A stretch of 64,000 bases of DNA from Flavobacterium limicola (lineage in GTDB: Bacteria; Bacteroidota; Bacteroidia; Flavobacteriales; Flavobacteriaceae): assembly GCF_003634755.1 (NCBI RefSeq), contig NZ_RBXA01000001.1, positions 868,001 through 932,000 on the forward strand. The letters are read 5' to 3'. Positions 1 to 64,000 of this stretch are shown here, one piece after another. Every line of letters starts with the position of its first letter. Positions within the stretch are counted from its first letter, which is position 1. A program made the translations under genes and the position numbers. The notes below the pieces were generated by a model. It did no database searches. It saw only the letters and a program-made list of their open reading frames with translations, and was not told the DNA's origin.

Positions 1-158
1 GGGAAACAGTTTATTTCAATACTATTCAAGGATGGAGAATTGGAAAATTACAAGGCGAAGCTCCTTCTGCTGCGCAAATGCCACCTATGCCTGCTGCTGA
101 AGCTTTTGCACCAGCAACAAACTTAAATGAAGAAGAAGCAGATGATTTGCCATTCTAA
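1..158 (+). CDS. DUF3127 domain protein, C-terminal part
   Basis: Only the last 51 codons are inside the window; the frame begins at base 3 and ends at TAA 156-158. The first residues read as the end of a small OB-like domain (a VYFNTIQGWRI segment), followed by an Ala/Pro/Met-rich linker and an acidic tip ending DDLPF. That tip is the type used by single-stranded DNA-binding proteins to dock partners. The GWRI segment fits the DUF3127 family of Bacteroidetes better than a true SSB, as far as I recall the two families. The start and most of the domain are missing, so SSB remains the alternative. Its role is unknown; SSB-like nucleic-acid binding is an inference. Confidence 0.65.
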   Translation, partial: ETVYFNTIQGWRIGKLQGEAPSAAQMPPMPAAEAFAPATNLNEEEADDLPF

Positions 159-181
159 GACATAAAAAAGTTAAAAATTAG

Positions 182-224
182 AAGTCAGAAGTTTGAGTTT
201 TACTTGAATTTCTGACTTTTTTAT
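182..224 (+). terminator. Terminator after the DUF3127 gene
   Basis: Nine-base arms AAGTCAGAA (182-190) and TTCTGACTT (210-218) can pair around a 19-nt loop and are followed at once by a T-rich run. This suits a Rho-independent terminator separating the upstream gene from aat. The loop is longer than usual. Confidence 0.55.
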
Positions 225-260
225 TTTTTTGAAATTGCCGTTGATTTTTGAAATTGAAAA

Positions 261-899
261 ATGTATTATTTATCTCCAGAATTATTTTTTCCTCCTGTTG
301 ACCAAGCCAATCGCGATGGAATTTTAGCCGTTGGCGGTGATTTATCTCCGGAACGCTTACTACTTGCTTACAAAAGTGGTATTTTTCCTTGGTTTGAAAA
401 TGGTGAACCCATTATGTGGTGGTCACCAAACCCAAGAATGGTTTTGTTTCTGGATGAGTTGGTAGTTTCCAAAAGTATGCGTAATATCCTAAATCGGAAT
501 AGTTTTAAGGTTAATTTCAATCAGAATTTTAGAGACGTAATTTTTAATTGTCAAAACATAGAACGTGATGGTCAAAACGGAACTTGGATTACGAATGATA
601 TGATTGAAGCCTATTGTAAACTTCATGAATTAGGAATCGCTAAATCAGTTGAGGTTTGGCAAGATGAGGTTTTGGTTGGTGGTTTATATGGAATTGATTT
701 AGGTCATGTTTTTTGTGGTGAAAGCATGTTTTCAAAAGTTTCGAATGCTTCCAAGGTGGCTTTTATAGCTTTGGTGAACCAATTAAAGGCAACCAATTAT
801 AAATTGCTGGATTGTCAGGTTTATAATCCGCACCTTGAAAGTTTGGGTTGCAGGGAAATTGACAGAATCGATTTTATGGAAATATTGAAAAGCAAATAA
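261..899 (+). CDS. aat: Leucyl/phenylalanyl-tRNA--protein transferase
   Basis: This cytoplasmic enzyme moves Leu or Phe from a charged tRNA to the N-terminal Arg or Lys of proteins, which marks them for ClpS/ClpAP degradation under the N-end rule. The 212-residue length is normal. Family hallmarks are visible: GGDLS at 25-29, a GIFPWF segment near 40-45, the WWSPNPR segment near 53-59, and FCGESMFS at 151-158. The ATG at 261 gives the expected N-terminus beginning YYLSPE. It lies about 100 bp after the upstream gene and ends only 3 bp before the convergent thiF stop, with no terminator between them. Confidence 0.96.
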   Translation: MYYLSPELFFPPVDQANRDGILAVGGDLSPERLLLAYKSGIFPWFENGEPIMWWSPNPRMVLFLDELVVSKSMRNILNRNSFKVNFNQNFRDVIFNCQNIERDGQNGTWITNDMIEAYCKLHELGIAKSVEVWQDEVLVGGLYGIDLGHVFCGESMFSKVSNASKVAFIALVNQLKATNYKLLDCQVYNPHLESLGCREIDRIDFMEILKSK

Positions 900-902
900 C
901 AC

Positions 903-1613
903 TTAAAATCTTAATTTTTTAAAACTCCAATCTAGTGTGTTAAAAAGAATTAATTCATTTTGCAATGTTGGTAAATCCATAATTAGTTTCAAAGTTTCAT
1001 GCGCCATCATTGTGCCAATTATCCCAGAGAGCGTGCCCAAAACGCCATTCAAATTACAATTGGGAATATCTTTTGGACTGGGTGGTTCAGGGAATACGTC
1101 ACGAAGATTTTTACTTCCATTATGATTGAAAACCGCCATTTGCCCTTCAAATTTTAAGATACTGCCATAGACTACAGGTTTCACTAACATCACACAAGTA
1201 TCATTTACTAAATAACGAGTAGCAAAATTATCGCTCCCATCAACAACTACATCAAAATTCAGGATGATTTGCGCCGCATTCTCAATAGTTAATTTTTCTT
1301 CAAAAGCAATAATATCAATCAATGTATTTAAAGTTTCCAAAACAGATTTTGCAATAATTGCTTTTGATTGACCAACGTGCTCTTCAGTATATAGGATTTG
1401 ACGGTGTAGGTTGTGTAATTCTATTGTGTCAAAATCTACAATTCCTATGGTTCCAATTCCGGCCGTTGCTATATATTGCAAGATAGGACACCCTAATCCG
1501 CCAGCACCAATCACTAAAACTTTGGCATTCTTGAGTTTTTCCTGTCCGGAATCTCCTATTTCCGGTAACATCATTTGTCGGTTGTAGCGTAAAAAATCCT
1601 GTATAATACTCAT
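903..1613 (-). CDS. thiF: ThiF/MoeB-family adenylyltransferase
   Basis: This E1-like enzyme adenylates the C-terminal Gly-Gly of ThiS so that it can accept sulfur for thiazole synthesis. The 236-residue protein has the Rossmann nucleotide loop GAGGLG (36-41), the acidic strand end at D60, the Arg at 71 and Lys at 84 of the ATP site, and a DGSDNF segment near 125. It lacks the C-terminal rhodanese domain found in some MoeB relatives. Its place as last gene of the thi operon, 19 bp after thiH, argues for ThiF rather than the molybdopterin enzyme MoeB, which is the alternative reading from sequence alone. Confidence 0.9.
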   Translation of the reverse strand: MSIIQDFLRYNRQMMLPEIGDSGQEKLKNAKVLVIGAGGLGCPILQYIATAGIGTIGIVDFDTIELHNLHRQILYTEEHVGQSKAIIAKSVLETLNTLIDIIAFEEKLTIENAAQIILNFDVVVDGSDNFATRYLVNDTCVMLVKPVVYGSILKFEGQMAVFNHNGSKNLRDVFPEPPSPKDIPNCNLNGVLGTLSGIIGTMMAHETLKLIMDLPTLQNELILFNTLDWSFKKLRF

Positions 1614-1632
1614 CTTGCTGTAATATAAAATG

Positions 1633-2754
1633 TTAATCTATTTTTGTGTAGCTCCTGTCCCAATCTTTCCAAACGGGTTCATATCCTTTACTGGAAATGA
1701 CTTGTGCAATCTCAGAAGCCGATCGTTCGTCACTGATTTCGAATTGTTCCAAGGATTGCGAATCAACGACATAGCCGCCAGGATTAGTTTTAGAACCGGC
1801 ACTCATACTGGTAATGGCTATTGGGATAATATTGTCCCGGAATTTTTCATTTTCACGCGTCGACAGGGAGATTTCTAAATCTTCATTCCACAAGCGGTAG
1901 GCACAAATGAGTTGGGTTAAATCGGTGTCATCCATGATAAAGTTGGGGTCAATCACTCCTTCTGCCGGACGTAATCTGGGGAAAGAAACCGCATATTTAG
2001 TTTGCCAGTATGTTTTTTGTAAATAATCTAAATGTAATGCATTGAAAAAACTGTCTGTACGCCAATCTTCCAATCCTAATAAAACACCCAACCCAATTTT
2101 ATGAATACCGGCAGTTCCCACTCGATCCGGTGTTTCTAAGCGAAAGTCAAAATTTGATTTTTTCCCTTTTGTATGATACTGTTTGTAAACATCACGATGA
2201 TACGTTTCTTGGTATACTAAAATCGAATAGATTCCAGCGTTATGCAATTGCTCGTATTCTTCTGTTGACAAAGGTTGCACTTCGGCTGAAATAGTAGAAA
2301 AGTTATTTTTTATTTGAGCAATTGTCTTTAGAAAATAATGAATGTTTACGGTATGGTTTGCTTCGCCCGTTACTAACAAAACATGATCAAATCTCGCTTT
2401 TTTTAAGACCTCAATTTCCAATGTAATTTCATTTTCGGTAAGTGTTTTTCGCTTGATTTTGTTGTCTAAACTAAAACCACAATACGTACAAATGTTTTGG
2501 CATTCGTTGCTTAAATACAAAGGAGCATACATTTGAATCGTTTTGCCAAATCTTTTTTGGGTTAGTTCATGTGCTTGTTGCGCCATTTGTTCTAAATAGG
2601 GTTGCGCAGCGGGTGAAATGAAGACCAAAAAATCATCTAAATTTCGTTTGTTTTTAGCCAATGCCCGTTCTACATCTTTTGGTGTAGTTTGGTATATTTT
2701 GGATTGAATGGTATCCCAATCGTAATTATCAAAAACCGATTTAAATGTGTTCAT
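1633..2754 (-). CDS. thiH: 2-iminoacetate synthase (tyrosine lyase)
   Basis: ThiH is a radical SAM enzyme that splits tyrosine into p-cresol and dehydroglycine, the glycine-derived part of the thiazole ring. The 373-residue protein has the CxxxCxxC cluster motif at C85, C89 and C92, and family-typical segments further on (SAEVQPLSTEEYEQL, SAGSKTNPGG). Presence of ThiH and absence of a ThiO glycine oxidase in the operon indicate the tyrosine-dependent route. It sits between thiG and thiF. The 82-bp gap to thiG contains a dispersed palindrome. Confidence 0.96.
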   Translation of the reverse strand: MNTFKSVFDNYDWDTIQSKIYQTTPKDVERALAKNKRNLDDFLVFISPAAQPYLEQMAQQAHELTQKRFGKTIQMYAPLYLSNECQNICTYCGFSLDNKIKRKTLTENEITLEIEVLKKARFDHVLLVTGEANHTVNIHYFLKTIAQIKNNFSTISAEVQPLSTEEYEQLHNAGIYSILVYQETYHRDVYKQYHTKGKKSNFDFRLETPDRVGTAGIHKIGLGVLLGLEDWRTDSFFNALHLDYLQKTYWQTKYAVSFPRLRPAEGVIDPNFIMDDTDLTQLICAYRLWNEDLEISLSTRENEKFRDNIIPIAITSMSAGSKTNPGGYVVDSQSLEQFEISDERSASEIAQVISSKGYEPVWKDWDRSYTKID

Positions 2755-2802
2755 CGTTTAAGTTGGTTATTTAGGAAGCGTCATTTTTATTATTCAGTTT
2801 TG

Positions 2803-2835
2803 GCTCCCTCTCCTTTGGAGAGGGTTGGGGAGAGG
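2803..2835. repeat. Dispersed palindrome between thiG and thiH
   Basis: CCCTCTCC (2806-2813) and GGAGAGGG (2817-2824) form a perfect 8-bp stem with a three-base loop, followed by TTGGGGAGAGG. It is strikingly GC-rich for its surroundings. From memory, this phrase recurs between genes in many Bacteroidetes genomes, so I call it a REP-like repeat. It lies inside the thi operon, after the thiG stop and before the thiH start, and has no T-tract on either strand. Confidence 0.6.
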
Positions 2836-2836
2836 A

Positions 2837-3607
2837 TTATTCATATAGAAATGCAGTCAAAGGACTTGAAGCCATTGCTCGATTATGTTGTTGCGCGATT
2901 TTTGCTTCAAATGCTTTTCGGCCTGCAATAACAGCTTCTCTAAAAGCCTTTGCCATCAGTATTGGGTTTCCTGCAACGGCAATCGCAGTATTTACTAAAA
3001 CTGCATCAGCTCCAAGTTCCATTGCCTTAGCAGCATCAGAAGGTGACCCAATTCCGGCATCTATAATTACTGGAACTCTACTTTGTTCAATTATGATTTC
3101 TAAAAAATCGATAGTTTTCAATCCTTTATTACTCCCAATGGGCGAGCCCAAAGGCATCACCGCTGAAGTTCCGGCATCTTCCAAACGCTTGCACAAAACC
3201 GGATCCGCATGAATGTAAGGCAAAACAATAAAACCCATTTTAGCTAATGCTTCCGTAGCTTTTAAGGTTTCAATCGCATCAGGCATTAAGTATTTTGGAT
3301 CAGGATGAATTTCTAGTTTTAGCCAATTGGTTTCTAATGCCTCACGGGCTAATTGTGCGGCAAAAATGGCTTCTTTGGCATTTCGTGCTCCGGAGGTATT
3401 GGGTAATAAATTAATTTTCGGGTGTTTCAGATGTGCTAAAATGGCATCTGTTTCAGTTTCTAAATCAATACGTTTTAAGGCTACGGTTACTAACTCGCTC
3501 CCGGATGCTAAAATGGCTTCTTCCATTTGTTTATTCGAACCAAATTTTCCTGTGCCTAAAAACAAGCGGGATTCAAAGGTTCTGTCTCCTATTTTAAATG
3601 GTAACAT
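2837..3607 (-). CDS. thiG: Thiazole synthase
   Basis: ThiG is a TIM-barrel enzyme that joins deoxyxylulose 5-phosphate, dehydroglycine and sulfur from ThiS thiocarboxylate into the thiazole phosphate. I place the start at the ATG at 3607 ([11 protein letters not shown]), giving 256 residues, the usual family length. A further ATG at 3646 would add 13 residues of thiE-overlapping sequence and is less likely. Recognisable segments are the RLFLGTGKF opening, the KLEIHPD strand carrying the Schiff-base lysine, GSPIGSNKG and [12 protein letters not shown] phosphate-binding loops. The gene overlaps the end of thiE by 14 bp. Confidence 0.96.
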
Positions 3608-4226
3608 ATAATTTGTGGTTAAGTTGATTGATAAGTTGCGATGCATTTTCGGTTTGTGTAATCAAACCGGAAACGGCTATGCCGTGAATTCCAGTTTTCA
3701 TTAGACTTTCTACATTTTCAAGTGTGATTCCTCCAATGGCATAAATAGGGATTTGGATGTTTTTTGCCTTCATTCGACCGATAATCGACCGATAGCCTTC
3801 CAATCCTAAAATCGGACTTAGATTTTGTTTGGTCGTTGTAAATTGGAATGGACCCAGGCCAATATAATCACAATTTTCGGCTGTTCTTTGAAGCACATCT
3901 TCAAAAGTATTTGCGGTGCCTCCAATGATTTTTGTTTTTCCTAAAATGAGTCTTGCTTCTTCAACGCTCATGTCACTCAAACCTAAATGAACTCCATCCG
4001 CATCCAATTGTTTTGCTAAGTAGACGTTGTCATTGATGATAAAAGTGGCTGAATATTCTTTGCATAACATTTTTACGGTTTCCGCCAACGTGAAAGTATC
4101 ATCTGAATAATTTTTTTTGAATCTCATTTGTATCCATTCGCAACCATTATCCAATGCTTTGTGGATGTTATATAATTGTTCTTCGACTGTATTTCCTTGC
4201 GAAATGTATTGTAATTGGTTATGCAT
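3594..4226 (-). CDS. thiE: Thiamine phosphate synthase
   Basis: ThiE couples HMP pyrophosphate to thiazole phosphate, giving thiamin phosphate. The 210-residue barrel has the expected [29 protein letters not shown] and [13 protein letters not shown] segments and the C-terminal AIGGI phosphate loop. Of the two ThiE/TenI-type proteins in this operon, this one keeps the fuller set of ThiE substrate residues, so I assign it the synthase role. It overlaps thiD by 8 bp upstream and thiG by 14 bp downstream, suggesting translational coupling. Confidence 0.92.
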
Positions 4227-4974
4227 AATGGTATCCTAATTTGGTTTGGTTAGATTGTAAATAGGTTTCTGTATATTTTTTGGCATTAGTACAGGCAGTT
4301 TTCAGGTCTTGTTCTAAAGCTATATTGGCTGTAATGCCTGATGATAATACGCAGCCGGAGCCATGTTTTTCGAAAACTGAAGCATTTTTTGCCGCAAGCC
4401 TGAAAATTTCATTTTCCAGATATAAATAATCAACGCCTATTTCGTCTGGATTATGACCGCCTTTTAGTAAAACGGCGCAATATTCCGAAAGGTTTTCTGC
4501 GATTGTTTCTGCATTAATTTCTTCCGAAGACAATTGTAAAATCTCATCGTAATTGGGCGTTATCAAATCAATTTCTTTCAATATTTCAATCAAAAAAGCT
4601 TGGTTTTTGATGCTTATAAAATCGAATTCGGTAGTGGATTTCAGAATGGTATCCCAAACAATTTTTGTTTTTGGCGAAAGCCTTTTCACGGTAAAAACAA
4701 TTTCTTTTAAATAATCCAATGAAGGAACAATTCCAATTTTTACGGCTTTGATACTATATTTTTTGAATAACATTTCTAATGAACGCAAAACAAAATTCAA
4801 GTCTGTCCATTGCATTTCGAAGAACTCATTTTCGGTTTGAATGGTATTTCCAGTATTTACTGCAAAACCATAAACATGATGTTGCTCGAATGTTTTCGCA
4901 TCGGCCAAAATCCCTGCGCCTCCGGAAGGGTCAAAGCCTGCAATTGTTAATACGAAAGAACGATTTGCTGACAT
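4219..4974 (-). CDS. thiD: Hydroxymethylpyrimidine / phosphomethylpyrimidine kinase
   Basis: ThiD phosphorylates HMP and then HMP phosphate to give the pyrimidine pyrophosphate used by ThiE. The 251-residue ribokinase-fold protein starts with the typical TIAGFDPSGGAG loop (about 9-20) and carries KHGSGC near residue 203, the anion-hole motif that usually reads GTGC in this family. The second half is somewhat diverged. It overlaps the TenI-like gene by 28 bp and thiE by 8 bp within the thi operon. Confidence 0.92.
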   Translation of the reverse strand: MSANRSFVLTIAGFDPSGGAGILADAKTFEQHHVYGFAVNTGNTIQTENEFFEMQWTDLNFVLRSLEMLFKKYSIKAVKIGIVPSLDYLKEIVFTVKRLSPKTKIVWDTILKSTTEFDFISIKNQAFLIEILKEIDLITPNYDEILQLSSEEINAETIAENLSEYCAVLLKGGHNPDEIGVDYLYLENEIFRLAAKNASVFEKHGSGCVLSSGITANIALEQDLKTACTNAKKYTETYLQSNQTKLGYHYA

Positions 4975-5546
4975 AGTTTATAATTTTCTATTGGGTTATT
5001 GCTGTTCCAAATGGTACCTAAAAGCGCCACATCATCAAAATCATATTTCAATGCAATCTTGATTCTCTCGAATGTAATTCCTCCTACTGCAATCAGTGCA
5101 GTTTTGGTATTATTTCTTTGTTTTAATTCTTTTTCAAAATCAATATCCGAAATGTAATTTGTTTTGGAAATACTTTCGAAAACGGGCCCGAAAAACGCAT
5201 AATCGAAAACATCAGATAATTTTTCAAAATCAGCCATTTTGTGAATGGAAGTACAGAGTGTGAATCTATTTTCTTTCCATTTTTTTAAACTTTCTTCAGA
5301 CGTTTCATTTCGTTTTTTTTCTGTAAAGTGAATGCGACGTATTCCAAACTCTACGGCCAATTGATGATGACTGTGTAAAACCAAATTTTGTCTATAATCC
5401 GATTTTATTTCAAACAAGAAAGCTTTCATTTTTGCTACAGAAAAATCTGGTTTTCGAATATGAAATAAATCCATTCCATTTTCGAAAAGAAGATTTATAG
5501 TGCTGATTTCATTCTTTATAAGAGTGGGATTGGAAATAACGATCAT
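4947..5546 (-). CDS. Second ThiE/TenI-family protein
   Basis: This 199-residue TIM-barrel protein belongs to the thiamine phosphate synthase/TenI superfamily. Segments that align by eye are DLFHIRKPDFS near the start, YAFFGPVFESISKTNY, and AVGGITFERI near the C-terminus. It has RRIHFTEKK where ThiE has the GVHLGxxD loop, so a ThiE role is doubtful. Its place between thiC and thiD suggests TenI-like thiazole tautomerase activity, converting the ThiG product into the form ThiE uses; this is inference. It starts 4 bp after the thiC stop. Confidence 0.8.
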   Translation of the reverse strand: MIVISNPTLIKNEISTINLLFENGMDLFHIRKPDFSVAKMKAFLFEIKSDYRQNLVLHSHHQLAVEFGIRRIHFTEKKRNETSEESLKKWKENRFTLCTSIHKMADFEKLSDVFDYAFFGPVFESISKTNYISDIDFEKELKQRNNTKTALIAVGGITFERIKIALKYDFDDVALLGTIWNSNNPIENYKLCQQIVLSY

Positions 5547-5550
5547 TTAT

Positions 5551-7462
<1,912 letters not shown>

Positions 7463-7478
7463 CTTTAAATTAAAATGT

Positions 7479-7685
7479 TTATCCTCCTTGAGTAGCAGAG
7501 ATGATGAGGATGTCGTTATTTTCTTGTATAGGATGGGAATTCCAGTTGGATTTTGGAATCACGGTATTATTAATGGCTACAGCAATTCCGTTTTGTTTTT
7601 CGGGAATTTCCAAGTCAAGAAGTGCCTGAACAGTTAGACTGTCAGTTGCAAAATGTTTTGTTTGATTGTTGATTTTGAGCTCCAT
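7479..7685 (-). CDS. thiS: Sulfur carrier protein ThiS
   Basis: ThiS is a small ubiquitin-like protein whose C-terminal Gly-Gly is adenylated by ThiF and converted to a thiocarboxylate, the sulfur donor for ThiG. The 68-residue product ends ATQGG as required, with the usual beta-grasp pattern and the IAVAINNTVIPKSNW segment. It is the first gene after the TPP riboswitch. AGGA lies directly against the ATG (AAGGAATG), too close to act as a normal Shine-Dalgarno site; Bacteroidetes often do not use one. Confidence 0.93.
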   Translation of the reverse strand: MELKINNQTKHFATDSLTVQALLDLEIPEKQNGIAVAINNTVIPKSNWNSHPIQENNDILIISATQGG

Positions 7686-7760
7686 TCCTTTTGAATTTAG
7701 TATATAGTTATACTTTAGGAATGGCTACAATGACACATAAATGTGCGCGGAAGTCATCTT

Positions 7761-7840
7761 ACTTTTCCCTACGCTAGTATGAACTAGATCAGGTTCAGAG
7801 GGTAATTCTCAGCCTACAATGTTGTAGACACCCCTAAAGT
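7761..7840 (-). promoter_or_regulatory. TPP (THI-box) riboswitch
   Basis: Read on the minus strand, this region has the conserved THI-box parts in order: ACTTT of P1, GGGGTG, the CTGAGA loop, ACCC, GAACCTGATC, and the 3' half AGCGTAGGGA followed by AAAGT, which pairs with the first ACTTT. It lies 75 bases ahead of thiS and would shut off the thi operon when thiamin pyrophosphate is abundant. I see no strong terminator hairpin between it and thiS, so control at translation initiation is the likelier mode (inference). Confidence 0.96.
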
Positions 7841-7846
7841 GTGAAG

Positions 7847-7854
7847 CAAATGTA
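7847..7854 (-). promoter_or_regulatory. Probable thi operon promoter (-7 box)
   Basis: TACATTTG on the minus strand matches the Bacteroidetes -7 consensus TAnnTTTG exactly. A start about 5 nt downstream falls near 7842, directly before the first base of the riboswitch P1 stem, which supports the call. No TTG was found at the usual -33 distance. Confidence 0.6.
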
Positions 7855-7928
7855 ATAGTTTTTTTGTTTAAAGTTTCAGATTTAAAGTTTTATTTGTTAA
7901 TTTTTTAAAGATGAAAACGGATTGCTCA

Positions 7929-8489
7929 TTACTCTTTCTTCCAGCAATTTGCTACGTGATCATCAACCATTCCGGTGGCTTGCATGTGCGCATAAACCAC
8001 CGTAGAACCCACAAATTTGAATCCGCGTTTTTTTAAATCTTTGCTGATTTCATCCGAAAGTGGTGTGGTTGCAGGAACTTCTTTTAAGGATTTTCGGTTG
8101 TTTTGAATTGGTTTTCCCTCGGTAAATTTCCAGATGTAATTAGAAAAACTACCAAATTCGTCTTGGACTTTCATAAATGCAACGGCATTAGAAACAGCTG
8201 CGCGAACCTTCAATTGATTGCGGATAATTCCCGCGTCAAGGAGTAATTCTTGAATTTTATCTTCGGTATAAAGAGCGATTTTTTTATAATCAAAATCATC
8301 AAAAGCTAGTTTGAAGTTTTCTCTCTTTTTAAGGATTGTAATCCAACTTAGTCCCGCTTGGAAAGTTTCCAAGATTAAGAATTCAAATAATTTTTGGTCC
8401 TCATAAACTGGGACTCCCCATTCTTCATCATGGTATTTTTCGTAAATATCAATTCCAACGCACCATTTACATCTTGTTTTTTCTTCCAT
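7929..8489 (-). CDS. tag: DNA-3-methyladenine glycosylase I
   Basis: Tag removes 3-methyladenine from alkylated DNA as the first step of base excision repair. The 186-residue protein has the family's YHDEEWGVP segment near residue 19, the ETFQAGLSW helix with the catalytic-site Glu, the GFKFVGSTVVYAHMQATG stretch, and the expected zinc ligands: cysteines near the N-terminus plus His and Cys in DDHVANCW near the end. It starts 3 bp after the stop of the queuosine-precursor transporter gene, so the two are probably cotranscribed. Confidence 0.95.
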   Translation of the reverse strand: MEEKTRCKWCVGIDIYEKYHDEEWGVPVYEDQKLFEFLILETFQAGLSWITILKKRENFKLAFDDFDYKKIALYTEDKIQELLLDAGIIRNQLKVRAAVSNAVAFMKVQDEFGSFSNYIWKFTEGKPIQNNRKSLKEVPATTPLSDEISKDLKKRGFKFVGSTVVYAHMQATGMVDDHVANCWKKE

Positions 8490-8492
8490 GTT

Positions 8493-9146
8493 TTATTCTT
8501 TTTCAGAGGCTAAATAGTTTTTTATAACATAATGACCCAAGTATATCAATGGCGTCAAGAGAATGGCAATTCCGAGTTTAAAAGTATAGCCTGTTAATGC
8601 AGATGTGATAAAAGTATCAAAGTTAATTTTACCGGGTAACCAAAAAGCGATTCCCAGTACAATAAAAGAATCAAATAATTGAGAAATTATAGTGGAACCT
8701 GTTGCTCTAAGCCAAATTTTATTATTTCCTGTACGGTTTTTGAAAAACCAAAAGATAGTTACATCAATCAATTGTGAAACTAGAAATGCGATGATACTTC
8801 CAACGATGATCCACATACTTTGCCCAAAAACTGCAAAAAATTGGTCGTCGTTTACCGGACTTATTCCTTTTGCTGCGGGAATACTTATGGCTAAAAACAA
8901 GAGGATAAAAGCATAAGCAATTAAACCGGCTGTGATTAAAGACAGTTTTTTTACTCCTTTTTCTCCAAAATATTCATTTATTAAATCGGTGGTTAGGAAA
9001 ACGATAGGCCAGGGTAAAATACCGATACTCATTACAAATGGACCTATTTGTATCAGTTTTCCACCGATGAGTTCTGCGGTAACGGCGTTAGTAATGAAGA
9101 TTCCTGCTAGAATAACAAAGACAAGTTCTTTTTTGGTTTTAAACAT
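8493..9146 (-). CDS. yhhQ: Queuosine precursor transporter (YhhQ/VUT family)
   Basis: This 217-residue inner-membrane protein has about six hydrophobic segments and the family signature region with ITNAVTAELIGGKL near the N-terminus and LTTDLINEYFGEKG near residue 52. YhhQ/DUF165 proteins import queuosine precursors such as preQ0 or preQ1. A queG gene for the last step of queuosine synthesis is present elsewhere in the window, which fits. It lies upstream of and is nearly contiguous with tag. Older annotations call the family a vitamin uptake transporter. Confidence 0.88.
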   Translation of the reverse strand: MFKTKKELVFVILAGIFITNAVTAELIGGKLIQIGPFVMSIGILPWPIVFLTTDLINEYFGEKGVKKLSLITAGLIAYAFILLFLAISIPAAKGISPVNDDQFFAVFGQSMWIIVGSIIAFLVSQLIDVTIFWFFKNRTGNNKIWLRATGSTIISQLFDSFIVLGIAFWLPGKINFDTFITSALTGYTFKLGIAILLTPLIYLGHYVIKNYLASEKE

Positions 9147-9163
9147 AAAAAAAAATTAGTATT

Positions 9164-9171
9164 CAAATTTA
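9164..9171 (-). promoter_or_regulatory. Possible promoter for yhhQ-tag
   Basis: TAAATTTG on the minus strand is an exact TAnnTTTG match 17 bases ahead of the yhhQ start codon. It follows the tsf terminator, where a new promoter is expected. No clear -33 TTG is seen, so confidence is moderate. Confidence 0.45.
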
Positions 9172-9190
9172 GGGTTTTATTTTTAAAAGA

Positions 9191-9228
9191 AAAATCCCAT
9201 CTCATTTTTTCAAATAAGATGGGATTTT
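9191..9228 (-). terminator. Terminator after tsf
   Basis: AAAATCCCATCT (9191-9202) and AGATGGGATTTT (9217-9228) form a perfect 12-bp stem with a 14-nt loop. On the minus strand the stem is followed by a T-rich run, so this ends the rplM-rpsI-rpsB-tsf transcript. Confidence 0.88.
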
Positions 9229-9281
9229 ATATAAATTCGGATTGTGAAATTTACTAATGTGATTTCGTTCCTCGCAATAAA

Positions 9282-10244
9282 TTATCCTAAAGTAACTCTT
9301 TTGAAACCTGTAATCTCAACGTTGAATCCTTTAACATAATCGCTAACTTTTTTACTGTCATCTTTGATGAAGTTTTGATCTAATAAGGCTTTCTCTTGAT
9401 CTAAAGTAGTATTGTCAGAGATGAAACGTTGAACTTTTCCAGGGATAATTTTATCCCAAATTTGTTCTGGTTTACCTTCAGCTTTTAATTCAGCTTTAGC
9501 ATCCTCTTCAGCTTGTTTTAAAACTTCTTCAGTTAATTGAGAGAAAGAAATGTATTTAGGAACATTTTTCAATGTTTTTCCTAAACGTTTTGCTTCTTCA
9601 TTTTCTTTTTCGATGATAGCAATACGAGCAGCAAGTTCAGACTCAACAAAAGCAGGATCAAAATCCTTGTAAGATAATGTATCAGCTCCCATTGATGCTA
9701 CTTGCATAGAGATGTCTTTAGTTATAACGTCACCATTAGCAATTGGTGCAGATATTGCAGTTAAAGCAGCAATTTTGTTAACGTGAACATAAGATCCAAC
9801 GAAAGCACCTTCTAAAATTTCAAAACCACCGATTTCAATTTTTTCTCCAATTACTCCAGTTTGCTCGATTAGTTTTTCAGCAACAGTAATTCCGTTGAAA
9901 TCTGAAGCTAAAAATTCCTCTTTAGAAGAGTAGTTAATCGCTCTTTCAACTAATTCTTTAGCTAAAGTTACGAAAGCTTCGTTTTTACCTACGAAATCTG
10001 TCTCACAGTTTAAAGTGATGATAGCTCCTTTAGTTTTGTCTGCATTAATAAAAGATACAGCAGCTCCTTCAGAAGATTCACGGTCAGAACGGTTAGCAGC
10101 TACTTTTTGTCCTTTTTCTCTAAGGTTTTGAATAGCTTTGTCAAAATCTCCATCAGCTTCAACTAAAGCCTTTTTACAGTCCATCATTCCGGCACCTGTA
10201 GTTTGTCTTAATTTATTTACGTCTGCAGCAGTAATTGTTGCCAT
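9282..10244 (-). CDS. tsf: Translation elongation factor Ts
   Basis: EF-Ts releases GDP from EF-Tu so that it can be recharged with GTP. The 320-residue protein begins with the UBA-like domain (VNKLRQTTGAGMMDCKKAL, about 9-27) and contains the TDFVGKN motif near residue 81 that contacts EF-Tu. It is longer than E. coli EF-Ts (about 283) because of insertions in the dimerisation half, common in Bacteroidetes. It follows rpsB by 111 bp in the usual rpsB-tsf order; the gap holds a repeat related to the one before thiC. Confidence 0.97.
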   Translation of the reverse strand: MATITAADVNKLRQTTGAGMMDCKKALVEADGDFDKAIQNLREKGQKVAANRSDRESSEGAAVSFINADKTKGAIITLNCETDFVGKNEAFVTLAKELVERAINYSSKEEFLASDFNGITVAEKLIEQTGVIGEKIEIGGFEILEGAFVGSYVHVNKIAALTAISAPIANGDVITKDISMQVASMGADTLSYKDFDPAFVESELAARIAIIEKENEEAKRLGKTLKNVPKYISFSQLTEEVLKQAEEDAKAELKAEGKPEQIWDKIIPGKVQRFISDNTTLDQEKALLDQNFIKDDSKKVSDYVKGFNVEITGFKRVTLG

Positions 10245-10262
10245 AATTTTTTTATTTTAAAG

Positions 10263-10347
10263 ATTAAAAGATTGAAAGATTTAAGGATCTTATTATTAAT
10301 TCTGCAATCAATAATTTTTAATCTTTAAACCCTTCAATCTTTAAATT
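10263..10347. repeat. Imperfect inverted repeat between tsf and rpsB
   Basis: The 15-mer ATTGAAAGATTTAAG at 10271-10285 is identical to the core of the repeat before thiC. A diverged inverted arm containing AATCTTTAAAC and CTTCAATCTTTAAAT follows at about 10318-10346. The two arms could pair imperfectly in the rpsB-tsf transcript just ahead of tsf. This looks like a second, more decayed member of the same intergenic repeat family. Confidence 0.65.
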
Positions 10348-10355
10348 TATTTTAT

Positions 10356-11153
10356 TTATTCTTCAGTTGCAGTAGGAGCAGCTGATTCAACAGCAGGAGC
10401 AACCTCAGCTACTTCAGCAGCAGGAGCAACAACTTCAGCAGTTGCTTCACCTTCTTTGTCAGAACCTCTATCAGAAAGTCCTTCAACAATTGCAGCTGTT
10501 ACTAAAGATAAAATTTTATCAATTGATTTAGAAGCATCATCGTTAGATGGGATTACGAATTCAACCTCTCTTGGGTCAGAATTGGTATCCACCATTGCGA
10601 AAACTGGAATGTTTAATTTTTGAGCTTCTTTTATTGCGATATGTTCCGCTTTGATATCAACTACGAACAATGCAGCTGGTAGTCTAGACATGTCAGCGAT
10701 TGAACCTAAATTTTTCTCTAATTTAGCACGAAGACGATCTACTTGTAAACGCTCTTTTTTAGAAAGGGTCATGAATGTACCATCTTTCTTCATTTTATCA
10801 ATAGTAGCCATTTTTTTAACAGCTTTACGGATAGTTACGAAGTTAGTTAGCATTCCACCAGGCCATCTTTCAGTGATGTAAGGCATGTTTGCAGCTTTTG
10901 CTTTTTCAGCAACGATGTCTTTTGCTTGTTTTTTGGTAGCAACGAATAATATTTTTCTACCTGATGCCGCGATTTTTTTCAAAGCTTCATTAGCTTCTTC
11001 AATTTTTGCTGCAGTTTTATATAGATTGATAATGTGAATACCATTACGCTCCATATAAATGTAAGGAGCCATGTTTGGATCCCATTTTCTAGTCATGTGT
11101 CCGAAGTGAACACCTGCTTCTAGTAAGTCTTTTACTTCTACTTTGTTTGCCAT
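10356..11153 (-). CDS. rpsB: 30S ribosomal protein S2
   Basis: S2 is a structural protein of the small ribosomal subunit. The 265-residue sequence has the standard segments GVHFGHMTRKWDPNM, RKILFVATKKQA, RWPGGMLTNF and VPVFAMVDTNSDPREVEFVIPSNDDA-type C-terminal core. After the conserved core it carries a low-complexity tail rich in Ala, Glu, Val and Pro over roughly the last 40 residues, common in Bacteroidetes S2. It is the third gene of the rplM-rpsI-rpsB-tsf block, 174 bp after rpsI, with hairpins in that gap. Confidence 0.98.
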   Translation of the reverse strand: MANKVEVKDLLEAGVHFGHMTRKWDPNMAPYIYMERNGIHIINLYKTAAKIEEANEALKKIAASGRKILFVATKKQAKDIVAEKAKAANMPYITERWPGGMLTNFVTIRKAVKKMATIDKMKKDGTFMTLSKKERLQVDRLRAKLEKNLGSIADMSRLPAALFVVDIKAEHIAIKEAQKLNIPVFAMVDTNSDPREVEFVIPSNDDASKSIDKILSLVTAAIVEGLSDRGSDKEGEATAEVVAPAAEVAEVAPAVESAAPTATEE

Positions 11154-11234
11154 TTTGTTCTAGTTTACGTTCTGTTGATTAGCAATGAATAAATGGCGGT
11201 TTCTCGGCTTTATACATTTAGATGCTAAACTATT

Positions 11235-11320
11235 TCCTACCTCAGTAGGAGAGCAACAACAACTTTGTTTTTTAAATTCAATAATAAATGAACGATGTCT
11301 TGTCCCATTTGAACAAGACA
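11235..11320 (-). promoter_or_regulatory. Hairpin-bearing spacer between rpsI and rpsB
   Basis: Two perfect short hairpins lie in the 174-base gap: TGTCTTGT/ACAAGACA (11296-11303 with 11313-11320, 9-nt loop) just after the rpsI stop, and TCCTAC/GTAGGA (11235-11240 with 11245-11250, 4-nt loop) in the rpsB leader. Neither has a T-tract in the transcribed direction. S2 represses its own mRNA in other bacteria, so the second could be part of an S2-binding leader; this is inference from position only. Confidence 0.4.
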
Positions 11321-11327
11321 GGTAATA

Positions 11328-11714
11328 TTAACGTTTAGAGAATTGGAATCTCTTACGAGCTTTCTTCTGACCGAATTTCTTACGTTCAACCATTCTTGGA
11401 TCTCTTGTTAATAAACCTTGTGGTTTCAATATCCCTCTGTTTTCAGCATTTACTTCACACATAACGCGTGCCAATGCCATTCTTACAGCTTCTGCTTGAC
11501 CAGTTGAACCACCACCGTAAACGTTAACTTTTACGTCAAAGTTGCTTACGTTTTCTGTCATAGACATAGGTTGTAATACTTTGTACTGTAAAGTTGCAGT
11601 TGGGAAGTACGTTTCGAATGCTTTTTTGTTTACAGTGATTACTCCTGTTCCTTCTGAAACATAAACACGTGCAACAGCGGTTTTTCTTCTACCGATTTTG
11701 TGAATAACTCCCAT
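11328..11714 (-). CDS. rpsI: 30S ribosomal protein S9
   Basis: S9 is a small-subunit protein whose basic C-terminal tail reaches the P-site tRNA. The 128-residue protein opens with IGRRKTAVARVYV, contains the GGGSTGQAEAVRMALAR segment, and ends in the diagnostic KKARKRFQFSKR tail. The start codon overlaps the rplM stop by one base (positions 11714), so translation is probably coupled to L13. Confidence 0.98.
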   Translation of the reverse strand: MGVIHKIGRRKTAVARVYVSEGTGVITVNKKAFETYFPTATLQYKVLQPMSMTENVSNFDVKVNVYGGGSTGQAEAVRMALARVMCEVNAENRGILKPQGLLTRDPRMVERKKFGQKKARKRFQFSKR

Positions 11715-12169
11715 TACTTAAGATCGTTAAGGTTAACTGTTCTAGGTTTTTGAGCGCCTTGTTTGTGCTCTGATCCTACAACAACATTTAAATTTCTAAA
11801 AAGTTCAGCACCTAACTTGTTTTTAGGTAACATTCCTTTTATCGCTTTTTCAACTAGTAATGCAGGGTTTTTTGATTGCAATACTTCAGCAGTTAAAGTT
11901 CTTTGTCCTCCAGGGTAGCCAGTGTGACGGATGTAAGTTTTTTCTTTCATCTTGTTTCCTGTAAGGTTGATTTTTTCTGAGTTGATAACAATTACGTTAT
12001 CTCCACAGTCAACGTGCGGTGTATAACTAGCTTTGTATTTACCTCTAAGGATCATTGCGATCTTCGAAGCCATACGACCTAAGTTATGCCCATCAGCGTC
12101 TACAACAATCCACTCTTTTGTAACGGTGGCTTTGCTTGCTGATTGTGTCTTGTAGCTTAATGCGTCCAT
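11714..12169 (-). CDS. rplM: 50S ribosomal protein L13
   Basis: L13 is an early-assembly protein of the large subunit. The 151-residue protein has WIVVDADGHNLGRMASKIA, the NCG-like DCGDNVIVINSEKI segment, YIRHTGYPGG and AIKGMLPKNKLG, all family hallmarks. The N-terminus is about ten residues longer than in E. coli. It is the first gene of the block, with a good promoter and a small leader hairpin upstream. Confidence 0.98.
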   Translation of the reverse strand: MDALSYKTQSASKATVTKEWIVVDADGHNLGRMASKIAMILRGKYKASYTPHVDCGDNVIVINSEKINLTGNKMKEKTYIRHTGYPGGQRTLTAEVLQSKNPALLVEKAIKGMLPKNKLGAELFRNLNVVVGSEHKQGAQKPRTVNLNDLK

Positions 12170-12194
12170 AATATTATTTTAATTAAACATTCCA

Positions 12195-12210
12195 TCCCCA
12201 ATAAAGGGGT
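12195..12210 (-). promoter_or_regulatory. Small hairpin at the 5' end of the rplM leader
   Basis: CCCC (12196-12199) and GGGG (12206-12209) pair around AATAAA. From the predicted promoter, transcription would start near 12208, so the hairpin would sit at the very 5' end of the mRNA. L13 leaders that bind the protein are known in other bacterial groups; a role here is a guess from position. Confidence 0.4.
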
Positions 12211-12212
12211 TG

Positions 12213-12242
12213 CAAAAGTACAATTAATTATTTTAAATACAA
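12213..12242 (-). promoter_or_regulatory. Promoter of the rplM operon
   Basis: On the minus strand TTG (12242-12240) is followed by exactly 19 bases and TACTTTTG (12220-12213), a complete match to the Bacteroidetes promoter pattern. It lies 43 bases ahead of the rplM start. Confidence 0.82.
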
Positions 12243-12510
12243 ATACCTTAAAAGATTATTTTTTTTTGTTTTAGTGCTGATTATCAAATGTATATTTAAA
12301 ATATTTTTTGATTACTAAATTTATTAATCAGCAGCTGTAGCTATGACAAGTTTTGATTTGATTTTTTTTATACATTTATTGAATATTCCTTATTTTTTAC
12401 ATGTAAATTTTATATTATATTGGCTATTTTTGTCCATTACCTAGTTAATAATCTAATTATTTCTATCTTGTGCCTATTTTTACCTTATCAATTACACTAA
12501 ATATTTCTCC
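12243..12510. other. Divergent spacer between rplM and the LacI-type gene
   Basis: This very AT-rich spacer has no convincing gene. It holds a perfect 12-bp palindrome TTTACATGTAAA at 12396-12407, which could be an operator, and a TATTTTTG box at 12425-12432 that could be the -7 element for the downstream regulator. No -33 TTG accompanies it. Confidence 0.4.
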
Positions 12511-13533
12511 ATGAAAGCCAAAGCTACATTAAAACAAATCGCAAAAGAACTTAATGTTTCTGTTTCAACAGTTTCAAAAGCGCTTAATGATAGTCCAGAG
12601 ATTAGTGATTTAACTAAAATAAAAATCAAAGAATATGCAAAACTTAAAAATTACAAACCGAATGTAATTGGTCTGAATCTAAAAAACAGGAAGACAAAAA
12701 CGATTGGGGTGATTATTCCAAATATTCTAAATTCCTTTTTTGCCAAAGTATTTAGTGGTATTGAGAAAATCGCTGATGAAAAAGGATACAATGTCATTAT
12801 GTGTATCTCTAACGAATCTGCAGAAAAAGAAGCGCATACGCTGGAAATGTTAAGCAATGGAACCATTGATGGATTTATTGTTTCCGTTTCCGAAGAAGCG
12901 CAAAAAAATCAAGATTACGAGCATTTTTCTGCAATCATTAATGATGGAACTCCCATTGTTATGTTTGATCGAATTGCAGACGGAGTTGATTGTGATAAAG
13001 TAATTGTAGATGATTTTGATTCTGCTTTAAATTCTACACAACATTTAATAGACTTGGGCTGCAAAAATATCGCTTTGTTGTCTTCTATTGATAATTTAAG
13101 TGTTGGAAAACTTAGAGCTGATGGGTATCTTAAAGCATTGGAAAATAATAATATTCCTGTGAATTTGAATATAATTCTTAGAACAGATTCTGAAGAGGAT
13201 TTAAAAGATAAAATCGAGAAAGTTTTTGAAAATAAAATTGACGGTATTTTTGCTTTGGATGAAAATGATTCAGTAGCAGCTTTGCGTATCGCGCTTAAAA
13301 AAGGATTTAAAGTTCCGGAAGATATTTCAATAATTGGTTTTGCCGATGGAATTCTCGCTTCTCGAAGACTCTCTCCAAGTTTAACGACTGTAAGTCAACA
13401 CGGAATAGAAATAGGTGAAGTAGCCGCTAAATTACTTATTGACAGATTGGAATCTAAAGAAGAGCATGTTCCTTATGAAACTATTGTTATAAAAACAAAA
13501 TTGAAAGAGAGAGAATCAACAAGAAAATTGTAG
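12511..13533 (+). CDS. LacI/GalR-family transcriptional regulator
   Basis: The 340-residue protein has an N-terminal helix-turn-helix (TLKQIAKELNVSVSTVSKALND, about 6-27), a hinge with NVIGLNLKNRKTKTIGVIIP, and a periplasmic-binding-protein-like sensor domain to the end. Such regulators bind palindromic operators as dimers and release or gain affinity on binding a sugar or nucleotide. No sugar genes lie beside it; its neighbours are ribosomal genes and polA, so its target is unknown. It is clearly a paralogue of the LacI-type gene at 45254-46282, but not its twin. A 12-bp palindrome 104 bp upstream might be its own operator. Confidence 0.92.
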   Translation: MKAKATLKQIAKELNVSVSTVSKALNDSPEISDLTKIKIKEYAKLKNYKPNVIGLNLKNRKTKTIGVIIPNILNSFFAKVFSGIEKIADEKGYNVIMCISNESAEKEAHTLEMLSNGTIDGFIVSVSEEAQKNQDYEHFSAIINDGTPIVMFDRIADGVDCDKVIVDDFDSALNSTQHLIDLGCKNIALLSSIDNLSVGKLRADGYLKALENNNIPVNLNIILRTDSEEDLKDKIEKVFENKIDGIFALDENDSVAALRIALKKGFKVPEDISIIGFADGILASRRLSPSLTTVSQHGIEIGEVAAKLLIDRLESKEEHVPYETIVIKTKLKERESTRKL

Positions 13534-13554
13534 CAACTCATTTATAATAAACAC

Positions 13555-13598
13555 AAAAAATCTCTAATCGTTTTTGAATGATTAGAGATTTTTTTTTG
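13555..13598. terminator. Bidirectional terminator between the LacI-type gene and polA
   Basis: AAAAAATCTCTAATC (13555-13569) pairs with GATTAGAGATTTTTT (13580-13594) around a 10-nt loop. Runs of A before and T after let it work for both convergent genes. Confidence 0.9.
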
Positions 13599-13617
13599 AA
13601 TACAATAAAATATAATT

Positions 13618-16461
13618 TTAATGTGCTTCCAGCCAATCTTTTCCCGCACCTAGATCAACATCCAAAGGAACATCTAACTTGAAAGCATGTTCCATTTCGT
13701 ATTTTATCATCGGTTTAATTTTTTCGAGTTCATCATTATGTACATCAAACACAAGCTCATCGTGAACCTGAAGTAGCATTTTACTTTTCCAGTTTTCAGA
13801 CGTGAGTTTTTCATGAATATTAATCATCGCAATTTTGATAATATCTGCAGCGCTTCCTTGTATTGGTGCGTTTACCGCATTTCGTTCTGCACCACCGCGA
13901 ACAATGGCGTTTTGTGAATTGATATCTTTCAAATAACGACGACGTCCTAATATTGTTTGCACATAACCATTCTCTCTTGCAAAATCTATTTGTTCCTGAA
14001 TGTAGGACTTCAATCTTGGATAAGTTTGATAATATGCCTCAATTAAATCAGCGCTTTCTTTGCGGGATAAGTTAGTTTGATTACTCAATCCAAAAGCCGA
14101 AACCCCATATATAATTCCAAAATTTACCGTTTTGGCATGACTTCGTTGCTCGCGAGTCACTTCTTCAAGCGGTACATTAAATACTTTTGAAGCCGTAGAT
14201 TTGTGAATGTCTTCATGATTTTGGAATGCTTTAATCATGTTTTCTTCCCCGCTCAATGCAGCAATTACACGCAACTCTATTTGAGAATAATCGGCAGAGA
14301 CTAAAGTGTAGTTCTCATCTCGGGCAACGAATGCTTTTCTAATCTGTCTTCCACGTTCGGTACGAATCGGGATGTTTTGCAAGTTGGGATTATTCGAACT
14401 CAACCGACCTGTTGCCGCAACGGTTTGCATATAATCGGTATGAATTCGGTTTGTGATTTTGTCTACTTGATTGGGTAAAGCCTCGACATAAGTATTTTGT
14501 AATTTTACCAATTGTCTCCAATCAAGAATGTCTTTTACAATTGGGTTTTCGGCGGCTAAATAACTTAAGATTTCCTCTCCAGTTGCATATTGACCGGTTT
14601 TTGTTTTCTTTTGTTTTACGCCTCCAATTTTTAATTTATCAAATAAAACATCACCCAGTTGTTTCGGGGAAGCCAGATTGAATTTCTCTCCAGCAGTTTC
14701 GAATATGTTGGCTTCTAATATTTTGATGTCATCTCCTAATGTTTGGGACAGTGATTTTAAGAAATCTACATCTACACGGATTCCTTCTTTTTCCATATCT
14801 GCCAGAACTTTTACTAATGGAATTTCGATTTCCTCAAAAAGTTTTTTAGTTCCGGTTTTGTCTAATTCCAAAGTGAATATTTCCTTGAGTTGCAAAGTTA
14901 CATCAGCATCTTCAACGGCATATTCTTTTATTTCTTCCAGTTCAACATCACGCATTGATTTTTGGTTTTTTCCTTTTTTACCAATTAACGTTTCAATGGA
15001 TTGAGGCGAATATTTTAAATATGTTTCCGATAAAATATCCATATTATGACGCATATCCGGATTGATCAGATAATGGGCAATCATCGTATCGAATAGTTTT
15101 CCTTTTACGGTAACATTGTAATTAGAAAGAATCTTTAAATCGTATTTTAAATTCTGACCAATTTTCTCAATATTTTCATTTTCGAAAAAAGAAATAAACT
15201 TTTCTAGTAAAGTTTGTGCTTCCTCTTGATTTTCCGGAAAAGGAACATAGAATCCTTTTCCTTTTTCATACGAAAATGAGATTCCCACTAATTCGGCATG
15301 CAAAGCATCAAGTCCGGTTGTTTCTGTATCAAAACAAACAGAAGACTGTTTTTGTAAATTTTGCAACAGCAGTTTCAATCCTAAATCACCTTGAATTATC
15401 TGATAGGAATGTGCAGTATTTTCTAAATTATTATAATATTGATGGCGTGTTTCTTCTGAAGAATCATCTTGGATGGCACTTCCAAAAAGTTCGAACTGTT
15501 CTTCGTTTTTAGGTTGTGGTTTTTTATACAGTTTAGTTTCGTCAACCGGATTGCTGTTGGCGGTTGCACTTCCGCCTTTTTTGAATATGGCGTCAAATTG
15601 TTCTGCCATTCTACGGAATTCTAATTCATTGAATAGCGCATCTGTTTTTTCGACATCTGGAGTTGATAATTCATAATCGATTTCATCAAAAATAACAGGG
15701 CAATCTAAAAGAATGGTAGCCAGAGTTTTGGATAACAATCCTTTTTCCTTGTTGGCTTCAATGTTTTCTTTCATTTTTCCTTTGAGCTTGTCCGTATTTG
15801 CCAAAAGATTTTCCATGGTTCCAAATTCCTTCAGCAGTTTCTTGGCCGTTACTTCGCCTACGCCAGGAAGTCCAGGAATATTATCGGCTGCATCACCCAT
15901 CATTCCAAGAAAGTCAATTACTTGATCCGGTCGTTCAATTTCAAACTTTGCCAAAACTTCTGGAATTCCCCAAATTTCTATCCCATTTCCCATTCTGGCA
16001 GGTTTGTACATGAAAATATTTTCAGAAACCAGTTGTGCAAAATCCTTATCTGGTGTAACCATGAAGACTTTGTAGTTCTGTTTTTCTGCTTGTTTGGCAA
16101 TTGTACCAATTAAATCATCAGCTTCATATCCTTTTACTTCAATAATAGGAATATGCATGGCTTTCAGTAACTCTTGGATATAAGGAATAGCAATTTTTAT
16201 GGCTTCTGGAGTAGCATCGCGGTGGGATTTATACTCAGGAAATATATCATTTCGTAACTGACTTCCGCCATTATCAAAAGCAACGGCTAAATGATCTGGT
16301 TTTTCTCTTTTGATTACATCCATTAAGGAATTCATAAATCCCATAATGGCTGATGTGTCCATTCCTTTTGAGTTGATTCTTGGGTTTTTTATGAAGGCAT
16401 AATAGCCACGAAAGATTAAAGCGTAAGCATCTAGTAGGAAAAGGCGTTTTTGTTGTGACAT
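13618..16461 (-). CDS. polA: DNA polymerase I
   Basis: PolA fills gaps and removes RNA primers during replication and repair. The 947-residue protein has all three domains: an N-terminal 5' nuclease (about 1-290, with EADDLIG near 113), a 3'-5' exonuclease, and a family A polymerase. The exonuclease keeps its acidic residues: DTETTGLD at 378-385, NLKYDLKIL, and YAVEDAD. Polymerase motifs A (DYSQIELR), B (KTVNFGIIYG) and C (QVHDELVFD) are intact. It is monocistronic, ending at a shared bidirectional terminator. Confidence 0.98.
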   Translation of the reverse strand: MSQQKRLFLLDAYALIFRGYYAFIKNPRINSKGMDTSAIMGFMNSLMDVIKREKPDHLAVAFDNGGSQLRNDIFPEYKSHRDATPEAIKIAIPYIQELLKAMHIPIIEVKGYEADDLIGTIAKQAEKQNYKVFMVTPDKDFAQLVSENIFMYKPARMGNGIEIWGIPEVLAKFEIERPDQVIDFLGMMGDAADNIPGLPGVGEVTAKKLLKEFGTMENLLANTDKLKGKMKENIEANKEKGLLSKTLATILLDCPVIFDEIDYELSTPDVEKTDALFNELEFRRMAEQFDAIFKKGGSATANSNPVDETKLYKKPQPKNEEQFELFGSAIQDDSSEETRHQYYNNLENTAHSYQIIQGDLGLKLLLQNLQKQSSVCFDTETTGLDALHAELVGISFSYEKGKGFYVPFPENQEEAQTLLEKFISFFENENIEKIGQNLKYDLKILSNYNVTVKGKLFDTMIAHYLINPDMRHNMDILSETYLKYSPQSIETLIGKKGKNQKSMRDVELEEIKEYAVEDADVTLQLKEIFTLELDKTGTKKLFEEIEIPLVKVLADMEKEGIRVDVDFLKSLSQTLGDDIKILEANIFETAGEKFNLASPKQLGDVLFDKLKIGGVKQKKTKTGQYATGEEILSYLAAENPIVKDILDWRQLVKLQNTYVEALPNQVDKITNRIHTDYMQTVAATGRLSSNNPNLQNIPIRTERGRQIRKAFVARDENYTLVSADYSQIELRVIAALSGEENMIKAFQNHEDIHKSTASKVFNVPLEEVTREQRSHAKTVNFGIIYGVSAFGLSNQTNLSRKESADLIEAYYQTYPRLKSYIQEQIDFARENGYVQTILGRRRYLKDINSQNAIVRGGAERNAVNAPIQGSAADIIKIAMINIHEKLTSENWKSKMLLQVHDELVFDVHNDELEKIKPMIKYEMEHAFKLDVPLDVDLGAGKDWLEAH

Positions 16462-16485
16462 GAATTATGGTTTTTGTAAAGTTTT

Positions 16486-16493
16486 CAAAAGTA
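16486..16493 (-). promoter_or_regulatory. Possible polA promoter (-7 box)
   Basis: TACTTTTG on the minus strand matches TAnnTTTG 24 bases ahead of the polA start codon. No TTG is seen at the -33 distance. Confidence 0.45.
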
Positions 16494-16540
16494 CAAAACT
16501 TGTTATATAAAGGAGTGCAGGATTGCAGGATTTGTTCCAA

Positions 16541-16797
16541 TTTCAGTTGAAATTTACATATTCGTGCTAAGCAGCAATCTTGTGGCTTTTGTAAAAAGAA
16601 CTCCTTTTAATAGAACTAGAGGTTAAATTAAATACGTATAAATAGCTAAAAAGAAAAGAGTATCACAATAAAAATAGTAAGTTTTTTAATATGATTAAGA
16701 CACAAAAAGTGTATTTAATCGATTATATGTGTTTTTAATCGATTATTTAAATGATTTTTTTTATTTTTAAGTCTTATATTCACTCAATAAATTTGTT
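16541..16797. other. Spacer with two 20-bp-spaced palindromes
   Basis: No gene is visible between polA and the secreted-protein gene. The spacer holds the palindrome TAATCGATTA twice, at 16716-16725 and 16736-16745, with centres exactly 20 bp apart, each preceded by TTT. This phasing, two helical turns, suggests a pair of transcription-factor sites for the downstream gene. A TAAATTTG box at 16788-16795 touches the start codon and is probably chance. Confidence 0.5.
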
Positions 16798-18294
16798 ATG
16801 AAAAAAAATTACGCCGCTAAAAAGGTATTACAAGCCTGTTTGTTAATTTTTATGACAATAACAACAAATGTGTTCGCACAGGTAGGAATTGGAACTACTA
16901 CTCCGAATGCAAGTTCTGTCTTAGATGTGTCTTCTACAACTCAAGGATTGTTAGTTCCGAGAATGACAACGGCACAGAAAATTGCAATTGCTTCTCCTGC
17001 TAATGGATTAATGGTTTATGATACTGATTTAAAACTTTTCTCTTATTATGATTTACCTGCAACTACTTGGATTAATAGTGCGCAAGGGAGATCGAAGTTT
17101 AAGAGAATTAAATCGACAGATGTCTTGGCAACGGTTTTAGCTGCAGAAAAAACTGCTGGTGGAAACACAAAATATCTCTTGGATTCTCAAACACTATATG
17201 AAATAAATGGAACTATTATGGTAGATTTACCTATTGAGTTGAATAATGCTTATGTGGTAGGTTTAGACTCTAATGATGATAAATTGATTAAATCATCTGG
17301 AGATCTTTTTGTAGGTACAACAGGAGGATCTATAAGGGTATTAACTTTGGTCGCTTCTGCTGGAAATGTTTTTAATATTGTTGGTACGGGTTCAATTGGT
17401 GCGGGAACACAAACTCAAAATCTTGTTTTTAGAGATTGCATTGTTGCAAGTTCAGCTAGTGTTGGTAAAATTGAAAATTTCGCATTAGTATTTGTTAGTA
17501 TTGTACAGTATGCTGGAAATGCAACAGGGATTGTATATAAAGATATCAGTAAATTACTTTTGAGTAATATGGGTTGGTTTGGTACTAATTCGGGAACTTA
17601 TGAAACGTTTCAAGGCACTTTTGGTTTGGTTGAAAAAACGGGAGGTTTTAGTGAAGTAGTAGGCACTAAAATTGGTATCGATGTGTCTTCTAATCCTACA
17701 ATTACAGGTGATGCGCTTATGAGCGAAGTGGTTTTTACAGGAGCTTTAACTACAGGGCAATATGTAAAAGGATATACAAGTGGAAACTATTCGGGATATA
17801 ATTTTAATAATAAATGGGAAGTTAACTGCCCAGGAATTCCTGTTGAAGATGACGACGTTGCAGTAGGGGATGCTAATTGCGATTTTGGATTAGGTGGTGG
17901 TGCCGGAACTACATTGAGTGGTACTCCAACCAAAGTGGTTGCTACTACGACATCAAATAATTTATTTAGGTTTTCCAGAGGAGGTGTTGATAATAGATTA
18001 CAATATTTAGGGAATAAAAAAAGATTTTTTAAAATAAGTGGTGCTTCTTCTTTTCAAGCAACTGCAAACACAACATTATATATATTTTATGTTGCGAAAA
18101 ATGGTGTAGTAATCAATCAGTCTAAAATTTATGTAAGTTCCAACTCAACGACTGACGTACTTGCGGTACCTTTTCAGACAATTGTGGACCTAGCACCAAA
18201 TGATTATGTTGAAGTTTATGCTCAGCGATATGTTGGGGGAGGTTATGGATCAGGTAATATATTGACTGTGTCTATGAATCTTATTGTAAATTAA
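16798..18294 (+). CDS. Secreted adhesin-like or tail-fibre-like protein
   Basis: I do not recognise a named family for the whole 498-residue protein. A signal peptide (about 1-27, ending VFAQ) is followed by the common Bacteroidetes surface-protein opening VGIGTTTPNASSVLDV and a stretch LLVPRMTTAQ that often starts trimeric tail-fibre or adhesin modules. The middle is rich in Gly, Ser, Thr, Ala and Asn with beta-type alternation. The last 110 residues (about RFSRGGVDNRLQY to the end) look like a C1q/TNF-like jelly-roll head as in tail fibres. No C-terminal secretion-sorting domain is evident. Surface display and binding are inferences. Flanked by a terminator and a paired-palindrome upstream region. 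Confidence 0.75.
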   Translation: MKKNYAAKKVLQACLLIFMTITTNVFAQVGIGTTTPNASSVLDVSSTTQGLLVPRMTTAQKIAIASPANGLMVYDTDLKLFSYYDLPATTWINSAQGRSKFKRIKSTDVLATVLAAEKTAGGNTKYLLDSQTLYEINGTIMVDLPIELNNAYVVGLDSNDDKLIKSSGDLFVGTTGGSIRVLTLVASAGNVFNIVGTGSIGAGTQTQNLVFRDCIVASSASVGKIENFALVFVSIVQYAGNATGIVYKDISKLLLSNMGWFGTNSGTYETFQGTFGLVEKTGGFSEVVGTKIGIDVSSNPTITGDALMSEVVFTGALTTGQYVKGYTSGNYSGYNFNNKWEVNCPGIPVEDDDVAVGDANCDFGLGGGAGTTLSGTPTKVVATTTSNNLFRFSRGGVDNRLQYLGNKKRFFKISGASSFQATANTTLYIFYVAKNGVVINQSKIYVSSNSTTDVLAVPFQTIVDLAPNDYVEVYAQRYVGGGYGSGNILTVSMNLIVN

Positions 18295-18323
18295 AGTACT
18301 TGGTTTAGTTTTTAGTCAGCAGG

Positions 18324-18358
18324 AAAGGTTAGTGTGATTGAACATACTAACCTTTTTT
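18324..18358 (+). terminator. Terminator after the adhesin-like gene
   Basis: AAAGGTTAGTGTG (18324-18336) pairs with CATACTAACCTTT (18343-18355), one G-T pair, around ATTGAA, followed by a T run. Confidence 0.88.
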
Positions 18359-18464
18359 GTTTTCGTACTATTAAATCATGACTTTTTTATTTTTAGTTAA
18401 ATTTTGATTAATATCAAGAGATGCTATGTTCTTAATTTGTTATTTTGTATAAAATTTGATTAAA

Positions 18465-19700
18465 ATGATCTTTCGTATCGTATTCTTGTGCTTAATCCTT
18501 CTTGTTATTGAGCTTTATACTTTTCAAGTATTAAAAACTTTGATAAAATCAAAGCCAATTTTGTTCTCCATTCAGCTCATTAGCATCGTAGTCTTAGTAT
18601 ATATTGTTTATTCGATAATGCAATTTGACCGAAACGTTGGTCAAACCCAACACATGATGGTAATCATGGGTTTGCTGCTGATTGTTTACGTTCCAAAATT
18701 AATTTTGACTCTTGTGTTAATGGGAGAAGATATCTTTAGATTGGGTGCAGGAACCGTAAATTATTTTGTAGATTATGACAAGAGCACGGATTTCCTTAAT
18801 TCCAGACGAAAATTTGTCAGTCAAATAGGGTTAGGATTAGCGGCGGTTCCTTTTCTATCTTTGATTTATGGTGTGACGGTTGGGAAATACAATTATAAGG
18901 TAATTAAACAACGCATTTTTTTTCCTGATTTGCCGGAAGCTTTTGATGGTTTTACAATTACTCAAATATCGGATGTTCACAGCGGAAGTTTTGACAATCC
19001 TGAAAAAATTAATTACGCGATTGATTTGGTTAATGAGCAAAATTCAGATTTAATTCTGTTTACGGGTGATATTGTAAATACTGATGCCAAGGAAATGCGT
19101 CCTTGGATAGAAACGTTCAATAGAATTAAAAAACACGAATATGGCAAATATTCCGTTTTGGGGAATCATGATTATGGCGAATATGTAACTTGGCCATCAG
19201 AAGCTGCAAAAGAGGATAATTTTAAAGCTATAAAGAGTTTATATGGAGAAATTGGTTTCAATTTATTACTGAATGAACATACCTTTATCGAAAAAGGAGA
19301 TGCCAAAATAGCATTGGTTGGTGTCGAAAACTGGGGTCATAACTTCAAGCAGGCCGGAGATTTGAATAAAGCTGCGGGAACGTTAAAGAAAGAAGACTTC
19401 AAGATTTTGATGAGTCACGATCCTTCACACTGGGAGCACATTGTGCAACATGATGAGAAGCATTATCACCTCACGCTTTCGGGTCATACACATGGAATGC
19501 AGTTTGGTATCGAAATTCCGGGCTATTTCAAATGGAGTCTGGCACAGTATGTTTATAAACAATGGGCTGGTTTGTACGAAAATCTAGGGCGATACGTTTA
19601 TGTAAACAGAGGATTTGGTTTTCATGCCTATCCTGGTAGAGTAGGAATTATGCCGGAAATAACGGTCATTGAACTAAAAAAGGGTACGAATGTGGCATAA
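18465..19700 (+). CDS. Membrane-anchored metallophosphoesterase
   Basis: The protein has three N-terminal hydrophobic segments in its first 95 residues, another near 125-145, and then a calcineurin-like phosphoesterase domain facing one side of the membrane. All metal-binding motifs are present in order: DVH in ISDVHSG, GDIVN, GNHD, SHDP and GHTHG. The domain resembles the YaeI/YkuE group, some of which cleave lipid-linked pyrophosphates, but the substrate here is unknown. I use ATG at 18465 (411 residues); a TTG at 18456 would add three residues. It is probably transcribed alone or with the next gene. Confidence 0.9.
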   Translation: MIFRIVFLCLILLVIELYTFQVLKTLIKSKPILFSIQLISIVVLVYIVYSIMQFDRNVGQTQHMMVIMGLLLIVYVPKLILTLVLMGEDIFRLGAGTVNYFVDYDKSTDFLNSRRKFVSQIGLGLAAVPFLSLIYGVTVGKYNYKVIKQRIFFPDLPEAFDGFTITQISDVHSGSFDNPEKINYAIDLVNEQNSDLILFTGDIVNTDAKEMRPWIETFNRIKKHEYGKYSVLGNHDYGEYVTWPSEAAKEDNFKAIKSLYGEIGFNLLLNEHTFIEKGDAKIALVGVENWGHNFKQAGDLNKAAGTLKKEDFKILMSHDPSHWEHIVQHDEKHYHLTLSGHTHGMQFGIEIPGYFKWSLAQYVYKQWAGLYENLGRYVYVNRGFGFHAYPGRVGIMPEITVIELKKGTNVA

Positions 19701-19714
19701 TACGTTAAAAATGC

Positions 19715-19722
19715 TACATTTG
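19715..19722 (+). promoter_or_regulatory. Probable promoter of the thioredoxin-like gene
   Basis: TACATTTG matches TAnnTTTG exactly, 50 bases ahead of the start codon. The -33 position reads TGG rather than TTG. Confidence 0.5.
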
Positions 19723-19772
19723 TAAAATAAATATCTCTTTTTAGTGAATTTAAAAATTAAATTTTTGGTTTT

Positions 19773-20069
19773 ATGTCAAAATTTGGAGAACTTATAAATA
19801 CTCAAGTACCTGTGTTAATTGATTTTTACACGGAATGGAATGAACCATCAGTTTCTATGCATCCTGTTATCAGAGATGTAGCAGCAGCTCTTGGCGATAA
19901 AGCAAAAGTGATTAAAATTGATGTGGATAAAAATCAAGAATTAGCGGATGCTTTACGTATCAAAGGTTTACCTACATTGATGATTTACAAACAAGGTCAA
20001 ATGATCTGGAGACAATCTGGAGAATTAGATGCCAATACCCTTATTGGAATCGTTCAGGAGCAATTGTAA
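19773..20069 (+). CDS. Thioredoxin-fold protein without the CxxC motif
   Basis: This 98-residue cytoplasmic protein aligns over its whole length with thioredoxin: VLIDFYTEW, a following helix, VIKIDVDKNQELADALRIKGLPT with the cis-proline, and LMIYKQG. The active-site WCGPC is replaced by W-N-E-P-S at about 22-26, so both catalytic cysteines are gone, and the protein has no cysteine at all. It cannot act as a disulfide reductase. I recall close relatives with the same change in other Flavobacteriaceae, which suggests a conserved non-redox role such as binding or folding. It ends 15 bp from the convergent deacetylase gene. Confidence 0.88.
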   Translation: MSKFGELINTQVPVLIDFYTEWNEPSVSMHPVIRDVAAALGDKAKVIKIDVDKNQELADALRIKGLPTLMIYKQGQMIWRQSGELDANTLIGIVQEQL

Positions 20070-20084
20070 AATTGATTTTGGATG

Positions 20085-20726
20085 TCACAAAACAGCACAA
20101 TTAAAATTATTTTCTTTTAAAAAATCCAATGTTTTTGGCAGAACGTATTCAAGATTTTTGAAGGCTTTTATACTGTCGTGAAACACAATAATACTTCCAG
20201 GTTTTATATTTGACAGCACATTATCCAAACATTTTTCTTTAGATATTGTTGTGTCAAAATCAGCGCTAAGTACATCCCACATAATTATTTTGTACCCTAA
20301 TTTCCGTATGGCTTTTGATTGAGCCGTTTTTAATTTGCCATAAGGCGGACGAAATAGTCTGGATTTTAGATTTTGATTTGTGTTTTTGTCAATCGTTTCT
20401 TCGCATCGTGCAACATTTTCAATATAATCTTCAGTAGAAGTATTCCAGCCATTTAAATGATTAAAAGTATGATTTCCTATGGAATGACCTTCTTTGATTA
20501 CTTTGTGGAATATTTCGGGATACTTGGAAATATTTTCTCCAATACAAAAAAAAGTAGCCTTCAAGTTGTATTTTTTTAATTCTTCCAAAACCCATGGTGT
20601 AATTTCTGGAATAGGTCCGTCATCGAATGTGAGATACACGGTGTTTCCTGTATTGGAAACATCCCAAGTATAATTAGAAAATATTTTTTTGATGATCCAA
20701 TTTGTCTTGATCCAGTAGAATTTCAT
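20085..20726 (-). CDS. Polysaccharide deacetylase family protein
   Basis: The 213-residue protein is a NodB-type carbohydrate esterase (CE4), which removes N-acetyl groups from sugars such as peptidoglycan or chitin-like chains. The five catalytic motifs are visible: TFDDGP near 34, GNHTFNH with the two metal-binding histidines, FRPPYG, the WDVLSADFD strand, and VFHDS near the C-terminus. There is no clear signal peptide, so the protein may stay cytoplasmic or be anchored by its hydrophobic N-terminus. The substrate is not evident from neighbours. Confidence 0.93.
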   Translation of the reverse strand: MKFYWIKTNWIIKKIFSNYTWDVSNTGNTVYLTFDDGPIPEITPWVLEELKKYNLKATFFCIGENISKYPEIFHKVIKEGHSIGNHTFNHLNGWNTSTEDYIENVARCEETIDKNTNQNLKSRLFRPPYGKLKTAQSKAIRKLGYKIIMWDVLSADFDTTISKEKCLDNVLSNIKPGSIIVFHDSIKAFKNLEYVLPKTLDFLKENNFNCAVL

Positions 20727-20745
20727 TTTTTAGTTTTAAAAGTAA

Positions 20746-20777
20746 AAAAAAATAGCGACATTTTTCAACGTCGCTAC
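20746..20777 (-). terminator. Terminator after the DUF2723 gene
   Basis: TAGCGAC (20753-20759) pairs with GTCGCTA (20770-20776) around a 10-nt loop; on the minus strand it is followed by nine T residues. Confidence 0.88.
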
Positions 20778-20799
20778 CTTTTCTAATTGCTATTCAAGA

Positions 20800-23700
20800 T
20801 TACTCTTTTTCTCGTTCAAAACGTTCAAACATCTTAATGTATGTGTTGAATGTAATTTTATGTTTATTGTAAAAATCAGTATCTCCATTTCCTTTCATGA
20901 CTTGCAAAAGGCTTCTGTAGCGCTCAATATCAGTGATTATAGGAATGGCAATACTGCTTTGTTCAGATGATTTAAGATTGCCATAATAGTTCAGGTTCTC
21001 TTGATATTTATTTACCAGTTTATTTAGTAATTGTTGCGCTTTCACTTTGTCACCAATTTTATAATAACCGTCAGCAAAAGGTTCTACTAATGAATAATAG
21101 CCAAAATATTCCAAAGGCATTTTTGTCATCGCTAAATCGATAATATTTTTTGCCTTGTCGTTTTTGCCTTCAACAATCAACTGATTCATTAGTCTTGAAA
21201 GGTTACTTCTGTACGTTATACTGTTTTTACGGGTTTCAGGGTCGTGATAAATTTTCGGACTTTCGCTATTGCCCCAATCCCATTTCATAACTTTAGCATA
21301 CATTTTATCAGAGTCTATTTGTCCCATTTCAAGAGGACCGCCGTCTTTAGGGATAGTTGTTTTAATAGGGACTAATTTGTATACCATACCTTCCAGTTGA
21401 AGGTACTCTTTCATCCAGATATAATCTTCGTTATCAAATGCGCCTCCGCTGAAATAAATAGGTCGTTTCCAGTTATTATTGGCAACAATATCCAGCATCA
21501 TTAATCTGTTTTTGTACAATGCATTTTTGCTGATATCCAAATCAATATAAGGCACAATAGAATCGTTGTATTTAGCAGAAACAACTTTATTTTGTATAAT
21601 GATGTTCTTGTCAACTGGAATTCTTATTTTATTGGTTGGATAAAAATGAATAGTTTGACCGTTTTGCATATCAACCGTAGATTTAGGGTTTTTTATGAAA
21701 CTAATGAAATCTTTTATATCCCAACGACTTTCAACTTTTGGAATGTGAGCTACATAATCCAGTTTATCTCCTACATACTGATCGTGAGTAAATGAAATAG
21801 GTAATGGATCTGACTCGTATGTTTTGGTTTTCATTTGATCGATATACCAATCTGTCATGAATAAACTAGTATTTACAATTTTGACATCCGTTCTTACTTT
21901 TTCAATTTCTTGGGCGTACCAAAGCGGGAACGTGTCGTTATCGCCAATGGTAAATAAAATAGCATTAGGATCACACGAAGTAAGGTAGGCTTTTGCCATG
22001 GCTACAGCAGTATATTTTCCTGAACGATCATGATCATCCCAGTTTTGAGCAGCCATAAGTACAGGTGCAGCCAGTAAACTGGCGCAGATAACTATTGGGC
22101 CGGCAATTTTTGGAGCTAAATATTTTTGGATACTTTCATATAAGGCATAAACTCCAAAACCAATCCAGATGGCAAACACGTAAAATGAGCCGACTAAAGC
22201 ATAATCTCTTTCTCGTGGTTCAAAAGGTCTTTCGTTTAAGTATATTTTCAGTGCTATTCCGGTAAAAAGGAATAAAGCGAGTAATACGTAGAAACTTTTT
22301 AAATCCTTATTAGCATGATACATTAAACCAATTAAACCAAGAATAAATGGTAAAAAGAAATATACATTTCGACCTTTATTATTAACCACATCAGAAGGTA
22401 GGTTGTCTTGACTTCCTAAATGCAGTTCGTCTATAAAGGATATTCCGCTGAGCCAGTTTCCGTCCAGGTAATCGTATCTTCCTTGAACGTCATTTTGACG
22501 GCCAACAAAATTCCACATTAAATACCTCCAGTACATATAACCAAATTGGTATTCAACCATAAAACCTAGATTGTCAGCAGTTGAAGGTTTTTCAATCAAT
22601 AAATAATCACCATAACTTTTTAGAAACTTTACGTAACCTTCATTGTCAATTTGATTTTGAGCATAAGCTTGTCTGAACTCATTTATGATTTTTTCAGTTT
22701 CATTTTTCAGTTGTGCAATTGCTTTATTATAATCTTCCTCGCTTAGCTGACTAGGGTCAATTCCGTACTTCGCAAGATCGTCTTCGTAAGGATAATTAGG
22801 ATTTAACCTAAACTCTGGCGGATTCGTGAAATTCATATAATTTTCAATATGATCGCCACTCCACATTCTTGGTAAGATAGTTTTGTGATTGTCATCCGTA
22901 TTTTGCTCCGCATTTTTGAAATTATTTACAATAACATATTTGCCTGTTTTGTAATCTCTTTCGTAATTGGGTGCTTTGTCCAGATAAGGATTATCTTCAT
23001 CAAGGCCTGAAAAAGCTTCGGTGTATTGAGGTCCATAAAACAACGGATTTACACCGTATTGTTCTCTGTTGTAGTAGGCTAAAACTTCACGCGCATCAGA
23101 AGGTTTATTCTCATTAATTACGGTATTGGCGTTAGCACGTATAGGCAGCATGGTCCAAGTAGAAAATCCGATTAGGATAAAAAGAACACATAAAATTAAA
23201 GTGTTGTAAGTTGCCAAGCCTTTGTTATTGGTGTATTTTAAACCAAAATAAAACAAAGCTGCCAGTAAAACAGTAACAAATATAGTTCCGGAGTCAAACG
23301 GTAATCCTAAGCTATTCACCATAAATACTTCGGTTTTACCAAAGAATCCCATAGTTATAGGAAGGAGTAGTTTGAATATAAAAAGTAAAATAGCGATTAC
23401 GATTACATTCGCTAGCAGAAAGCTTTTGATGGTAACAACTTTGTAGTTTTTGAAAAAGTACAAGAAACCAATTGCGGGAATGGTTAACAAAGCCATGAAG
23501 TGAACTCCAAACGAAAGTCCAACAACAAGCGAAATAATTAATAACCATTTGTTTCCTCTTGGCTTATTCATGTCCTGTTCCCAGCGTAATCCGAGCCAGA
23601 ATAATAAAGCAATAAATAAGGAAGCCATAGCATAAACTTCGGCTTCAACTGCATTGTACCAAAAACTATCAGAGAAAGTGTATGCTAAAGCACCTACAAA

Positions 23701-24081
23701 TGAACTCCCTAATATTACAATCTCATTATTTTTATTTGGTTCTGAAAATCGGGAAACTAATTTTTTCAAGACCATCGATGAAGACCAAAAAAGGAAAAGA
23801 ATAGTAAATGCACTTGAAAATACAGACATCATATTCACCATCAAGGCAATTTTTGTTTCATCTCTAGCAAACATGGCGAAAAAAGCACCAATCATTTGGT
23901 ATAATGGAGCTCCCGGCGGATGACCAACTTCTAATTTTGCTGCTGTGGCAATATATTCTCCACAATCCCAGAAACTCATAGTAGGCTCAACAGTCAAAGT
24001 GTAGGTTAATAATGCGATTCCAAATGTAAGCCAACCAATAATTGTATTCCATTTATTAAAATTGAATGCTGCTTTATCCAT
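20800..24081 (-). CDS. DUF2723 multi-spanning membrane protein, GT-C-like
   Basis: The 1093-residue protein has about a dozen hydrophobic segments in its N-terminal two thirds and a soluble C-terminal region with a helical, TPR-like end. The first extracytoplasmic loop carries SFWDCGEY followed by GHPPGAP, the signature of DUF2723, a family related to protein O-mannosyltransferases and other GT-C glycosyltransferases. It probably transfers a sugar from a lipid carrier at the periplasmic face; Bacteroidetes glycosylate many secreted proteins. The acceptor and sugar are unknown. It is followed by its own terminator and lies next to a deacetylase gene that is probably transcribed separately. Confidence 0.9.
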   Translation of the reverse strand: MDKAAFNFNKWNTIIGWLTFGIALLTYTLTVEPTMSFWDCGEYIATAAKLEVGHPPGAPLYQMIGAFFAMFARDETKIALMVNMMSVFSSAFTILFLFWSSSMVLKKLVSRFSEPNKNNEIVILGSSFVGALAYTFSDSFWYNAVEAEVYAMASLFIALLFWLGLRWEQDMNKPRGNKWLLIISLVVGLSFGVHFMALLTIPAIGFLYFFKNYKVVTIKSFLLANVIVIAILLFIFKLLLPITMGFFGKTEVFMVNSLGLPFDSGTIFVTVLLAALFYFGLKYTNNKGLATYNTLILCVLFILIGFSTWTMLPIRANANTVINENKPSDAREVLAYYNREQYGVNPLFYGPQYTEAFSGLDEDNPYLDKAPNYERDYKTGKYVIVNNFKNAEQNTDDNHKTILPRMWSGDHIENYMNFTNPPEFRLNPNYPYEDDLAKYGIDPSQLSEEDYNKAIAQLKNETEKIINEFRQAYAQNQIDNEGYVKFLKSYGDYLLIEKPSTADNLGFMVEYQFGYMYWRYLMWNFVGRQNDVQGRYDYLDGNWLSGISFIDELHLGSQDNLPSDVVNNKGRNVYFFLPFILGLIGLMYHANKDLKSFYVLLALFLFTGIALKIYLNERPFEPRERDYALVGSFYVFAIWIGFGVYALYESIQKYLAPKIAGPIVICASLLAAPVLMAAQNWDDHDRSGKYTAVAMAKAYLTSCDPNAILFTIGDNDTFPLWYAQEIEKVRTDVKIVNTSLFMTDWYIDQMKTKTYESDPLPISFTHDQYVGDKLDYVAHIPKVESRWDIKDFISFIKNPKSTVDMQNGQTIHFYPTNKIRIPVDKNIIIQNKVVSAKYNDSIVPYIDLDISKNALYKNRLMMLDIVANNNWKRPIYFSGGAFDNEDYIWMKEYLQLEGMVYKLVPIKTTIPKDGGPLEMGQIDSDKMYAKVMKWDWGNSESPKIYHDPETRKNSITYRSNLSRLMNQLIVEGKNDKAKNIIDLAMTKMPLEYFGYYSLVEPFADGYYKIGDKVKAQQLLNKLVNKYQENLNYYGNLKSSEQSSIAIPIITDIERYRSLLQVMKGNGDTDFYNKHKITFNTYIKMFERFEREKE

Positions 24082-24269
24082 GTACTAAAATTTAATTTAA
24101 TTGTAAGTTACAAAGAAAATGTTTTTTTGTTTAAACTTGATAGCATTAACAATATTTTCTGGAAAAGTAATGCAATTCAATAACGTTCTGACTATGAATC
24201 TTTTTCGTTTGTTTTTGAAATTAAATTCAATTTTAGAGAAAATTTTTTTGATAAAATTGATAAAAAAGT

Positions 24270-24299
24270 TTGTGCAAACTAAAAAATAGTATAAATTTG
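24270..24299 (+). promoter_or_regulatory. Promoter of tRNA-Gln
   Basis: TTG at 24270-24272, exactly 19 bases, then TAAATTTG at 24292-24299: a full match to the Bacteroidetes promoter pattern, ending 37 bases before the tRNA. Confidence 0.85.
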
Positions 24300-24336
24300 C
24301 ACTCGCTAAGCAGGAATATTAGCTTAGTAATTGTGC

Positions 24337-24407
24337 TGGTCTATGGTGTAATGGTAACACAACTGTTTTTGGTGCAGTCTTTCAAGGTTCGAGTCCTTGT
24401 AGACCAA
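24337..24407 (+). tRNA. tRNA-Gln (anticodon TTG)
   Basis: The acceptor stem TGGTCTA (24337-24343) pairs with TAGACCA (24400-24406), leaving A73 at 24407. The anticodon stem ACTGT/GCAGT encloses the 7-nt loop TTTTGGT with anticodon TTG, and the T arm reads AAGG-TTCGAGT-CCTT. The U1-A72 pair is typical of glutamine tRNAs. The 3' CCA is not encoded, so it must be added after transcription. Confidence 0.97.
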
Positions 24408-24410
24408 CTA

Positions 24411-24441
24411 AAAAACCTCTCATTATTTGAGAGGTTTTTTT
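24411..24441 (+). terminator. Terminator after tRNA-Gln
   Basis: AAAAACCTCTC pairs with GAGAGGTTTTT around ATTATTT, followed by more T. Confidence 0.9.
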
Positions 24442-24547
24442 ATGTCTTATTTTAAGGGAAATTATGCAATACAATTGTGTCTCTTTTTGAATTTCCAAGA
24501 TTAACGGTAAGGTTTATCTATCTCATCACGGTTTAAATTCTTGTCAA

Positions 24548-25372
24548 TTAGATTTTGAAAGTTATAACAGGTTTGATGGTGTGGTTTACTAAATCTTCAC
24601 TAATGCTTCCATTAAAAAAATGGGACAATCCAGTTCTTCCATGTGTGCACAAACCAATTAAATCTGCGCCTACCGTGTTGGTGAAATTTAGAATTCCTTT
24701 TTCGATATTGGAATCATTATAGATGTGCATGGAGTAATTATTGACTTCGAAATCTGCAATAAAATTTTTCATGGTTTTTTCGCCAATTGCGGTTGTTTTA
24801 AAACTGTTGGGTGTGCAAATCATGACTAAAATTAAATTTGCATCAAATATTTTTGCAAACTCAATCATTTTTAGGAAAGGTTTTTTGATTTCTTTCGAAA
24901 AATCAGATGCGAATACAATATTTTTAATGTTAAATGTGTCTAAATCCTTTTTGATAACTAATACAGGTATATCTGAAAGGCGTACTACTTTTTCTGTGTT
25001 GGATCCAATAAGAATTTCTTCGATGCCTGAGGAGCCATGTGAGCCCATGACTATTAAGTCTATTTTGTTTTTTTTATTGAATGATAATATACCGTCAAAA
25101 GCTTTTTCAAATTGAACTGTGGTAGTAATGGTGATTCCTTGTAAGTGTGGCTCTTCCATGATTTTTTGAAGTTTTTCATTCGCTTTTTTTATAAAAAGCA
25201 TGACCTCGGGAATACTGCTGCCATTTGTTACTGCATCATTCATTTGATTAGGCAGTTCTAGTAGATGAAGCAGATATATCTCTGCCCCATTTTTTTTAGC
25301 AATTTGCGCGGCTGCTTTCAGAGCGTCTTCAGCATGTTTGGAAAAATCAGTTGGAACTAAAATTCGTTTCAT
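24548..25372 (-). CDS. Universal stress protein, two UspA domains
   Basis: This 274-residue cytoplasmic protein is a tandem of two UspA folds. The first (about 1-142) starts RILVPTDFSKHAEDAL and ends with MGSHGSSG...GSNTEKVV, the ATP-binding G-2X-G-9X-G-S/N motif. The second (about 150-274) starts NIVFASDFSK and ends with THGRTG...GSISEDLV. Such proteins rise under starvation or redox stress and bind ATP, but the specific role is unknown. It is read convergently with tRNA-Gln and is probably transcribed alone. Confidence 0.93.
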   Translation of the reverse strand: MKRILVPTDFSKHAEDALKAAAQIAKKNGAEIYLLHLLELPNQMNDAVTNGSSIPEVMLFIKKANEKLQKIMEEPHLQGITITTTVQFEKAFDGILSFNKKNKIDLIVMGSHGSSGIEEILIGSNTEKVVRLSDIPVLVIKKDLDTFNIKNIVFASDFSKEIKKPFLKMIEFAKIFDANLILVMICTPNSFKTTAIGEKTMKNFIADFEVNNYSMHIYNDSNIEKGILNFTNTVGADLIGLCTHGRTGLSHFFNGSISEDLVNHTIKPVITFKI

Positions 25373-25480
25373 AATTTAGGAGGGTTTAAAATTATAAGAA
25401 AAAGGGTTCTTTAAAATGTCTAATAAAGATAAGAAATATTTTAACAGCAACTGATTATTTTAAATTATAAAAAAAAAGAC

Positions 25481-25488
25481 TATCTTTG
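25481..25488 (+). promoter_or_regulatory. Probable promoter of rimP-nusA-infB
   Basis: TATCTTTG matches TAnnTTTG exactly. Transcription would start near 25493, giving a leader of about 58 bases that contains a terminator-like hairpin. A good -33 TTG is not seen. Confidence 0.6.
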
Positions 25489-25516
25489 CACGGTTATTTA
25501 TTAAAATCTAGATAAT

Positions 25517-25543
25517 GAGGGGACTAAATGTCCCCTCTTTTTA
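25517..25543 (+). terminator. Attenuator-like hairpin in the rimP leader
   Basis: GAGGGGAC (25517-25524) and GTCCCCTC (25530-25537) form a perfect GC-rich 8-bp stem with a five-base loop, followed at once by TTTTT. It lies between the only visible promoter and rimP, not after a gene, so it would stop transcripts before the operon unless relieved. An in-frame ATG at 25515 starts two bases before the stem. Confidence 0.75.
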
Positions 25544-25550
25544 TAAAAAT

Positions 25551-26015
25551 ATGACATTTAAAGAAAAAGTACATACGTTATTGGCAGAAGGCCTTTTAGA
25601 GAAGCCGTCAATTTTTTTGATTGATCTTATCGTCACTGATGCTTTCAAGGTTATTGTTACTTTAGACGGTGATAATGGGGTAGCGCTTCAGGATTGTATT
25701 GATGTAAGTAGATACATAGATAGTAATTTGGATCGAGAGGAACAGGATTATTCTCTCGAAGTAGCTTCGGTAGGTGTTGGGTCTCCATTGAAATTAGTAA
25801 GACAGTATAAGAAAAATATAGGACGAACATTGATTGTAAAGACTGGATCAGAAATAATTGAAGCAGAATTAGTGGATGCTAATGATGATTTTGTAATTTT
25901 GTCTTGGAAAGAAAGAGAACCTAAAAAGATAGGAAAAGGGAAAGAAACAGTTCAAAAGGAACTTAAACTACCTTACGTAGATATAAAAGAAGCAATTGTT
26001 ACAGTAACATTTTAA
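25551..26015 (+). CDS. rimP: Ribosome maturation factor RimP
   Basis: RimP binds the immature 30S subunit and helps its assembly. With the ATG at 25551 the protein has 154 residues, the usual length, and starts MTFKEKV. It contains the family segments LIDLIVTD, the [19 protein letters not shown] stretch and [14 protein letters not shown] near the middle, and a C-terminal SH3-like domain. An upstream in-frame ATG at 25515 would add 12 residues encoded by the leader hairpin. It is the first gene of the classic rimP-nusA-infB operon, 13 bp before nusA. Confidence 0.95.
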
Positions 26016-26028
26016 TTAAAGAATTCGC

Positions 26029-27282
26029 ATGGAAAATTTAGCATTAATCGATTCATTCTCAGAGTTTAAAGATGATAAACTTATTGATCGTGTAACGCTT
26101 ATGGCAATTTTAGAAGATGTATTTAGAAATGCATTGAAGAAAAAATACGGTTCAGATGATAATTTTGATATCATTATAAATCCTGATAAAGGAGATATGG
26201 AGATATGGCAAAGAAGAGTAATCGTTGCGGATGAGGACTTAGATTTTGATCATCTTGAAATTACGTTGACTGAAGCTAGAAAAATTGAGCCTGATTTTGA
26301 AATTGGTGAAGAAGTTTCCGAAGAAGTAAAATTAATTGATTTAGGAAGAAGAGCAATTTTAGCGTTACGTCAGAATTTGATTTCTAAAATTCATGAACAT
26401 GATAATACGAATCTTTACAAACAATTTAAAGATTTAATAGGCGATATCTATACTGCTGAAGTGCACCATGTGCGTCCAAGAGTTGTGATTTTAGTTGATG
26501 ATGAAGGAAATGAAATTATTTTACCAAAAGAAAAACAAATACCTTCTGACTTTTTCCGTAAAGGGGATAATGTTAGAGGAATAATAGAAAGCGTTGAATT
26601 AAAAGGAAATAAACCTCAAATTATTATGTCTAGAACTTCTGAGAAGTTTTTAGAGAAATTATTTGAACAAGAAATTCCGGAAGTATTTGACGGTTTAATT
26701 ATGGTTAAAAAAGTGGTAAGAATACCAGGTGAAAAAGCAAAAGTAGCCGTAGATTCTTATGACGACAGAATTGATCCTGTAGGAGCTTGTGTAGGTATGA
26801 AAGGGTCTCGTATTCACGGAATTGTTCGTGAATTAGGAAATGAAAATATTGATGTTATCAATTATACAAGTAACATACAGTTGTTTATCACAAGAGCTTT
26901 AAGTCCTGCAAAAGTGTCTTCTATTAAAATAAATGAAGAGACAAAAAGAGCGGAAGTTTTCTTGAAACTTGAAGAAGTTTCTAAAGCTATTGGTCGTGGT
27001 GGGCACAACATTAAATTAGCAGGTTTATTGACTGGTTATGAGCTAGACGTTATTCGTGAAGGAGATGTTGCAGGTGCTACAGCTGATGAGGATGATGTTG
27101 AATTGACTGAGTTTTCAGATGAAATTGAAGACTGGGTTATTGAAGAGTTTGCAAAAATTGGTTTGGATACGGCAAAAAGTATCTTGAAACAAGATGTAGA
27201 AGATTTAGTAAGAAGAACAGACCTGGAAGAGGAAACGATTCTAGATGTAATGAGAATATTGAAAGAAGAATTTGACAGTTAG
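26029..27282 (+). CDS. nusA: Transcription termination/antitermination factor NusA
   Basis: NusA binds RNA polymerase and nascent RNA, adjusting pausing, termination and antitermination. The 417-residue protein has the N-terminal polymerase-binding domain, an S1 domain (about 130-200), and two KH domains; DPVGACVGMKGSRI marks KH1 and AIGRGGHNIKLA marks KH2. It lacks the two acidic repeats that end the longer E. coli protein (495 residues), as is usual outside proteobacteria. It follows rimP by 13 bp. If the hairpin in the rimP leader acts as an attenuator, NusA could influence its own operon. Confidence 0.98.
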   Translation: MENLALIDSFSEFKDDKLIDRVTLMAILEDVFRNALKKKYGSDDNFDIIINPDKGDMEIWQRRVIVADEDLDFDHLEITLTEARKIEPDFEIGEEVSEEVKLIDLGRRAILALRQNLISKIHEHDNTNLYKQFKDLIGDIYTAEVHHVRPRVVILVDDEGNEIILPKEKQIPSDFFRKGDNVRGIIESVELKGNKPQIIMSRTSEKFLEKLFEQEIPEVFDGLIMVKKVVRIPGEKAKVAVDSYDDRIDPVGACVGMKGSRIHGIVRELGNENIDVINYTSNIQLFITRALSPAKVSSIKINEETKRAEVFLKLEEVSKAIGRGGHNIKLAGLLTGYELDVIREGDVAGATADEDDVELTEFSDEIEDWVIEEFAKIGLDTAKSILKQDVEDLVRRTDLEEETILDVMRILKEEFDS

Positions 27283-27394
27283 TCAAAGTGTCTTCAACGA
27301 TAAACATGCCACTTTACAATTAATTCTTGCTCGGTAGGTATCGAGTTGGAAGTAAAGTGAGGAATAACAAAAAAGGTAATAATAAAAAGGTTTT

Positions 27395-30292
27395 ATGTCT
27401 GAAGAGAGAATTATTAGAATAAACAAAGTTTTAAGGGAATTGAATATTTCTTTAGAAAGAGCTGTGGATTATCTAAAAGATAAGGGGATTGCTATTGAAG
27501 CAAATCCAAACGCAAAAATTTCTGATGATATATACAATGTCTTGTGCGGTCAGTTTGCAGGTGACAAAGGGAATAAGGAGGCTTCTAAAGAAGTAGGGGA
27601 AGAGAAAAGAAAAGAAAAAGAAGCGTTGCGTTTAGAACGAGAGAAAGAAATCGAAGACAAACGTAAGATTGATGAAGAGCGTCTTAAACAGCAAGAGGTT
27701 ATAAAAGCGAGAGCGGTTATAGCAGGACCTGTTCAAGTGGGTAAGATTGATCTTAATCCAAAAAAACCTTCCATTGTCCCTCCTGTGAAAGCTGTTGAAA
27801 AAGTGGAGACTCCAGTTGCTAAAGTACCTGAGGTAAAACCAGTACAAAAAGAAGTTTCAGCAGAAAAACCGTCGCCAGAAAAACCTTTGGAAGAAAAAGT
27901 TGTTTCAGACAAGAAAGAGGTAAAACCTGTTGTTGGGATAAAAGAGGTTAAAGTAGAGGCTCCGAAAGAAGTTCCTGCTGAGCCAAAAGTAGTTGAAAAA
28001 GTAGAAGCGGTTAAAGCTGATGAAGCGCCTGTTGATGAAACCATCACGACGCAATATCAAAAACTATCGGGGACTACTTTAACAGGTCAAATAATTGATT
28101 TATCTCAATTTAACAAACCGAAAAAGAAAAAAGAAGAACCAAAAATCACTCCGAATAAACCGGGTGCTCCAGGTTCAGCTGCTGCCAATGCAAATAAAAA
28201 CAAGCGTAAAAGGATTGCTCCTAAACCAGGTGCTCCTAGACCGCCTGCAATACCGGGAGTTCCGGGTGCGCCAAATCCTAACAAGATTACACCTAATGTA
28301 GGTGGCGGAGGATTCAATGCTAACAGAAGTTCAAGACCTGGTTTTGTAAAAGGAAACAGACCTGCTATTGTTGCAAAAGTTGAGCCTACAGAAGAGGAAG
28401 TTAAAAATCAAATTAGAGAGACTTTAGAGAAACTACAAGGTAAAGGTGGTAAATCTAAAGCGGCTAAATATAGAAGAGATAAAAGAGATACGCACCGTCA
28501 GAAATCTGATGATGAGCAAAGAGCTATTGACGAAGGAAGTAAAACTATTAAAGTTACTGAGTTTGTTACTGTAGGGGAAATTGCAATCATGATGGATGTA
28601 CCAATTACTAAAGTTATTGGTACGTGTATGTCACTTGGAATCATGGTTACCATGAACCAACGTCTTGACGCAGAAACTTTGACTATCGTTGCTGACGAAT
28701 TTGGTTATGAAGTTGAATTTATCACGGTAGACATCGAAGAAGCAATTCAAGTTGTTGAAGACAGAGAAGAAGATTTAGTTTTCAGAGCGCCAATTGTAAC
28801 AGTAATGGGTCACGTCGATCACGGTAAAACATCGTTACTGGATTACATTCGTAAAGAGAACGTAATTGCAGGTGAGTCTGGAGGAATTACGCAACATATT
28901 GGTGCCTACGGAGTAACTTTAGATAACGGACAAAAAATTGCATTCTTAGATACACCTGGTCACGAAGCGTTTACTGCGATGCGTGCACGTGGTGCTCAAG
29001 TTACCGATATTGCTATTATTGTGATTGCTGCGGATGATGACATCATGCCGCAAACCAAGGAAGCAATTAGCCATGCTCAAGCAGCTGGAGTTCCTATCAT
29101 ATTTGCTATCAATAAAATTGATAAGCCAAATGCTAATCCTGAAAAAGTAAAAGAAAGATTAGCGGGTATGAATTTACTTGTTGAAGATTGGGGTGGAAAA
29201 ATTCAATCACATGATATTTCTGCGAAAGTAGGAACAGGAGTGAAAGAATTATTAGAGAAAGTATTGTTAGAAGCAGAACTTTTAGATTTGAAATCAAATC
29301 CAAATAAAGCAGCTTCTGGAACTGTTGTTGAAGCTTTCCTTGATAAAGGAAAAGGATATGTTTCTACGATATTAGTTCAAAACGGAACATTGAAAATTGG
29401 AGATTATATGTTAGCTGGTAAGCATCATGGTAAAATTAAAGCCATGCATGATGAACGTGGGAATATTGTTACTGTTGCAGGTCCTTCGACTCCAGTTTCT
29501 GTTCTTGGTTTAGATGGTGCAGCAACTGCAGGTGATAAGTTTAACATCTTTGAAGACGAAAAAGAAGCAAAACAAATTGCGTCTAAACGTTCTCAATTAA
29601 TGCGTGAGCAATCAGTTCGTACACAACGTCATATTACTTTAGATGAAATTGGTCGTAGAATTGCATTGGGTCAATTTAAAGAATTGAACATTATCCTTAA
29701 AGGAGATGTGGACGGTTCTGTTGAAGCATTGTCTGATTCGTTCTCTAAATTATCTACTGAAGAAATTCAAATCAATATTATCCATAAAGGTGTTGGAGCG
29801 ATTACGGAAACTGACGTTATGTTGGCTTCTGCATCAGATGCGATTATTATCGGATTTAATGTTCGTCCTGCTGGAAATGCAAGACAATTGGCAGACAAAG
29901 AGGAAATCGATATCCGTTACTACTCTATTATCTATGCAGCTATCGATGACTTGAAAGATGCAATGGAAGGAATGTTAGCACCTGAAATGAAAGAAGAAAT
30001 TCTGGGTACAGCTGAGATTAGAGAGATATTCAAAATCTCTAAAGTAGGTTCGATTGCAGGTTGTATGGTAATGGATGGTAAAATTGCCAGAAATGCTAAA
30101 ATGAGAATCATTAGAGAAGGAGTTGTTGTCTTTACAGGAGAATTGTTAGCGTTGAAACGTTTCAAAGATGATGTAAAAGAAGTGGCAAAAGGATATGATT
30201 GTGGTATTCAAGTAAAAGGATACAATGACATTGAAGAAAGAGATGTTATCGAATCATACCATGAGGTAGCAATCAAAAAGAAATTGAAATAG
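27395..30292 (+). CDS. infB: Translation initiation factor IF-2
   Basis: IF-2 is the GTPase that brings initiator tRNA to the small subunit and promotes subunit joining. The 965-residue protein has an IF2N module at the N-terminus, a long Lys/Glu/Pro/Val-rich and Gly/Pro-rich linker (about 60-330), then the GTPase core: GHVDHGKT near 472, [13 protein letters not shown] and SAK. Domains II to IV follow to a C-terminus ending in Lys-rich sequence. It closes the rimP-nusA-infB operon 112 bp after nusA and is followed by a strong terminator. Confidence 0.98.
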
Positions 30293-30314
30293 AATTTCAA
30301 TATTTTTTAAAATT

Positions 30315-30341
30315 AAAATCCCGATTCGTCGGGATTTTTTG
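30315..30341 (+). terminator. Terminator after infB
   Basis: AAAATCCCGA (30315-30324) pairs with TCGGGATTTT (30329-30338) around a TTCG tetraloop, then more T. Confidence 0.93.
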
Positions 30342-30915
30342 TTTTGTATATTTAACCAATTGTTATTTCTATAGCAATTAAATTCGTTTTATTTAGGAGT
30401 GTCGCCATCTAGGAAAAAGGGTCAGCAATATGCTGTTCATTGCACTTTTTTCAATATGCTACCGGTTTATCCGCGCTACGGGGTAGCTAGCTTCTATGCT
30501 TCACGCAAACAAGAGGGCTTTAGTGTAATAAAGTTGTTTTAGGAGGTGTAGTTTTATTTTAATCTTCAAACTACTATTTAGAGAAAATTATTTTAGTCAG
30601 GTATTTTTTTGTATGAGTTAAAAAAAAGTGATTTCCATACTATTGGAACTGCAAATATTTCATTTTGATACTATTTTATAAAGTTAATTGAGGGAAGGAT
30701 TTTTTGCTTAATTGTAGACGATATAGCAATAACATTTTGCCAAAATGTATGCTGTTTTAGCGATAAATTTGATTTAAGTAGTGAAGAGCGTTTAATAGTT
30801 TATATAGACTTATATAATAGCTAATTCAATGAATATTATCATAAAAGTCTATTTGTCTGTAGTTGCTTACTGTTATTCCGATAGTTTGACAATGGAGTTT
30901 TTAGAATGAGATAAA
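30342..30915. other. Gene-free region with a GC-richer island
   Basis: I see no credible gene on either strand here. Bases about 30391-30520 are less AT-rich than the flanks and contain several small palindromes: CAGCA/TGCTG at 30423-30435, GCTACC/GGTAGC at 30458-30463 with 30482-30487. The text has the look of a decayed dispersed element rather than spacer. Further on, ACATTTTG/CAAAATGT (30732-30739 with 30741-30748) is a perfect inverted repeat with one base between arms. The rest is featureless AT-rich DNA. Confidence 0.5.
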
Positions 30916-30952
30916 AACAAGAAAGCCATTCGTTACGAATGGCTTTCTTGTT
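30911..30952 (-). terminator. Terminator after the SPOR-domain gene
   Basis: Arms 30916-30933 and 30935-30952 are exact 18-base complements with one base between them, one of the longest perfect hairpins in the window. On the minus strand it continues into TTTTTAT. It ends the SPOR gene transcript. Confidence 0.85.
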
Positions 30953-30990
30953 AAGAATATGTTATATTGAGAAAAAAACAGTAATTTTTA

Positions 30991-31380
30991 TTATTTACTA
31001 GGTCTTATCAGATGCACATTGCTATAGCTTTTTCTAATCTCAATTAGATTGCGTTCCGCTTCAATTCGTGTTTTAAAATTTCCTACCCAAACTTTATAAT
31101 TTGGAGTAAAAAATATAATGGTACCGTCTAAGTCGCTGAATTCTTGTCTGAATTGATTCAGTGTGTTTTTTGCTTTGTCGCTTTCGCCGCTAAAAATTTG
31201 AATTTTATATCGGTCATTTACAGCATTGGAAACATTTGTTTTTCTCTTTTCGTTTAGTAATTGTTCAAATTTGTAGTCCTGATTTACAGTAATTTTCCCA
31301 TCTTGTGCAGTTGCGTTGAACGTGCAAATTAATAATGTTACAGGGATAAAAAAGGCTTTTCGAGTGGCTAAAATTCTCAT
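30991..31380 (-). CDS. Secreted SPOR-domain protein
   Basis: The 129-residue protein starts with a signal peptide (about 1-25, cleaved near TAQD). The rest is a short linker and one SPOR domain (about 55-127) with the usual YKIQIFSG opening and YKVWVGNFKTRIEAE segment. SPOR domains bind peptidoglycan strands stripped of peptides at the division septum, so it probably acts in the periplasm during cell division or wall remodelling. It is transcribed alone, opposite to the respiratory operon. Confidence 0.88.
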   Translation of the reverse strand: MRILATRKAFFIPVTLLICTFNATAQDGKITVNQDYKFEQLLNEKRKTNVSNAVNDRYKIQIFSGESDKAKNTLNQFRQEFSDLDGTIIFFTPNYKVWVGNFKTRIEAERNLIEIRKSYSNVHLIRPSK

Positions 31381-31482
31381 AATGTGATTGTTTTTATGTA
31401 AAAGTAATATTTAATGATTGATACCAAATAGCAAATGTTATTTAGAATTGATATAAATTGAAATTAAGACTATTTTAAGGTT

Positions 31483-31511
31483 TTGAGAATAGTTCTTAAG
31501 TCGTATTTTTG
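31483..31511 (+). promoter_or_regulatory. Promoter of the act-cox operon
   Basis: TTG at 31483-31485, 18 bases, then TATTTTTG at 31504-31511 fits the Bacteroidetes pattern. The start codon of actA lies 84 bases further on. Confidence 0.7.
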
Positions 31512-31595
31512 TCCAAGTTTTAAAATAAAGGATCAGTTTTTATAATGCAATTAGAAAAAACTGTGCCAATTTTTAGTAGATAATCATTATACTAT

Positions 31596-32930
31596 ATGAA
31601 AAAGGTGGGTAACCATAATTCGATCTCAAGGAAATTATTTTTAGGCTTAGCCTTATCGTTAATTTTCTCTTTAACTTCATTTGCTCAAGAAGCTGCTGTT
31701 GCGGTGACTGATGCAGCTGCGGCTCCAGCTGCAGTCACGGGTGGAGATGCTGTAAAAGGTAAAGAATTGTTTAATGCAAATTGTGCTGCATGTCACAAAC
31801 TTGATGCTAAAGCTACGGGTCCTGCTCTTAGGGGTGTAGCTGGTAAGTATGATATGCCGTGGCTTTACAAATGGATTAAAAATAGTTCTGATTTGATTAA
31901 GTCTGGAGATGCTCAGGCTGTGAAAGTATTTGAAGAAAATAATAAGGCAGTTATGTCGGCTTTTCCTCAATTATCGGAAGGTGATATTGATAATATCATT
32001 GCGTACACATCTGAACCGAAAGTTGAAGCTCCTGCCCCAGCAGCCGGTAGTGCTGAAGCGGTTCCTGGTACTGCGTCGTCCGAAAGTGGAGTTTCGAATA
32101 ACATTATATTAGGTGCTTTAGCACTTGTTATGCTTATTTTGGTGGTGATGTTGTTTTTAGTAAATCAAGTTTTATCTAAGGTTGCGAAAGCAAATGGTAT
32201 TGAAACTGCTCCGAAAACTCCAACAACTCCTATTTGGAAAGCATTTGCTAGAAATCAATTTTTAGTTTTAGTCACTGCGGTGTTTTTGCTTTTGGCTAGT
32301 GCTTATTTTGTTTATGGATTTTTGATGCAAGTGGGTGTTGATCAAGATTACGCTCCAATACAGCCAATTCATTATTCTCACAGAATACACGCTGGTGATA
32401 ATGAAATCAACTGTAAATACTGTCACTCTGCTGCTAGAGTAAGTAAAAACGGTGGAATTCCTTCGCTGAATGTTTGTATGAACTGTCATAAAAATATAGC
32501 TGAAGTTGCAGAAACTACTGCTACACCAGAATACAGCAAAGCATTTTATGATGAGCAAATTCAAAAATTATATACTGCGGTGGGTTGGGATAAAACAACG
32601 CAAACTTATACTGGAAAAACTCAGCCTGTAAAATGGGTTCGTATTCATAATTTACCTGATTTTGTTTACTTTAATCACTCGCAACACGTAACTGTTGCTG
32701 GAATCGAATGTCAAACATGTCACGGTCCAGTTCAAGAGTATGAGATTCAAAAACAATTTGCTCCACTAACAATGGGTTGGTGTATCGATTGCCATAGAAA
32801 AACGGACGTTAAGATGGAAGGCAATGAGTATTACACTAAAATACATGATGAACTTTCTAAGAAATACGGTGTAGACAAATTGACTGCAGCGCAAATGGGA
32901 GGTTTAGAATGTGGTAAATGCCATTATTAA
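31596..32930 (+). CDS. actA: Alternative complex III subunit ActA, multiheme cytochrome c
   Basis: ActA carries the hemes that pass electrons out of the alternative complex III (menaquinol:cytochrome c oxidoreductase). The 444-residue protein has a signal peptide (about 1-30) and six CxxCH heme sites: CAACH near 62-66, then CKYCH, CMNCH, CQTCH, CIDCH and CGKCH from about 271 to the C-terminus. Two membrane spans lie near 168-193 and 220-245. The first heme belongs to a small cytochrome c domain joined to the usual pentaheme part. First gene of an eight-gene operon; the ActA frame ends 29 bp before actB. Confidence 0.95.
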   Translation: MKKVGNHNSISRKLFLGLALSLIFSLTSFAQEAAVAVTDAAAAPAAVTGGDAVKGKELFNANCAACHKLDAKATGPALRGVAGKYDMPWLYKWIKNSSDLIKSGDAQAVKVFEENNKAVMSAFPQLSEGDIDNIIAYTSEPKVEAPAPAAGSAEAVPGTASSESGVSNNIILGALALVMLILVVMLFLVNQVLSKVAKANGIETAPKTPTTPIWKAFARNQFLVLVTAVFLLLASAYFVYGFLMQVGVDQDYAPIQPIHYSHRIHAGDNEINCKYCHSAARVSKNGGIPSLNVCMNCHKNIAEVAETTATPEYSKAFYDEQIQKLYTAVGWDKTTQTYTGKTQPVKWVRIHNLPDFVYFNHSQHVTVAGIECQTCHGPVQEYEIQKQFAPLTMGWCIDCHRKTDVKMEGNEYYTKIHDELSKKYGVDKLTAAQMGGLECGKCHY

Positions 32931-32959
32931 TCAAATTATTAAGATTTTAATATTTATAT

Positions 32960-35900
32960 ATGTCATCAAACAAAAAATACTGGAAAAGTGTTGAGGAACT
33001 AGACAAAAATAGTTCTATTGTTGAGGCGCTTAGAAATAACGAATTTGTTGAAGAAATTCCTACTGATGAATTTTTAGGAAATAATGACGCTTTGTCATCT
33101 TCGTCAACATCACGTCGTGACTTTTTAAAGTACGTTGGTTTTAGTACTGCGGCAGCTACGCTTGCAGCTTGCGAAGGTCCTGTAAACAAATCAATACCTT
33201 ACGTACTTCAGCCGGAGCAAATCATTCCTGGAGTTGCGGATTATTATGCAACTTCTGTTTTTGACGGTTTTGATTTTGCTAATCTTTTGGTAAAAACCCG
33301 TGAAGGGCGTCCTATTAAAATAGATAATAATACTATTGCTGGTGCTAAGTTTAGTGCTAATGCAAGAATTCATGCGTCTATTCTATCTTTATATGATAGT
33401 ATGCGTTTGAAAGAGCCTAAAATTGAAGGTAAAAATTCAACTTGGTCAGCTGTAGATTCTAAGATTAAATCAAGTATAGCTGATGCTGCTACAAAAGGTG
33501 GTCAAGTGGTGCTTTTGACAAATACATTAGCCAGTCCGTCAACTGAGAAGTTGATTGCTGAGTTTATTGGTAAAAATCCAAATGCTAAACATGTTGTTTA
33601 TGATGCTGTATCTGAATCTGAAGCATTAGATGCTTTTGAAACAGTTTATGGAGAAAGGGCTTTGGTTGATTATGATTTTTCTAAAGCTTCACTTATAGTT
33701 TCTATTGGAGCTGATTTCCTGGGAGATTGGCAAGGTGGTAGTTATGATTCAGGTTATGCAAAAGGAAGAATTCCTAAGGCAGGAAAGATGTCTCGTCACT
33801 TTCAGTTAGAAGCAAACATGACATTGTCTGGTGCTGCTGCTGATAAGCGTTTGCCTATGTCTACTGCCAATCAAAAACAAGCATTAGTTCATATATATAA
33901 TATTGTAACTGGTTCTTCTGTTGCTGTAAGTTTAGAAGATAAATTTAAAGCAGAAGTTACAAAAGCGGCTCAACAATTGAAAGCTGCTGGTTCAAAAGGA
34001 GTGTTAGTTTCTGGTATTCAAGATAAAAATGCTCAATTGTTAGTTTTGGCTGTCAACCAAGCATTGGCAAGTGAAGCTTTCACTACTTCTGGAACAAGAC
34101 AGATTAGAAAAGGTTCTAATGCAAAAGTTGCTCAATTGGTTAATGATATGAAAGCGGGAAGCGTTCATACATTAATAATGAGTGGTGTAAATCCAGTTTA
34201 TACTTTATCTGATAGTACTTCTTTTGTTGAAGGACTTAAAAAGGTAAAAACATCAGTGGCGTTTTCTTTAAAAGAAGATGAGACTGCATTAGTGAGTACT
34301 GTTGCTGCAGCTGTTCCTCATTATTTAGAATCATGGAATGATGTAAGTATCACAAAAGGTACTTATGGAATTACTCAGCCTACAATTCGTCCTCTTTTTA
34401 ATACGAAACAATTTCAAGATGTATTGTTGTCTTTAAATGGATCAACAGGTACTTTCTATGATTATATCAAAGCGACTTCATCAACAATAATAGCTGGTTC
34501 TACATGGAACAAAGTATTGCATGATGGTGTTTTTGTTGGAGTGATTCCTTCTGCCACTGGTGGTTCTGCTGATTTTAGTGCAGCTGCCAATGCTTTAGCA
34601 CAATCAAAAGTTGCGCAAGGACTAGAACTTGTTTTATATACTAAAACAGGTATGGGAGATGGACAACAGGCTAATAATCCTTGGTTGCAAGAGTTTCCGG
34701 ATCCAATTACAAGAGTATCGTGGGATAATTATGTTACTGTTTCGAATGCAGATGCTAAGAAATATGAACTTTCTAATGAAATCGTTGCAAATGGTGGATT
34801 AAACGGAAGTTATGCTACTATTATAACTGCAGATGGACTTAAATTAGAAAATGTACCGGTAATTGTTCAACCAGGTCAAGCTGTAGGAACTATTGGTTTA
34901 GCATTAGGTTATGGTCGTAAAGCGGCTTTGAAAGAAGAAATGATGGTAGGTTTAAACGCTTACTCTTTATACAAAGGTTTTAATAATGTACAGTCTGTAA
35001 CATTGGCGAAAGCTGGAGGAGAACATGAGTTTGCTTGTGTTCAAGGTCAGAAAACATTAATGGGTAGAGGTGATATCATAAAAGAAACTTCTTTAGAAAT
35101 TTTCAATACAAAAGATGCTCACGTTTGGAATGAACAACCAATGGTGTCTTTAGATCATAAAGAAGTTGAAGCAACTAAAGTAGATTTATGGGATTCATTT
35201 GATCGTTCAACGGGTCACCATTTTAATCTTTCGATTGACTTGAACGCTTGTACCGGTTGTGGTGCCTGTGTGATTGCTTGTCATGCTGAAAACAACGTTC
35301 CTGTTGTTGGGAAATCAGAAGTAAGAAGAAGTCGTGATATGCACTGGTTGCGTATTGACAGATATTATTCTTCTGAAAGTACTTTTGAAGGAGATAACGA
35401 AAGAAAAGAAAATATCGCAGGTTTGTCAAGTTCGTTGTCTACATTTAATGAAATGGAAAAAGCGGGTGACAATCCACAAGTATCTTTTCAACCTGTAATG
35501 TGTCAACATTGTAACCATGCACCTTGTGAAACAGTTTGTCCAGTTGCTGCAACTTCACACTCGCGTCAAGGTCAAAACCATATGGCTTACAACAGATGTG
35601 TTGGAACGCGTTACTGTGCTAACAACTGTCCGTATAAAGTACGTCGTTTTAACTGGTTCTTGTACAACAAAAACAGTGAATTCGATTATCATATGAATGA
35701 CGATTTAGGACGTATGGTATTGAATCCAGATGTTAATGTTCGTTCTCGTGGAGTTATGGAGAAATGTTCAATGTGTATTCAAATGACACAAGCGACAATA
35801 TTGAAAGCAAAAAGAGAAGGAAGAGCAATCGTTGATGGTGAATTCCAAACAGCATGTTCAAATGCTTGTTCTACTGGAGCAATGAAATTTGGTGATGTAA

Positions 35901-36016
35901 ATGATTCAGAAGCAGAAATAACTAAATTAGCTGCTGACGAAAGAATGTATCATTTATTGGAGCATGTTGGAACAAAACCAAATGTGATTTACCACGTTAA
36001 AGTTAGAAATACCTAG
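32960..36016 (+). CDS. actB: Alternative complex III subunit ActB, iron-sulfur protein
   Basis: ActB is the large periplasmic subunit related to molybdopterin oxidoreductases. The 1018-residue protein has a twin-arginine signal (SRRDFLK near 53), then a molybdoenzyme-like domain without an obvious cofactor site, then a ferredoxin-like domain from about 755. The cysteine clusters are visible: CTGCGACVIAC, CQHCNHAPCETVC, CVGTRYCANNC and CSMCIQ with CSNAC later, enough for four iron-sulfur clusters. Electrons from quinol probably pass through these to ActA. It lies between actA and actC in the conserved order. Confidence 0.95.
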   Translation: MSSNKKYWKSVEELDKNSSIVEALRNNEFVEEIPTDEFLGNNDALSSSSTSRRDFLKYVGFSTAAATLAACEGPVNKSIPYVLQPEQIIPGVADYYATSVFDGFDFANLLVKTREGRPIKIDNNTIAGAKFSANARIHASILSLYDSMRLKEPKIEGKNSTWSAVDSKIKSSIADAATKGGQVVLLTNTLASPSTEKLIAEFIGKNPNAKHVVYDAVSESEALDAFETVYGERALVDYDFSKASLIVSIGADFLGDWQGGSYDSGYAKGRIPKAGKMSRHFQLEANMTLSGAAADKRLPMSTANQKQALVHIYNIVTGSSVAVSLEDKFKAEVTKAAQQLKAAGSKGVLVSGIQDKNAQLLVLAVNQALASEAFTTSGTRQIRKGSNAKVAQLVNDMKAGSVHTLIMSGVNPVYTLSDSTSFVEGLKKVKTSVAFSLKEDETALVSTVAAAVPHYLESWNDVSITKGTYGITQPTIRPLFNTKQFQDVLLSLNGSTGTFYDYIKATSSTIIAGSTWNKVLHDGVFVGVIPSATGGSADFSAAANALAQSKVAQGLELVLYTKTGMGDGQQANNPWLQEFPDPITRVSWDNYVTVSNADAKKYELSNEIVANGGLNGSYATIITADGLKLENVPVIVQPGQAVGTIGLALGYGRKAALKEEMMVGLNAYSLYKGFNNVQSVTLAKAGGEHEFACVQGQKTLMGRGDIIKETSLEIFNTKDAHVWNEQPMVSLDHKEVEATKVDLWDSFDRSTGHHFNLSIDLNACTGCGACVIACHAENNVPVVGKSEVRRSRDMHWLRIDRYYSSESTFEGDNERKENIAGLSSSLSTFNEMEKAGDNPQVSFQPVMCQHCNHAPCETVCPVAATSHSRQGQNHMAYNRCVGTRYCANNCPYKVRRFNWFLYNKNSEFDYHMNDDLGRMVLNPDVNVRSRGVMEKCSMCIQMTQATILKAKREGRAIVDGEFQTACSNACSTGAMKFGDVNDSEAEITKLAADERMYHLLEHVGTKPNVIYHVKVRNT

Positions 36017-36054
36017 TACAAAAAATAATTAATTAAGAATCAATATAAAGGATT

Positions 36055-37458
36055 ATGTCGTCTCACTACGAAGCAACCATTAGAAAACCCTTAGTTATAG
36101 GTGATAAATCTTATCACGATGTAACTGTAGATGTAGCTGCGCCTGTTGAAGGTAAAGCAAACAAACATTGGTGGATTGTGTTTTCAATCGCATTAATAGC
36201 CTTCCTTTGGGGACTTGGCTGTATTATTTACACCGTATCTACAGGTATTGGAACATGGGGATTAAATAAAACTGTAGGATGGGCTTGGGATATCACGAAC
36301 TTTGTTTGGTGGGTTGGTATTGGTCACGCAGGAACACTTATTTCGGCTGTATTATTACTTTTCCGTCAGCGTTGGAGAATGGCGATTAACCGTTCTGCAG
36401 AAGCAATGACAATATTCTCGGTTATTCAAGCAGGTTTATTTCCAATCATCCACATGGGACGTCCATGGTTAGCGTATTGGGTTTTACCAATCCCGAATCA
36501 ATTTGGTTCTCTTTGGGTAAACTTTAACTCGCCATTACTTTGGGATGTATTTGCAATTTCAACGTATCTTTCGGTTTCATTAGTTTTCTGGTGGACTGGT
36601 TTATTACCTGATTTTGCTATGTTACGTGATAGAGCGATTACTCCTTTCAACAAAAGAGTTTATTCTATATTAAGTTTTGGATGGAGCGGTAGAGCAAAAG
36701 ACTGGCAACGTTTTGAAGAAGTATCTTTAGTACTAGCAGGTTTAGCTACTCCACTTGTACTTTCGGTGCATACTATTGTATCGATGGACTTTGCTACCTC
36801 TGTTATTCCGGGATGGCATACTACAATTTTCCCTCCGTACTTTGTTGCTGGAGCGGTTTTCTCTGGATTTGCAATGGTAAATACTTTGCTTATCATTATG
36901 AGAAAAGTGTCTAATCTAGAAGCTTATATCACGGTTCAACACATTGAATTGATGAATATCGTTATCATGATTACGGGTTCTATTGTTGGGGTTGCCTATA
37001 TAACTGAATTATTTGTTGCATGGTATTCTGGTGTAGAATACGAACAATATGCTTTTTTGAATAGAGCTACTGGACCTTACTGGTGGGCATATTGGTCAAT
37101 GATGACATGTAATGTTTTTTCTCCACAATTCATGTGGTTCAAAAAATTAAGAACAAGTATCATGTTCTCCTTTATAATTTCGATAGTTGTAAATATTGGA
37201 ATGTGGTTTGAGAGATTTGTAATTATCGTAACTTCGTTACATAGAGATTATTTACCATCTTCTTGGACAATGTTTTCACCTACATTTGTTGACATTGGAA
37301 TTTTCATCGGAACAATAGGTTTCTTCTTTGTATTGTTCTTATTGTATTCAAGAACATTCCCTGTAATTGCACAGGCAGAGGTAAAAACAATTTTGAAAGG
37401 AACTGGAGATAATTACAAAAGAGAAAGAGAAGCAAATAAAGATTCACACCATGAGTAA
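36055..37458 (+). CDS. actC: Alternative complex III subunit ActC (NrfD-like)
   Basis: ActC is an integral-membrane subunit of the NrfD/PsrC family that, with ActF, is thought to bind menaquinol. The 467-residue protein has about ten hydrophobic segments, with the conserved GHAGTLISAVLLLFRQRWR and HMGRPWLAYW regions, and a charged C-terminal tail. It overlaps actD by 8 bp (ATGAGTAATAA), suggesting translational coupling. Confidence 0.96.
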   Translation: MSSHYEATIRKPLVIGDKSYHDVTVDVAAPVEGKANKHWWIVFSIALIAFLWGLGCIIYTVSTGIGTWGLNKTVGWAWDITNFVWWVGIGHAGTLISAVLLLFRQRWRMAINRSAEAMTIFSVIQAGLFPIIHMGRPWLAYWVLPIPNQFGSLWVNFNSPLLWDVFAISTYLSVSLVFWWTGLLPDFAMLRDRAITPFNKRVYSILSFGWSGRAKDWQRFEEVSLVLAGLATPLVLSVHTIVSMDFATSVIPGWHTTIFPPYFVAGAVFSGFAMVNTLLIIMRKVSNLEAYITVQHIELMNIVIMITGSIVGVAYITELFVAWYSGVEYEQYAFLNRATGPYWWAYWSMMTCNVFSPQFMWFKKLRTSIMFSFIISIVVNIGMWFERFVIIVTSLHRDYLPSSWTMFSPTFVDIGIFIGTIGFFFVLFLLYSRTFPVIAQAEVKTILKGTGDNYKREREANKDSHHE

Positions 37459-37975
37459 TAAAGTAATATACGCCATTTATAATGACGATGATATATTGAT
37501 GGATGCGGTTAAAAAAACCAGAGCAGCTCATCATCATATTGAAGAGGTTTTTACTCCATTTCCGGTTCACGGTTTGGATAAAGCTATGGGTATCGCACCT
37601 ACAAGATTAGCAATTTGTGCTTTTCTTTATGGATGTGTTGGAATTTCGGTAGCTACAGCTATGATGAATTACATAATGATTCAAGATTGGCCACAAGACA
37701 TAGGTGGAAAGCCAAGTTTTAGTTATATTGAAAACATGCCGGCTTTCGTTCCAATTATGTTTGAACTTACGGTATTTTTTGCAGCTCACTTAATGGTTAT
37801 TACTTTTTATATGAGGAGTAAATTATGGCCTTTTAAAGAAGCAGAGAATCCAGATGTAAGAACTACAGATGACCATTTTTTAATGGAAGTTGCTGTAAAT
37901 GATAACGAAGAAGAATTGATTTCTTTTTTTCAAAGTACAGGCGCTGTAGAAGTTAAAGTAATAGATAAGCATTAA
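37451..37975 (+). CDS. actD: Alternative complex III subunit ActD (DUF3341)
   Basis: This 174-residue protein has a soluble N-terminal part that starts VIYAIYNDDD and two membrane spans near 52-74 and 94-118, the DUF3341 pattern. In Act complexes ActD sits beside ActC and stabilises it; no cofactor ligands are seen. Its position between actC and actE is the standard one. Confidence 0.94.
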   Translation: MSNKVIYAIYNDDDILMDAVKKTRAAHHHIEEVFTPFPVHGLDKAMGIAPTRLAICAFLYGCVGISVATAMMNYIMIQDWPQDIGGKPSFSYIENMPAFVPIMFELTVFFAAHLMVITFYMRSKLWPFKEAENPDVRTTDDHFLMEVAVNDNEEELISFFQSTGAVEVKVIDKH

Positions 37976-37983
37976 TTATAGAT

Positions 37984-38529
37984 ATGAAAAGCGTATATAA
38001 AATAACACTTTTATTTGGTATAACTATTTTAGTTTCATCATGCCATAATAATGCGGCACCGAACTATCAATATTTTCCAAATATGTACGAATCAGTAGGG
38101 TATGAAACTTATGCTGAATCGAATGCATTTAAAAACGGTAAAGAAGGTCAACTTCCAGCTGAAGGAACTGTAAATAGAGGATTCGAACCTTTTGAATATG
38201 AAAATTCAACAGCGGGATATGAGTTAGCTAAAGCAAACCTTAAATCTCCTTTAGATTCTTTAAGTAGAAATCCTGAGAAAGGAAAAGAACTTTTTGAGAT
38301 TTATTGTATCAGTTGCCATGGTGCTTCTGGAAACGGTAAAGGTAAACTGGTAGAGAGAGAAAAATTCTTGGGTGTTCCTAGTTATAAAGATAGAGTTATT
38401 ACGGAAGGAAGTGTTTTTCATGTAATAACATATGGTTTGAATTCAATGGGTTCACATGCAAACCAATTGAGTGCCCAGGAACGTTGGTTAGTTACTGACT
38501 ATGTTCTGAAACTAAAAAGCGAATTATAA
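37984..38529 (+). CDS. actE: Alternative complex III subunit ActE, monoheme lipoprotein
   Basis: ActE is a small cytochrome c subunit on the periplasmic side. The 181-residue protein begins with a lipoprotein signal (ITILVSSC, with Cys near 20), so it is probably membrane-anchored by lipid. A single CxxCH site, CISCHG near 110, marks the heme domain, with a likely methionine ligand in NSMGSH. It likely accepts electrons from ActA and passes them towards the oxidase. Confidence 0.94.
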   Translation: MKSVYKITLLFGITILVSSCHNNAAPNYQYFPNMYESVGYETYAESNAFKNGKEGQLPAEGTVNRGFEPFEYENSTAGYELAKANLKSPLDSLSRNPEKGKELFEIYCISCHGASGNGKGKLVEREKFLGVPSYKDRVITEGSVFHVITYGLNSMGSHANQLSAQERWLVTDYVLKLKSEL

Positions 38530-38556
38530 TTGTTGAACAAACTGATCGTAATAGAT

Positions 38557-40032
38557 ATGTATACATTTTCAAGTAAATTAAAAACTCTTTCTTTCATCTT
38601 AATGGCCGTAGGTATATTAGGAATTGGATATGGTTTTTGGAGTGCACCAAAGGATATTCAAGAAGTTGAAACTCTTCTTGCAGCCGAAAGTCATGGTGGA
38701 CATGGCGAAGCAAAACACGAAGCTTCTGCTTCAGCTGAATCTTCGCATGAAGTTGCAGTTGGCCATGGAGAAGCTACCGAAGAGATAAAAATTGAGGAAT
38801 CTCATGGAGCTCTTGCTCCAACAGATGATACTACTAAAGTTGCTGAAGCAGCACATGCTGAAACAGTTCAATCTAAAGTAGCCGTTAAAAAAGAAGGTCA
38901 TGAGGTTAGTGAAGAGGCAGAACATACGGAACATTTAAATCATGTATTACATCAATTACAAAACAAACCTTGGTCTGCTTTGTATGTTGCTTGTATCTTC
39001 TTCATGCTTGTTTCTCTTGGGGTATTAGTTTTTTATGCAATCCAACAAGTAGCTCAAGCTGGATGGTCACCTGTTTTATTCAGAGTTATGCAAGGTATAA
39101 CTGCTTATTTACCTGTAGGTTCAGTTATCTTTTTTGTGATTTTAATTTTATGTGGGTTACATTTGAACCACCTTTTTATATGGTTAGATCCTGAAGTTGT
39201 TGCCAATGATAAATTAATTGCAAACAAGGCGGGTTATTTAAATTTTCCTTTCTGGATTATTAGAGCTGCTATATTTTTGACGGGTTGGAGTTTATACCAA
39301 TACTTCTCAAGAAAAAATTGTTTGGCACAAGATGATGCAAATGATGATCTTAACTACAAAAAGAACTTCAAGCTTTCAGCAATGTTTCTTGTGTTTTTTA
39401 TTGTATCTGAATCTATAATGTCTTGGGACTGGATAATGTCTATTGATCCACACTGGTTTAGTACTTTGTTTGGTTGGTACGTTTTTGCTAGCTTCTTTGT
39501 TAGTGCAATAACAACGATTGCTTTAGTTACTTTATACTTAAAATCTAGGGGATTTTTAGAATATGTTAATACAAGTCATATTCATGATTTAGCCAAATTC
39601 ATGTTCGGTTTTAGTGTTTTTTGGACTTATTTATGGTTTTCACAGTACATGTTGATATGGTATGCAAATATTCCTGAGGAGGTGACATATTTTATCACCA
39701 GAATAGAGTTGTACAATCTTCCATTCTTTGGAGCTGTAGTAATGAATTTTGTTTTCCCTTTATTGATCTTAATCAATACTGACTTCAAAAGGATTACTTG
39801 GGTATTAGTTATGGCAGGAGTTGTTATATTAGCAGGTCATTATATTGATTTCTTTAATATGATTATGCCGGGAACGGTAGGTGATAGATGGTTTATTGGA
39901 ATTTCAGAAATAGCATCTGTTCTTTTCTTCCTTGGATTATTTATTTATGTTGTTTTTACAGCATTAACTAAATCACCTTTGTTGCCAAAAAGAAATCCTT
40001 TCATTGAAGAAAGTAAACATTTTCATTATTAA
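38557..40032 (+). CDS. actF: Alternative complex III subunit ActF with His/Glu-rich insert
   Basis: ActF is a second quinone-binding type membrane subunit, paralogous to ActC. I start at ATG 38557 (491 residues); a TTG at 38530 directly after the actE stop would add nine. After one membrane span it has an unusual acidic, His- and Ala-rich segment (about 40-130) with repeated GHGE, SHGG and HAE-type clusters, then about nine more spans. The core keeps the family pattern, for example SWDWIMSIDPHWFSTLFGWY. The insert is discussed as a finding. Confidence 0.94.
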   Translation: MYTFSSKLKTLSFILMAVGILGIGYGFWSAPKDIQEVETLLAAESHGGHGEAKHEASASAESSHEVAVGHGEATEEIKIEESHGALAPTDDTTKVAEAAHAETVQSKVAVKKEGHEVSEEAEHTEHLNHVLHQLQNKPWSALYVACIFFMLVSLGVLVFYAIQQVAQAGWSPVLFRVMQGITAYLPVGSVIFFVILILCGLHLNHLFIWLDPEVVANDKLIANKAGYLNFPFWIIRAAIFLTGWSLYQYFSRKNCLAQDDANDDLNYKKNFKLSAMFLVFFIVSESIMSWDWIMSIDPHWFSTLFGWYVFASFFVSAITTIALVTLYLKSRGFLEYVNTSHIHDLAKFMFGFSVFWTYLWFSQYMLIWYANIPEEVTYFITRIELYNLPFFGAVVMNFVFPLLILINTDFKRITWVLVMAGVVILAGHYIDFFNMIMPGTVGDRWFIGISEIASVLFFLGLFIYVVFTALTKSPLLPKRNPFIEESKHFHY

Positions 40033-40051
40033 TATTTAAAGAAAAAAACAG

Positions 40052-41209
40052 ATGACAAGTTTGTTGGTAATTATAGTTTTAGTTTTATTAGCTGTTGCTT
40101 TATGGCAATTGACTAAAATATTCGACCTAACGCAAGTTGGATCCAATTCAGATAGTTCAGAAATAGCTACGGATAATGATAATAACGTTCAAGGTTATTT
40201 AATGTTTGGTTTTCTAGCTTTCATTTACATTTTTTCAATTTACGGATTGTTTAAATGGGGGCCGCTAGTTCTTCACACACCTGCTTCTGCTCATGGTGGA
40301 GAAGTGGATAATTTAATGAACATCACATGGGTGCTTATTTTTATTGTTCAAGCTATAACTCAAGTTTTATTGCATTATTTTGCCTTCAAATACAGAGGTA
40401 AAAAGGATCAAAAAGCACTTTACTTTGCTGATAATAATAAATTAGAGGCAATTTGGAGCGTTATCCCAGCGGTTGTTTTGGCAGGATTGATTTTATATGG
40501 TCTTTATGCATGGACAAATATTATGTTTGTTGATGAAGATGAAGATACCATTGTAATAGAATTGTATGCACAACAATTTAATTGGAAAGCAAGATACTCA
40601 GGTGAAGATAATGTGCTAGGAAAGGCTAATGTTAGGTTTATTGAAGGTGCCAATTCAGTTGGAGTTGATTTAGCGGATCCATATGCTCAAGATGACATTG
40701 TTGTAACGGAGTTGCATATCCCAAAAGGTAAAAAAATACTTTTTAAAATGCGTTCTCAAGATGTTTTGCATTCAGCTTATATGCCTCACTTTAGAGCTCA
40801 AATGAATTGTGTTCCAGGTATGGTTACTCAATTTGCATTTGAACCTATTTACACTACAGCAGAATATAGAGAATTACCTTTTATGGTAGAGAAAGTTGCT
40901 AACATTAATGCTTTAAGATCTAAAAAAAGCATTGGATTAGTAGCTAAGGGAGAAACTGCTCTAGATCCTTACACATTTGATTACTTATTGCTTTGTAACA
41001 AAATTTGTGGAGCATCACACTATAACATGCAAATGAAAATTATTGTAGATACACCTGAAGACTATAAAGCATGGTTGAAAGACAAGGCAACAATCGTAAA
41101 TGAGGTAAAAGCTGCAATGGCTGAACCTGCTGCTGCTGATGGAGCATCTGGTACAGATTCTACAAAAACAAAAGATACTGCAGTGGTTTCCGTAATGGCA
41201 ATGAAATAA
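40052..41209 (+). CDS. coxB: Cytochrome c oxidase subunit II
   Basis: Subunit II receives electrons at the binuclear CuA centre. The 385-residue protein has three predicted membrane spans in its first 160 residues and a CuA domain after them. Ligands are visible in HSAYMPHFRAQMN and in CNKICGASHYNM (two Cys, His, Met). The residue between the cysteines that is usually Glu is Lys here. A Ser/Thr/Ala-rich tail follows. No CxxCH site is present, so this is not a heme-fused caa3 subunit II. It lies directly after actF. Confidence 0.96.
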   Translation: MTSLLVIIVLVLLAVALWQLTKIFDLTQVGSNSDSSEIATDNDNNVQGYLMFGFLAFIYIFSIYGLFKWGPLVLHTPASAHGGEVDNLMNITWVLIFIVQAITQVLLHYFAFKYRGKKDQKALYFADNNKLEAIWSVIPAVVLAGLILYGLYAWTNIMFVDEDEDTIVIELYAQQFNWKARYSGEDNVLGKANVRFIEGANSVGVDLADPYAQDDIVVTELHIPKGKKILFKMRSQDVLHSAYMPHFRAQMNCVPGMVTQFAFEPIYTTAEYRELPFMVEKVANINALRSKKSIGLVAKGETALDPYTFDYLLLCNKICGASHYNMQMKIIVDTPEDYKAWLKDKATIVNEVKAAMAEPAAADGASGTDSTKTKDTAVVSVMAMK

Positions 41210-41237
41210 TTAATAAGAAAATTTAAAGTAAACATAT

Positions 41238-43034
41238 ATGTCAGCAGAAGGTCACGATCACGCAATGGATCACGAACACGAACATCATCATAAAGACACT
41301 TTTATTACTAAATATATTTTTAGTATTGATCACAAAATGATTGCTAAACAATACCTTATTACTGGTATTATTATGGGGATTATTGGTGTAGGAATGTCTA
41401 TGCTTTTTAGAATGCAATTAGCTTGGCCAGAAGAGTCTTTTAAAATTTTTAATATTTTATTAGGTGATAAATTTGCTCCTAACGGAGTTATGGCTAATGA
41501 TATTTATCTGGCTTTAGTCACGATACACGGAACAATTATGGTGTTCTTTGTGCTAACAGCCGCTTTAAGTGGTACATTTAGTAACTTGTTGATACCGCTT
41601 CAGATTGGTGCTCGAGATATGGCATCCGGTTTTATGAATATGATTTCATATTGGTTGTTTTTCTTGTCAAGTATTATTATGATAGGTTCTCTTTTTGTTG
41701 AAGCTGGACCAGCTTCCTCAGGTTGGACAATTTATCCTCCATTAAGTGCTTTACCACAAGCTATTCCTGGTTCTGGAATGGGAATGACTTTATGGTTGGT
41801 TTCTATGGCTATTTTTATCGCCTCCTCTTTAATGGGATCTTTGAATTATGTAGTTACGGTTATTAATTTGAGAACAAAAGGGATGTCTATGACAAGATTG
41901 CCACTTACAATTTGGGCTTTCTTTGTTACAGCTATTATTGGTATTGTATCTTTCCCGGTTTTATTATCTGCTGCTTTATTATTGATTTTTGATAGAAGTT
42001 TTGGTACCTCTTTCTTTTTGTCTGATATCTATATCGCTGGTGAAGTTTTACATTATCAAGGTGGTTCTCCAGTTTTATTTGAGCACTTATTTTGGTTCTT
42101 AGGGCATCCTGAAGTTTACATTGTTTTATTGCCTGCGTTAGGTATTACCTCTGAAGTAATAGCAACAAATTCACGTAAACCTATTTTTGGATACAGAGCG
42201 ATGATTATGTCTATTATTGCTATAGCATTTTTGTCTACAATTGTTTGGGGTCACCATATGTTTATTTCAGGTATGAATCCTTTTTTAGGTTCCGTATTTA
42301 CATTTACAACATTATTAATTGCTATTCCATCGGCTGTAAAAGCATTTAATTATATCACGACTCTTTGGAAAGGTAACTTACAGTTAAATCCAGCCATGTT
42401 GTTTTCAATTGGTTTAGTGTCTACATTTATTACAGGTGGTTTAACAGGAATTATTCTTGGAGATAGTACTTTGGATATTAATGTTCACGATACGTATTTT
42501 GTAGTTGCTCACTTTCACCTGGTAATGGGTATTTCTGCTCTATACGGTATGTTTGCGGGTATTTATCACTGGTTTCCAAAATTGTTTGGTAGAATGTTGA
42601 ATAAAAACTTAGGTTATGTTCACTTTTGGGTAACAGCAGTATGTGCTTATGGTGTATTTTTTCCAATGCATTTTATAGGTTTAGCTGGTTTACCAAGACG
42701 TTATTATACCAACACGAATTTTCCATTATTTGACGATTTACAAAATGTAAATGTTCTTATTACAGTCTTTGCTTTAATTGGAGGTGCCTTTCAATTGGTC
42801 TTCTTATATAACTTCTTTAGTAGCATTTTCTACGGTAAAAAAGCAGTGCAAAATCCATGGAAATCTAATACACTAGAATGGACTACTCCGGTAGAACATA
42901 TACATGGGAACTGGCCAGGAGAAATTCCAGAAGTACACCGTTGGCCTTATGACTACAGTAATCCTGCACATGATGTAGATTTTGTACCTCAAACGGTTCC
43001 AATGAAAGAAGGTGAGGAAGTATTACACCACTAA
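41238..43034 (+). CDS. coxA: Cytochrome c oxidase subunit I
   Basis: Subunit I holds heme a and the heme a3-CuB oxygen-reducing site and pumps protons. The 598-residue protein has about twelve spans and the expected ligands: TIHGTIM (heme a), GHPEVY with the His-Tyr cross-link and D-channel Glu, WGHHMF (CuB), and VAHFHLVMG (hemes). The N-terminus is very rich in His (DHAMDHEHEHHHKD). Subunits III and IV are not in this window. It ends the act-cox operon and is followed by a terminator. Confidence 0.97.
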   Translation: MSAEGHDHAMDHEHEHHHKDTFITKYIFSIDHKMIAKQYLITGIIMGIIGVGMSMLFRMQLAWPEESFKIFNILLGDKFAPNGVMANDIYLALVTIHGTIMVFFVLTAALSGTFSNLLIPLQIGARDMASGFMNMISYWLFFLSSIIMIGSLFVEAGPASSGWTIYPPLSALPQAIPGSGMGMTLWLVSMAIFIASSLMGSLNYVVTVINLRTKGMSMTRLPLTIWAFFVTAIIGIVSFPVLLSAALLLIFDRSFGTSFFLSDIYIAGEVLHYQGGSPVLFEHLFWFLGHPEVYIVLLPALGITSEVIATNSRKPIFGYRAMIMSIIAIAFLSTIVWGHHMFISGMNPFLGSVFTFTTLLIAIPSAVKAFNYITTLWKGNLQLNPAMLFSIGLVSTFITGGLTGIILGDSTLDINVHDTYFVVAHFHLVMGISALYGMFAGIYHWFPKLFGRMLNKNLGYVHFWVTAVCAYGVFFPMHFIGLAGLPRRYYTNTNFPLFDDLQNVNVLITVFALIGGAFQLVFLYNFFSSIFYGKKAVQNPWKSNTLEWTTPVEHIHGNWPGEIPEVHRWPYDYSNPAHDVDFVPQTVPMKEGEEVLHH

Positions 43035-43042
43035 ATTACAAC

Positions 43043-43075
43043 AAAAGTCTCTACTAATGTAGAGACTTTTTTTTT
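43043..43075 (+). terminator. Terminator after coxA
   Basis: AAAAGTCTCTAC (43043-43054) pairs perfectly with GTAGAGACTTTT (43059-43070) around TAAT, then TTTTT. Confidence 0.95.
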
Positions 43076-43177
43076 GTGCTCTTATTTCTGCTTTTCAAAG
43101 AACTATTCTTTCACATGGCATCGTTTTTAATTTTTATTTCATTTAAATTTAAAAATTATATTTTGAAATTGCTTTGC

Positions 43178-43185
43178 TATCTTTG
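43178..43185 (+). promoter_or_regulatory. ruvB promoter box close to the start codon
   Basis: TATCTTTG matches TAnnTTTG exactly and ends only four bases before the ruvB ATG at 43190. The start of transcription would therefore fall at or near the A of the start codon, giving a leaderless mRNA. A properly spaced -33 TTG is missing. Confidence 0.5.
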
Positions 43186-43189
43186 TTAC

Positions 43190-44212
43190 ATGAATGAAAA
43201 TTTAGACCCAACATCAAACGGATACAATTCGGAAGAGCTTGATCTTGAAAAAAAATTAAGACCACTTTCTTTTGACGATTTTGCTGGACAAGATCAAATA
43301 TTGGAAAACTTGAAAGTCTTTGTACAAGCTGCCAATCAAAGAAATGAAGCGCTTGATCATACCCTTTTTCATGGTCCTCCTGGTTTAGGGAAAACTACTT
43401 TGGCTAATATTCTTGCTAATGAACTTCAAGTCGGAATCAAGATTACTTCCGGTCCTGTATTGGATAAACCCGGAGATTTAGCAGGTTTATTGACTAATCT
43501 GGAGGAAAGAGATGTTTTGTTTATTGATGAAATCCATCGCTTGAGTCCCATTGTTGAAGAATATTTGTATTCTGCCATGGAGGATTTCAAAATTGATATC
43601 ATGATTGAATCTGGACCAAATGCAAGAACTGTTCAGATTAACCTTAACCCTTTTACTTTAATTGGTGCAACTACACGTTCTGGGCTGTTAACTGCACCTA
43701 TGAGAGCCCGTTTTGGTATATCATCCCGTTTGCAATATTATACAACGGAGTTATTAACAACGATAGTAGAGAGAAGTGCTGCCATTTTTAAAATGCCAAT
43801 TACTATGGAAGCTGCTATCGAAATTGCAGGGCGAAGTAGGGGAACACCTCGTATCGCAAATGCTTTATTGCGCCGTGTTCGTGATTTTGCACAAATAAAA
43901 GGAAATGGTAAAATTGACATTGAAATTGCACGTTATGCGCTAAAAGCATTAAATGTCGATGCTCATGGATTGGATGAAATGGACAATAAAATACTTACCA
44001 CAATTATTGAAAAATTCAAAGGAGGTCCAGTAGGTTTGTCAACTTTGGCTACAGCCGTGTCAGAAAGTAGTGAAACAATCGAGGAAGTCTATGAGCCGTT
44101 TCTTATACAAGAAGGATTTATCATGAGAACTCCTAGAGGACGTGAAGTTACAGACAAAGCCTATAAACATTTAGGGAAATTAAATACAAATATTCAAGGC
44201 GGATTGTTTTAA
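43190..44212 (+). CDS. ruvB: Holliday junction DNA helicase RuvB
   Basis: RuvB is the AAA+ motor that, with RuvA, drives branch migration of Holliday junctions. I place the start at ATG 43190, giving 340 residues and the normal N-terminus; longer open frame upstream is not conserved-looking. Present are Walker [10 protein letters not shown], Walker [10 protein letters not shown], sensor 1 GATTRSG and the sensor 2 arginine finger region [16 protein letters not shown], followed by the winged-helix domain. ruvA is encoded separately at 55703-56284. Confidence 0.97.
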
Positions 44213-44217
44213 TTTTT

Positions 44218-44300
44218 GGAGCTATTTCCTGCTGTACGCTTTATCTTTTCCGGCTTAAAGAAAGCCAGAAAAGGATGCCGCTTCCATCAGGGCTAGTTTG
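44218..44300. repeat. Dispersed intergenic repeat between ruvB and queG
   Basis: The text starts GGAGCTATTTCCTGCTGTAC and ends AGGATGCCGCTTCCATCAGG then GGCTAG. In between, CTTTTCCGGCTT and AAAGCCAGAAAAG form a hairpin. I recall very similar copies between genes across Flavobacterium genomes, with a variable inner hairpin, so I call it a repeat family member. It has no coding capacity and is GC-richer than its surroundings. It lies directly after the ruvB stop. Confidence 0.65.
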
Positions 44301-44332
44301 AATAAGCTATTAATTTTATTTTCCGGGTCATA

Positions 44333-45250
44333 ATTCAAAAATCTAAATACACTGAGTTCATTAAATCTGAAGCTAAACGCCTCGGTTTTTTGTCATGTGG
44401 TATTTCCAAAGCAGAGTTTTTGGAGCAAGAAGCGCCACGATTAGAAAACTGGTTGAATGAAAATAGAAACGGCCAAATGGCTTACATGGAAAACCATTTT
44501 GACAAACGTTTAAATCCAACGTTACTAGTTGATGATGCCAGAAGTGTCGTCTCGCTTCTGTTGAATTATTATCCGGAACAACTTCAAAATTCAGATGCTT
44601 ATAAAATCTCAAAATATGCTTACGGTGAAGATTACCATTTTGTGATTAAGGAAAAGTTGAAAGAATTTTTGTTTTCCATTCAGTCAACTATCGGGGAAGT
44701 TTCAGGACGTGCGTTTGTTGATTCTGCGCCGGTGCTCGATAAAGCTTGGGCTGCAAAAAGTGGTTTGGGCTGGATTGGGAAAAACAGTAATTTGTTGACT
44801 CAAAAGGTAGGTTCTTTTTACTTTATTGCGGAACTTATTATAGATTTAGATTTAGATTATGACAATGCTACTACGGATCATTGTGGTACTTGTACAGCTT
44901 GTATAGATGCTTGTCCAACGGAAGCAATTGTCGCACCTTATATTGTTGACGGTAGTAAATGCATTTCTTATTTTACTATAGAACTAAAAGAAAATATCCC
45001 ACAGGAAATGAATGGGAAATTTGACGATTGGGCCTTTGGTTGTGATGTTTGTCAAGATGTGTGTCCCTGGAATAAGTTTTCGAAACCACACAATGAACCT
45101 CTCTTTAATTCAAATTCAGAATTGCTTTCAATGTCCAAAAAAGATTGGAGAGAAATCACAGAAGAGACTTTTAAAGAAGTGTTTAAAAATTCGCCTCTGA
45201 AAAGAGCCAAGTTTCAAGGAATCAAAAGGAACATTGATTTTTTACAATAG
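44333..45250 (+). CDS. queG: Epoxyqueuosine reductase, non-standard start
   Basis: QueG reduces epoxyqueuosine to queuosine in tRNA, using a cobalamin cofactor and two 4Fe-4S clusters. The cluster motifs [14 protein letters not shown] and [10 protein letters not shown] are intact, and the rest of the protein matches the family. The frame continues upstream of the first TTG (44390) into conserved-looking residues [16 protein letters not shown], back to a stop at 44303. No ATG, GTG or TTG lies there; the natural start position holds ATA (44330) or ATT (44333). From ATT the protein has 305 residues, the normal length. ATT start is my choice; see findings. Confidence 0.85.
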
Positions 45251-45253
45251 ACG

Positions 45254-46282
45254 CTATTTTTTTTTAAAAGTAGATTCTCTTGCTATTACTTTTGTTTCGA
45301 GTTCTATAGTTCTAGGTGTAAAATGAATTTCTTTTTTGTGACAATTCATTTCTTCTAATAATAATTTAAAAGAAGTTACTCCCATTTCATGACTTGGTTG
45401 GTCAACTGTACTAAGTTTAGGAGTTAGTACTTGAGACATAAACCAATTACTAAAGCCTATTACGGCTACTTGTTCCGGAATTTTAATTCCTATATCATTA
45501 AAATAGGAAAGTACTCCTACAGCAACAAGATCTGTAATGGCAAATATTCCTTCAACATCAGAATGGTCAGCCATTATTTGTTTTGCAAAATCTATTCCCT
45601 CTTGAAAAGTTACTTTTTCACACGTATAGACTAGAGAAGCATCAAAGGGGATGTTATTCATTTCTAACGCTTTTTTATAACCAATAAAACGGTCAATGGC
45701 ATTTTGAGGATTTAAGGGGCCTCTTATATGAGCAATTTTTCGGTAGCCGTTATCTATTAAATGCTGAACCGCATTTCTGGCGGCAATTTGATCGTTAATA
45801 ACGACCTTAGAACTATGAATCAACTTTGCAATTTTGTCAAATTGCACAAACGGGATCTTACGTGCTATAATTTCCTTAAGATGGCTGTCATCATTAGATT
45901 CGTTAGAGAGAGAAATAATTATTCCATCTACTCTTTTATTAATTAGTAAAGCGACCTGTTTTTTTTCTAATTCTAACGATTCATTCGATTGTAGAATGAT
46001 AACTAGGTAGCCGTTTTTTTCAGCTTCAGCAACAATCCCATTTATTACATTTGAAAAAAAATGATGTACGATTTCGGGAATAATTAAGCCGATAGTTTTT
46101 GATTCTTTTGTTCTTAGATTGACAGCAAAAGAATTAGGGCTGTAGTTGAGTTTTTTTGCTAATGAAATTACCGCGTCTTTAGTTTTTAAACTAACGTCTG
46201 GATAGTCTTTTAATGCTTTCGAAACTGTGGTAATTGATATGCCTAGTTTTTCTGCAATTTCTTTAAGAGTAGCTTCTTTCAT
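45254..46282 (-). CDS. LacI/GalR-family regulator of the adjacent sugar locus
   Basis: The 342-residue protein has a LacI-type helix-turn-helix (TLKEIAEKLGISITTVSKAL, about 5-24), a hinge with SFAVNLRTKESKTIGLIIP, and a sugar-binding sensor domain ending in VARESTF-like residues (IARESTFKKK). It is divergent from the TonB receptor gene, with two strong palindromes between them, so it almost surely controls this locus and itself. The inducer is probably sucrose, fructose or a related fructoside, judged from neighbours only. The stop lies 3 bp from the convergent queG stop. Confidence 0.93.
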   Translation of the reverse strand: MKEATLKEIAEKLGISITTVSKALKDYPDVSLKTKDAVISLAKKLNYSPNSFAVNLRTKESKTIGLIIPEIVHHFFSNVINGIVAEAEKNGYLVIILQSNESLELEKKQVALLINKRVDGIIISLSNESNDDSHLKEIIARKIPFVQFDKIAKLIHSSKVVINDQIAARNAVQHLIDNGYRKIAHIRGPLNPQNAIDRFIGYKKALEMNNIPFDASLVYTCEKVTFQEGIDFAKQIMADHSDVEGIFAITDLVAVGVLSYFNDIGIKIPEQVAVIGFSNWFMSQVLTPKLSTVDQPSHEMGVTSFKLLLEEMNCHKKEIHFTPRTIELETKVIARESTFKKK

Positions 46283-46286
46283 GAGA

Positions 46287-46316
46287 CAAATATGGTAAAA
46301 TATTTTTTTATATCAA
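46287..46316 (-). promoter_or_regulatory. Probable promoter of the LacI-type gene, leaderless
   Basis: On the minus strand TTG (46316-46314), exactly 19 bases, then CATATTTG (46294-46287), one mismatch to TAnnTTTG. The start of transcription would fall at or next to the A of the start codon (46282). The operators lie just upstream of the -33 TTG. Confidence 0.6.
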
Positions 46317-46318
46317 AT

Positions 46319-46352
46319 CGAAAACGTTTTCGGTATTTCGAAAACGTTTTCG
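46319..46352. promoter_or_regulatory. Paired LacI-family operators
   Basis: CGAAAACGTTTTCG is a perfect 14-bp palindrome found twice, at 46319-46332 and 46339-46352. The central AACGTT with flanking CG halves is the classic LacI/GalR operator type. Centres are 20 bp apart, so both sites face the same side of the helix. They lie between the divergent regulator and receptor genes. Confidence 0.9.
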
Positions 46353-46387
46353 ATTGTGTTATTCATTATTTTATTTCTTTATAATTA

Positions 46388-46395
46388 TATATTTG
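46388..46395 (+). promoter_or_regulatory. Probable promoter of the TonB receptor gene
   Basis: TATATTTG is an exact TAnnTTTG match 45 bases ahead of the start codon. The operators end 35 bases upstream of it. No clear -33 TTG is seen. Confidence 0.5.
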
Positions 46396-46440
46396 ATAAT
46401 AAAACTAATAAAAATTTATTAACTAAATTATTTCAAAACC

Positions 46441-49065
46441 ATGAAAAAACCTAATTTATTAATCAGGCAAATAGGCATGATTGTAGCTTTACTGCTATTT
46501 AATCTTTCTTTTGCACAAAATGCTACCGTAACAGGAGTGGTTTCGGATGTTAATGGAGCACCAATACCCGGTGTTAATATTTTGATTAAAGATTCGTCAA
46601 AGTCAGTTGTGACAGATATTGATGGAAAATATAATTTTTTAAATCTTCAAAATGGTACTTTTGACTTTATTGCTTCATACATTGGTTACAAAAATGTTGA
46701 GTTTAAAATTGATGTAAATGGAAATGTGATTAAAAATATTACATTAATCGAAGATACTAATGTGCTTGATGATGTTATAATTACTGGTGTAATTAATCCA
46801 AGAACAAAAATTAAATCGAGTGTTTCTATTACATCAATGAATACAAAGGAAATTGAGCAATCTGCACCAAGATCAACTGCTGAGATTTTTAGGACTATTC
46901 CAGGAATACGTTCAGAATCATCAGGAGGAGAAGGTAATTCCAATATTTCGGTCCGTGGGGTGCCAATATCATCTGGAGGTTCCAAATATTTACAAATTCA
47001 AGAAGATGGGCTTCCAGTTTTATTATTTGGAGATATTGCTTTTGCAACAGCCGATATCTTTACAAGGTTTGATGGGAACGTAGCCAGAATTGAAGCTATT
47101 CGTGGAGGCTCAGCTTCAACATTGTCTTCAAATTCTCCTGGAGGAATTATCAATTTTATTAGTAAAACAGGGAAAACTGAAGGAGGAACTTTGAGTACTA
47201 CTTTTGGGCTAGATTATGAAAACTTCAGAACAGATTTAGATTATGGGACTAAAATAGGTGATGGATTGTATTTTCATGTAGGTGGTTTTTACAGATCAGG
47301 TGAAGGTGTTAGAAAAACAGGATTTAATAGCAATAATGGCGGTCAAGTAAAATTCAATGTTACAAAAGAATTCGAAAAAGGATTAGTAACAGTTTATGCT
47401 AAATTTTTAAATGATAGAGCAGTAGCATATATGCCAATGCCTGTTCAGGTTTCTGGAACTAATGCAAATCCAAATTGGACAAGTGTAGATGGCTATGATG
47501 CTACACGAGGTGCTATGCAATCTATTTATTTAAACCATAATGTAGGACTTGGGACAGAAGGAAATGTAAGAAGAGAAAAAGTTGCTAATGGAATGCATCC
47601 TATTTCAAAATCCATAGGCGCAAATGCTACTTTTGATTTAGATAATAACTGGAAAGTTTCAGATAATTTACGTTACTCTGCAAACAGTGGTGGCTTTATA
47701 TCTCCTTTTCCTGCTGAATTGGGTACAGCTTCTGCTATCGCAAGTTCTTTTGGTGCGGGTGCAACGCTAAGTTATGCAAATGATGGGACTGCTTTTAATA
47801 CCCCTAATGGTTTAGTTGCTAGAGTTCATATGTTTGATACACAACTGAATGATATGAGTAATTTTATGAATGATTTGAGATTAACAAAAAAAATAGATAA
47901 TGTAGGAATCACTTTTGGGTTTTTCAAATCAATGCAAAATGTTTCAATGTCTTGGCTATGGAATTCTTACCTACAAGAAGTATCGGATACTAATCCTCGT
48001 TTAATTAATGTAACGGATGTTAATGGTAATCTCTTGTCAGAGAATGGCCTCTATGCTTATGGGACTCCTGCTTGGGGAAATTTAGCTAGAAATTACGACA
48101 CGCAGTATAATGTATCTGCGCCTTACGTAAATGTTTCATTTGATGCTTCTGAAAACCTTTCTTTTGAAGGTGGGGTACGATATGATAATGGAAAAGCCAC
48201 AGGTTCTTTTACCGGGGGGACAGCGACACAATATGACATCAATAATGATGGAGTATTATCTGCACCGGAAAACAATGTATTTGCTGTGAATACTGCTAAT
48301 GAAACTCCGGTTAATTATACTTACGACTATTTCTCTTACACGTTAGGTGGAAACTATTTGTTAAATGCGAAACAATCGTTATTTGCTAGAGTTAGTAGAG
48401 GCGCTTCTGCGAAGGCTGATAGAATTTTATTTAGCGGATTGGATTATTTAGACGGAAATAAAATCAATGCTCTTGACTTTTTAACGCAGACAGAAATTGG
48501 CTATAAACAAAAATTCGATAAAGGGTACCTTTATGCCACTGCCTTTAGTTCTAAAACAGATGAGCAAGCGGGTTATGAGGCTGGAGCAAATGTAATTAGA
48601 CAAAATAATTACAAATCTTTAGGATTAGAATTAGAGTCAGCGTATGATTTATCAGATAATTTGAACCTAAGAGGGTCTATGACGTATACGAAAGCAGAAA
48701 TTACATCCGGCACTGATGAAGGAAATGAGCCAAGAAGACAGCCTAAATTAATGTATGGTGTAATGCCAACGTTTAAATTTATGGATAGAAAAAATACATT
48801 AGGATTAAGTTTTATTGGGCAGACTAAAGCCTTTGCTCAAGATTCAAATCAACTCGTAATGAATGGTTTTGTAATTGTAAATGGTTTTGTTGAAGTTGGT
48901 TTGACAAAAGGGTTATCAGTAAATCTTTCTGGTAATAACATATTCAATACATTAGCAATTACGGAGTCAGAAGAAGGAAGTATAACGGAGAATACGGTAA
49001 ACTACGTAAGAGCAAGATCATTAACCGGAAGATCAATTTCTATGGCCTTGTCTTATAGATTTTAA
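46441..49065 (+). CDS. TonB-dependent outer-membrane receptor for a sugar
   Basis: The 874-residue protein has a signal peptide (about 1-25), a carboxypeptidase-regulatory-like beta domain (about 28-105, with GVVSDVNGAPIPGVNI), a plug domain (about 120-235, with RGVPISSGGS and IRGGSASTLSSNSPGGIINFI) and a 22-strand barrel that ends YRF. There is no SusD partner gene beside it. With the downstream transporter, glycosidase and kinase it probably imports a small sugar across the outer membrane using TonB energy. Plug and barrel look intact. Confidence 0.93.
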   Translation: MKKPNLLIRQIGMIVALLLFNLSFAQNATVTGVVSDVNGAPIPGVNILIKDSSKSVVTDIDGKYNFLNLQNGTFDFIASYIGYKNVEFKIDVNGNVIKNITLIEDTNVLDDVIITGVINPRTKIKSSVSITSMNTKEIEQSAPRSTAEIFRTIPGIRSESSGGEGNSNISVRGVPISSGGSKYLQIQEDGLPVLLFGDIAFATADIFTRFDGNVARIEAIRGGSASTLSSNSPGGIINFISKTGKTEGGTLSTTFGLDYENFRTDLDYGTKIGDGLYFHVGGFYRSGEGVRKTGFNSNNGGQVKFNVTKEFEKGLVTVYAKFLNDRAVAYMPMPVQVSGTNANPNWTSVDGYDATRGAMQSIYLNHNVGLGTEGNVRREKVANGMHPISKSIGANATFDLDNNWKVSDNLRYSANSGGFISPFPAELGTASAIASSFGAGATLSYANDGTAFNTPNGLVARVHMFDTQLNDMSNFMNDLRLTKKIDNVGITFGFFKSMQNVSMSWLWNSYLQEVSDTNPRLINVTDVNGNLLSENGLYAYGTPAWGNLARNYDTQYNVSAPYVNVSFDASENLSFEGGVRYDNGKATGSFTGGTATQYDINNDGVLSAPENNVFAVNTANETPVNYTYDYFSYTLGGNYLLNAKQSLFARVSRGASAKADRILFSGLDYLDGNKINALDFLTQTEIGYKQKFDKGYLYATAFSSKTDEQAGYEAGANVIRQNNYKSLGLELESAYDLSDNLNLRGSMTYTKAEITSGTDEGNEPRRQPKLMYGVMPTFKFMDRKNTLGLSFIGQTKAFAQDSNQLVMNGFVIVNGFVEVGLTKGLSVNLSGNNIFNTLAITESEEGSITENTVNYVRARSLTGRSISMALSYRF

Positions 49066-49096
49066 TAAAATGTTTCATGATTAGTTAATTGTTGGG

Positions 49097-49133
49097 CAAT
49101 TCCTATATTTTTAAATATAGGAGTTGTTTTTTT
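49097..49133 (+). terminator. Terminator inside the sugar operon
   Basis: CAATTCCTATATTT (49097-49110) pairs with AAATATAGGAGTTG (49113-49126), one G-T pair, with a two-base loop and then seven T. It lies between the receptor and transporter genes; with no clear promoter after it, it probably lowers, rather than stops, downstream expression. Confidence 0.85.
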
Positions 49134-49156
49134 AAAATTAAAAAAAGAATAGGAGC

Positions 49157-50533
49157 ATGTTTAAAAAGGTAAAACTCAATTTTTGGCAAATATGGAATAT
49201 GAATTTTGGGTTTTTCGGAATTCAATTCAGTTTCGGGTTGCAACAAAGTAACATGAGTGCGATTTATAAATATTTAGGAGCTGATGAAGGAAGTTTGCCT
49301 ATGTTATGGCTTGCAGGACCTATTACAGGTTTAATAATTCAGCCTATTGTAGGAGCGATTAGTGATGGCACCTGGTCGCCAAAATTTGGTCGCCGAAAAC
49401 CATTTTTCCTTATCGGAGCTTTAATATCAAGTTTTGCGTTGCTGGTCATGCCTTTTTCTAATTCTATTTTTATGGCTGCGAGTTTGCTATGGATTTTAGA
49501 TGCTGCAAATAATTTAGCCATGGAGCCTTATCGTGCTTTTGTAGCTGACAAATTAGATGAAAAACAACAATCATTAGGTTTTTTAATGCAGAGTTTCTTT
49601 ACAGGATTAGGTATTACATTGGCTAATTTTACACCTGCTATTTTAGTAGCATTAGGGGTTTTGGCAATTACGGATAAATTATCGAATGGGATTCCAACGT
49701 ATACTTATTGGGCTTTTTTCATTGGAGCATTTGCTTCTATTGTATCAGTTCTGATTTCAGTTTTTACAACAAAAGAATATCCGCCTACTGACGAGGAGTT
49801 AGCATTGATTAATGAAAAGAAAAAGCAAAATATTTTTAATACCGTTTTAGTTGACATTGTAAAGGCTTTCCAAACAATGCCCTTAACAATGAAACAATTA
49901 ATACCTGTTAAATTCTTTACTTGGTATGCTATGTTTTGTTATTGGCAATACATCACATCTACACTTTCAATATCTATTTACAATACCACAGATCAGGCAT
50001 CACAAGGGTTTTCTGAAGCACAATTGTTGACAGGTAGCTTAAATGGGACCTATAATATAATTTGTTTTATGGTTGCTTTTTTACTGGTTCCTTTAGCACT
50101 TAAAATTGGGGCAAAAGGAGTTCATTTTTTTGCTTTATTATTAGGCGGAATAGGTTTATTGAGTATTCCGTTTTTAAACAATGTAGATGTTCTATTTGTA
50201 ATGCACAATCCGTTTGGAGAAAACGTTGCAGTGACCACCATCTTTTTATACTCATTTGGTTTAGGGATTTCTTGGGCTTCAATGATGGCTATGCCTTATC
50301 AGCTTTTGGCTGGTTCTATTCCAAAAGATAAAACAGGCATTTATATGGGGATTTTTAATATGTTTATTGTAATACCAATGGCGATTCAAGTGTTGACAAT
50401 GCAATATTTTGTGTATGATTTATTAGGAAGGAATCCATTGAATGTGATTAAATTAGCGGGTGTTTTTTTAATTTTTGGGGCAATTTTCACTCTTTTTATC
50501 ACTGTTAAAAATAGAAAAGAAGCGATAGTATGA
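49157..50533 (+). CDS. MFS sugar transporter (SLC45/sucrose-type)
   Basis: The 458-residue inner-membrane protein has about twelve hydrophobic segments. The first cytoplasmic loop has FGRRKPF, the RxGRRKPF-type motif of SLC45, plant SUC and related sugar:proton symporters. An early PIVGAISDG segment also fits this group. It probably takes the sugar from the periplasm, after the TonB receptor, into the cell. The stop overlaps the next start by four bases (ATGA). Confidence 0.88.
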   Translation: MFKKVKLNFWQIWNMNFGFFGIQFSFGLQQSNMSAIYKYLGADEGSLPMLWLAGPITGLIIQPIVGAISDGTWSPKFGRRKPFFLIGALISSFALLVMPFSNSIFMAASLLWILDAANNLAMEPYRAFVADKLDEKQQSLGFLMQSFFTGLGITLANFTPAILVALGVLAITDKLSNGIPTYTYWAFFIGAFASIVSVLISVFTTKEYPPTDEELALINEKKKQNIFNTVLVDIVKAFQTMPLTMKQLIPVKFFTWYAMFCYWQYITSTLSISIYNTTDQASQGFSEAQLLTGSLNGTYNIICFMVAFLLVPLALKIGAKGVHFFALLLGGIGLLSIPFLNNVDVLFVMHNPFGENVAVTTIFLYSFGLGISWASMMAMPYQLLAGSIPKDKTGIYMGIFNMFIVIPMAIQVLTMQYFVYDLLGRNPLNVIKLAGVFLIFGAIFTLFITVKNRKEAIV

Positions 50534-51708
50534 TGAAAAATATAGATTATAAAAAAGCAATTGAATTATTGCAAAATGCTTCGTCTAAAGAAGGATTTTT
50601 AGCAAGCGCTCAAAACATTTCAAATTACAAAAGAGTTTGGGCTAGAGATGGAGTAATATGTGGTTTGGCAGCTTTAGCTTCAGCTGATGAAAAATTGATT
50701 GAGACCTTTGGGAACACATTAGAAACATTAGCAAAAAATCAGCATCATAATGGTACAATTCCCTCAAATGTAATGACAGATGGAGATGTTGTAGAAGTTA
50801 GTTATGGAGGTTTAGCTGGAAGGGTTGATGCAGTGACTTGGTTTATTATTGGTGCTTGTCAATACGCTTTTTATAAAAAGGACGAGGCATTTATTCAAAA
50901 ATATGATAGTAACATTCAAAAGTGTTTGCAGCTTTTAGAAGCATGGGAATTTAATAATAAACATTTGCTTTATGTACCTCTTTCTGGAAATTGGGCGGAT
51001 GAATACATAACGGATGGTTATGTATTATATGATCAATTATTGCGATTATGGGCTCTGAAAAGTTATAATTATTTTTGTAAAAGTGATTTGATTGCAAGTA
51101 AAATTGAACAAATAACAGAACAGTTAGTAATTAATTTTTGTCCTGATTCAGTAGGAGAGAAATACCATGAAAGGGCATACAAGGAAGCTAATATTCAAAA
51201 TTTTATGCCTTGTTCGTTTTCGCCAGCGGGTTATAAAATGCAGTTTGATGCTTTTGCAAATTCCTTAGCGCTACTTTTAAATATAGGGACAACTGCGCTT
51301 CAAGAAAATATTTTGTCATATTCTTTAGGTTTAAAAAACAAAATGCCATTAAAGTTATTACCCGCTTTCTGGCCGGCAATAAAAGAAAATGATGTAGACT
51401 GGAACTTGCTTAAGAATAATTATAAATACGAATTCAGGAACTTTCCAAACGAATTTCATAATGGTGGAAGTTGGTCAATGGTTAATGGGTTTTATGGACT
51501 TGCGTTATTGAATTCAACAAAAAAAGAAGAAGCTATTGAAATACTGGAAGCTATAAATGCTATTAATAAAATTGAGAATTATAGTTTTTATGAAAATTTC
51601 AACAGTAAAACCCAATTGCCTAATGGGGTTTCATATTGCGCATGGAGCGCAGCTGCAACCGTAATGTTGCATCAAAGTATTTATAGTGATTTTAAATATT
51701 TAGTTTAA
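50530..51708 (+). CDS. Glycoside hydrolase with alpha/alpha-barrel (amylo-alpha-1,6-glucosidase or GH100-like)
   Basis: The 392-residue protein has no signal peptide, so it acts in the cytoplasm. RVWARDG (about 34-40) and EFHNGGSWSMVNGF (about 317-330) are the conserved acid-bearing segments of alpha/alpha-barrel glycosidases. Databases usually name this group amylo-alpha-1,6-glucosidase. The HNGGSW segment also resembles GH100 neutral invertases. With a sucrose-type transporter before and a PfkB kinase after, intracellular sucrose hydrolysis is my preferred idea, but it is inference; glycogen debranching and other specificities remain possible. Confidence 0.72.
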   Translation: MMKNIDYKKAIELLQNASSKEGFLASAQNISNYKRVWARDGVICGLAALASADEKLIETFGNTLETLAKNQHHNGTIPSNVMTDGDVVEVSYGGLAGRVDAVTWFIIGACQYAFYKKDEAFIQKYDSNIQKCLQLLEAWEFNNKHLLYVPLSGNWADEYITDGYVLYDQLLRLWALKSYNYFCKSDLIASKIEQITEQLVINFCPDSVGEKYHERAYKEANIQNFMPCSFSPAGYKMQFDAFANSLALLLNIGTTALQENILSYSLGLKNKMPLKLLPAFWPAIKENDVDWNLLKNNYKYEFRNFPNEFHNGGSWSMVNGFYGLALLNSTKKEEAIEILEAINAINKIENYSFYENFNSKTQLPNGVSYCAWSAAATVMLHQSIYSDFKYLV

Positions 51709-51713
51709 AAAAA

Positions 51714-52640
51714 ATGAAAAAATCTATTGATATAATTTGTATTGGGGAAGTTTTAATTGATTTTATTGGTCATCAAATTGATACTTCAATAAATAGAACT
51801 AAAGATTTTCACCGATTTTTAGGTGGATCCCCTACAAATGTTGCTGTTAATGCAACAAGATTAGGCTTGAATTCAGTTTTAGTAGCCACTTGCGGTCAAG
51901 ATGGATTAGGAGAATATATTGTTCGTAAATTGAAGGCGAATAATGTTATTACTTCTCATGTAAAAAAAATTGATCATATGCCAACTTCGGTAATATTTGT
52001 CTCTAAATCTACGGGAACTCCTGATTTTATTCCATTTAGAGAAGCTGACTCTCAAATTGACCCGAGTCAAATTACAGATGATTTACTAGAAAGTGCTAAA
52101 ATTTTTCATACAACTTGTTTCGCATTAAGTAAAGATCCTGCTCGCACCACGATTCTTGAAAGTGCTAAAAGAGCGAAGCAATTGGGACTGAAAACAAGTA
52201 TTGATATTAATTTTTCGGAACGAATTTGGAATGATAGAGACGAAGCTAAATTGGTATTAAAAGAGTATTTAGCAACGGATCCTTTAGTGAAACTAAGTGA
52301 AGACGACTGCTATAGGTTGTTTTCAGAATCAAAAACGGAAGATTTTATTTTTGAATATTTTCATAATTTGGGCGCTTCAACTATTTGCTTGACAAAAGGG
52401 AAAGAAGGAGTAGTTTTATCAGACAAAAAATTTGGGCTTTTTCATCAAAAAGCAATTCCAGTTCTTGAGATAAAAGATGCCACAGGTGCAGGTGATGCTT
52501 TTTGGACAGGTTTTTTGTATGCACAGCTTTTGAATAAAAATTTTAATGATACTATTACTATAGCGCAAAAACTTGCAGTGCTGAAATTACAAAACGTTGG
52601 TAGGCTTCCTGCTGATATTGACATTAGTTCTTTTATATAA
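51714..52640 (+). CDS. PfkB-family sugar kinase, fructokinase-like
   Basis: The 308-residue protein is a ribokinase-fold kinase. GGSPTNVAVNATRLG (about 38-52) and the DATGAGDAFWTGFL signature near 256 with catalytic Asp are intact. Bacterial fructokinases share these regions. Two steps before it in the locus are a sugar transporter and a glycosidase, so it probably phosphorylates the freed fructose. It starts 5 bp after the glycosidase stop. Other PfkB substrates cannot be excluded from sequence alone. Confidence 0.88.
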   Translation: MKKSIDIICIGEVLIDFIGHQIDTSINRTKDFHRFLGGSPTNVAVNATRLGLNSVLVATCGQDGLGEYIVRKLKANNVITSHVKKIDHMPTSVIFVSKSTGTPDFIPFREADSQIDPSQITDDLLESAKIFHTTCFALSKDPARTTILESAKRAKQLGLKTSIDINFSERIWNDRDEAKLVLKEYLATDPLVKLSEDDCYRLFSESKTEDFIFEYFHNLGASTICLTKGKEGVVLSDKKFGLFHQKAIPVLEIKDATGAGDAFWTGFLYAQLLNKNFNDTITIAQKLAVLKLQNVGRLPADIDISSFI

Positions 52641-52735
52641 TTAGAGTAATAAACCTCCGAAAGTTATTCTTATTAGAATTTATTTCCTTTCTATGTTTTT
52701 TTTTTTAACTTTATAGTCAACTTAAATTTTCGGAT

Positions 52736-53161
52736 ATGACTGTAAATCAAATATTAAGCACAAAAGGGAAGGAAGTTTATTCCATACTTTCGACAAACAC
52801 TGTTTACGAAGCATTGACAGTGATGAGCGAAAAAAACATTGGGGCAATTCTTATTATTGAAGATGCTATCCTGAAAGGAATTTTGTCTGAAAGAGATTAT
52901 GCTCGAAAAATTGTTTTGAAAGCGAAAACTTCTAAGAAGGCCTTCGTTCATGAAATTATGGAAACTGATATAATCACTGTAAAACCATCAGATAATTTAG
53001 AATATTGCATGGAGTTAATGAGTACTAAAAGGGTAAGGCATTTGCCTGTTTTAGATAATGATATTGTAATTGGGATTATCTCTATAAGTGACGTGGTAAA
53101 AGCTATAATCGATATGCAAAAAGACACCATCCAACATTTAAATTCTTACATTACACAATAA
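52736..53161 (+). CDS. CBS-domain pair protein
   Basis: The 141-residue protein is little more than two CBS domains. The first ends in KGILSERDYARK and the second has VRHLPVLDNDIVIGIISISDVVKAI, the usual adenosyl-nucleotide-binding pattern. Such stand-alone pairs sense AMP, ATP or SAM and act on partner proteins, but the partner is unknown. It follows the sugar operon by 95 bp and has its own terminator. Confidence 0.92.
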   Translation: MTVNQILSTKGKEVYSILSTNTVYEALTVMSEKNIGAILIIEDAILKGILSERDYARKIVLKAKTSKKAFVHEIMETDIITVKPSDNLEYCMELMSTKRVRHLPVLDNDIVIGIISISDVVKAIIDMQKDTIQHLNSYITQ

Positions 53162-53186
53162 AAAGAATTAAAAAAGTTGTAATCAT

Positions 53187-53218
53187 AAAAAGCTATATTT
53201 ACTGTAGCTTTTTTTTTT
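53187..53218 (+). terminator. Terminator after the CBS gene
   Basis: AAAAAGCTA (53187-53195) pairs with TAGCTTTTT (53205-53213) around nine bases, then a further T run. Confidence 0.88.
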
Positions 53219-53288
53219 GGAATTAAAATAGGCTTGTTTTTATGCAAAAGAATGGGTGAAAAGTCCTCTTTTTTTAAATCAAGACTCT

Positions 53289-53296
53289 TATCTTTG
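53289..53296 (+). promoter_or_regulatory. Probable maeB promoter (-7 box)
   Basis: TATCTTTG matches TAnnTTTG exactly, 24 bases before the start codon. No -33 TTG at the normal distance. Confidence 0.5.
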
Positions 53297-53320
53297 TAAG
53301 CTAGAATAAAATCTAAAAAA

Positions 53321-55603
53321 ATGAACAAAAATAGCAAAAGAAGAGAAGCATTATTATACCACGCAAAGCCTACTCCAGGTAAAATTCAAGTAGTTCCGAC
53401 TAAGAAATATGCAACACAAAGAGATTTGTCTTTGGCTTATTCTCCTGGCGTAGCTGAGCCGTGTTTAGAAATTGCGAAAGACGTAAACAACGTTTATAAA
53501 TATACCGCAAAAGGAAATTTAGTTGCTGTAATCACAAATGGAACTGCAGTTTTAGGATTGGGTGACATTGGTCCGGAAGCATCAAAACCGGTGATGGAAG
53601 GTAAAGGATTGTTGTTTAAAATTTTTGCTGATATTGATGTGTTTGATATCGAAATTGGAACAAAAGATATTGAAGAATTCATCCAGACGGTTAAAAATAT
53701 AGCGCCTACTTTTGGTGGAATTAACTTAGAAGATATTAAAGCACCAGAGTCTTTTGAAATTGAAAGACGATTGGTGGAAGAATTGAATATTCCTGTAATG
53801 CACGATGATCAGCATGGTACAGCCATCATATTGTCTGCAGCATTATTGAATGCTTTAGAATTAGCAGATAAAAAAGCAGAAGATGTGAAGTTAGTAGTTT
53901 CAGGAGCCGGTTCTGCAGCTCTTGCCTGTGCAGATTTGTATGTTTTGTTGGGGGTAAAAATAGAAAATATATTAATGTTCAACAGTAAAGGAGTCTTGAC
54001 TAAGGACAATGCCTCCTTGTCTGTTTTACAGCAAAAATATGCAAAAGACATAAAACCAATGAGTCTTGAAGAAGCATTAGTTAATGCTGATGTTTTCTTG
54101 GGATTGTCAACAGGAGATATTATGTCTCCGCAAATGCTATTGGGAATGGCTGATAATCCGATTGTTTTTGCCATGGCAAATCCTGATCCGGAAATAGACT
54201 ATAATCTTGCAGTTGCAACTCGTAAAGATGTAATCATGGCTACCGGTCGTTCGGATTATCCTAATCAGGTAAATAACGTTCTTGGATTTCCTTATATTTT
54301 TAGAGGTGCATTAGATGTGCGTGCAACAAAAATTAATGAAGCCATGAAGATGGCCGCCGTGAGAGCATTGGCCTCATTGACTAAAGAATCTGTTCCGGAA
54401 CAAGTAAATGTTGCTTATGGTGCGACAAAATTAAATTTTGGACGAGAATATATTATTCCTAAACCTTTTGACCCAAGATTAATAGCTATTGTTGCACCGG
54501 CTGTGGCCAAAGCAGCAATGGATTCCGGAGTTGCTTTGAATCCTATTATAGATTGGAAAAAGTACGAAGACGAACTTTTAGATCGTTTAGGAAATGATAA
54601 TAAAATGGTTCGTTTGATTGCCAATAGAGCTAAGATGGATCCTAAAAGAATTGTTTTTGCAGAGGCGGATCATTTAGATGTTCTTAAAGCAGCACAAATT
54701 GTGTTCGAAGAAGGAATAGGTTTTCCAATTTTATTAGGGAACAAAGAAATTATTTTAGAATTAAAAGAAGAAATTGGTTTTGATGCCGATGTTCCAATCA
54801 TTGATCCAAAAATTAAAGAAGAAGAGTCCAGAAGAAATAGATTTGCTACAACCTACTGGTCATCCAGACAAAGACGAGGGATATCCTTGTTAGATGCTCA
54901 AAAATTAATGCGTGAAAGAAACTATTTTGCGGCCATGATGGTCAATGAAGGAGAGGCAGACGCTTTAGTAACGGGGCATTCCAGAAGTTACCCATCTGTT
55001 GTGAAACCAATGTTGCAACTTATCGAAAAAGCGCCGGGAGCATCCATTGTTGCTACTGCAAATATTATGATGACGGCTCGTGGGCCAATGTTTTTGTCAG
55101 ATACTGCCATAAACATTAATCCTTCAGCAGACGATTTAGCTAAAATTGCGATTATGACTGCAAAAACTGCAAAAATGTTTGGTGTTGAGCCCGTAATTGC
55201 AATGATATCATATTCTAATTTTGGTTCTTCAACAAATGATAGTGCTAGTAAAGTTAGAGAAGCGGTAACGTATTTGCATAAAAATTATCCAGAGATAGTT
55301 ATTGATGGCGAACTTCAGGCTGATTTTGCACTGAACCCAGAAATGCTAAAAGAAAAATTTCCTTTTTCTAAATTAGCGGGAAAAAAAGTAAACACATTGA
55401 TTTTTCCAAATCTTGAATCCGCAAATATTACTTATAAGCTTTTGAAAGAATTGAATAAGGTAGACTCAATAGGACCTATAATGTTAGGAATGGGAAAACC
55501 AGTTCATATATTTCAATTGGGTGCCAGTGTGGAGGAAATGGTTAATATGGCAGCTATTGCCGTGATAGATGCTCAAGAAAAAGACAAGAAAATAATAAAA
55601 TAA
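53321..55603 (+). CDS. maeB: NADP-dependent malic enzyme with phosphotransacetylase-like domain
   Basis: MaeB converts malate to pyruvate and CO2, making NADPH. The 760-residue protein has the malic enzyme half (about 1-425) with TNGTAVLGLGDIG, MHDDQHGTAI and the GAGSAA nucleotide loop, and a C-terminal half (about 430-755) like phosphotransacetylase. In MaeB the second half serves in regulation by acetyl-CoA and does not catalyse transfer. Length and order match E. coli MaeB. Confidence 0.96.
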   Translation: MNKNSKRREALLYHAKPTPGKIQVVPTKKYATQRDLSLAYSPGVAEPCLEIAKDVNNVYKYTAKGNLVAVITNGTAVLGLGDIGPEASKPVMEGKGLLFKIFADIDVFDIEIGTKDIEEFIQTVKNIAPTFGGINLEDIKAPESFEIERRLVEELNIPVMHDDQHGTAIILSAALLNALELADKKAEDVKLVVSGAGSAALACADLYVLLGVKIENILMFNSKGVLTKDNASLSVLQQKYAKDIKPMSLEEALVNADVFLGLSTGDIMSPQMLLGMADNPIVFAMANPDPEIDYNLAVATRKDVIMATGRSDYPNQVNNVLGFPYIFRGALDVRATKINEAMKMAAVRALASLTKESVPEQVNVAYGATKLNFGREYIIPKPFDPRLIAIVAPAVAKAAMDSGVALNPIIDWKKYEDELLDRLGNDNKMVRLIANRAKMDPKRIVFAEADHLDVLKAAQIVFEEGIGFPILLGNKEIILELKEEIGFDADVPIIDPKIKEEESRRNRFATTYWSSRQRRGISLLDAQKLMRERNYFAAMMVNEGEADALVTGHSRSYPSVVKPMLQLIEKAPGASIVATANIMMTARGPMFLSDTAININPSADDLAKIAIMTAKTAKMFGVEPVIAMISYSNFGSSTNDSASKVREAVTYLHKNYPEIVIDGELQADFALNPEMLKEKFPFSKLAGKKVNTLIFPNLESANITYKLLKELNKVDSIGPIMLGMGKPVHIFQLGASVEEMVNMAAIAVIDAQEKDKKIIK

Positions 55604-55641
55604 ATTTAGTTTAATATTCTGTACTCCAGAAGATAGTTAAA

Positions 55642-55684
55642 TTGATGAAAATAATTAAAAGGTATGCTAATTTTGTTATATTTG
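55642..55684 (+). promoter_or_regulatory. Possible ruvA-sprA promoters
   Basis: Two overlapping -7 boxes lie ahead of ruvA: TAATTTTG (55668-55675) and TATATTTG (55677-55684), both exact TAnnTTTG. TTG at 55642-55644 lies 23 bases before the first, at the upper spacing limit. Confidence 0.45.
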
Positions 55685-55702
55685 GTGATATATTTATAAT
55701 TC

Positions 55703-56284
55703 ATGATAGCACACATACAAGGAAAATTAGTAGAAAAATCACCAACACATATAATAATTGATTGTGGAGGGGTTGGTTATCACGTAAATATTTCCTTACA
55801 TACCTATTCTTTGCTTCCCAATACAGATTTTATAAAAGTGTATACGTATCTTCAAATAAAAGAAGATGCGCATACACTATTTGGTTTTGTAGAAAAATCA
55901 GAAAGAGAGATTTTTAAATTGTTATTATCCGTTTCCGGAATAGGAGCCAGTATAGCAAGAACAATGCTTTCTTCATTAGATCCAAAGCAAGTCACTAATG
56001 CGATTGCATCTGGAGATGTTGTAACAATACAATCTGCAAAAGGAATTGGCAGCAAAACGGCACAAAGAGTAATACTGGATTTAAAAGAAAAAGTATTAAA
56101 ATTGTATGATTTAGATGAAGTTTCTATGTCGCAAAGCAATACAAATCGAGATGAGGCGTTATCAGCTTTAGAAGTTTTGGGATTTGTACGAAAATCTTCA
56201 GAAAAAATTATAGAAAAGATTGTGAAAGAAGATCCAGAAGCTTCAGTAGAATCAATCATTAAAAAAGCTTTAAAAAACCTATAA
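55703..56284 (+). CDS. ruvA: Holliday junction branch migration protein RuvA
   Basis: RuvA tetramers hold the Holliday junction flat and load RuvB. The 193-residue protein has the N-terminal OB fold (MIAHIQGKLVEKSP), the helix-hairpin-helix region with SVSGIGASIARTMLS and AKGIGSKTAQRVILDLKEK, and a C-terminal RuvB-contact domain after a linker. Its direct neighbour sprA starts 25 bp later; this ruvA-sprA order is one I recall from other Flavobacteriaceae. Confidence 0.97.
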   Translation: MIAHIQGKLVEKSPTHIIIDCGGVGYHVNISLHTYSLLPNTDFIKVYTYLQIKEDAHTLFGFVEKSEREIFKLLLSVSGIGASIARTMLSSLDPKQVTNAIASGDVVTIQSAKGIGSKTAQRVILDLKEKVLKLYDLDEVSMSQSNTNRDEALSALEVLGFVRKSSEKIIEKIVKEDPEASVESIIKKALKNL

Positions 56285-56309
56285 AGGGTATTCAAGTAAC
56301 ACGAGTTGT

Positions 56310-59300
56310 ATGCATAAAATTTATATTTTTTTGCTTGTTTTATTTTGTGGATTTGTTTCGCAAGCTCAGGTAGGACAGCAGGCTCAGGATACCATTAAAA
56401 ATAAATATTCGATTGGAAAAGTTCAATTGAAAGATTCTCAGAGCATTCTTTCGGCCTATACTTATGACCCAGTTACGGATCGTTACGTTTATACTAATTC
56501 TGTCGATGGATTTTCCATTAATTACCCTATTATTTTAACACCAAAAGAGTATGAAAGACTTGTCTTGAAAGAATCAATGCGTGATTATTTCAGGAAAAAA
56601 GGAGATGCTATTGACGGAAAAAAAGAAGGAAGCGAAGCTGCGAAAAAAGATTTATTGCCACGATATTACATAAAATCAGGGCTTTTTGAATCTGTTTTTG
56701 GAAGTAATACTATAGACGTAAAGCCAACCGGATCTATAGAAATGGATTTAGGAATGCGTTATACAAAACAAGACAATCCATCATTTTCTCCTCGAAACCG
56801 GTCTAATATTTCTTTTGATTTTGATCAGAGAATCAGTATGAGTTTGATGGGTAAAGTAGGAACTCGGCTCAGTGTAAATGCGAATTATGATACACAGTCT
56901 ACTTTTGCTTTTCAAAACTTAATTAAGTTAGAGTATGCCCCGTCAGAAGATGATATTATTCAAAAAATTGAGGTAGGGAATGTAAGCATGCCTTTGAATA
57001 GTTCTTTAATCAGGGGAGCGCAAAGTTTATTTGGAGTAAAAACACAATTACAGTTTGGTAAAACTACAATTACAGGCGTTTTCTCAGAGCAGAAATCACA
57101 AACTAAAAGTATAGTTGCTCAAGGAGGAGGGAAAATTGAAGAATTTGAAATGTTTGCCTTGGATTATGATAGTGACAGGCATTTTTTCTTATCTCAATAT
57201 TTTAGAAATAAATACGATAAATCATTAGTTAATTATCCTTTTATTGATAGTAGAGTTCAAATTTCTCGTATCGAAATTTGGGTTACTAATAAACAAAATC
57301 GCGTAACGACTACCAATAATAATTTAAGAAATATTATTGCGCTGCAGGATTTAGGAGAAGGTCAATTATCAGGTTTAGATGATAATGAAGTTGTTGTCTT
57401 AGATCCTTCTACCGGAATTTTTAATAATTCTTTAGATTCGCCTACTGATAATTCAAACAATGATTATGATCCTGCACAGATAAATACAGGAGGCGGTTTG
57501 TTGAATCCAAATATACGCGAAATTGTAACGGCAAATTCTGGATTTAATGTTACGGTAAGCGAAGGTCAGGATTACTCTAAATTGGAAAATGCCAGAAAAC
57601 TGAATCCAAACGAATATACTTTTAATGCTCAATTAGGTTACATCTCATTGCAACAGCGATTAGCTAATGATGAAGTTCTGGCTGTGGCTTATCAATACAC
57701 GATAGGTGATCAAGTGTATCAAGTTGGGGAATTTGGAAATGACGGAGTGGATGCAACTGTAGTGACGGGCAATAGTTCTTCAAACCAAGCTGTTATCTCG
57801 CAAAGTTTGATCTTGAAAATGTTGAAAAGTAATTTGACAAATGTTAAGAATCCGGTTTGGAATTTGATGATGAAAAATATCTATCAAATCCCTGGTGCTT
57901 ATCAAGTGAAACAAGAAGATTTTAGATTTAATATTCTTTACACCGATCCATCTCCATTAAATTATATTACAGCAGTCGATGGAAGTCCTTTTCCCGTTAA
58001 TTCGTTGCCTGAAAACAAAGTGGCCGAAACCCCATTGCTAAAAGTGTTTAATTTGGACAAACTAAACTACAACAATGATCCACAAACTGGTGGCGATGGT
58101 TTTTTTGATTTTATGCCAGGTTTAACAGTAGATGCTCAAAACGGAAGAATAATTTTTACGAACAAAGAACCTTTTGGAGAATTATTATTTTCTAAATTAT
58201 CATATACAGGTTCTAGTGAAAATTATGAGGATGCTAATACCTATAATCCGAATCAAAAGAAATATGTGTTCCGTAATATGTACAGTAGTACACAATCAGG
58301 AGCCTTACAAGATAGCGATAAGAATAAATTTTTACTTCGAGGAAAATACAAATCGTCAAGCGGGGACGGAATACCTATTGGTGCTTTTAATGTACCCCAA
58401 GGATCTGTAGTGGTAACTGCAGCGGGTAGAGTTTTAGTAGAAGGAATTGACTACAGTGTAAATTACCAATTGGGAAGAGTGCAAATTTTAGATCCTTCAC
58501 TTCAAGCTTCAAATACACCCATTGAAGTATCTCTGGAGAATAATTCTGTTTTTGGCCAACAAACAAGAAGGTTCATGGGAGTAAATGTAGAACATAAAAT
58601 ATTCGATAATTTCTTAGTTGGAGGTACTTTTTTAAAAATGACCGAAAGACCATTTACTCAGAAATCGAGTTTTGGTCAGGAATCCGTAAATAATACCATT
58701 TTTGGATTCAATACTAATTTTTCAACTGAAGTTCCTTTTTTAACTCGATTGGTAAATATGTTACCCAATTTGGATACTGATGTACCCTCTAATCTTTCCG
58801 TGCGAGGAGAAATTGCATTTTTAAAACCGGATTCCCCAAAAGCCGATCAATTTCAAGGAGAATCAACCATTTATGTAGATGATTTTGAAGGATCTCAATC
58901 TACTATAGATATGCGTTCCCCTTATGCTTGGAGTTTAGCATCAACACCGGATAGAAATACTTCAAGCACGTACGACTTCAATGCGAACGCTAACGATTTA
59001 AGTTATGGATTTAAGAGAGCCAAATTGGCTTGGTATGCCATTGATCCAATATTTTATGCTCAAAAACCATCAGGAATTTCAAACGAAGATTTATCATTTA
59101 ACACTACAAGAAGAATTTACAGTGAAGAATTATATCCTTTGACTGATATTGCCCAAGGACAATCGCAAGTTGTAAATACATTAGATTTGAGTTATTATCC
59201 ATCAGAAAGAGGGCCTTATAATAATAGTTCAACTATAGGTTCAAGTCCAAGAGACAATTTTGGGGGAATTATGCGGGCATTAAATTCCACTAATTTCGAA

Positions 59301-62300
59301 CAAGGAAATGTTGAATATATTCAGTTTTGGGTGTTAGATCCTTATGTAGGAAATGGACAAGTACCGCAGTCGAATACAGGGAAGATCTATTTTAATTTAG
59401 GTGAAATATCCGAGGATGTGTTGAAGGACGGAAGAAAACAATATGAAAATGGACTTGGTCCTGATCAGATTTTGGTAAATCCACAGCCATTGTGGGGAGA
59501 TGTTCCTGCTTCTCAATCGCTAATTTATGCTTTTGATACCAACGCTGATAATAGAAAAAATCAGGATATTGGTTTAGATGGTTTGGCTAGTGCCAATGAA
59601 GGAGCGGTCTACACAAATTTTGCTTCTGAACTGGATCCTGCAGCAGATGACTACAGATTTTATTTGAACGCATCGGGAGGTATCGTAGAACGATATAAAA
59701 ATTATAATGGAACTGAAGCGAACTCACCCGTTGAGATTAACGATAACAATAGAGGGTCATCAACAGTGCCGGATGTAGAAGATATTAACAGGGACAATAC
59801 AATGAATACGATTAATGCGTATTATGAATATAGTATTGCTGTTGAACCCAACATGAAAATTGGTCAAAATTACATTACGGATATCAGAAATACTCAGGTA
59901 ACCCTTCCCGATGGGTCCAATACCGATGCGAGATGGATTCAGTTTAAAATTCCAGTTTCACAACCCGAGAACACGATAGGAAACATATCTGATTTTAGAT
60001 CGATACGTTTCATGAGGATGTTTATGACGGGTTTTGAAGAACAAGTTACGGTTCGTTTTGGAGCGCTGGATTTGGTTCGCGGTGAATGGAGACGATACAC
60101 GAATACACTAGATTTTAATGATACTAACATAGATGATGATAATACTAATTTAGATGTATTAGCGGTAAACGTACAAGAGAACAATGAGCGATGTCCTGTT
60201 AATTATGTTACACCTCCGGGAGTAGAACGCGAGCAGTTGTATAACAATAATACAGTGATCAATCAAAACGAACAGTCATTGGCATTGCGGGTTTCTGGAG
60301 ATGGTTTAGAACCAGAAGATTCAAGAGCCGTTTTTAAAAATGTGAGTATTGATATGCGTCAATTCAAGAAATTGAAAATGTTTTTACACGCTGAATCTCT
60401 GCCAGGCGAAATTGCACTTCAAGACAATCAGATGGTTGGTTTTATTCGTTTTGGAAATGATTTTACTCAAAATTTTTACCAGATTGAAATTCCTTTAAAA
60501 GTTACGACTCCTTCGTCGGCATCGAATTCAGACTGTTCTCCATTGAGTGCTGAAGTGGTTTGGCCTGAAGAAAATGAAATTGATTTGTCATTGGCTTTAT
60601 TGACCAAATTGAAAATTCTTGCAATGACTATCGATCAAAGTACGCTGCCTTTGGATGGTATTTATTATCCGGACAGTGATAATAGTAATCCAGACGGTGA
60701 TGGTAATAGTAAATTAAGATTGGGAATAAAAGGAAATCCGAACTTTGGATTAGTGAGAACGCTTATGGTTGGGGTGAAAAACAGTGACCTCCGTAACGAT
60801 ATCAAAGGGGAAGTTTGGTTTAATGAACTCCGCTTGGCTGATATGGATAACCAAGGTGGAATGGCTGCTGTTTTGAATGTAGATTCAAATCTGGCTGATT
60901 TTGCAACCGTTTCAGCTTCAGGAAGAAAAAGCACTATTGGTTTTGGGGCATTGGAACAAGGACCTAATGAAAGAAATCGAGAGGATACACGACAATATAA
61001 TATTGTAACCAATTTAAATCTTGGAAAATTATTGCCGCAAAAATGGGGAATTAATTTGCCGTTTAATTACGCTATTGGTGAGGAAATCATAACCCCGGAA
61101 TACGACCCTTTTAATCAAGATATAAAATTAAAACAATTGCTTGACAATACTTCAGACGAAGCAAAAAAAGAAAACATTACCAATAGAGCAATTGATTACA
61201 CCAAGCGAAAAAGTATCAACTTTATTGGAGTGAAAAAAGAGCGTAGTCCAGAGCAAAAACAACATGTATATGATCCGGAAAATTTTACTTTCTCTCAATC
61301 TTTTAACGAGGTCGAAAGACATGATTTTGAAATCGAAGATTATGTAGATCAGCAAGTGAACTCTTCGGTTGATTATGCCTATGCTTTTAAGTCTAAATCG
61401 GTGGAGCCATTCAAGAAGACTAAATTTATGAAAAAGAGTAATTACTGGAAATTATTAAGTGATTTCAATTTTAATTATTTACCTGCTAATATCTTTTTTA
61501 ATACTAATATAAATAGACAATACAACCGTCAACAATTTAGACAGGTTGAGGTAGAAGGTATAGGGTTGGATCCTTTGTACCGAAGAAATTTTGCATTTAA
61601 TTATCAATACGGATTTAATTATAACTTGACTAAATCGTTGAAGTTAAATTATACCGCATCATCGAGTAATATTGTAAAAAACTACTTGAATGAGGATAAC
61701 GAACCTATTGAAAGTTTTACTATTTGGGATAATTATTGGGATATTGGCGATCCTAATCAACACATGCAACAATTAGTTTTGAATTATGAAATACCTATTA
61801 ATAAGATACCATTATTTAGTTTTGTTAAAGCGAACTATTCCTACACAGGAGACTATAGTTGGCAGCGAACTTCGAATGCCTTATCTGAAATAGAAATTGA
61901 AGGGAATAAGTATAATCTAGGTAATACCATTCAAAACGCAAGCTCAAATAATCTGAATGCAACATTCAATATGGATACTTTATATAAATACTTAGGATTG
62001 ACAAAAGCTCCAGTAAATAAATCTTCGAAACCTAAAGTTGCTGCGCCTAAACCGGGAGAGAAAATCGTGAATACGAATCCTGTTAATCCAGCAGAGAAGA
62101 ATAACCCTTTTGTTGATGGGCTGATGGGTATTTTAACGAGCGTTAAAAATATTCAAATGAATTATACCTACAACAGTGGTACGGTTTTGCCAGGATATAC
62201 ACCAAGTATAGGATTTTTAGGGTCGTCAAGACCGTCGTTAGGTTTTATTTTTGGAAGTCAAGATGATGTGCGATATGAAGCTGCGAAAAACGGTTGGTTG

Positions 62301-63458
62301 ACGAATTATCCTGATTTTAACCAAAATTTCTCACAGGTAACTAATAAATTATTTAAAGCTACAGCGAATGTCGACCTATTTCCGGATTTGAAAGTTGATT
62401 TGACATTAGACCGAGCATTTTCTGAGAATTTCTCAGAGCAATATGATGTCACAAATGGTGTTTATAATGCCAGATCACCTTATCATACTGGTATTTTCTC
62501 AATTTCAACGGTTTTAATAAAAACAGCATTCTCAGCGAGCGATGAAAATATGTCGGAAGCATTTGATGATTTTAGATCCAATAGACTTACCGTTGCCAAT
62601 CGATTAGCAAGACAGCGGGGGATTGACATTAATAATCCTAATAATTTAGATCCAGAAGGATTTCCAATAGGATATGGAAAAAATAATCAAGCGGTATTGT
62701 TGCCGGCTTTTTTGGCGGCTTATTCTGGCGGAAATGCTTCAGATGTTTCCCTTGGAATTTTCAGAAGTTTTCCAATTCCAAATTGGGCAGTAAAATATAA
62801 TGGGTTGATGCGTTATGAACTTTTCAAGAAGAATTTCAAACGATTCTCTTTGCAGCATAATTATCGTGCTTCTTACACGATAAATGCATTTAGATCTAAT
62901 TTTGAATATGATAAAACGCCAAATGGAGTAGATGCGAGTGGTAATTTTTTCAACCAAACGATTATGTCAAATATTAACTTAGTTGAACAGTTTAGTCCGC
63001 TTATCAGAATGGATTTCGAATTGAAGAGCTCGTTAAAGGTGTTGGCTGAAATCAAAAAAGACAGAGCTTTATCGATGAGCTTTGATAATAATTTATTAAC
63101 AGAAGTTAAAGGGATAGAATATGTGGTAGGATTGGGGTATCGTTTCAAAGATGTGATTTTCTCTTCCAGACTCGCTGATAATCCAACAGGAATAATTAAA
63201 AGTGACATCAATTTGAAAGCAGATTTATCGTATAGAAATAATCAGACTATTGTGAGGTATTTGGATTATAATAATAATCAATTAGCAGGAGGACAGAATC
63301 TGTGGTCATTAACCGTCAAAGCGGATTATTCCTTCAGTAAAAACCTAACCGCTATTTTCTATTATGATCACTCTTTTTCCAAAGCGGTAATATCAACTTC
63401 TTTTCCAATGACAAATATTCGTTCTGGCTTAACCTTGCGTTATAATTTTGGCAATTAA
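56310..63458 (+). CDS. sprA: Type IX secretion translocon SprA
   Basis: SprA (also called Sov) is the huge outer-membrane barrel through which type IX secretion clients, including gliding adhesins, leave the cell. The 2382-residue length fits the family (about 2400). A signal peptide (about 1-20, SQAQ) is followed by alternating beta-rich barrel sequence with many aromatic-ended strands, repeats of acidic turns, and a C-terminal FGN-type end typical of outer-membrane proteins. Conserved stretches such as QSTIDMRSPYAWSLAS and YVDDFEGSQ are present. Its presence implies that the organism has a type IX system. Confidence 0.97.
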   Translation: MHKIYIFLLVLFCGFVSQAQVGQQAQDTIKNKYSIGKVQLKDSQSILSAYTYDPVTDRYVYTNSVDGFSINYPIILTPKEYERLVLKESMRDYFRKKGDAIDGKKEGSEAAKKDLLPRYYIKSGLFESVFGSNTIDVKPTGSIEMDLGMRYTKQDNPSFSPRNRSNISFDFDQRISMSLMGKVGTRLSVNANYDTQSTFAFQNLIKLEYAPSEDDIIQKIEVGNVSMPLNSSLIRGAQSLFGVKTQLQFGKTTITGVFSEQKSQTKSIVAQGGGKIEEFEMFALDYDSDRHFFLSQYFRNKYDKSLVNYPFIDSRVQISRIEIWVTNKQNRVTTTNNNLRNIIALQDLGEGQLSGLDDNEVVVLDPSTGIFNNSLDSPTDNSNNDYDPAQINTGGGLLNPNIREIVTANSGFNVTVSEGQDYSKLENARKLNPNEYTFNAQLGYISLQQRLANDEVLAVAYQYTIGDQVYQVGEFGNDGVDATVVTGNSSSNQAVISQSLILKMLKSNLTNVKNPVWNLMMKNIYQIPGAYQVKQEDFRFNILYTDPSPLNYITAVDGSPFPVNSLPENKVAETPLLKVFNLDKLNYNNDPQTGGDGFFDFMPGLTVDAQNGRIIFTNKEPFGELLFSKLSYTGSSENYEDANTYNPNQKKYVFRNMYSSTQSGALQDSDKNKFLLRGKYKSSSGDGIPIGAFNVPQGSVVVTAAGRVLVEGIDYSVNYQLGRVQILDPSLQASNTPIEVSLENNSVFGQQTRRFMGVNVEHKIFDNFLVGGTFLKMTERPFTQKSSFGQESVNNTIFGFNTNFSTEVPFLTRLVNMLPNLDTDVPSNLSVRGEIAFLKPDSPKADQFQGESTIYVDDFEGSQSTIDMRSPYAWSLASTPDRNTSSTYDFNANANDLSYGFKRAKLAWYAIDPIFYAQKPSGISNEDLSFNTTRRIYSEELYPLTDIAQGQSQVVNTLDLSYYPSERGPYNNSSTIGSSPRDNFGGIMRALNSTNFEQGNVEYIQFWVLDPYVGNGQVPQSNTGKIYFNLGEISEDVLKDGRKQYENGLGPDQILVNPQPLWGDVPASQSLIYAFDTNADNRKNQDIGLDGLASANEGAVYTNFASELDPAADDYRFYLNASGGIVERYKNYNGTEANSPVEINDNNRGSSTVPDVEDINRDNTMNTINAYYEYSIAVEPNMKIGQNYITDIRNTQVTLPDGSNTDARWIQFKIPVSQPENTIGNISDFRSIRFMRMFMTGFEEQVTVRFGALDLVRGEWRRYTNTLDFNDTNIDDDNTNLDVLAVNVQENNERCPVNYVTPPGVEREQLYNNNTVINQNEQSLALRVSGDGLEPEDSRAVFKNVSIDMRQFKKLKMFLHAESLPGEIALQDNQMVGFIRFGNDFTQNFYQIEIPLKVTTPSSASNSDCSPLSAEVVWPEENEIDLSLALLTKLKILAMTIDQSTLPLDGIYYPDSDNSNPDGDGNSKLRLGIKGNPNFGLVRTLMVGVKNSDLRNDIKGEVWFNELRLADMDNQGGMAAVLNVDSNLADFATVSASGRKSTIGFGALEQGPNERNREDTRQYNIVTNLNLGKLLPQKWGINLPFNYAIGEEIITPEYDPFNQDIKLKQLLDNTSDEAKKENITNRAIDYTKRKSINFIGVKKERSPEQKQHVYDPENFTFSQSFNEVERHDFEIEDYVDQQVNSSVDYAYAFKSKSVEPFKKTKFMKKSNYWKLLSDFNFNYLPANIFFNTNINRQYNRQQFRQVEVEGIGLDPLYRRNFAFNYQYGFNYNLTKSLKLNYTASSSNIVKNYLNEDNEPIESFTIWDNYWDIGDPNQHMQQLVLNYEIPINKIPLFSFVKANYSYTGDYSWQRTSNALSEIEIEGNKYNLGNTIQNASSNNLNATFNMDTLYKYLGLTKAPVNKSSKPKVAAPKPGEKIVNTNPVNPAEKNNPFVDGLMGILTSVKNIQMNYTYNSGTVLPGYTPSIGFLGSSRPSLGFIFGSQDDVRYEAAKNGWLTNYPDFNQNFSQVTNKLFKATANVDLFPDLKVDLTLDRAFSENFSEQYDVTNGVYNARSPYHTGIFSISTVLIKTAFSASDENMSEAFDDFRSNRLTVANRLARQRGIDINNPNNLDPEGFPIGYGKNNQAVLLPAFLAAYSGGNASDVSLGIFRSFPIPNWAVKYNGLMRYELFKKNFKRFSLQHNYRASYTINAFRSNFEYDKTPNGVDASGNFFNQTIMSNINLVEQFSPLIRMDFELKSSLKVLAEIKKDRALSMSFDNNLLTEVKGIEYVVGLGYRFKDVIFSSRLADNPTGIIKSDINLKADLSYRNNQTIVRYLDYNNNQLAGGQNLWSLTVKADYSFSKNLTAIFYYDHSFSKAVISTSFPMTNIRSGLTLRYNFGN

Positions 63459-63496
63459 TTTTTTTAAAATCTAAACTAGATTTGAATAGAGATTGT

Positions 63497-63504
63497 TACA
63501 TTTG
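63497..63504 (+). promoter_or_regulatory. Possible gcvH promoter (-7 box)
   Basis: TACATTTG matches TAnnTTTG exactly, 48 bases before the gcvH start, in the 94-bp gap after sprA. No -33 TTG at the usual distance. Confidence 0.45.
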
Positions 63505-63552
63505 TGAGATAAAATTTCAATTATTAATTAATAATTATCAATTACAATTTAT

Positions 63553-63933
63553 ATGAACATACCAGCAAATTTAAAGTACACTAAAGATCACGAATGGGTT
63601 AGTATTGATGGCGATATCGCAACAGTAGGAATCACTGATTTTGCACAAAAGGAATTAGGCGACATTGTTTACGTGGAAGTAGAAACTTTAGACCAAACTT
63701 TAGAAAAAGACGAAGTTTTTGGGACTGTAGAAGCAGTGAAAACCGTTTCTGATTTGTTTCTTCCTTTGTCAGGAGAGATTGTTGCGTTTAATGATGCTCT
63801 TGAAGCTACTCCAGAAAGTGTAAACTCGGACCCTTACGGAGCGGGATGGATGATCAAAATAAAAATTGCAAAAATGGCAGAAGTTGATGGATTGCTTTCT
63901 AACGAATCATACAAAGAATTGATTGGTGCCTAA
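63553..63933 (+). CDS. gcvH: Glycine cleavage system H protein
   Basis: GcvH shuttles the methylamine group of glycine on a lipoyl arm between the P, T and L proteins of glycine cleavage. The 126-residue length is normal. The lipoylation site lies in GTVEAVKTVSD near residues 58-68, with the modified Lys flanked as usual. N-terminal KYTKDHEWV and PYGAGWMIKI near the end are family hallmarks. The other gcv genes are not in this window. Confidence 0.97.
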   Translation: MNIPANLKYTKDHEWVSIDGDIATVGITDFAQKELGDIVYVEVETLDQTLEKDEVFGTVEAVKTVSDLFLPLSGEIVAFNDALEATPESVNSDPYGAGWMIKIKIAKMAEVDGLLSNESYKELIGA

Positions 63934-64000
63934 ACAACTTTATTTTTGGGTTGCTTTATTATGGACCGGATTGATTGCTTTTTTTTGTTTGATGAAATCA
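63926..64000 (+). CDS. VanZ-family membrane protein, start only
   Basis: From GTG at 63926 the frame stays open to the window edge and gives 25 residues, starting PKQLYFW and continuing as a hydrophobic segment. A TTG at 63923 is an alternative start. It overlaps the gcvH end by 8 bp, and I recall a VanZ-like gene straight after gcvH in other Flavobacterium genomes. Too little is present to prove the family. Confidence 0.55.
   Translation, partial: MPKQLYFWVALLWTGLIAFFCLMKS

Follow-up and report, generated by a model that had tools for sequence, protein, structure and literature searches.

The locus at positions 45254-52640 of a 64,000-nucleotide stretch of Flavobacterium limicola DNA (the window) is probably a LacI-controlled operon for sucrose scavenging, with a SusD-less TonB-dependent receptor (TBDR), a GPH symporter, a GH100-like invertase, and a fructokinase. 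This assignment draws on sequence comparison and a predicted structure. Sucrose would cross the outer membrane through the TBDR working without SusD, and the GPH-type symporter would carry it intact across the inner membrane. In the cytoplasm, the GH100-like invertase would cleave sucrose into glucose and fructose, and the PfkB-family kinase would convert fructose to fructose 6-phosphate. When no sugar is available, the LacI protein would occupy a tandem pair of operators, spaced by two helical turns, in the region that separates its gene from that of the receptor, and would leave them on binding sucrose or one of its products. The locus is best read as a sucrose CUT-type locus, like the sux locus of Xanthomonas and, closer, the Scr pathway of Shewanella.

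Gene content and relation to known sucrose loci

The sequence-only reading had proposed a SusD-less locus with a LacI regulator, TonB receptor, transporter, glycosidase, and kinase at 46441-52640. The open reading frame list and Pfam bear out five real genes at 45254-52640. The LacI-family repressor gene (45254-46282, reverse strand; Pfam LacI 1.3e-11, Peripla_BP_3 8.6e-29) is divergent from the operon and lies just beyond the proposed interval; the other four are on the forward strand where that reading had placed them. The TBDR gene (46441-49065; Pfam Plug 3.7e-14, barrel 2e-13, CarbopepD_reg_2 4.3e-18) encodes a protein with an N-terminal extension and a signal-like start. It is followed by the genes for a GPH/SLC45-type sugar transporter (49157-50533; Pfam MFS_1), the GH100-like invertase, predicted to be cytoplasmic (50530-51708), and the PfkB-family kinase, a probable fructokinase (51714-52640; Pfam PfkB). 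The end of the transporter gene and the start of the glycosidase gene overlap by 4 bases. In 33 of the 49 homologous loci that were fetched, LacI, TBDR, transporter, enzyme, and kinase occur all together, and the kinase accompanies the enzyme in 49/49; hence, the five-gene grouping is beyond chance.

A search of the 3.3-Mb genome with SusD_RagB (PF07980) found no SusD gene beside the receptor gene. The genome has six matches, the nearest of which on the same contig is about 263 kb from the locus, and the receptor scores far under the cut-off of the SusC/RagA model (98 bits; cut-off, 368). The pairing of SusD with a SusC-class receptor that defines a SusC/SusD polysaccharide utilisation locus is thus missing, as had been proposed. 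The gene set of a sucrose CUT locus is present, namely a SusD-less TBDR, an inner-membrane transporter, a LacI-type repressor, and a predicted sucrose enzyme.

The sux CUT locus of Xanthomonas campestris comprises suxA, suxB, suxC, and suxR, as given in the accessible text of PMC1790865. By gene role, sux and the present locus share the TBDR, inner-membrane transporter, intracellular sucrose enzyme, and repressor, and both are SusD-less. However, the sux enzyme is an amylosucrase (GH13) whereas the enzyme here is GH100-like, and the kinase gene belongs to the locus here. The Shewanella Scr pathway (ScrT-II, Omp-Scr, ScrP, ScrK, and ScrR-II, in the accessible text of PMC2996990) has the same five roles of LacI regulator, TBDR, permease, sucrose enzyme, and fructokinase. 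Its enzyme is a sucrose phosphorylase (PMC2996990), in contrast to the GH100-like invertase here; its gene order differs, and its operator may differ too. A sux-like sucrose route, as suggested previously, is well supported by the GH100-like enzyme, the kinase nearest to a fructokinase, and the operator beside GH32 genes in two relatives. The suggestion that the enzyme makes this an independent solution relative to sux is not established, and enzyme exchange in such loci has already been published in the parts of PMC2996990 and PMC1790865 that are accessible; the latter notes that other sux-like loci use "more classical pathways". The overall design is already known, and the enzyme and the exchange of front ends among relatives are the new details. 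We found no published GH100/sucrose/TonB locus in Flavobacterium or Bacteroidetes among the titles in the matches listed, in literature searched mostly outside subscription journals, and nothing on sucrose gene clusters in the accessible text of PMC8626586 and PMC8537180. FjDexUL of F. johnsoniae, a locus that includes the characterised kojibiose hydrolase, was ruled out as the same locus because it serves dextran and its gene set differs (accessible text of PMC10316084).

The predicted cleaving enzyme and the kinase

GH100 enzymes are the cytosolic invertases of plants and cyanobacteria. The glycosidase is most likely a divergent GH100 invertase and the cleaving enzyme of the locus, as judged from profiles and a structural model. 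It matches Glyco_hydro_100 (PF12899) at 1.7e-12 with 47.2 bits, above the gathering score of 23.6, in two stretches, the better of which covers the C-terminal half. Its profile matches InvA (4.4e-21), InvB (8.3e-21), and CINV1 (2.5e-16); with a narrow profile built from close relatives only, InvB and InvA are reached at just 1.6e-7 and 8.4e-7. The sequence-only reading had called the enzyme an alpha/alpha-barrel glycosidase, and the AlphaFold2 model (pLDDT 90) agrees: its predicted fold is an (alpha/alpha)6 barrel nearest to InvA/InvB/CINV, and GH100 invertase chains fill the first 28 rows of the Foldseek output. VIA Z scores of the model are 38.6-41.5 to GH100 (InvA/InvB/CINV), with 41.5 to InvA, and 34.5 to the next family. 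The enzyme carries no signal-like start. Pfam found no Alpha-amylase domain in it, so it does not belong with amylosucrase or sucrose phosphorylase. A profile match to a pentatricopeptide repeat protein (4wsl, 1.7e-9) was discarded as a repeat artefact, with no stretch passing.

The catalytic acids of InvA, Asp188 and Glu414 (accessible text of PMC6995568), align with D157 and E355 of the enzyme in the profile alignment, with an offset of one index for both, and D157 and E355 are invariant in 28 enzyme homologues. Arg430, which the same accessible text discusses for InvB and describes as conserved in plant enzymes, has no counterpart in the profile alignment; its position falls in a short segment missing from these enzymes. 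Therefore, we label the enzyme GH100-like and not a plain GH100 member. It shares the fold, both catalytic acids, and the Pfam family, above cut-off, with InvA/InvB of Anabaena and plant CINV, but is only 16-18% identical to known GH100 enzymes, lacks the Arg430 equivalent, and is encoded in an operon with importer genes. Here, heterotrophic bacteria seem to use a distant relative of GH100 for scavenging nutrients, together with a transporter whose relatives include the sucrose carriers of plants. No GH32 in this genome reaches the cut-off (best, 19.5 bits vs 22.1), which was counted in favour of sucrose. In other Flavobacteriaceae, a related GH100-like domain forms a fusion protein with a sucrose-6-phosphate phosphatase-type domain and has a GT4 gene alongside, which was counted likewise.

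The nearest solved relative of the kinase is the fructokinase 3hj6 (4.4e-56; next PDB match, 1.4e-26), but the curated fructokinase model PRK09434 was not reached (129 bits; cut-off, 450). No NCBIfam cut-off was reached, the best being a 5-dehydro-2-deoxygluconokinase domain (177 bits vs 300). The kinase is a probable fructokinase by these comparisons.

Operators, hairpin, and the second architecture

Two identical palindromes, TCGAAAACGTTTTCG, stand 20 bp apart between the repressor and receptor genes. We regard them as putative operator 1 (ATCGAAAACGTTTTCGGT, 46317-46334) and putative operator 2 (TTCGAAAACGTTTTCGAT, 46337-46354). Both are conserved in relatives, and the strict pattern occurs at this place alone in the genome. 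Summed across 22 genomes, the strict pattern has 39 forward and 29 reverse matches, compared with 16 and 20 when the pattern is reversed as a control. With one mismatch allowed, the own genome has 3 and 4 matches, fewer than the control (6 and 8), and the count was therefore dropped as evidence on its own. Since the number of matches is insufficient, the case for the operator rests on position. In 11 genomes with the first architecture, that of the present locus, 20 of 21 distinct strict sites mapped by coordinates inside the LacI-TBDR gap; the remaining one (G319:C2:112840), ahead of an E1-dehydrogenase gene, is probably a chance match.

The 91-nt gap between the receptor and transporter genes contains a predicted hairpin followed by a U-rich stretch (49094-49129, forward strand). 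Folding of the gap gave -20 kcal/mol (z -3.96), and 1 of 200 shuffles was as good. A strong hairpin is predicted in the same gap in 25/25 relatives with a gap <160 nt. This element is a possible partial terminator or mRNA stabiliser, and would probably hold the mRNA of the receptor at a higher level than the mRNA of the genes for the cytoplasmic proteins.

Loci L043-L050, L052, L054, L082, and L087 have a second architecture, with the same transporter-enzyme-PfkB core and the same operator. A close LacI homologue (72-82%) was present in 11/11 genomes searched. SusC/SusD, FG-GAP/ASPIC, and PAP2 genes replace the SusD-less TBDR; SusCD was observed in G299 and G302, the two clusters whose reading extended that far. 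Extra GH37, GH65, GH13, and sometimes GH32 genes are also found, none of which is in the present locus. The 11 genomes have 31 distinct operator sites, the surroundings of which were read in G299 (3), G302 (3), G303 (3/4), and G307 (1/4). A GH32 beta-fructosidase gene adjoins the operator in two of the three larger clusters read (G302 and G303).

These clusters bear on the strongest rival reading, in which the locus serves other or several non-reducing alpha-glucosides, such as trehalose, kojibiose-type or sucrose-derived oligosaccharides, glucosylglycerol, or glucosylglycerate, and the enzyme would be a glucosidase that keeps the GH100 fold but has changed in specificity. We consider it unlikely. 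The GH37 of the second architecture is trehalase-type (Pfam 8.2e-134), the GH65 scores above the kojibiose hydrolase cut-off, the GH13 is barely above the cut-off of the alpha,alpha-phosphotrehalase subfamily (543 vs 535), and in two genomes the operator precedes a GH97 gene. The enzyme itself has a weaker profile match to a GH63 glucosylglycerate hydrolase (4e-7) and Z scores of 33-34.5 to GH63/GH133-type folds. Against this, GH100 is nearest to the enzyme in both sequence and fold, a fructokinase-type kinase in all 49 loci fetched suits a fructose-releasing substrate, and the GH37, GH65, GH13, and GH97 extras are all missing from the locus in the window. Sucrose remains the preferred substrate, and the inducer may extend beyond sucrose because the same operator serves the GH37/GH65/GH13 clusters and the GH97 genes.

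On a tree of the loci, the type of front end requires at least four changes. L064 was excluded before building (cut contig), L086 was excluded from the count, and the first architecture was assigned to L056 and L061 although their contigs stop short of LacI. Support is good for 25 of the 50 inner branches, and the outgroup did not form a single clade, so the tree is indicative only. We give an even chance to the view that a divergent GH100 branch, patchily distributed in Bacteroidota, is a cytoplasmic sucrose cleaver of scavenging loci, with the core at one site (between queG and a malic enzyme gene), one LacI type and operator, and a TBDR or SusCD front end swapped several times. Because regulator, operator, and core are common to SusD-less and SusCD loci, the contribution of a SusD partner can readily be compared among the relatives. 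For annotation, PF12899 matches occur in 59/299 genomes of the family, a count that takes in the phosphatase-fusion and other distant clades; the close enzyme branch is patchy (15/395 Bacteroidota genomes at E 1e-20, and 3 of at least 23 in the same genus).

Receptor and transporter specificity

The receptor could be an unrelated importer, e.g., of siderophores, that stands ahead of a sucrose operon by chance. Its top NCBIfam score is to a siderophore receptor model, under the cut-off, and its PDB matches include FhuA-type structures. This possibility is very remote, however: a LacI homologue adjoins the receptor gene in 33/49 loci, with LacI, operators, and receptor kept together, and a SusCD pair sits behind the same operator in the second architecture.

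The SLC45-type assignment of the transporter made previously was confirmed by PDB matches to plant SUC1 (5e-17) and SLC45A4 (1.5e-9), although the curated GPH_sucrose model was not reached (102 bits; cut-off, 511). As a control, the transporter of a separate SusCD/LacI/MFS/HAD/GH65/GH13 locus in the same genome matches SUC1 better (1.9e-20). The transporter was therefore dropped as a sign of sucrose; on sequence, its class cannot tell sucrose from maltose. The LacI protein and the transporter each share 40% identity with their counterparts in the separate locus. We nevertheless hold a maltodextrin locus like Caulobacter mal or Bacteroidetes sus to be the least credible reading, as the separate locus already provides a maltodextrin-type set and lacks the operator, Pfam does not place the present enzyme in GH13, GH31, GH65, or GH97, and the fructokinase would have no role. 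Asp152 and Gln50, singled out in SUC1 (accessible text of PMC10281868), align with D115 and Q29 of the transporter as read from the PDB alignment, and equivalents are also present in the transporter of the SusCD locus.

Gene set and enzyme

The locus lies in a 3.3 Mb genome and comprises a LacI-type regulator gene (45254-46282, minus strand) and, on the plus strand, genes for a TonB-dependent receptor (TBDR, 46441-49065), a GPH/SLC45-type transporter (MFS, 49157-50533), a glycosidase (50530-51708), and a PfkB kinase (51714-52640). All five genes proposed by the sequence-only reading were present as open reading frames, and each was supported by Pfam. The MFS gene runs 4 bases into the glycosidase gene, and 5 bases separate the glycosidase and kinase genes. 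The flanking queG (44390-45250), CBS-domain (52736-53161), and malic enzyme-type (53321-55603) genes lie outside the locus.

The stretch between the receptor and transporter genes includes a strong hairpin (49094-49129), U-rich on its 3' side. In this gap, many relatives carry the same stem, CAATTCCT...AGGAATTG, with paired changes; others have an unrelated hairpin at that spot. The gap is longer in nine loci besides the homologous locus L067, where it encodes a small protein (6356-6685) that has a glutaredoxin domain and a signal-like start.

The nearest named match of the glycosidase (97%) is from Flavobacterium sinopsychrotolerans. The enzyme matched Pfam Glyco_hydro_100 (alkaline and neutral invertase) above the cut-off (1.7e-12). 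A broad profile, built from the enzyme and 27 homologues of which 16 share at most 40% identity, matched InvA (4.4e-21), InvB (8.3e-21), and plant CINV1 (2.5e-16); lesser matches were amylo-alpha-1,6-glucosidase (1.7e-7), GH63 glucosylglycerate hydrolase (4e-7), and a PPR protein (1.7e-9, no stretch passing). A narrow profile of 40 close sequences gave weaker matches (InvB, 1.6e-7; InvA, 8.4e-7; CINV1, 5e-4). The AlphaFold2 model (pLDDT 90, pTM 0.92) retrieved GH100 chains in its top 28 Foldseek rows, and VIA-align gave Z 41.5 for InvA (rmsd 2.5, 368 residues) vs Z 34.5 for the best non-GH100 family. In the profile alignment, D157 and E355, invariant in 28 homologues, occupy the positions of Asp188 and Glu414 (index offset of one for both), which the available text of PMC6995568 gives as the catalytic acids of InvA; an equivalent of InvB Arg430 is absent from this alignment. 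The enzyme is thus classed as GH100-like, with an identity of only 16-18%, and we infer that it hydrolyzes sucrose.

Control region and two architectures

Two copies of TCGAAAACGTTTTCG, a predicted LacI operator, start 20 bp apart in the LacI-TBDR gap. The strict pattern TCGNAAACGTTTNCG occurs at only two places in the genome, both in this gap (chance expectation 0.07, a composition estimate); a longer pattern with one mismatch found two further, weaker places, not above control.

Among 49 loci containing enzyme homologues, 33 have LacI, TBDR, MFS, enzyme, and PfkB together, with PfkB preceding the enzyme in two. Paired strict sites 20-21 bp apart occupy the LacI-TBDR gap in 30 of the 33; L074 and L084 have one strict site each, and L051 has the core only. 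This count combines 29 scored gaps with L065, L066, L074, and L081, whose sites were first scored as outside because of a partial receptor match and were placed by a coordinate check.

Twelve loci instead read ASPIC-PAP2-MFS-enzyme-PfkB-MFS-GH37, with no window-type LacI or TBDR within the fetched flank; the other four are cut by contig ends. The remaining nine outside matches (783 kb) all directly precede the MFS gene of this second architecture (9/12 loci; no such site in L047, L052, or L082). A LacI 72-82% identical to that of the window was found in 11/11 second-architecture genomes searched (all except that of L054; in G308, the gene carries one flagged stop).

Three second-architecture clusters were read in detail. 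That of genome G302 runs LacI, LacI, GH13, PfkB, sugar porter, GH32, operator, GH65, operator, SusC, SusD, ASPIC, and another operator, the third, stands ahead of the MFS in its core locus (L046). The GH65 enzyme of this cluster exceeded the cut-off for kojibiose hydrolase; the GH13 enzyme marginally exceeded that for an alpha,alpha-phosphotrehalase subfamily. The G299 cluster is similar, except that LacI is present in three copies and GH32 is lacking. The G303 cluster comprises a pair of LacI genes, various others, three GH13 genes, PfkB, a porter, and GH32 below two operators. G303 and G307 each have one further operator copy, located ahead of a GH97 gene (L138:3975, L137:4119). As in the window, LacI adjoins queG in G302 and G299. 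In a more distant relative, L097 (enzyme 51%), queG and the malic enzyme gene flank MFS, enzyme, and PfkB only. The enzyme tree, weakly supported, implies at least four switches between the architectures. The picture is of a cytoplasmic core stable at one site, combined with a single type of regulator and with outer-membrane parts that can be exchanged.

The tandem LacI paralogues of G299 (L136:2236-5780) are 62-82% identical to that of the window. In the second architecture (L093, L094, and L135), the genes between SusCD and the sucrose core encode a PAP2-superfamily protein and repeat proteins of the FG-GAP/ASPIC kind.

Sugar and known systems

The PfkB protein matched 3hj6, named fructokinase, at 4.4e-56 (second-best match 1.4e-26) and reached no NCBIfam cut-off. 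Among PDB matches, the transporter groups with SUC1 and SLC45A4. The window genome holds a separate SusC-SusD-GH13/LacI-MFS-HAD-GH65 locus with a maltodextrin-type gene set (L098, contig C1, 125000-144000). Its LacI and its MFS show 40% identity each to their window counterparts; the two loci thus share paralogous parts. Since the L098 transporter matches the SUC1 type with an even better E-value, transporter class is not decisive for the sugar. The sucrose reading draws on the invertase-type enzyme, the fructokinase-type kinase beside it in 49/49 loci, GH32 adjoining the same operator in two of the three clusters read, no GH32 above cut-off in the window genome, and the presence there of the separate maltodextrin-type locus, in which the operator is absent. 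The GH37, GH65, GH13, and GH97 genes under the operator in relatives argue against a role confined to sucrose.

The proposed likeness to Xanthomonas sux was borne out at the level of roles: in the published descriptions available, sux and Shewanella Scr each have the same roles and a different enzyme. Scr is the closer, since it includes a fructokinase. LacI regulators of sucrose genes form at least 11 orthologous groups according to the available text of PMC4052901, in whose main text 'Bacteroidetes' and 'Flavobacter' do not appear.

Other GH100-like clades

In L022 (100-2001 and 2018-3298; also L096), a fusion of a sucrose-6-phosphate phosphatase-type domain and a GH100-like domain adjoins a GT4 gene with sucrose-synthase-like matches; in these other Flavobacteriaceae, the two may serve as a pair that makes and cleaves sucrose. 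A third GH100-like clade (L095:6411-8713), approximately 25% identical to the window enzyme, also adjoins a GT4 glycosyltransferase gene.
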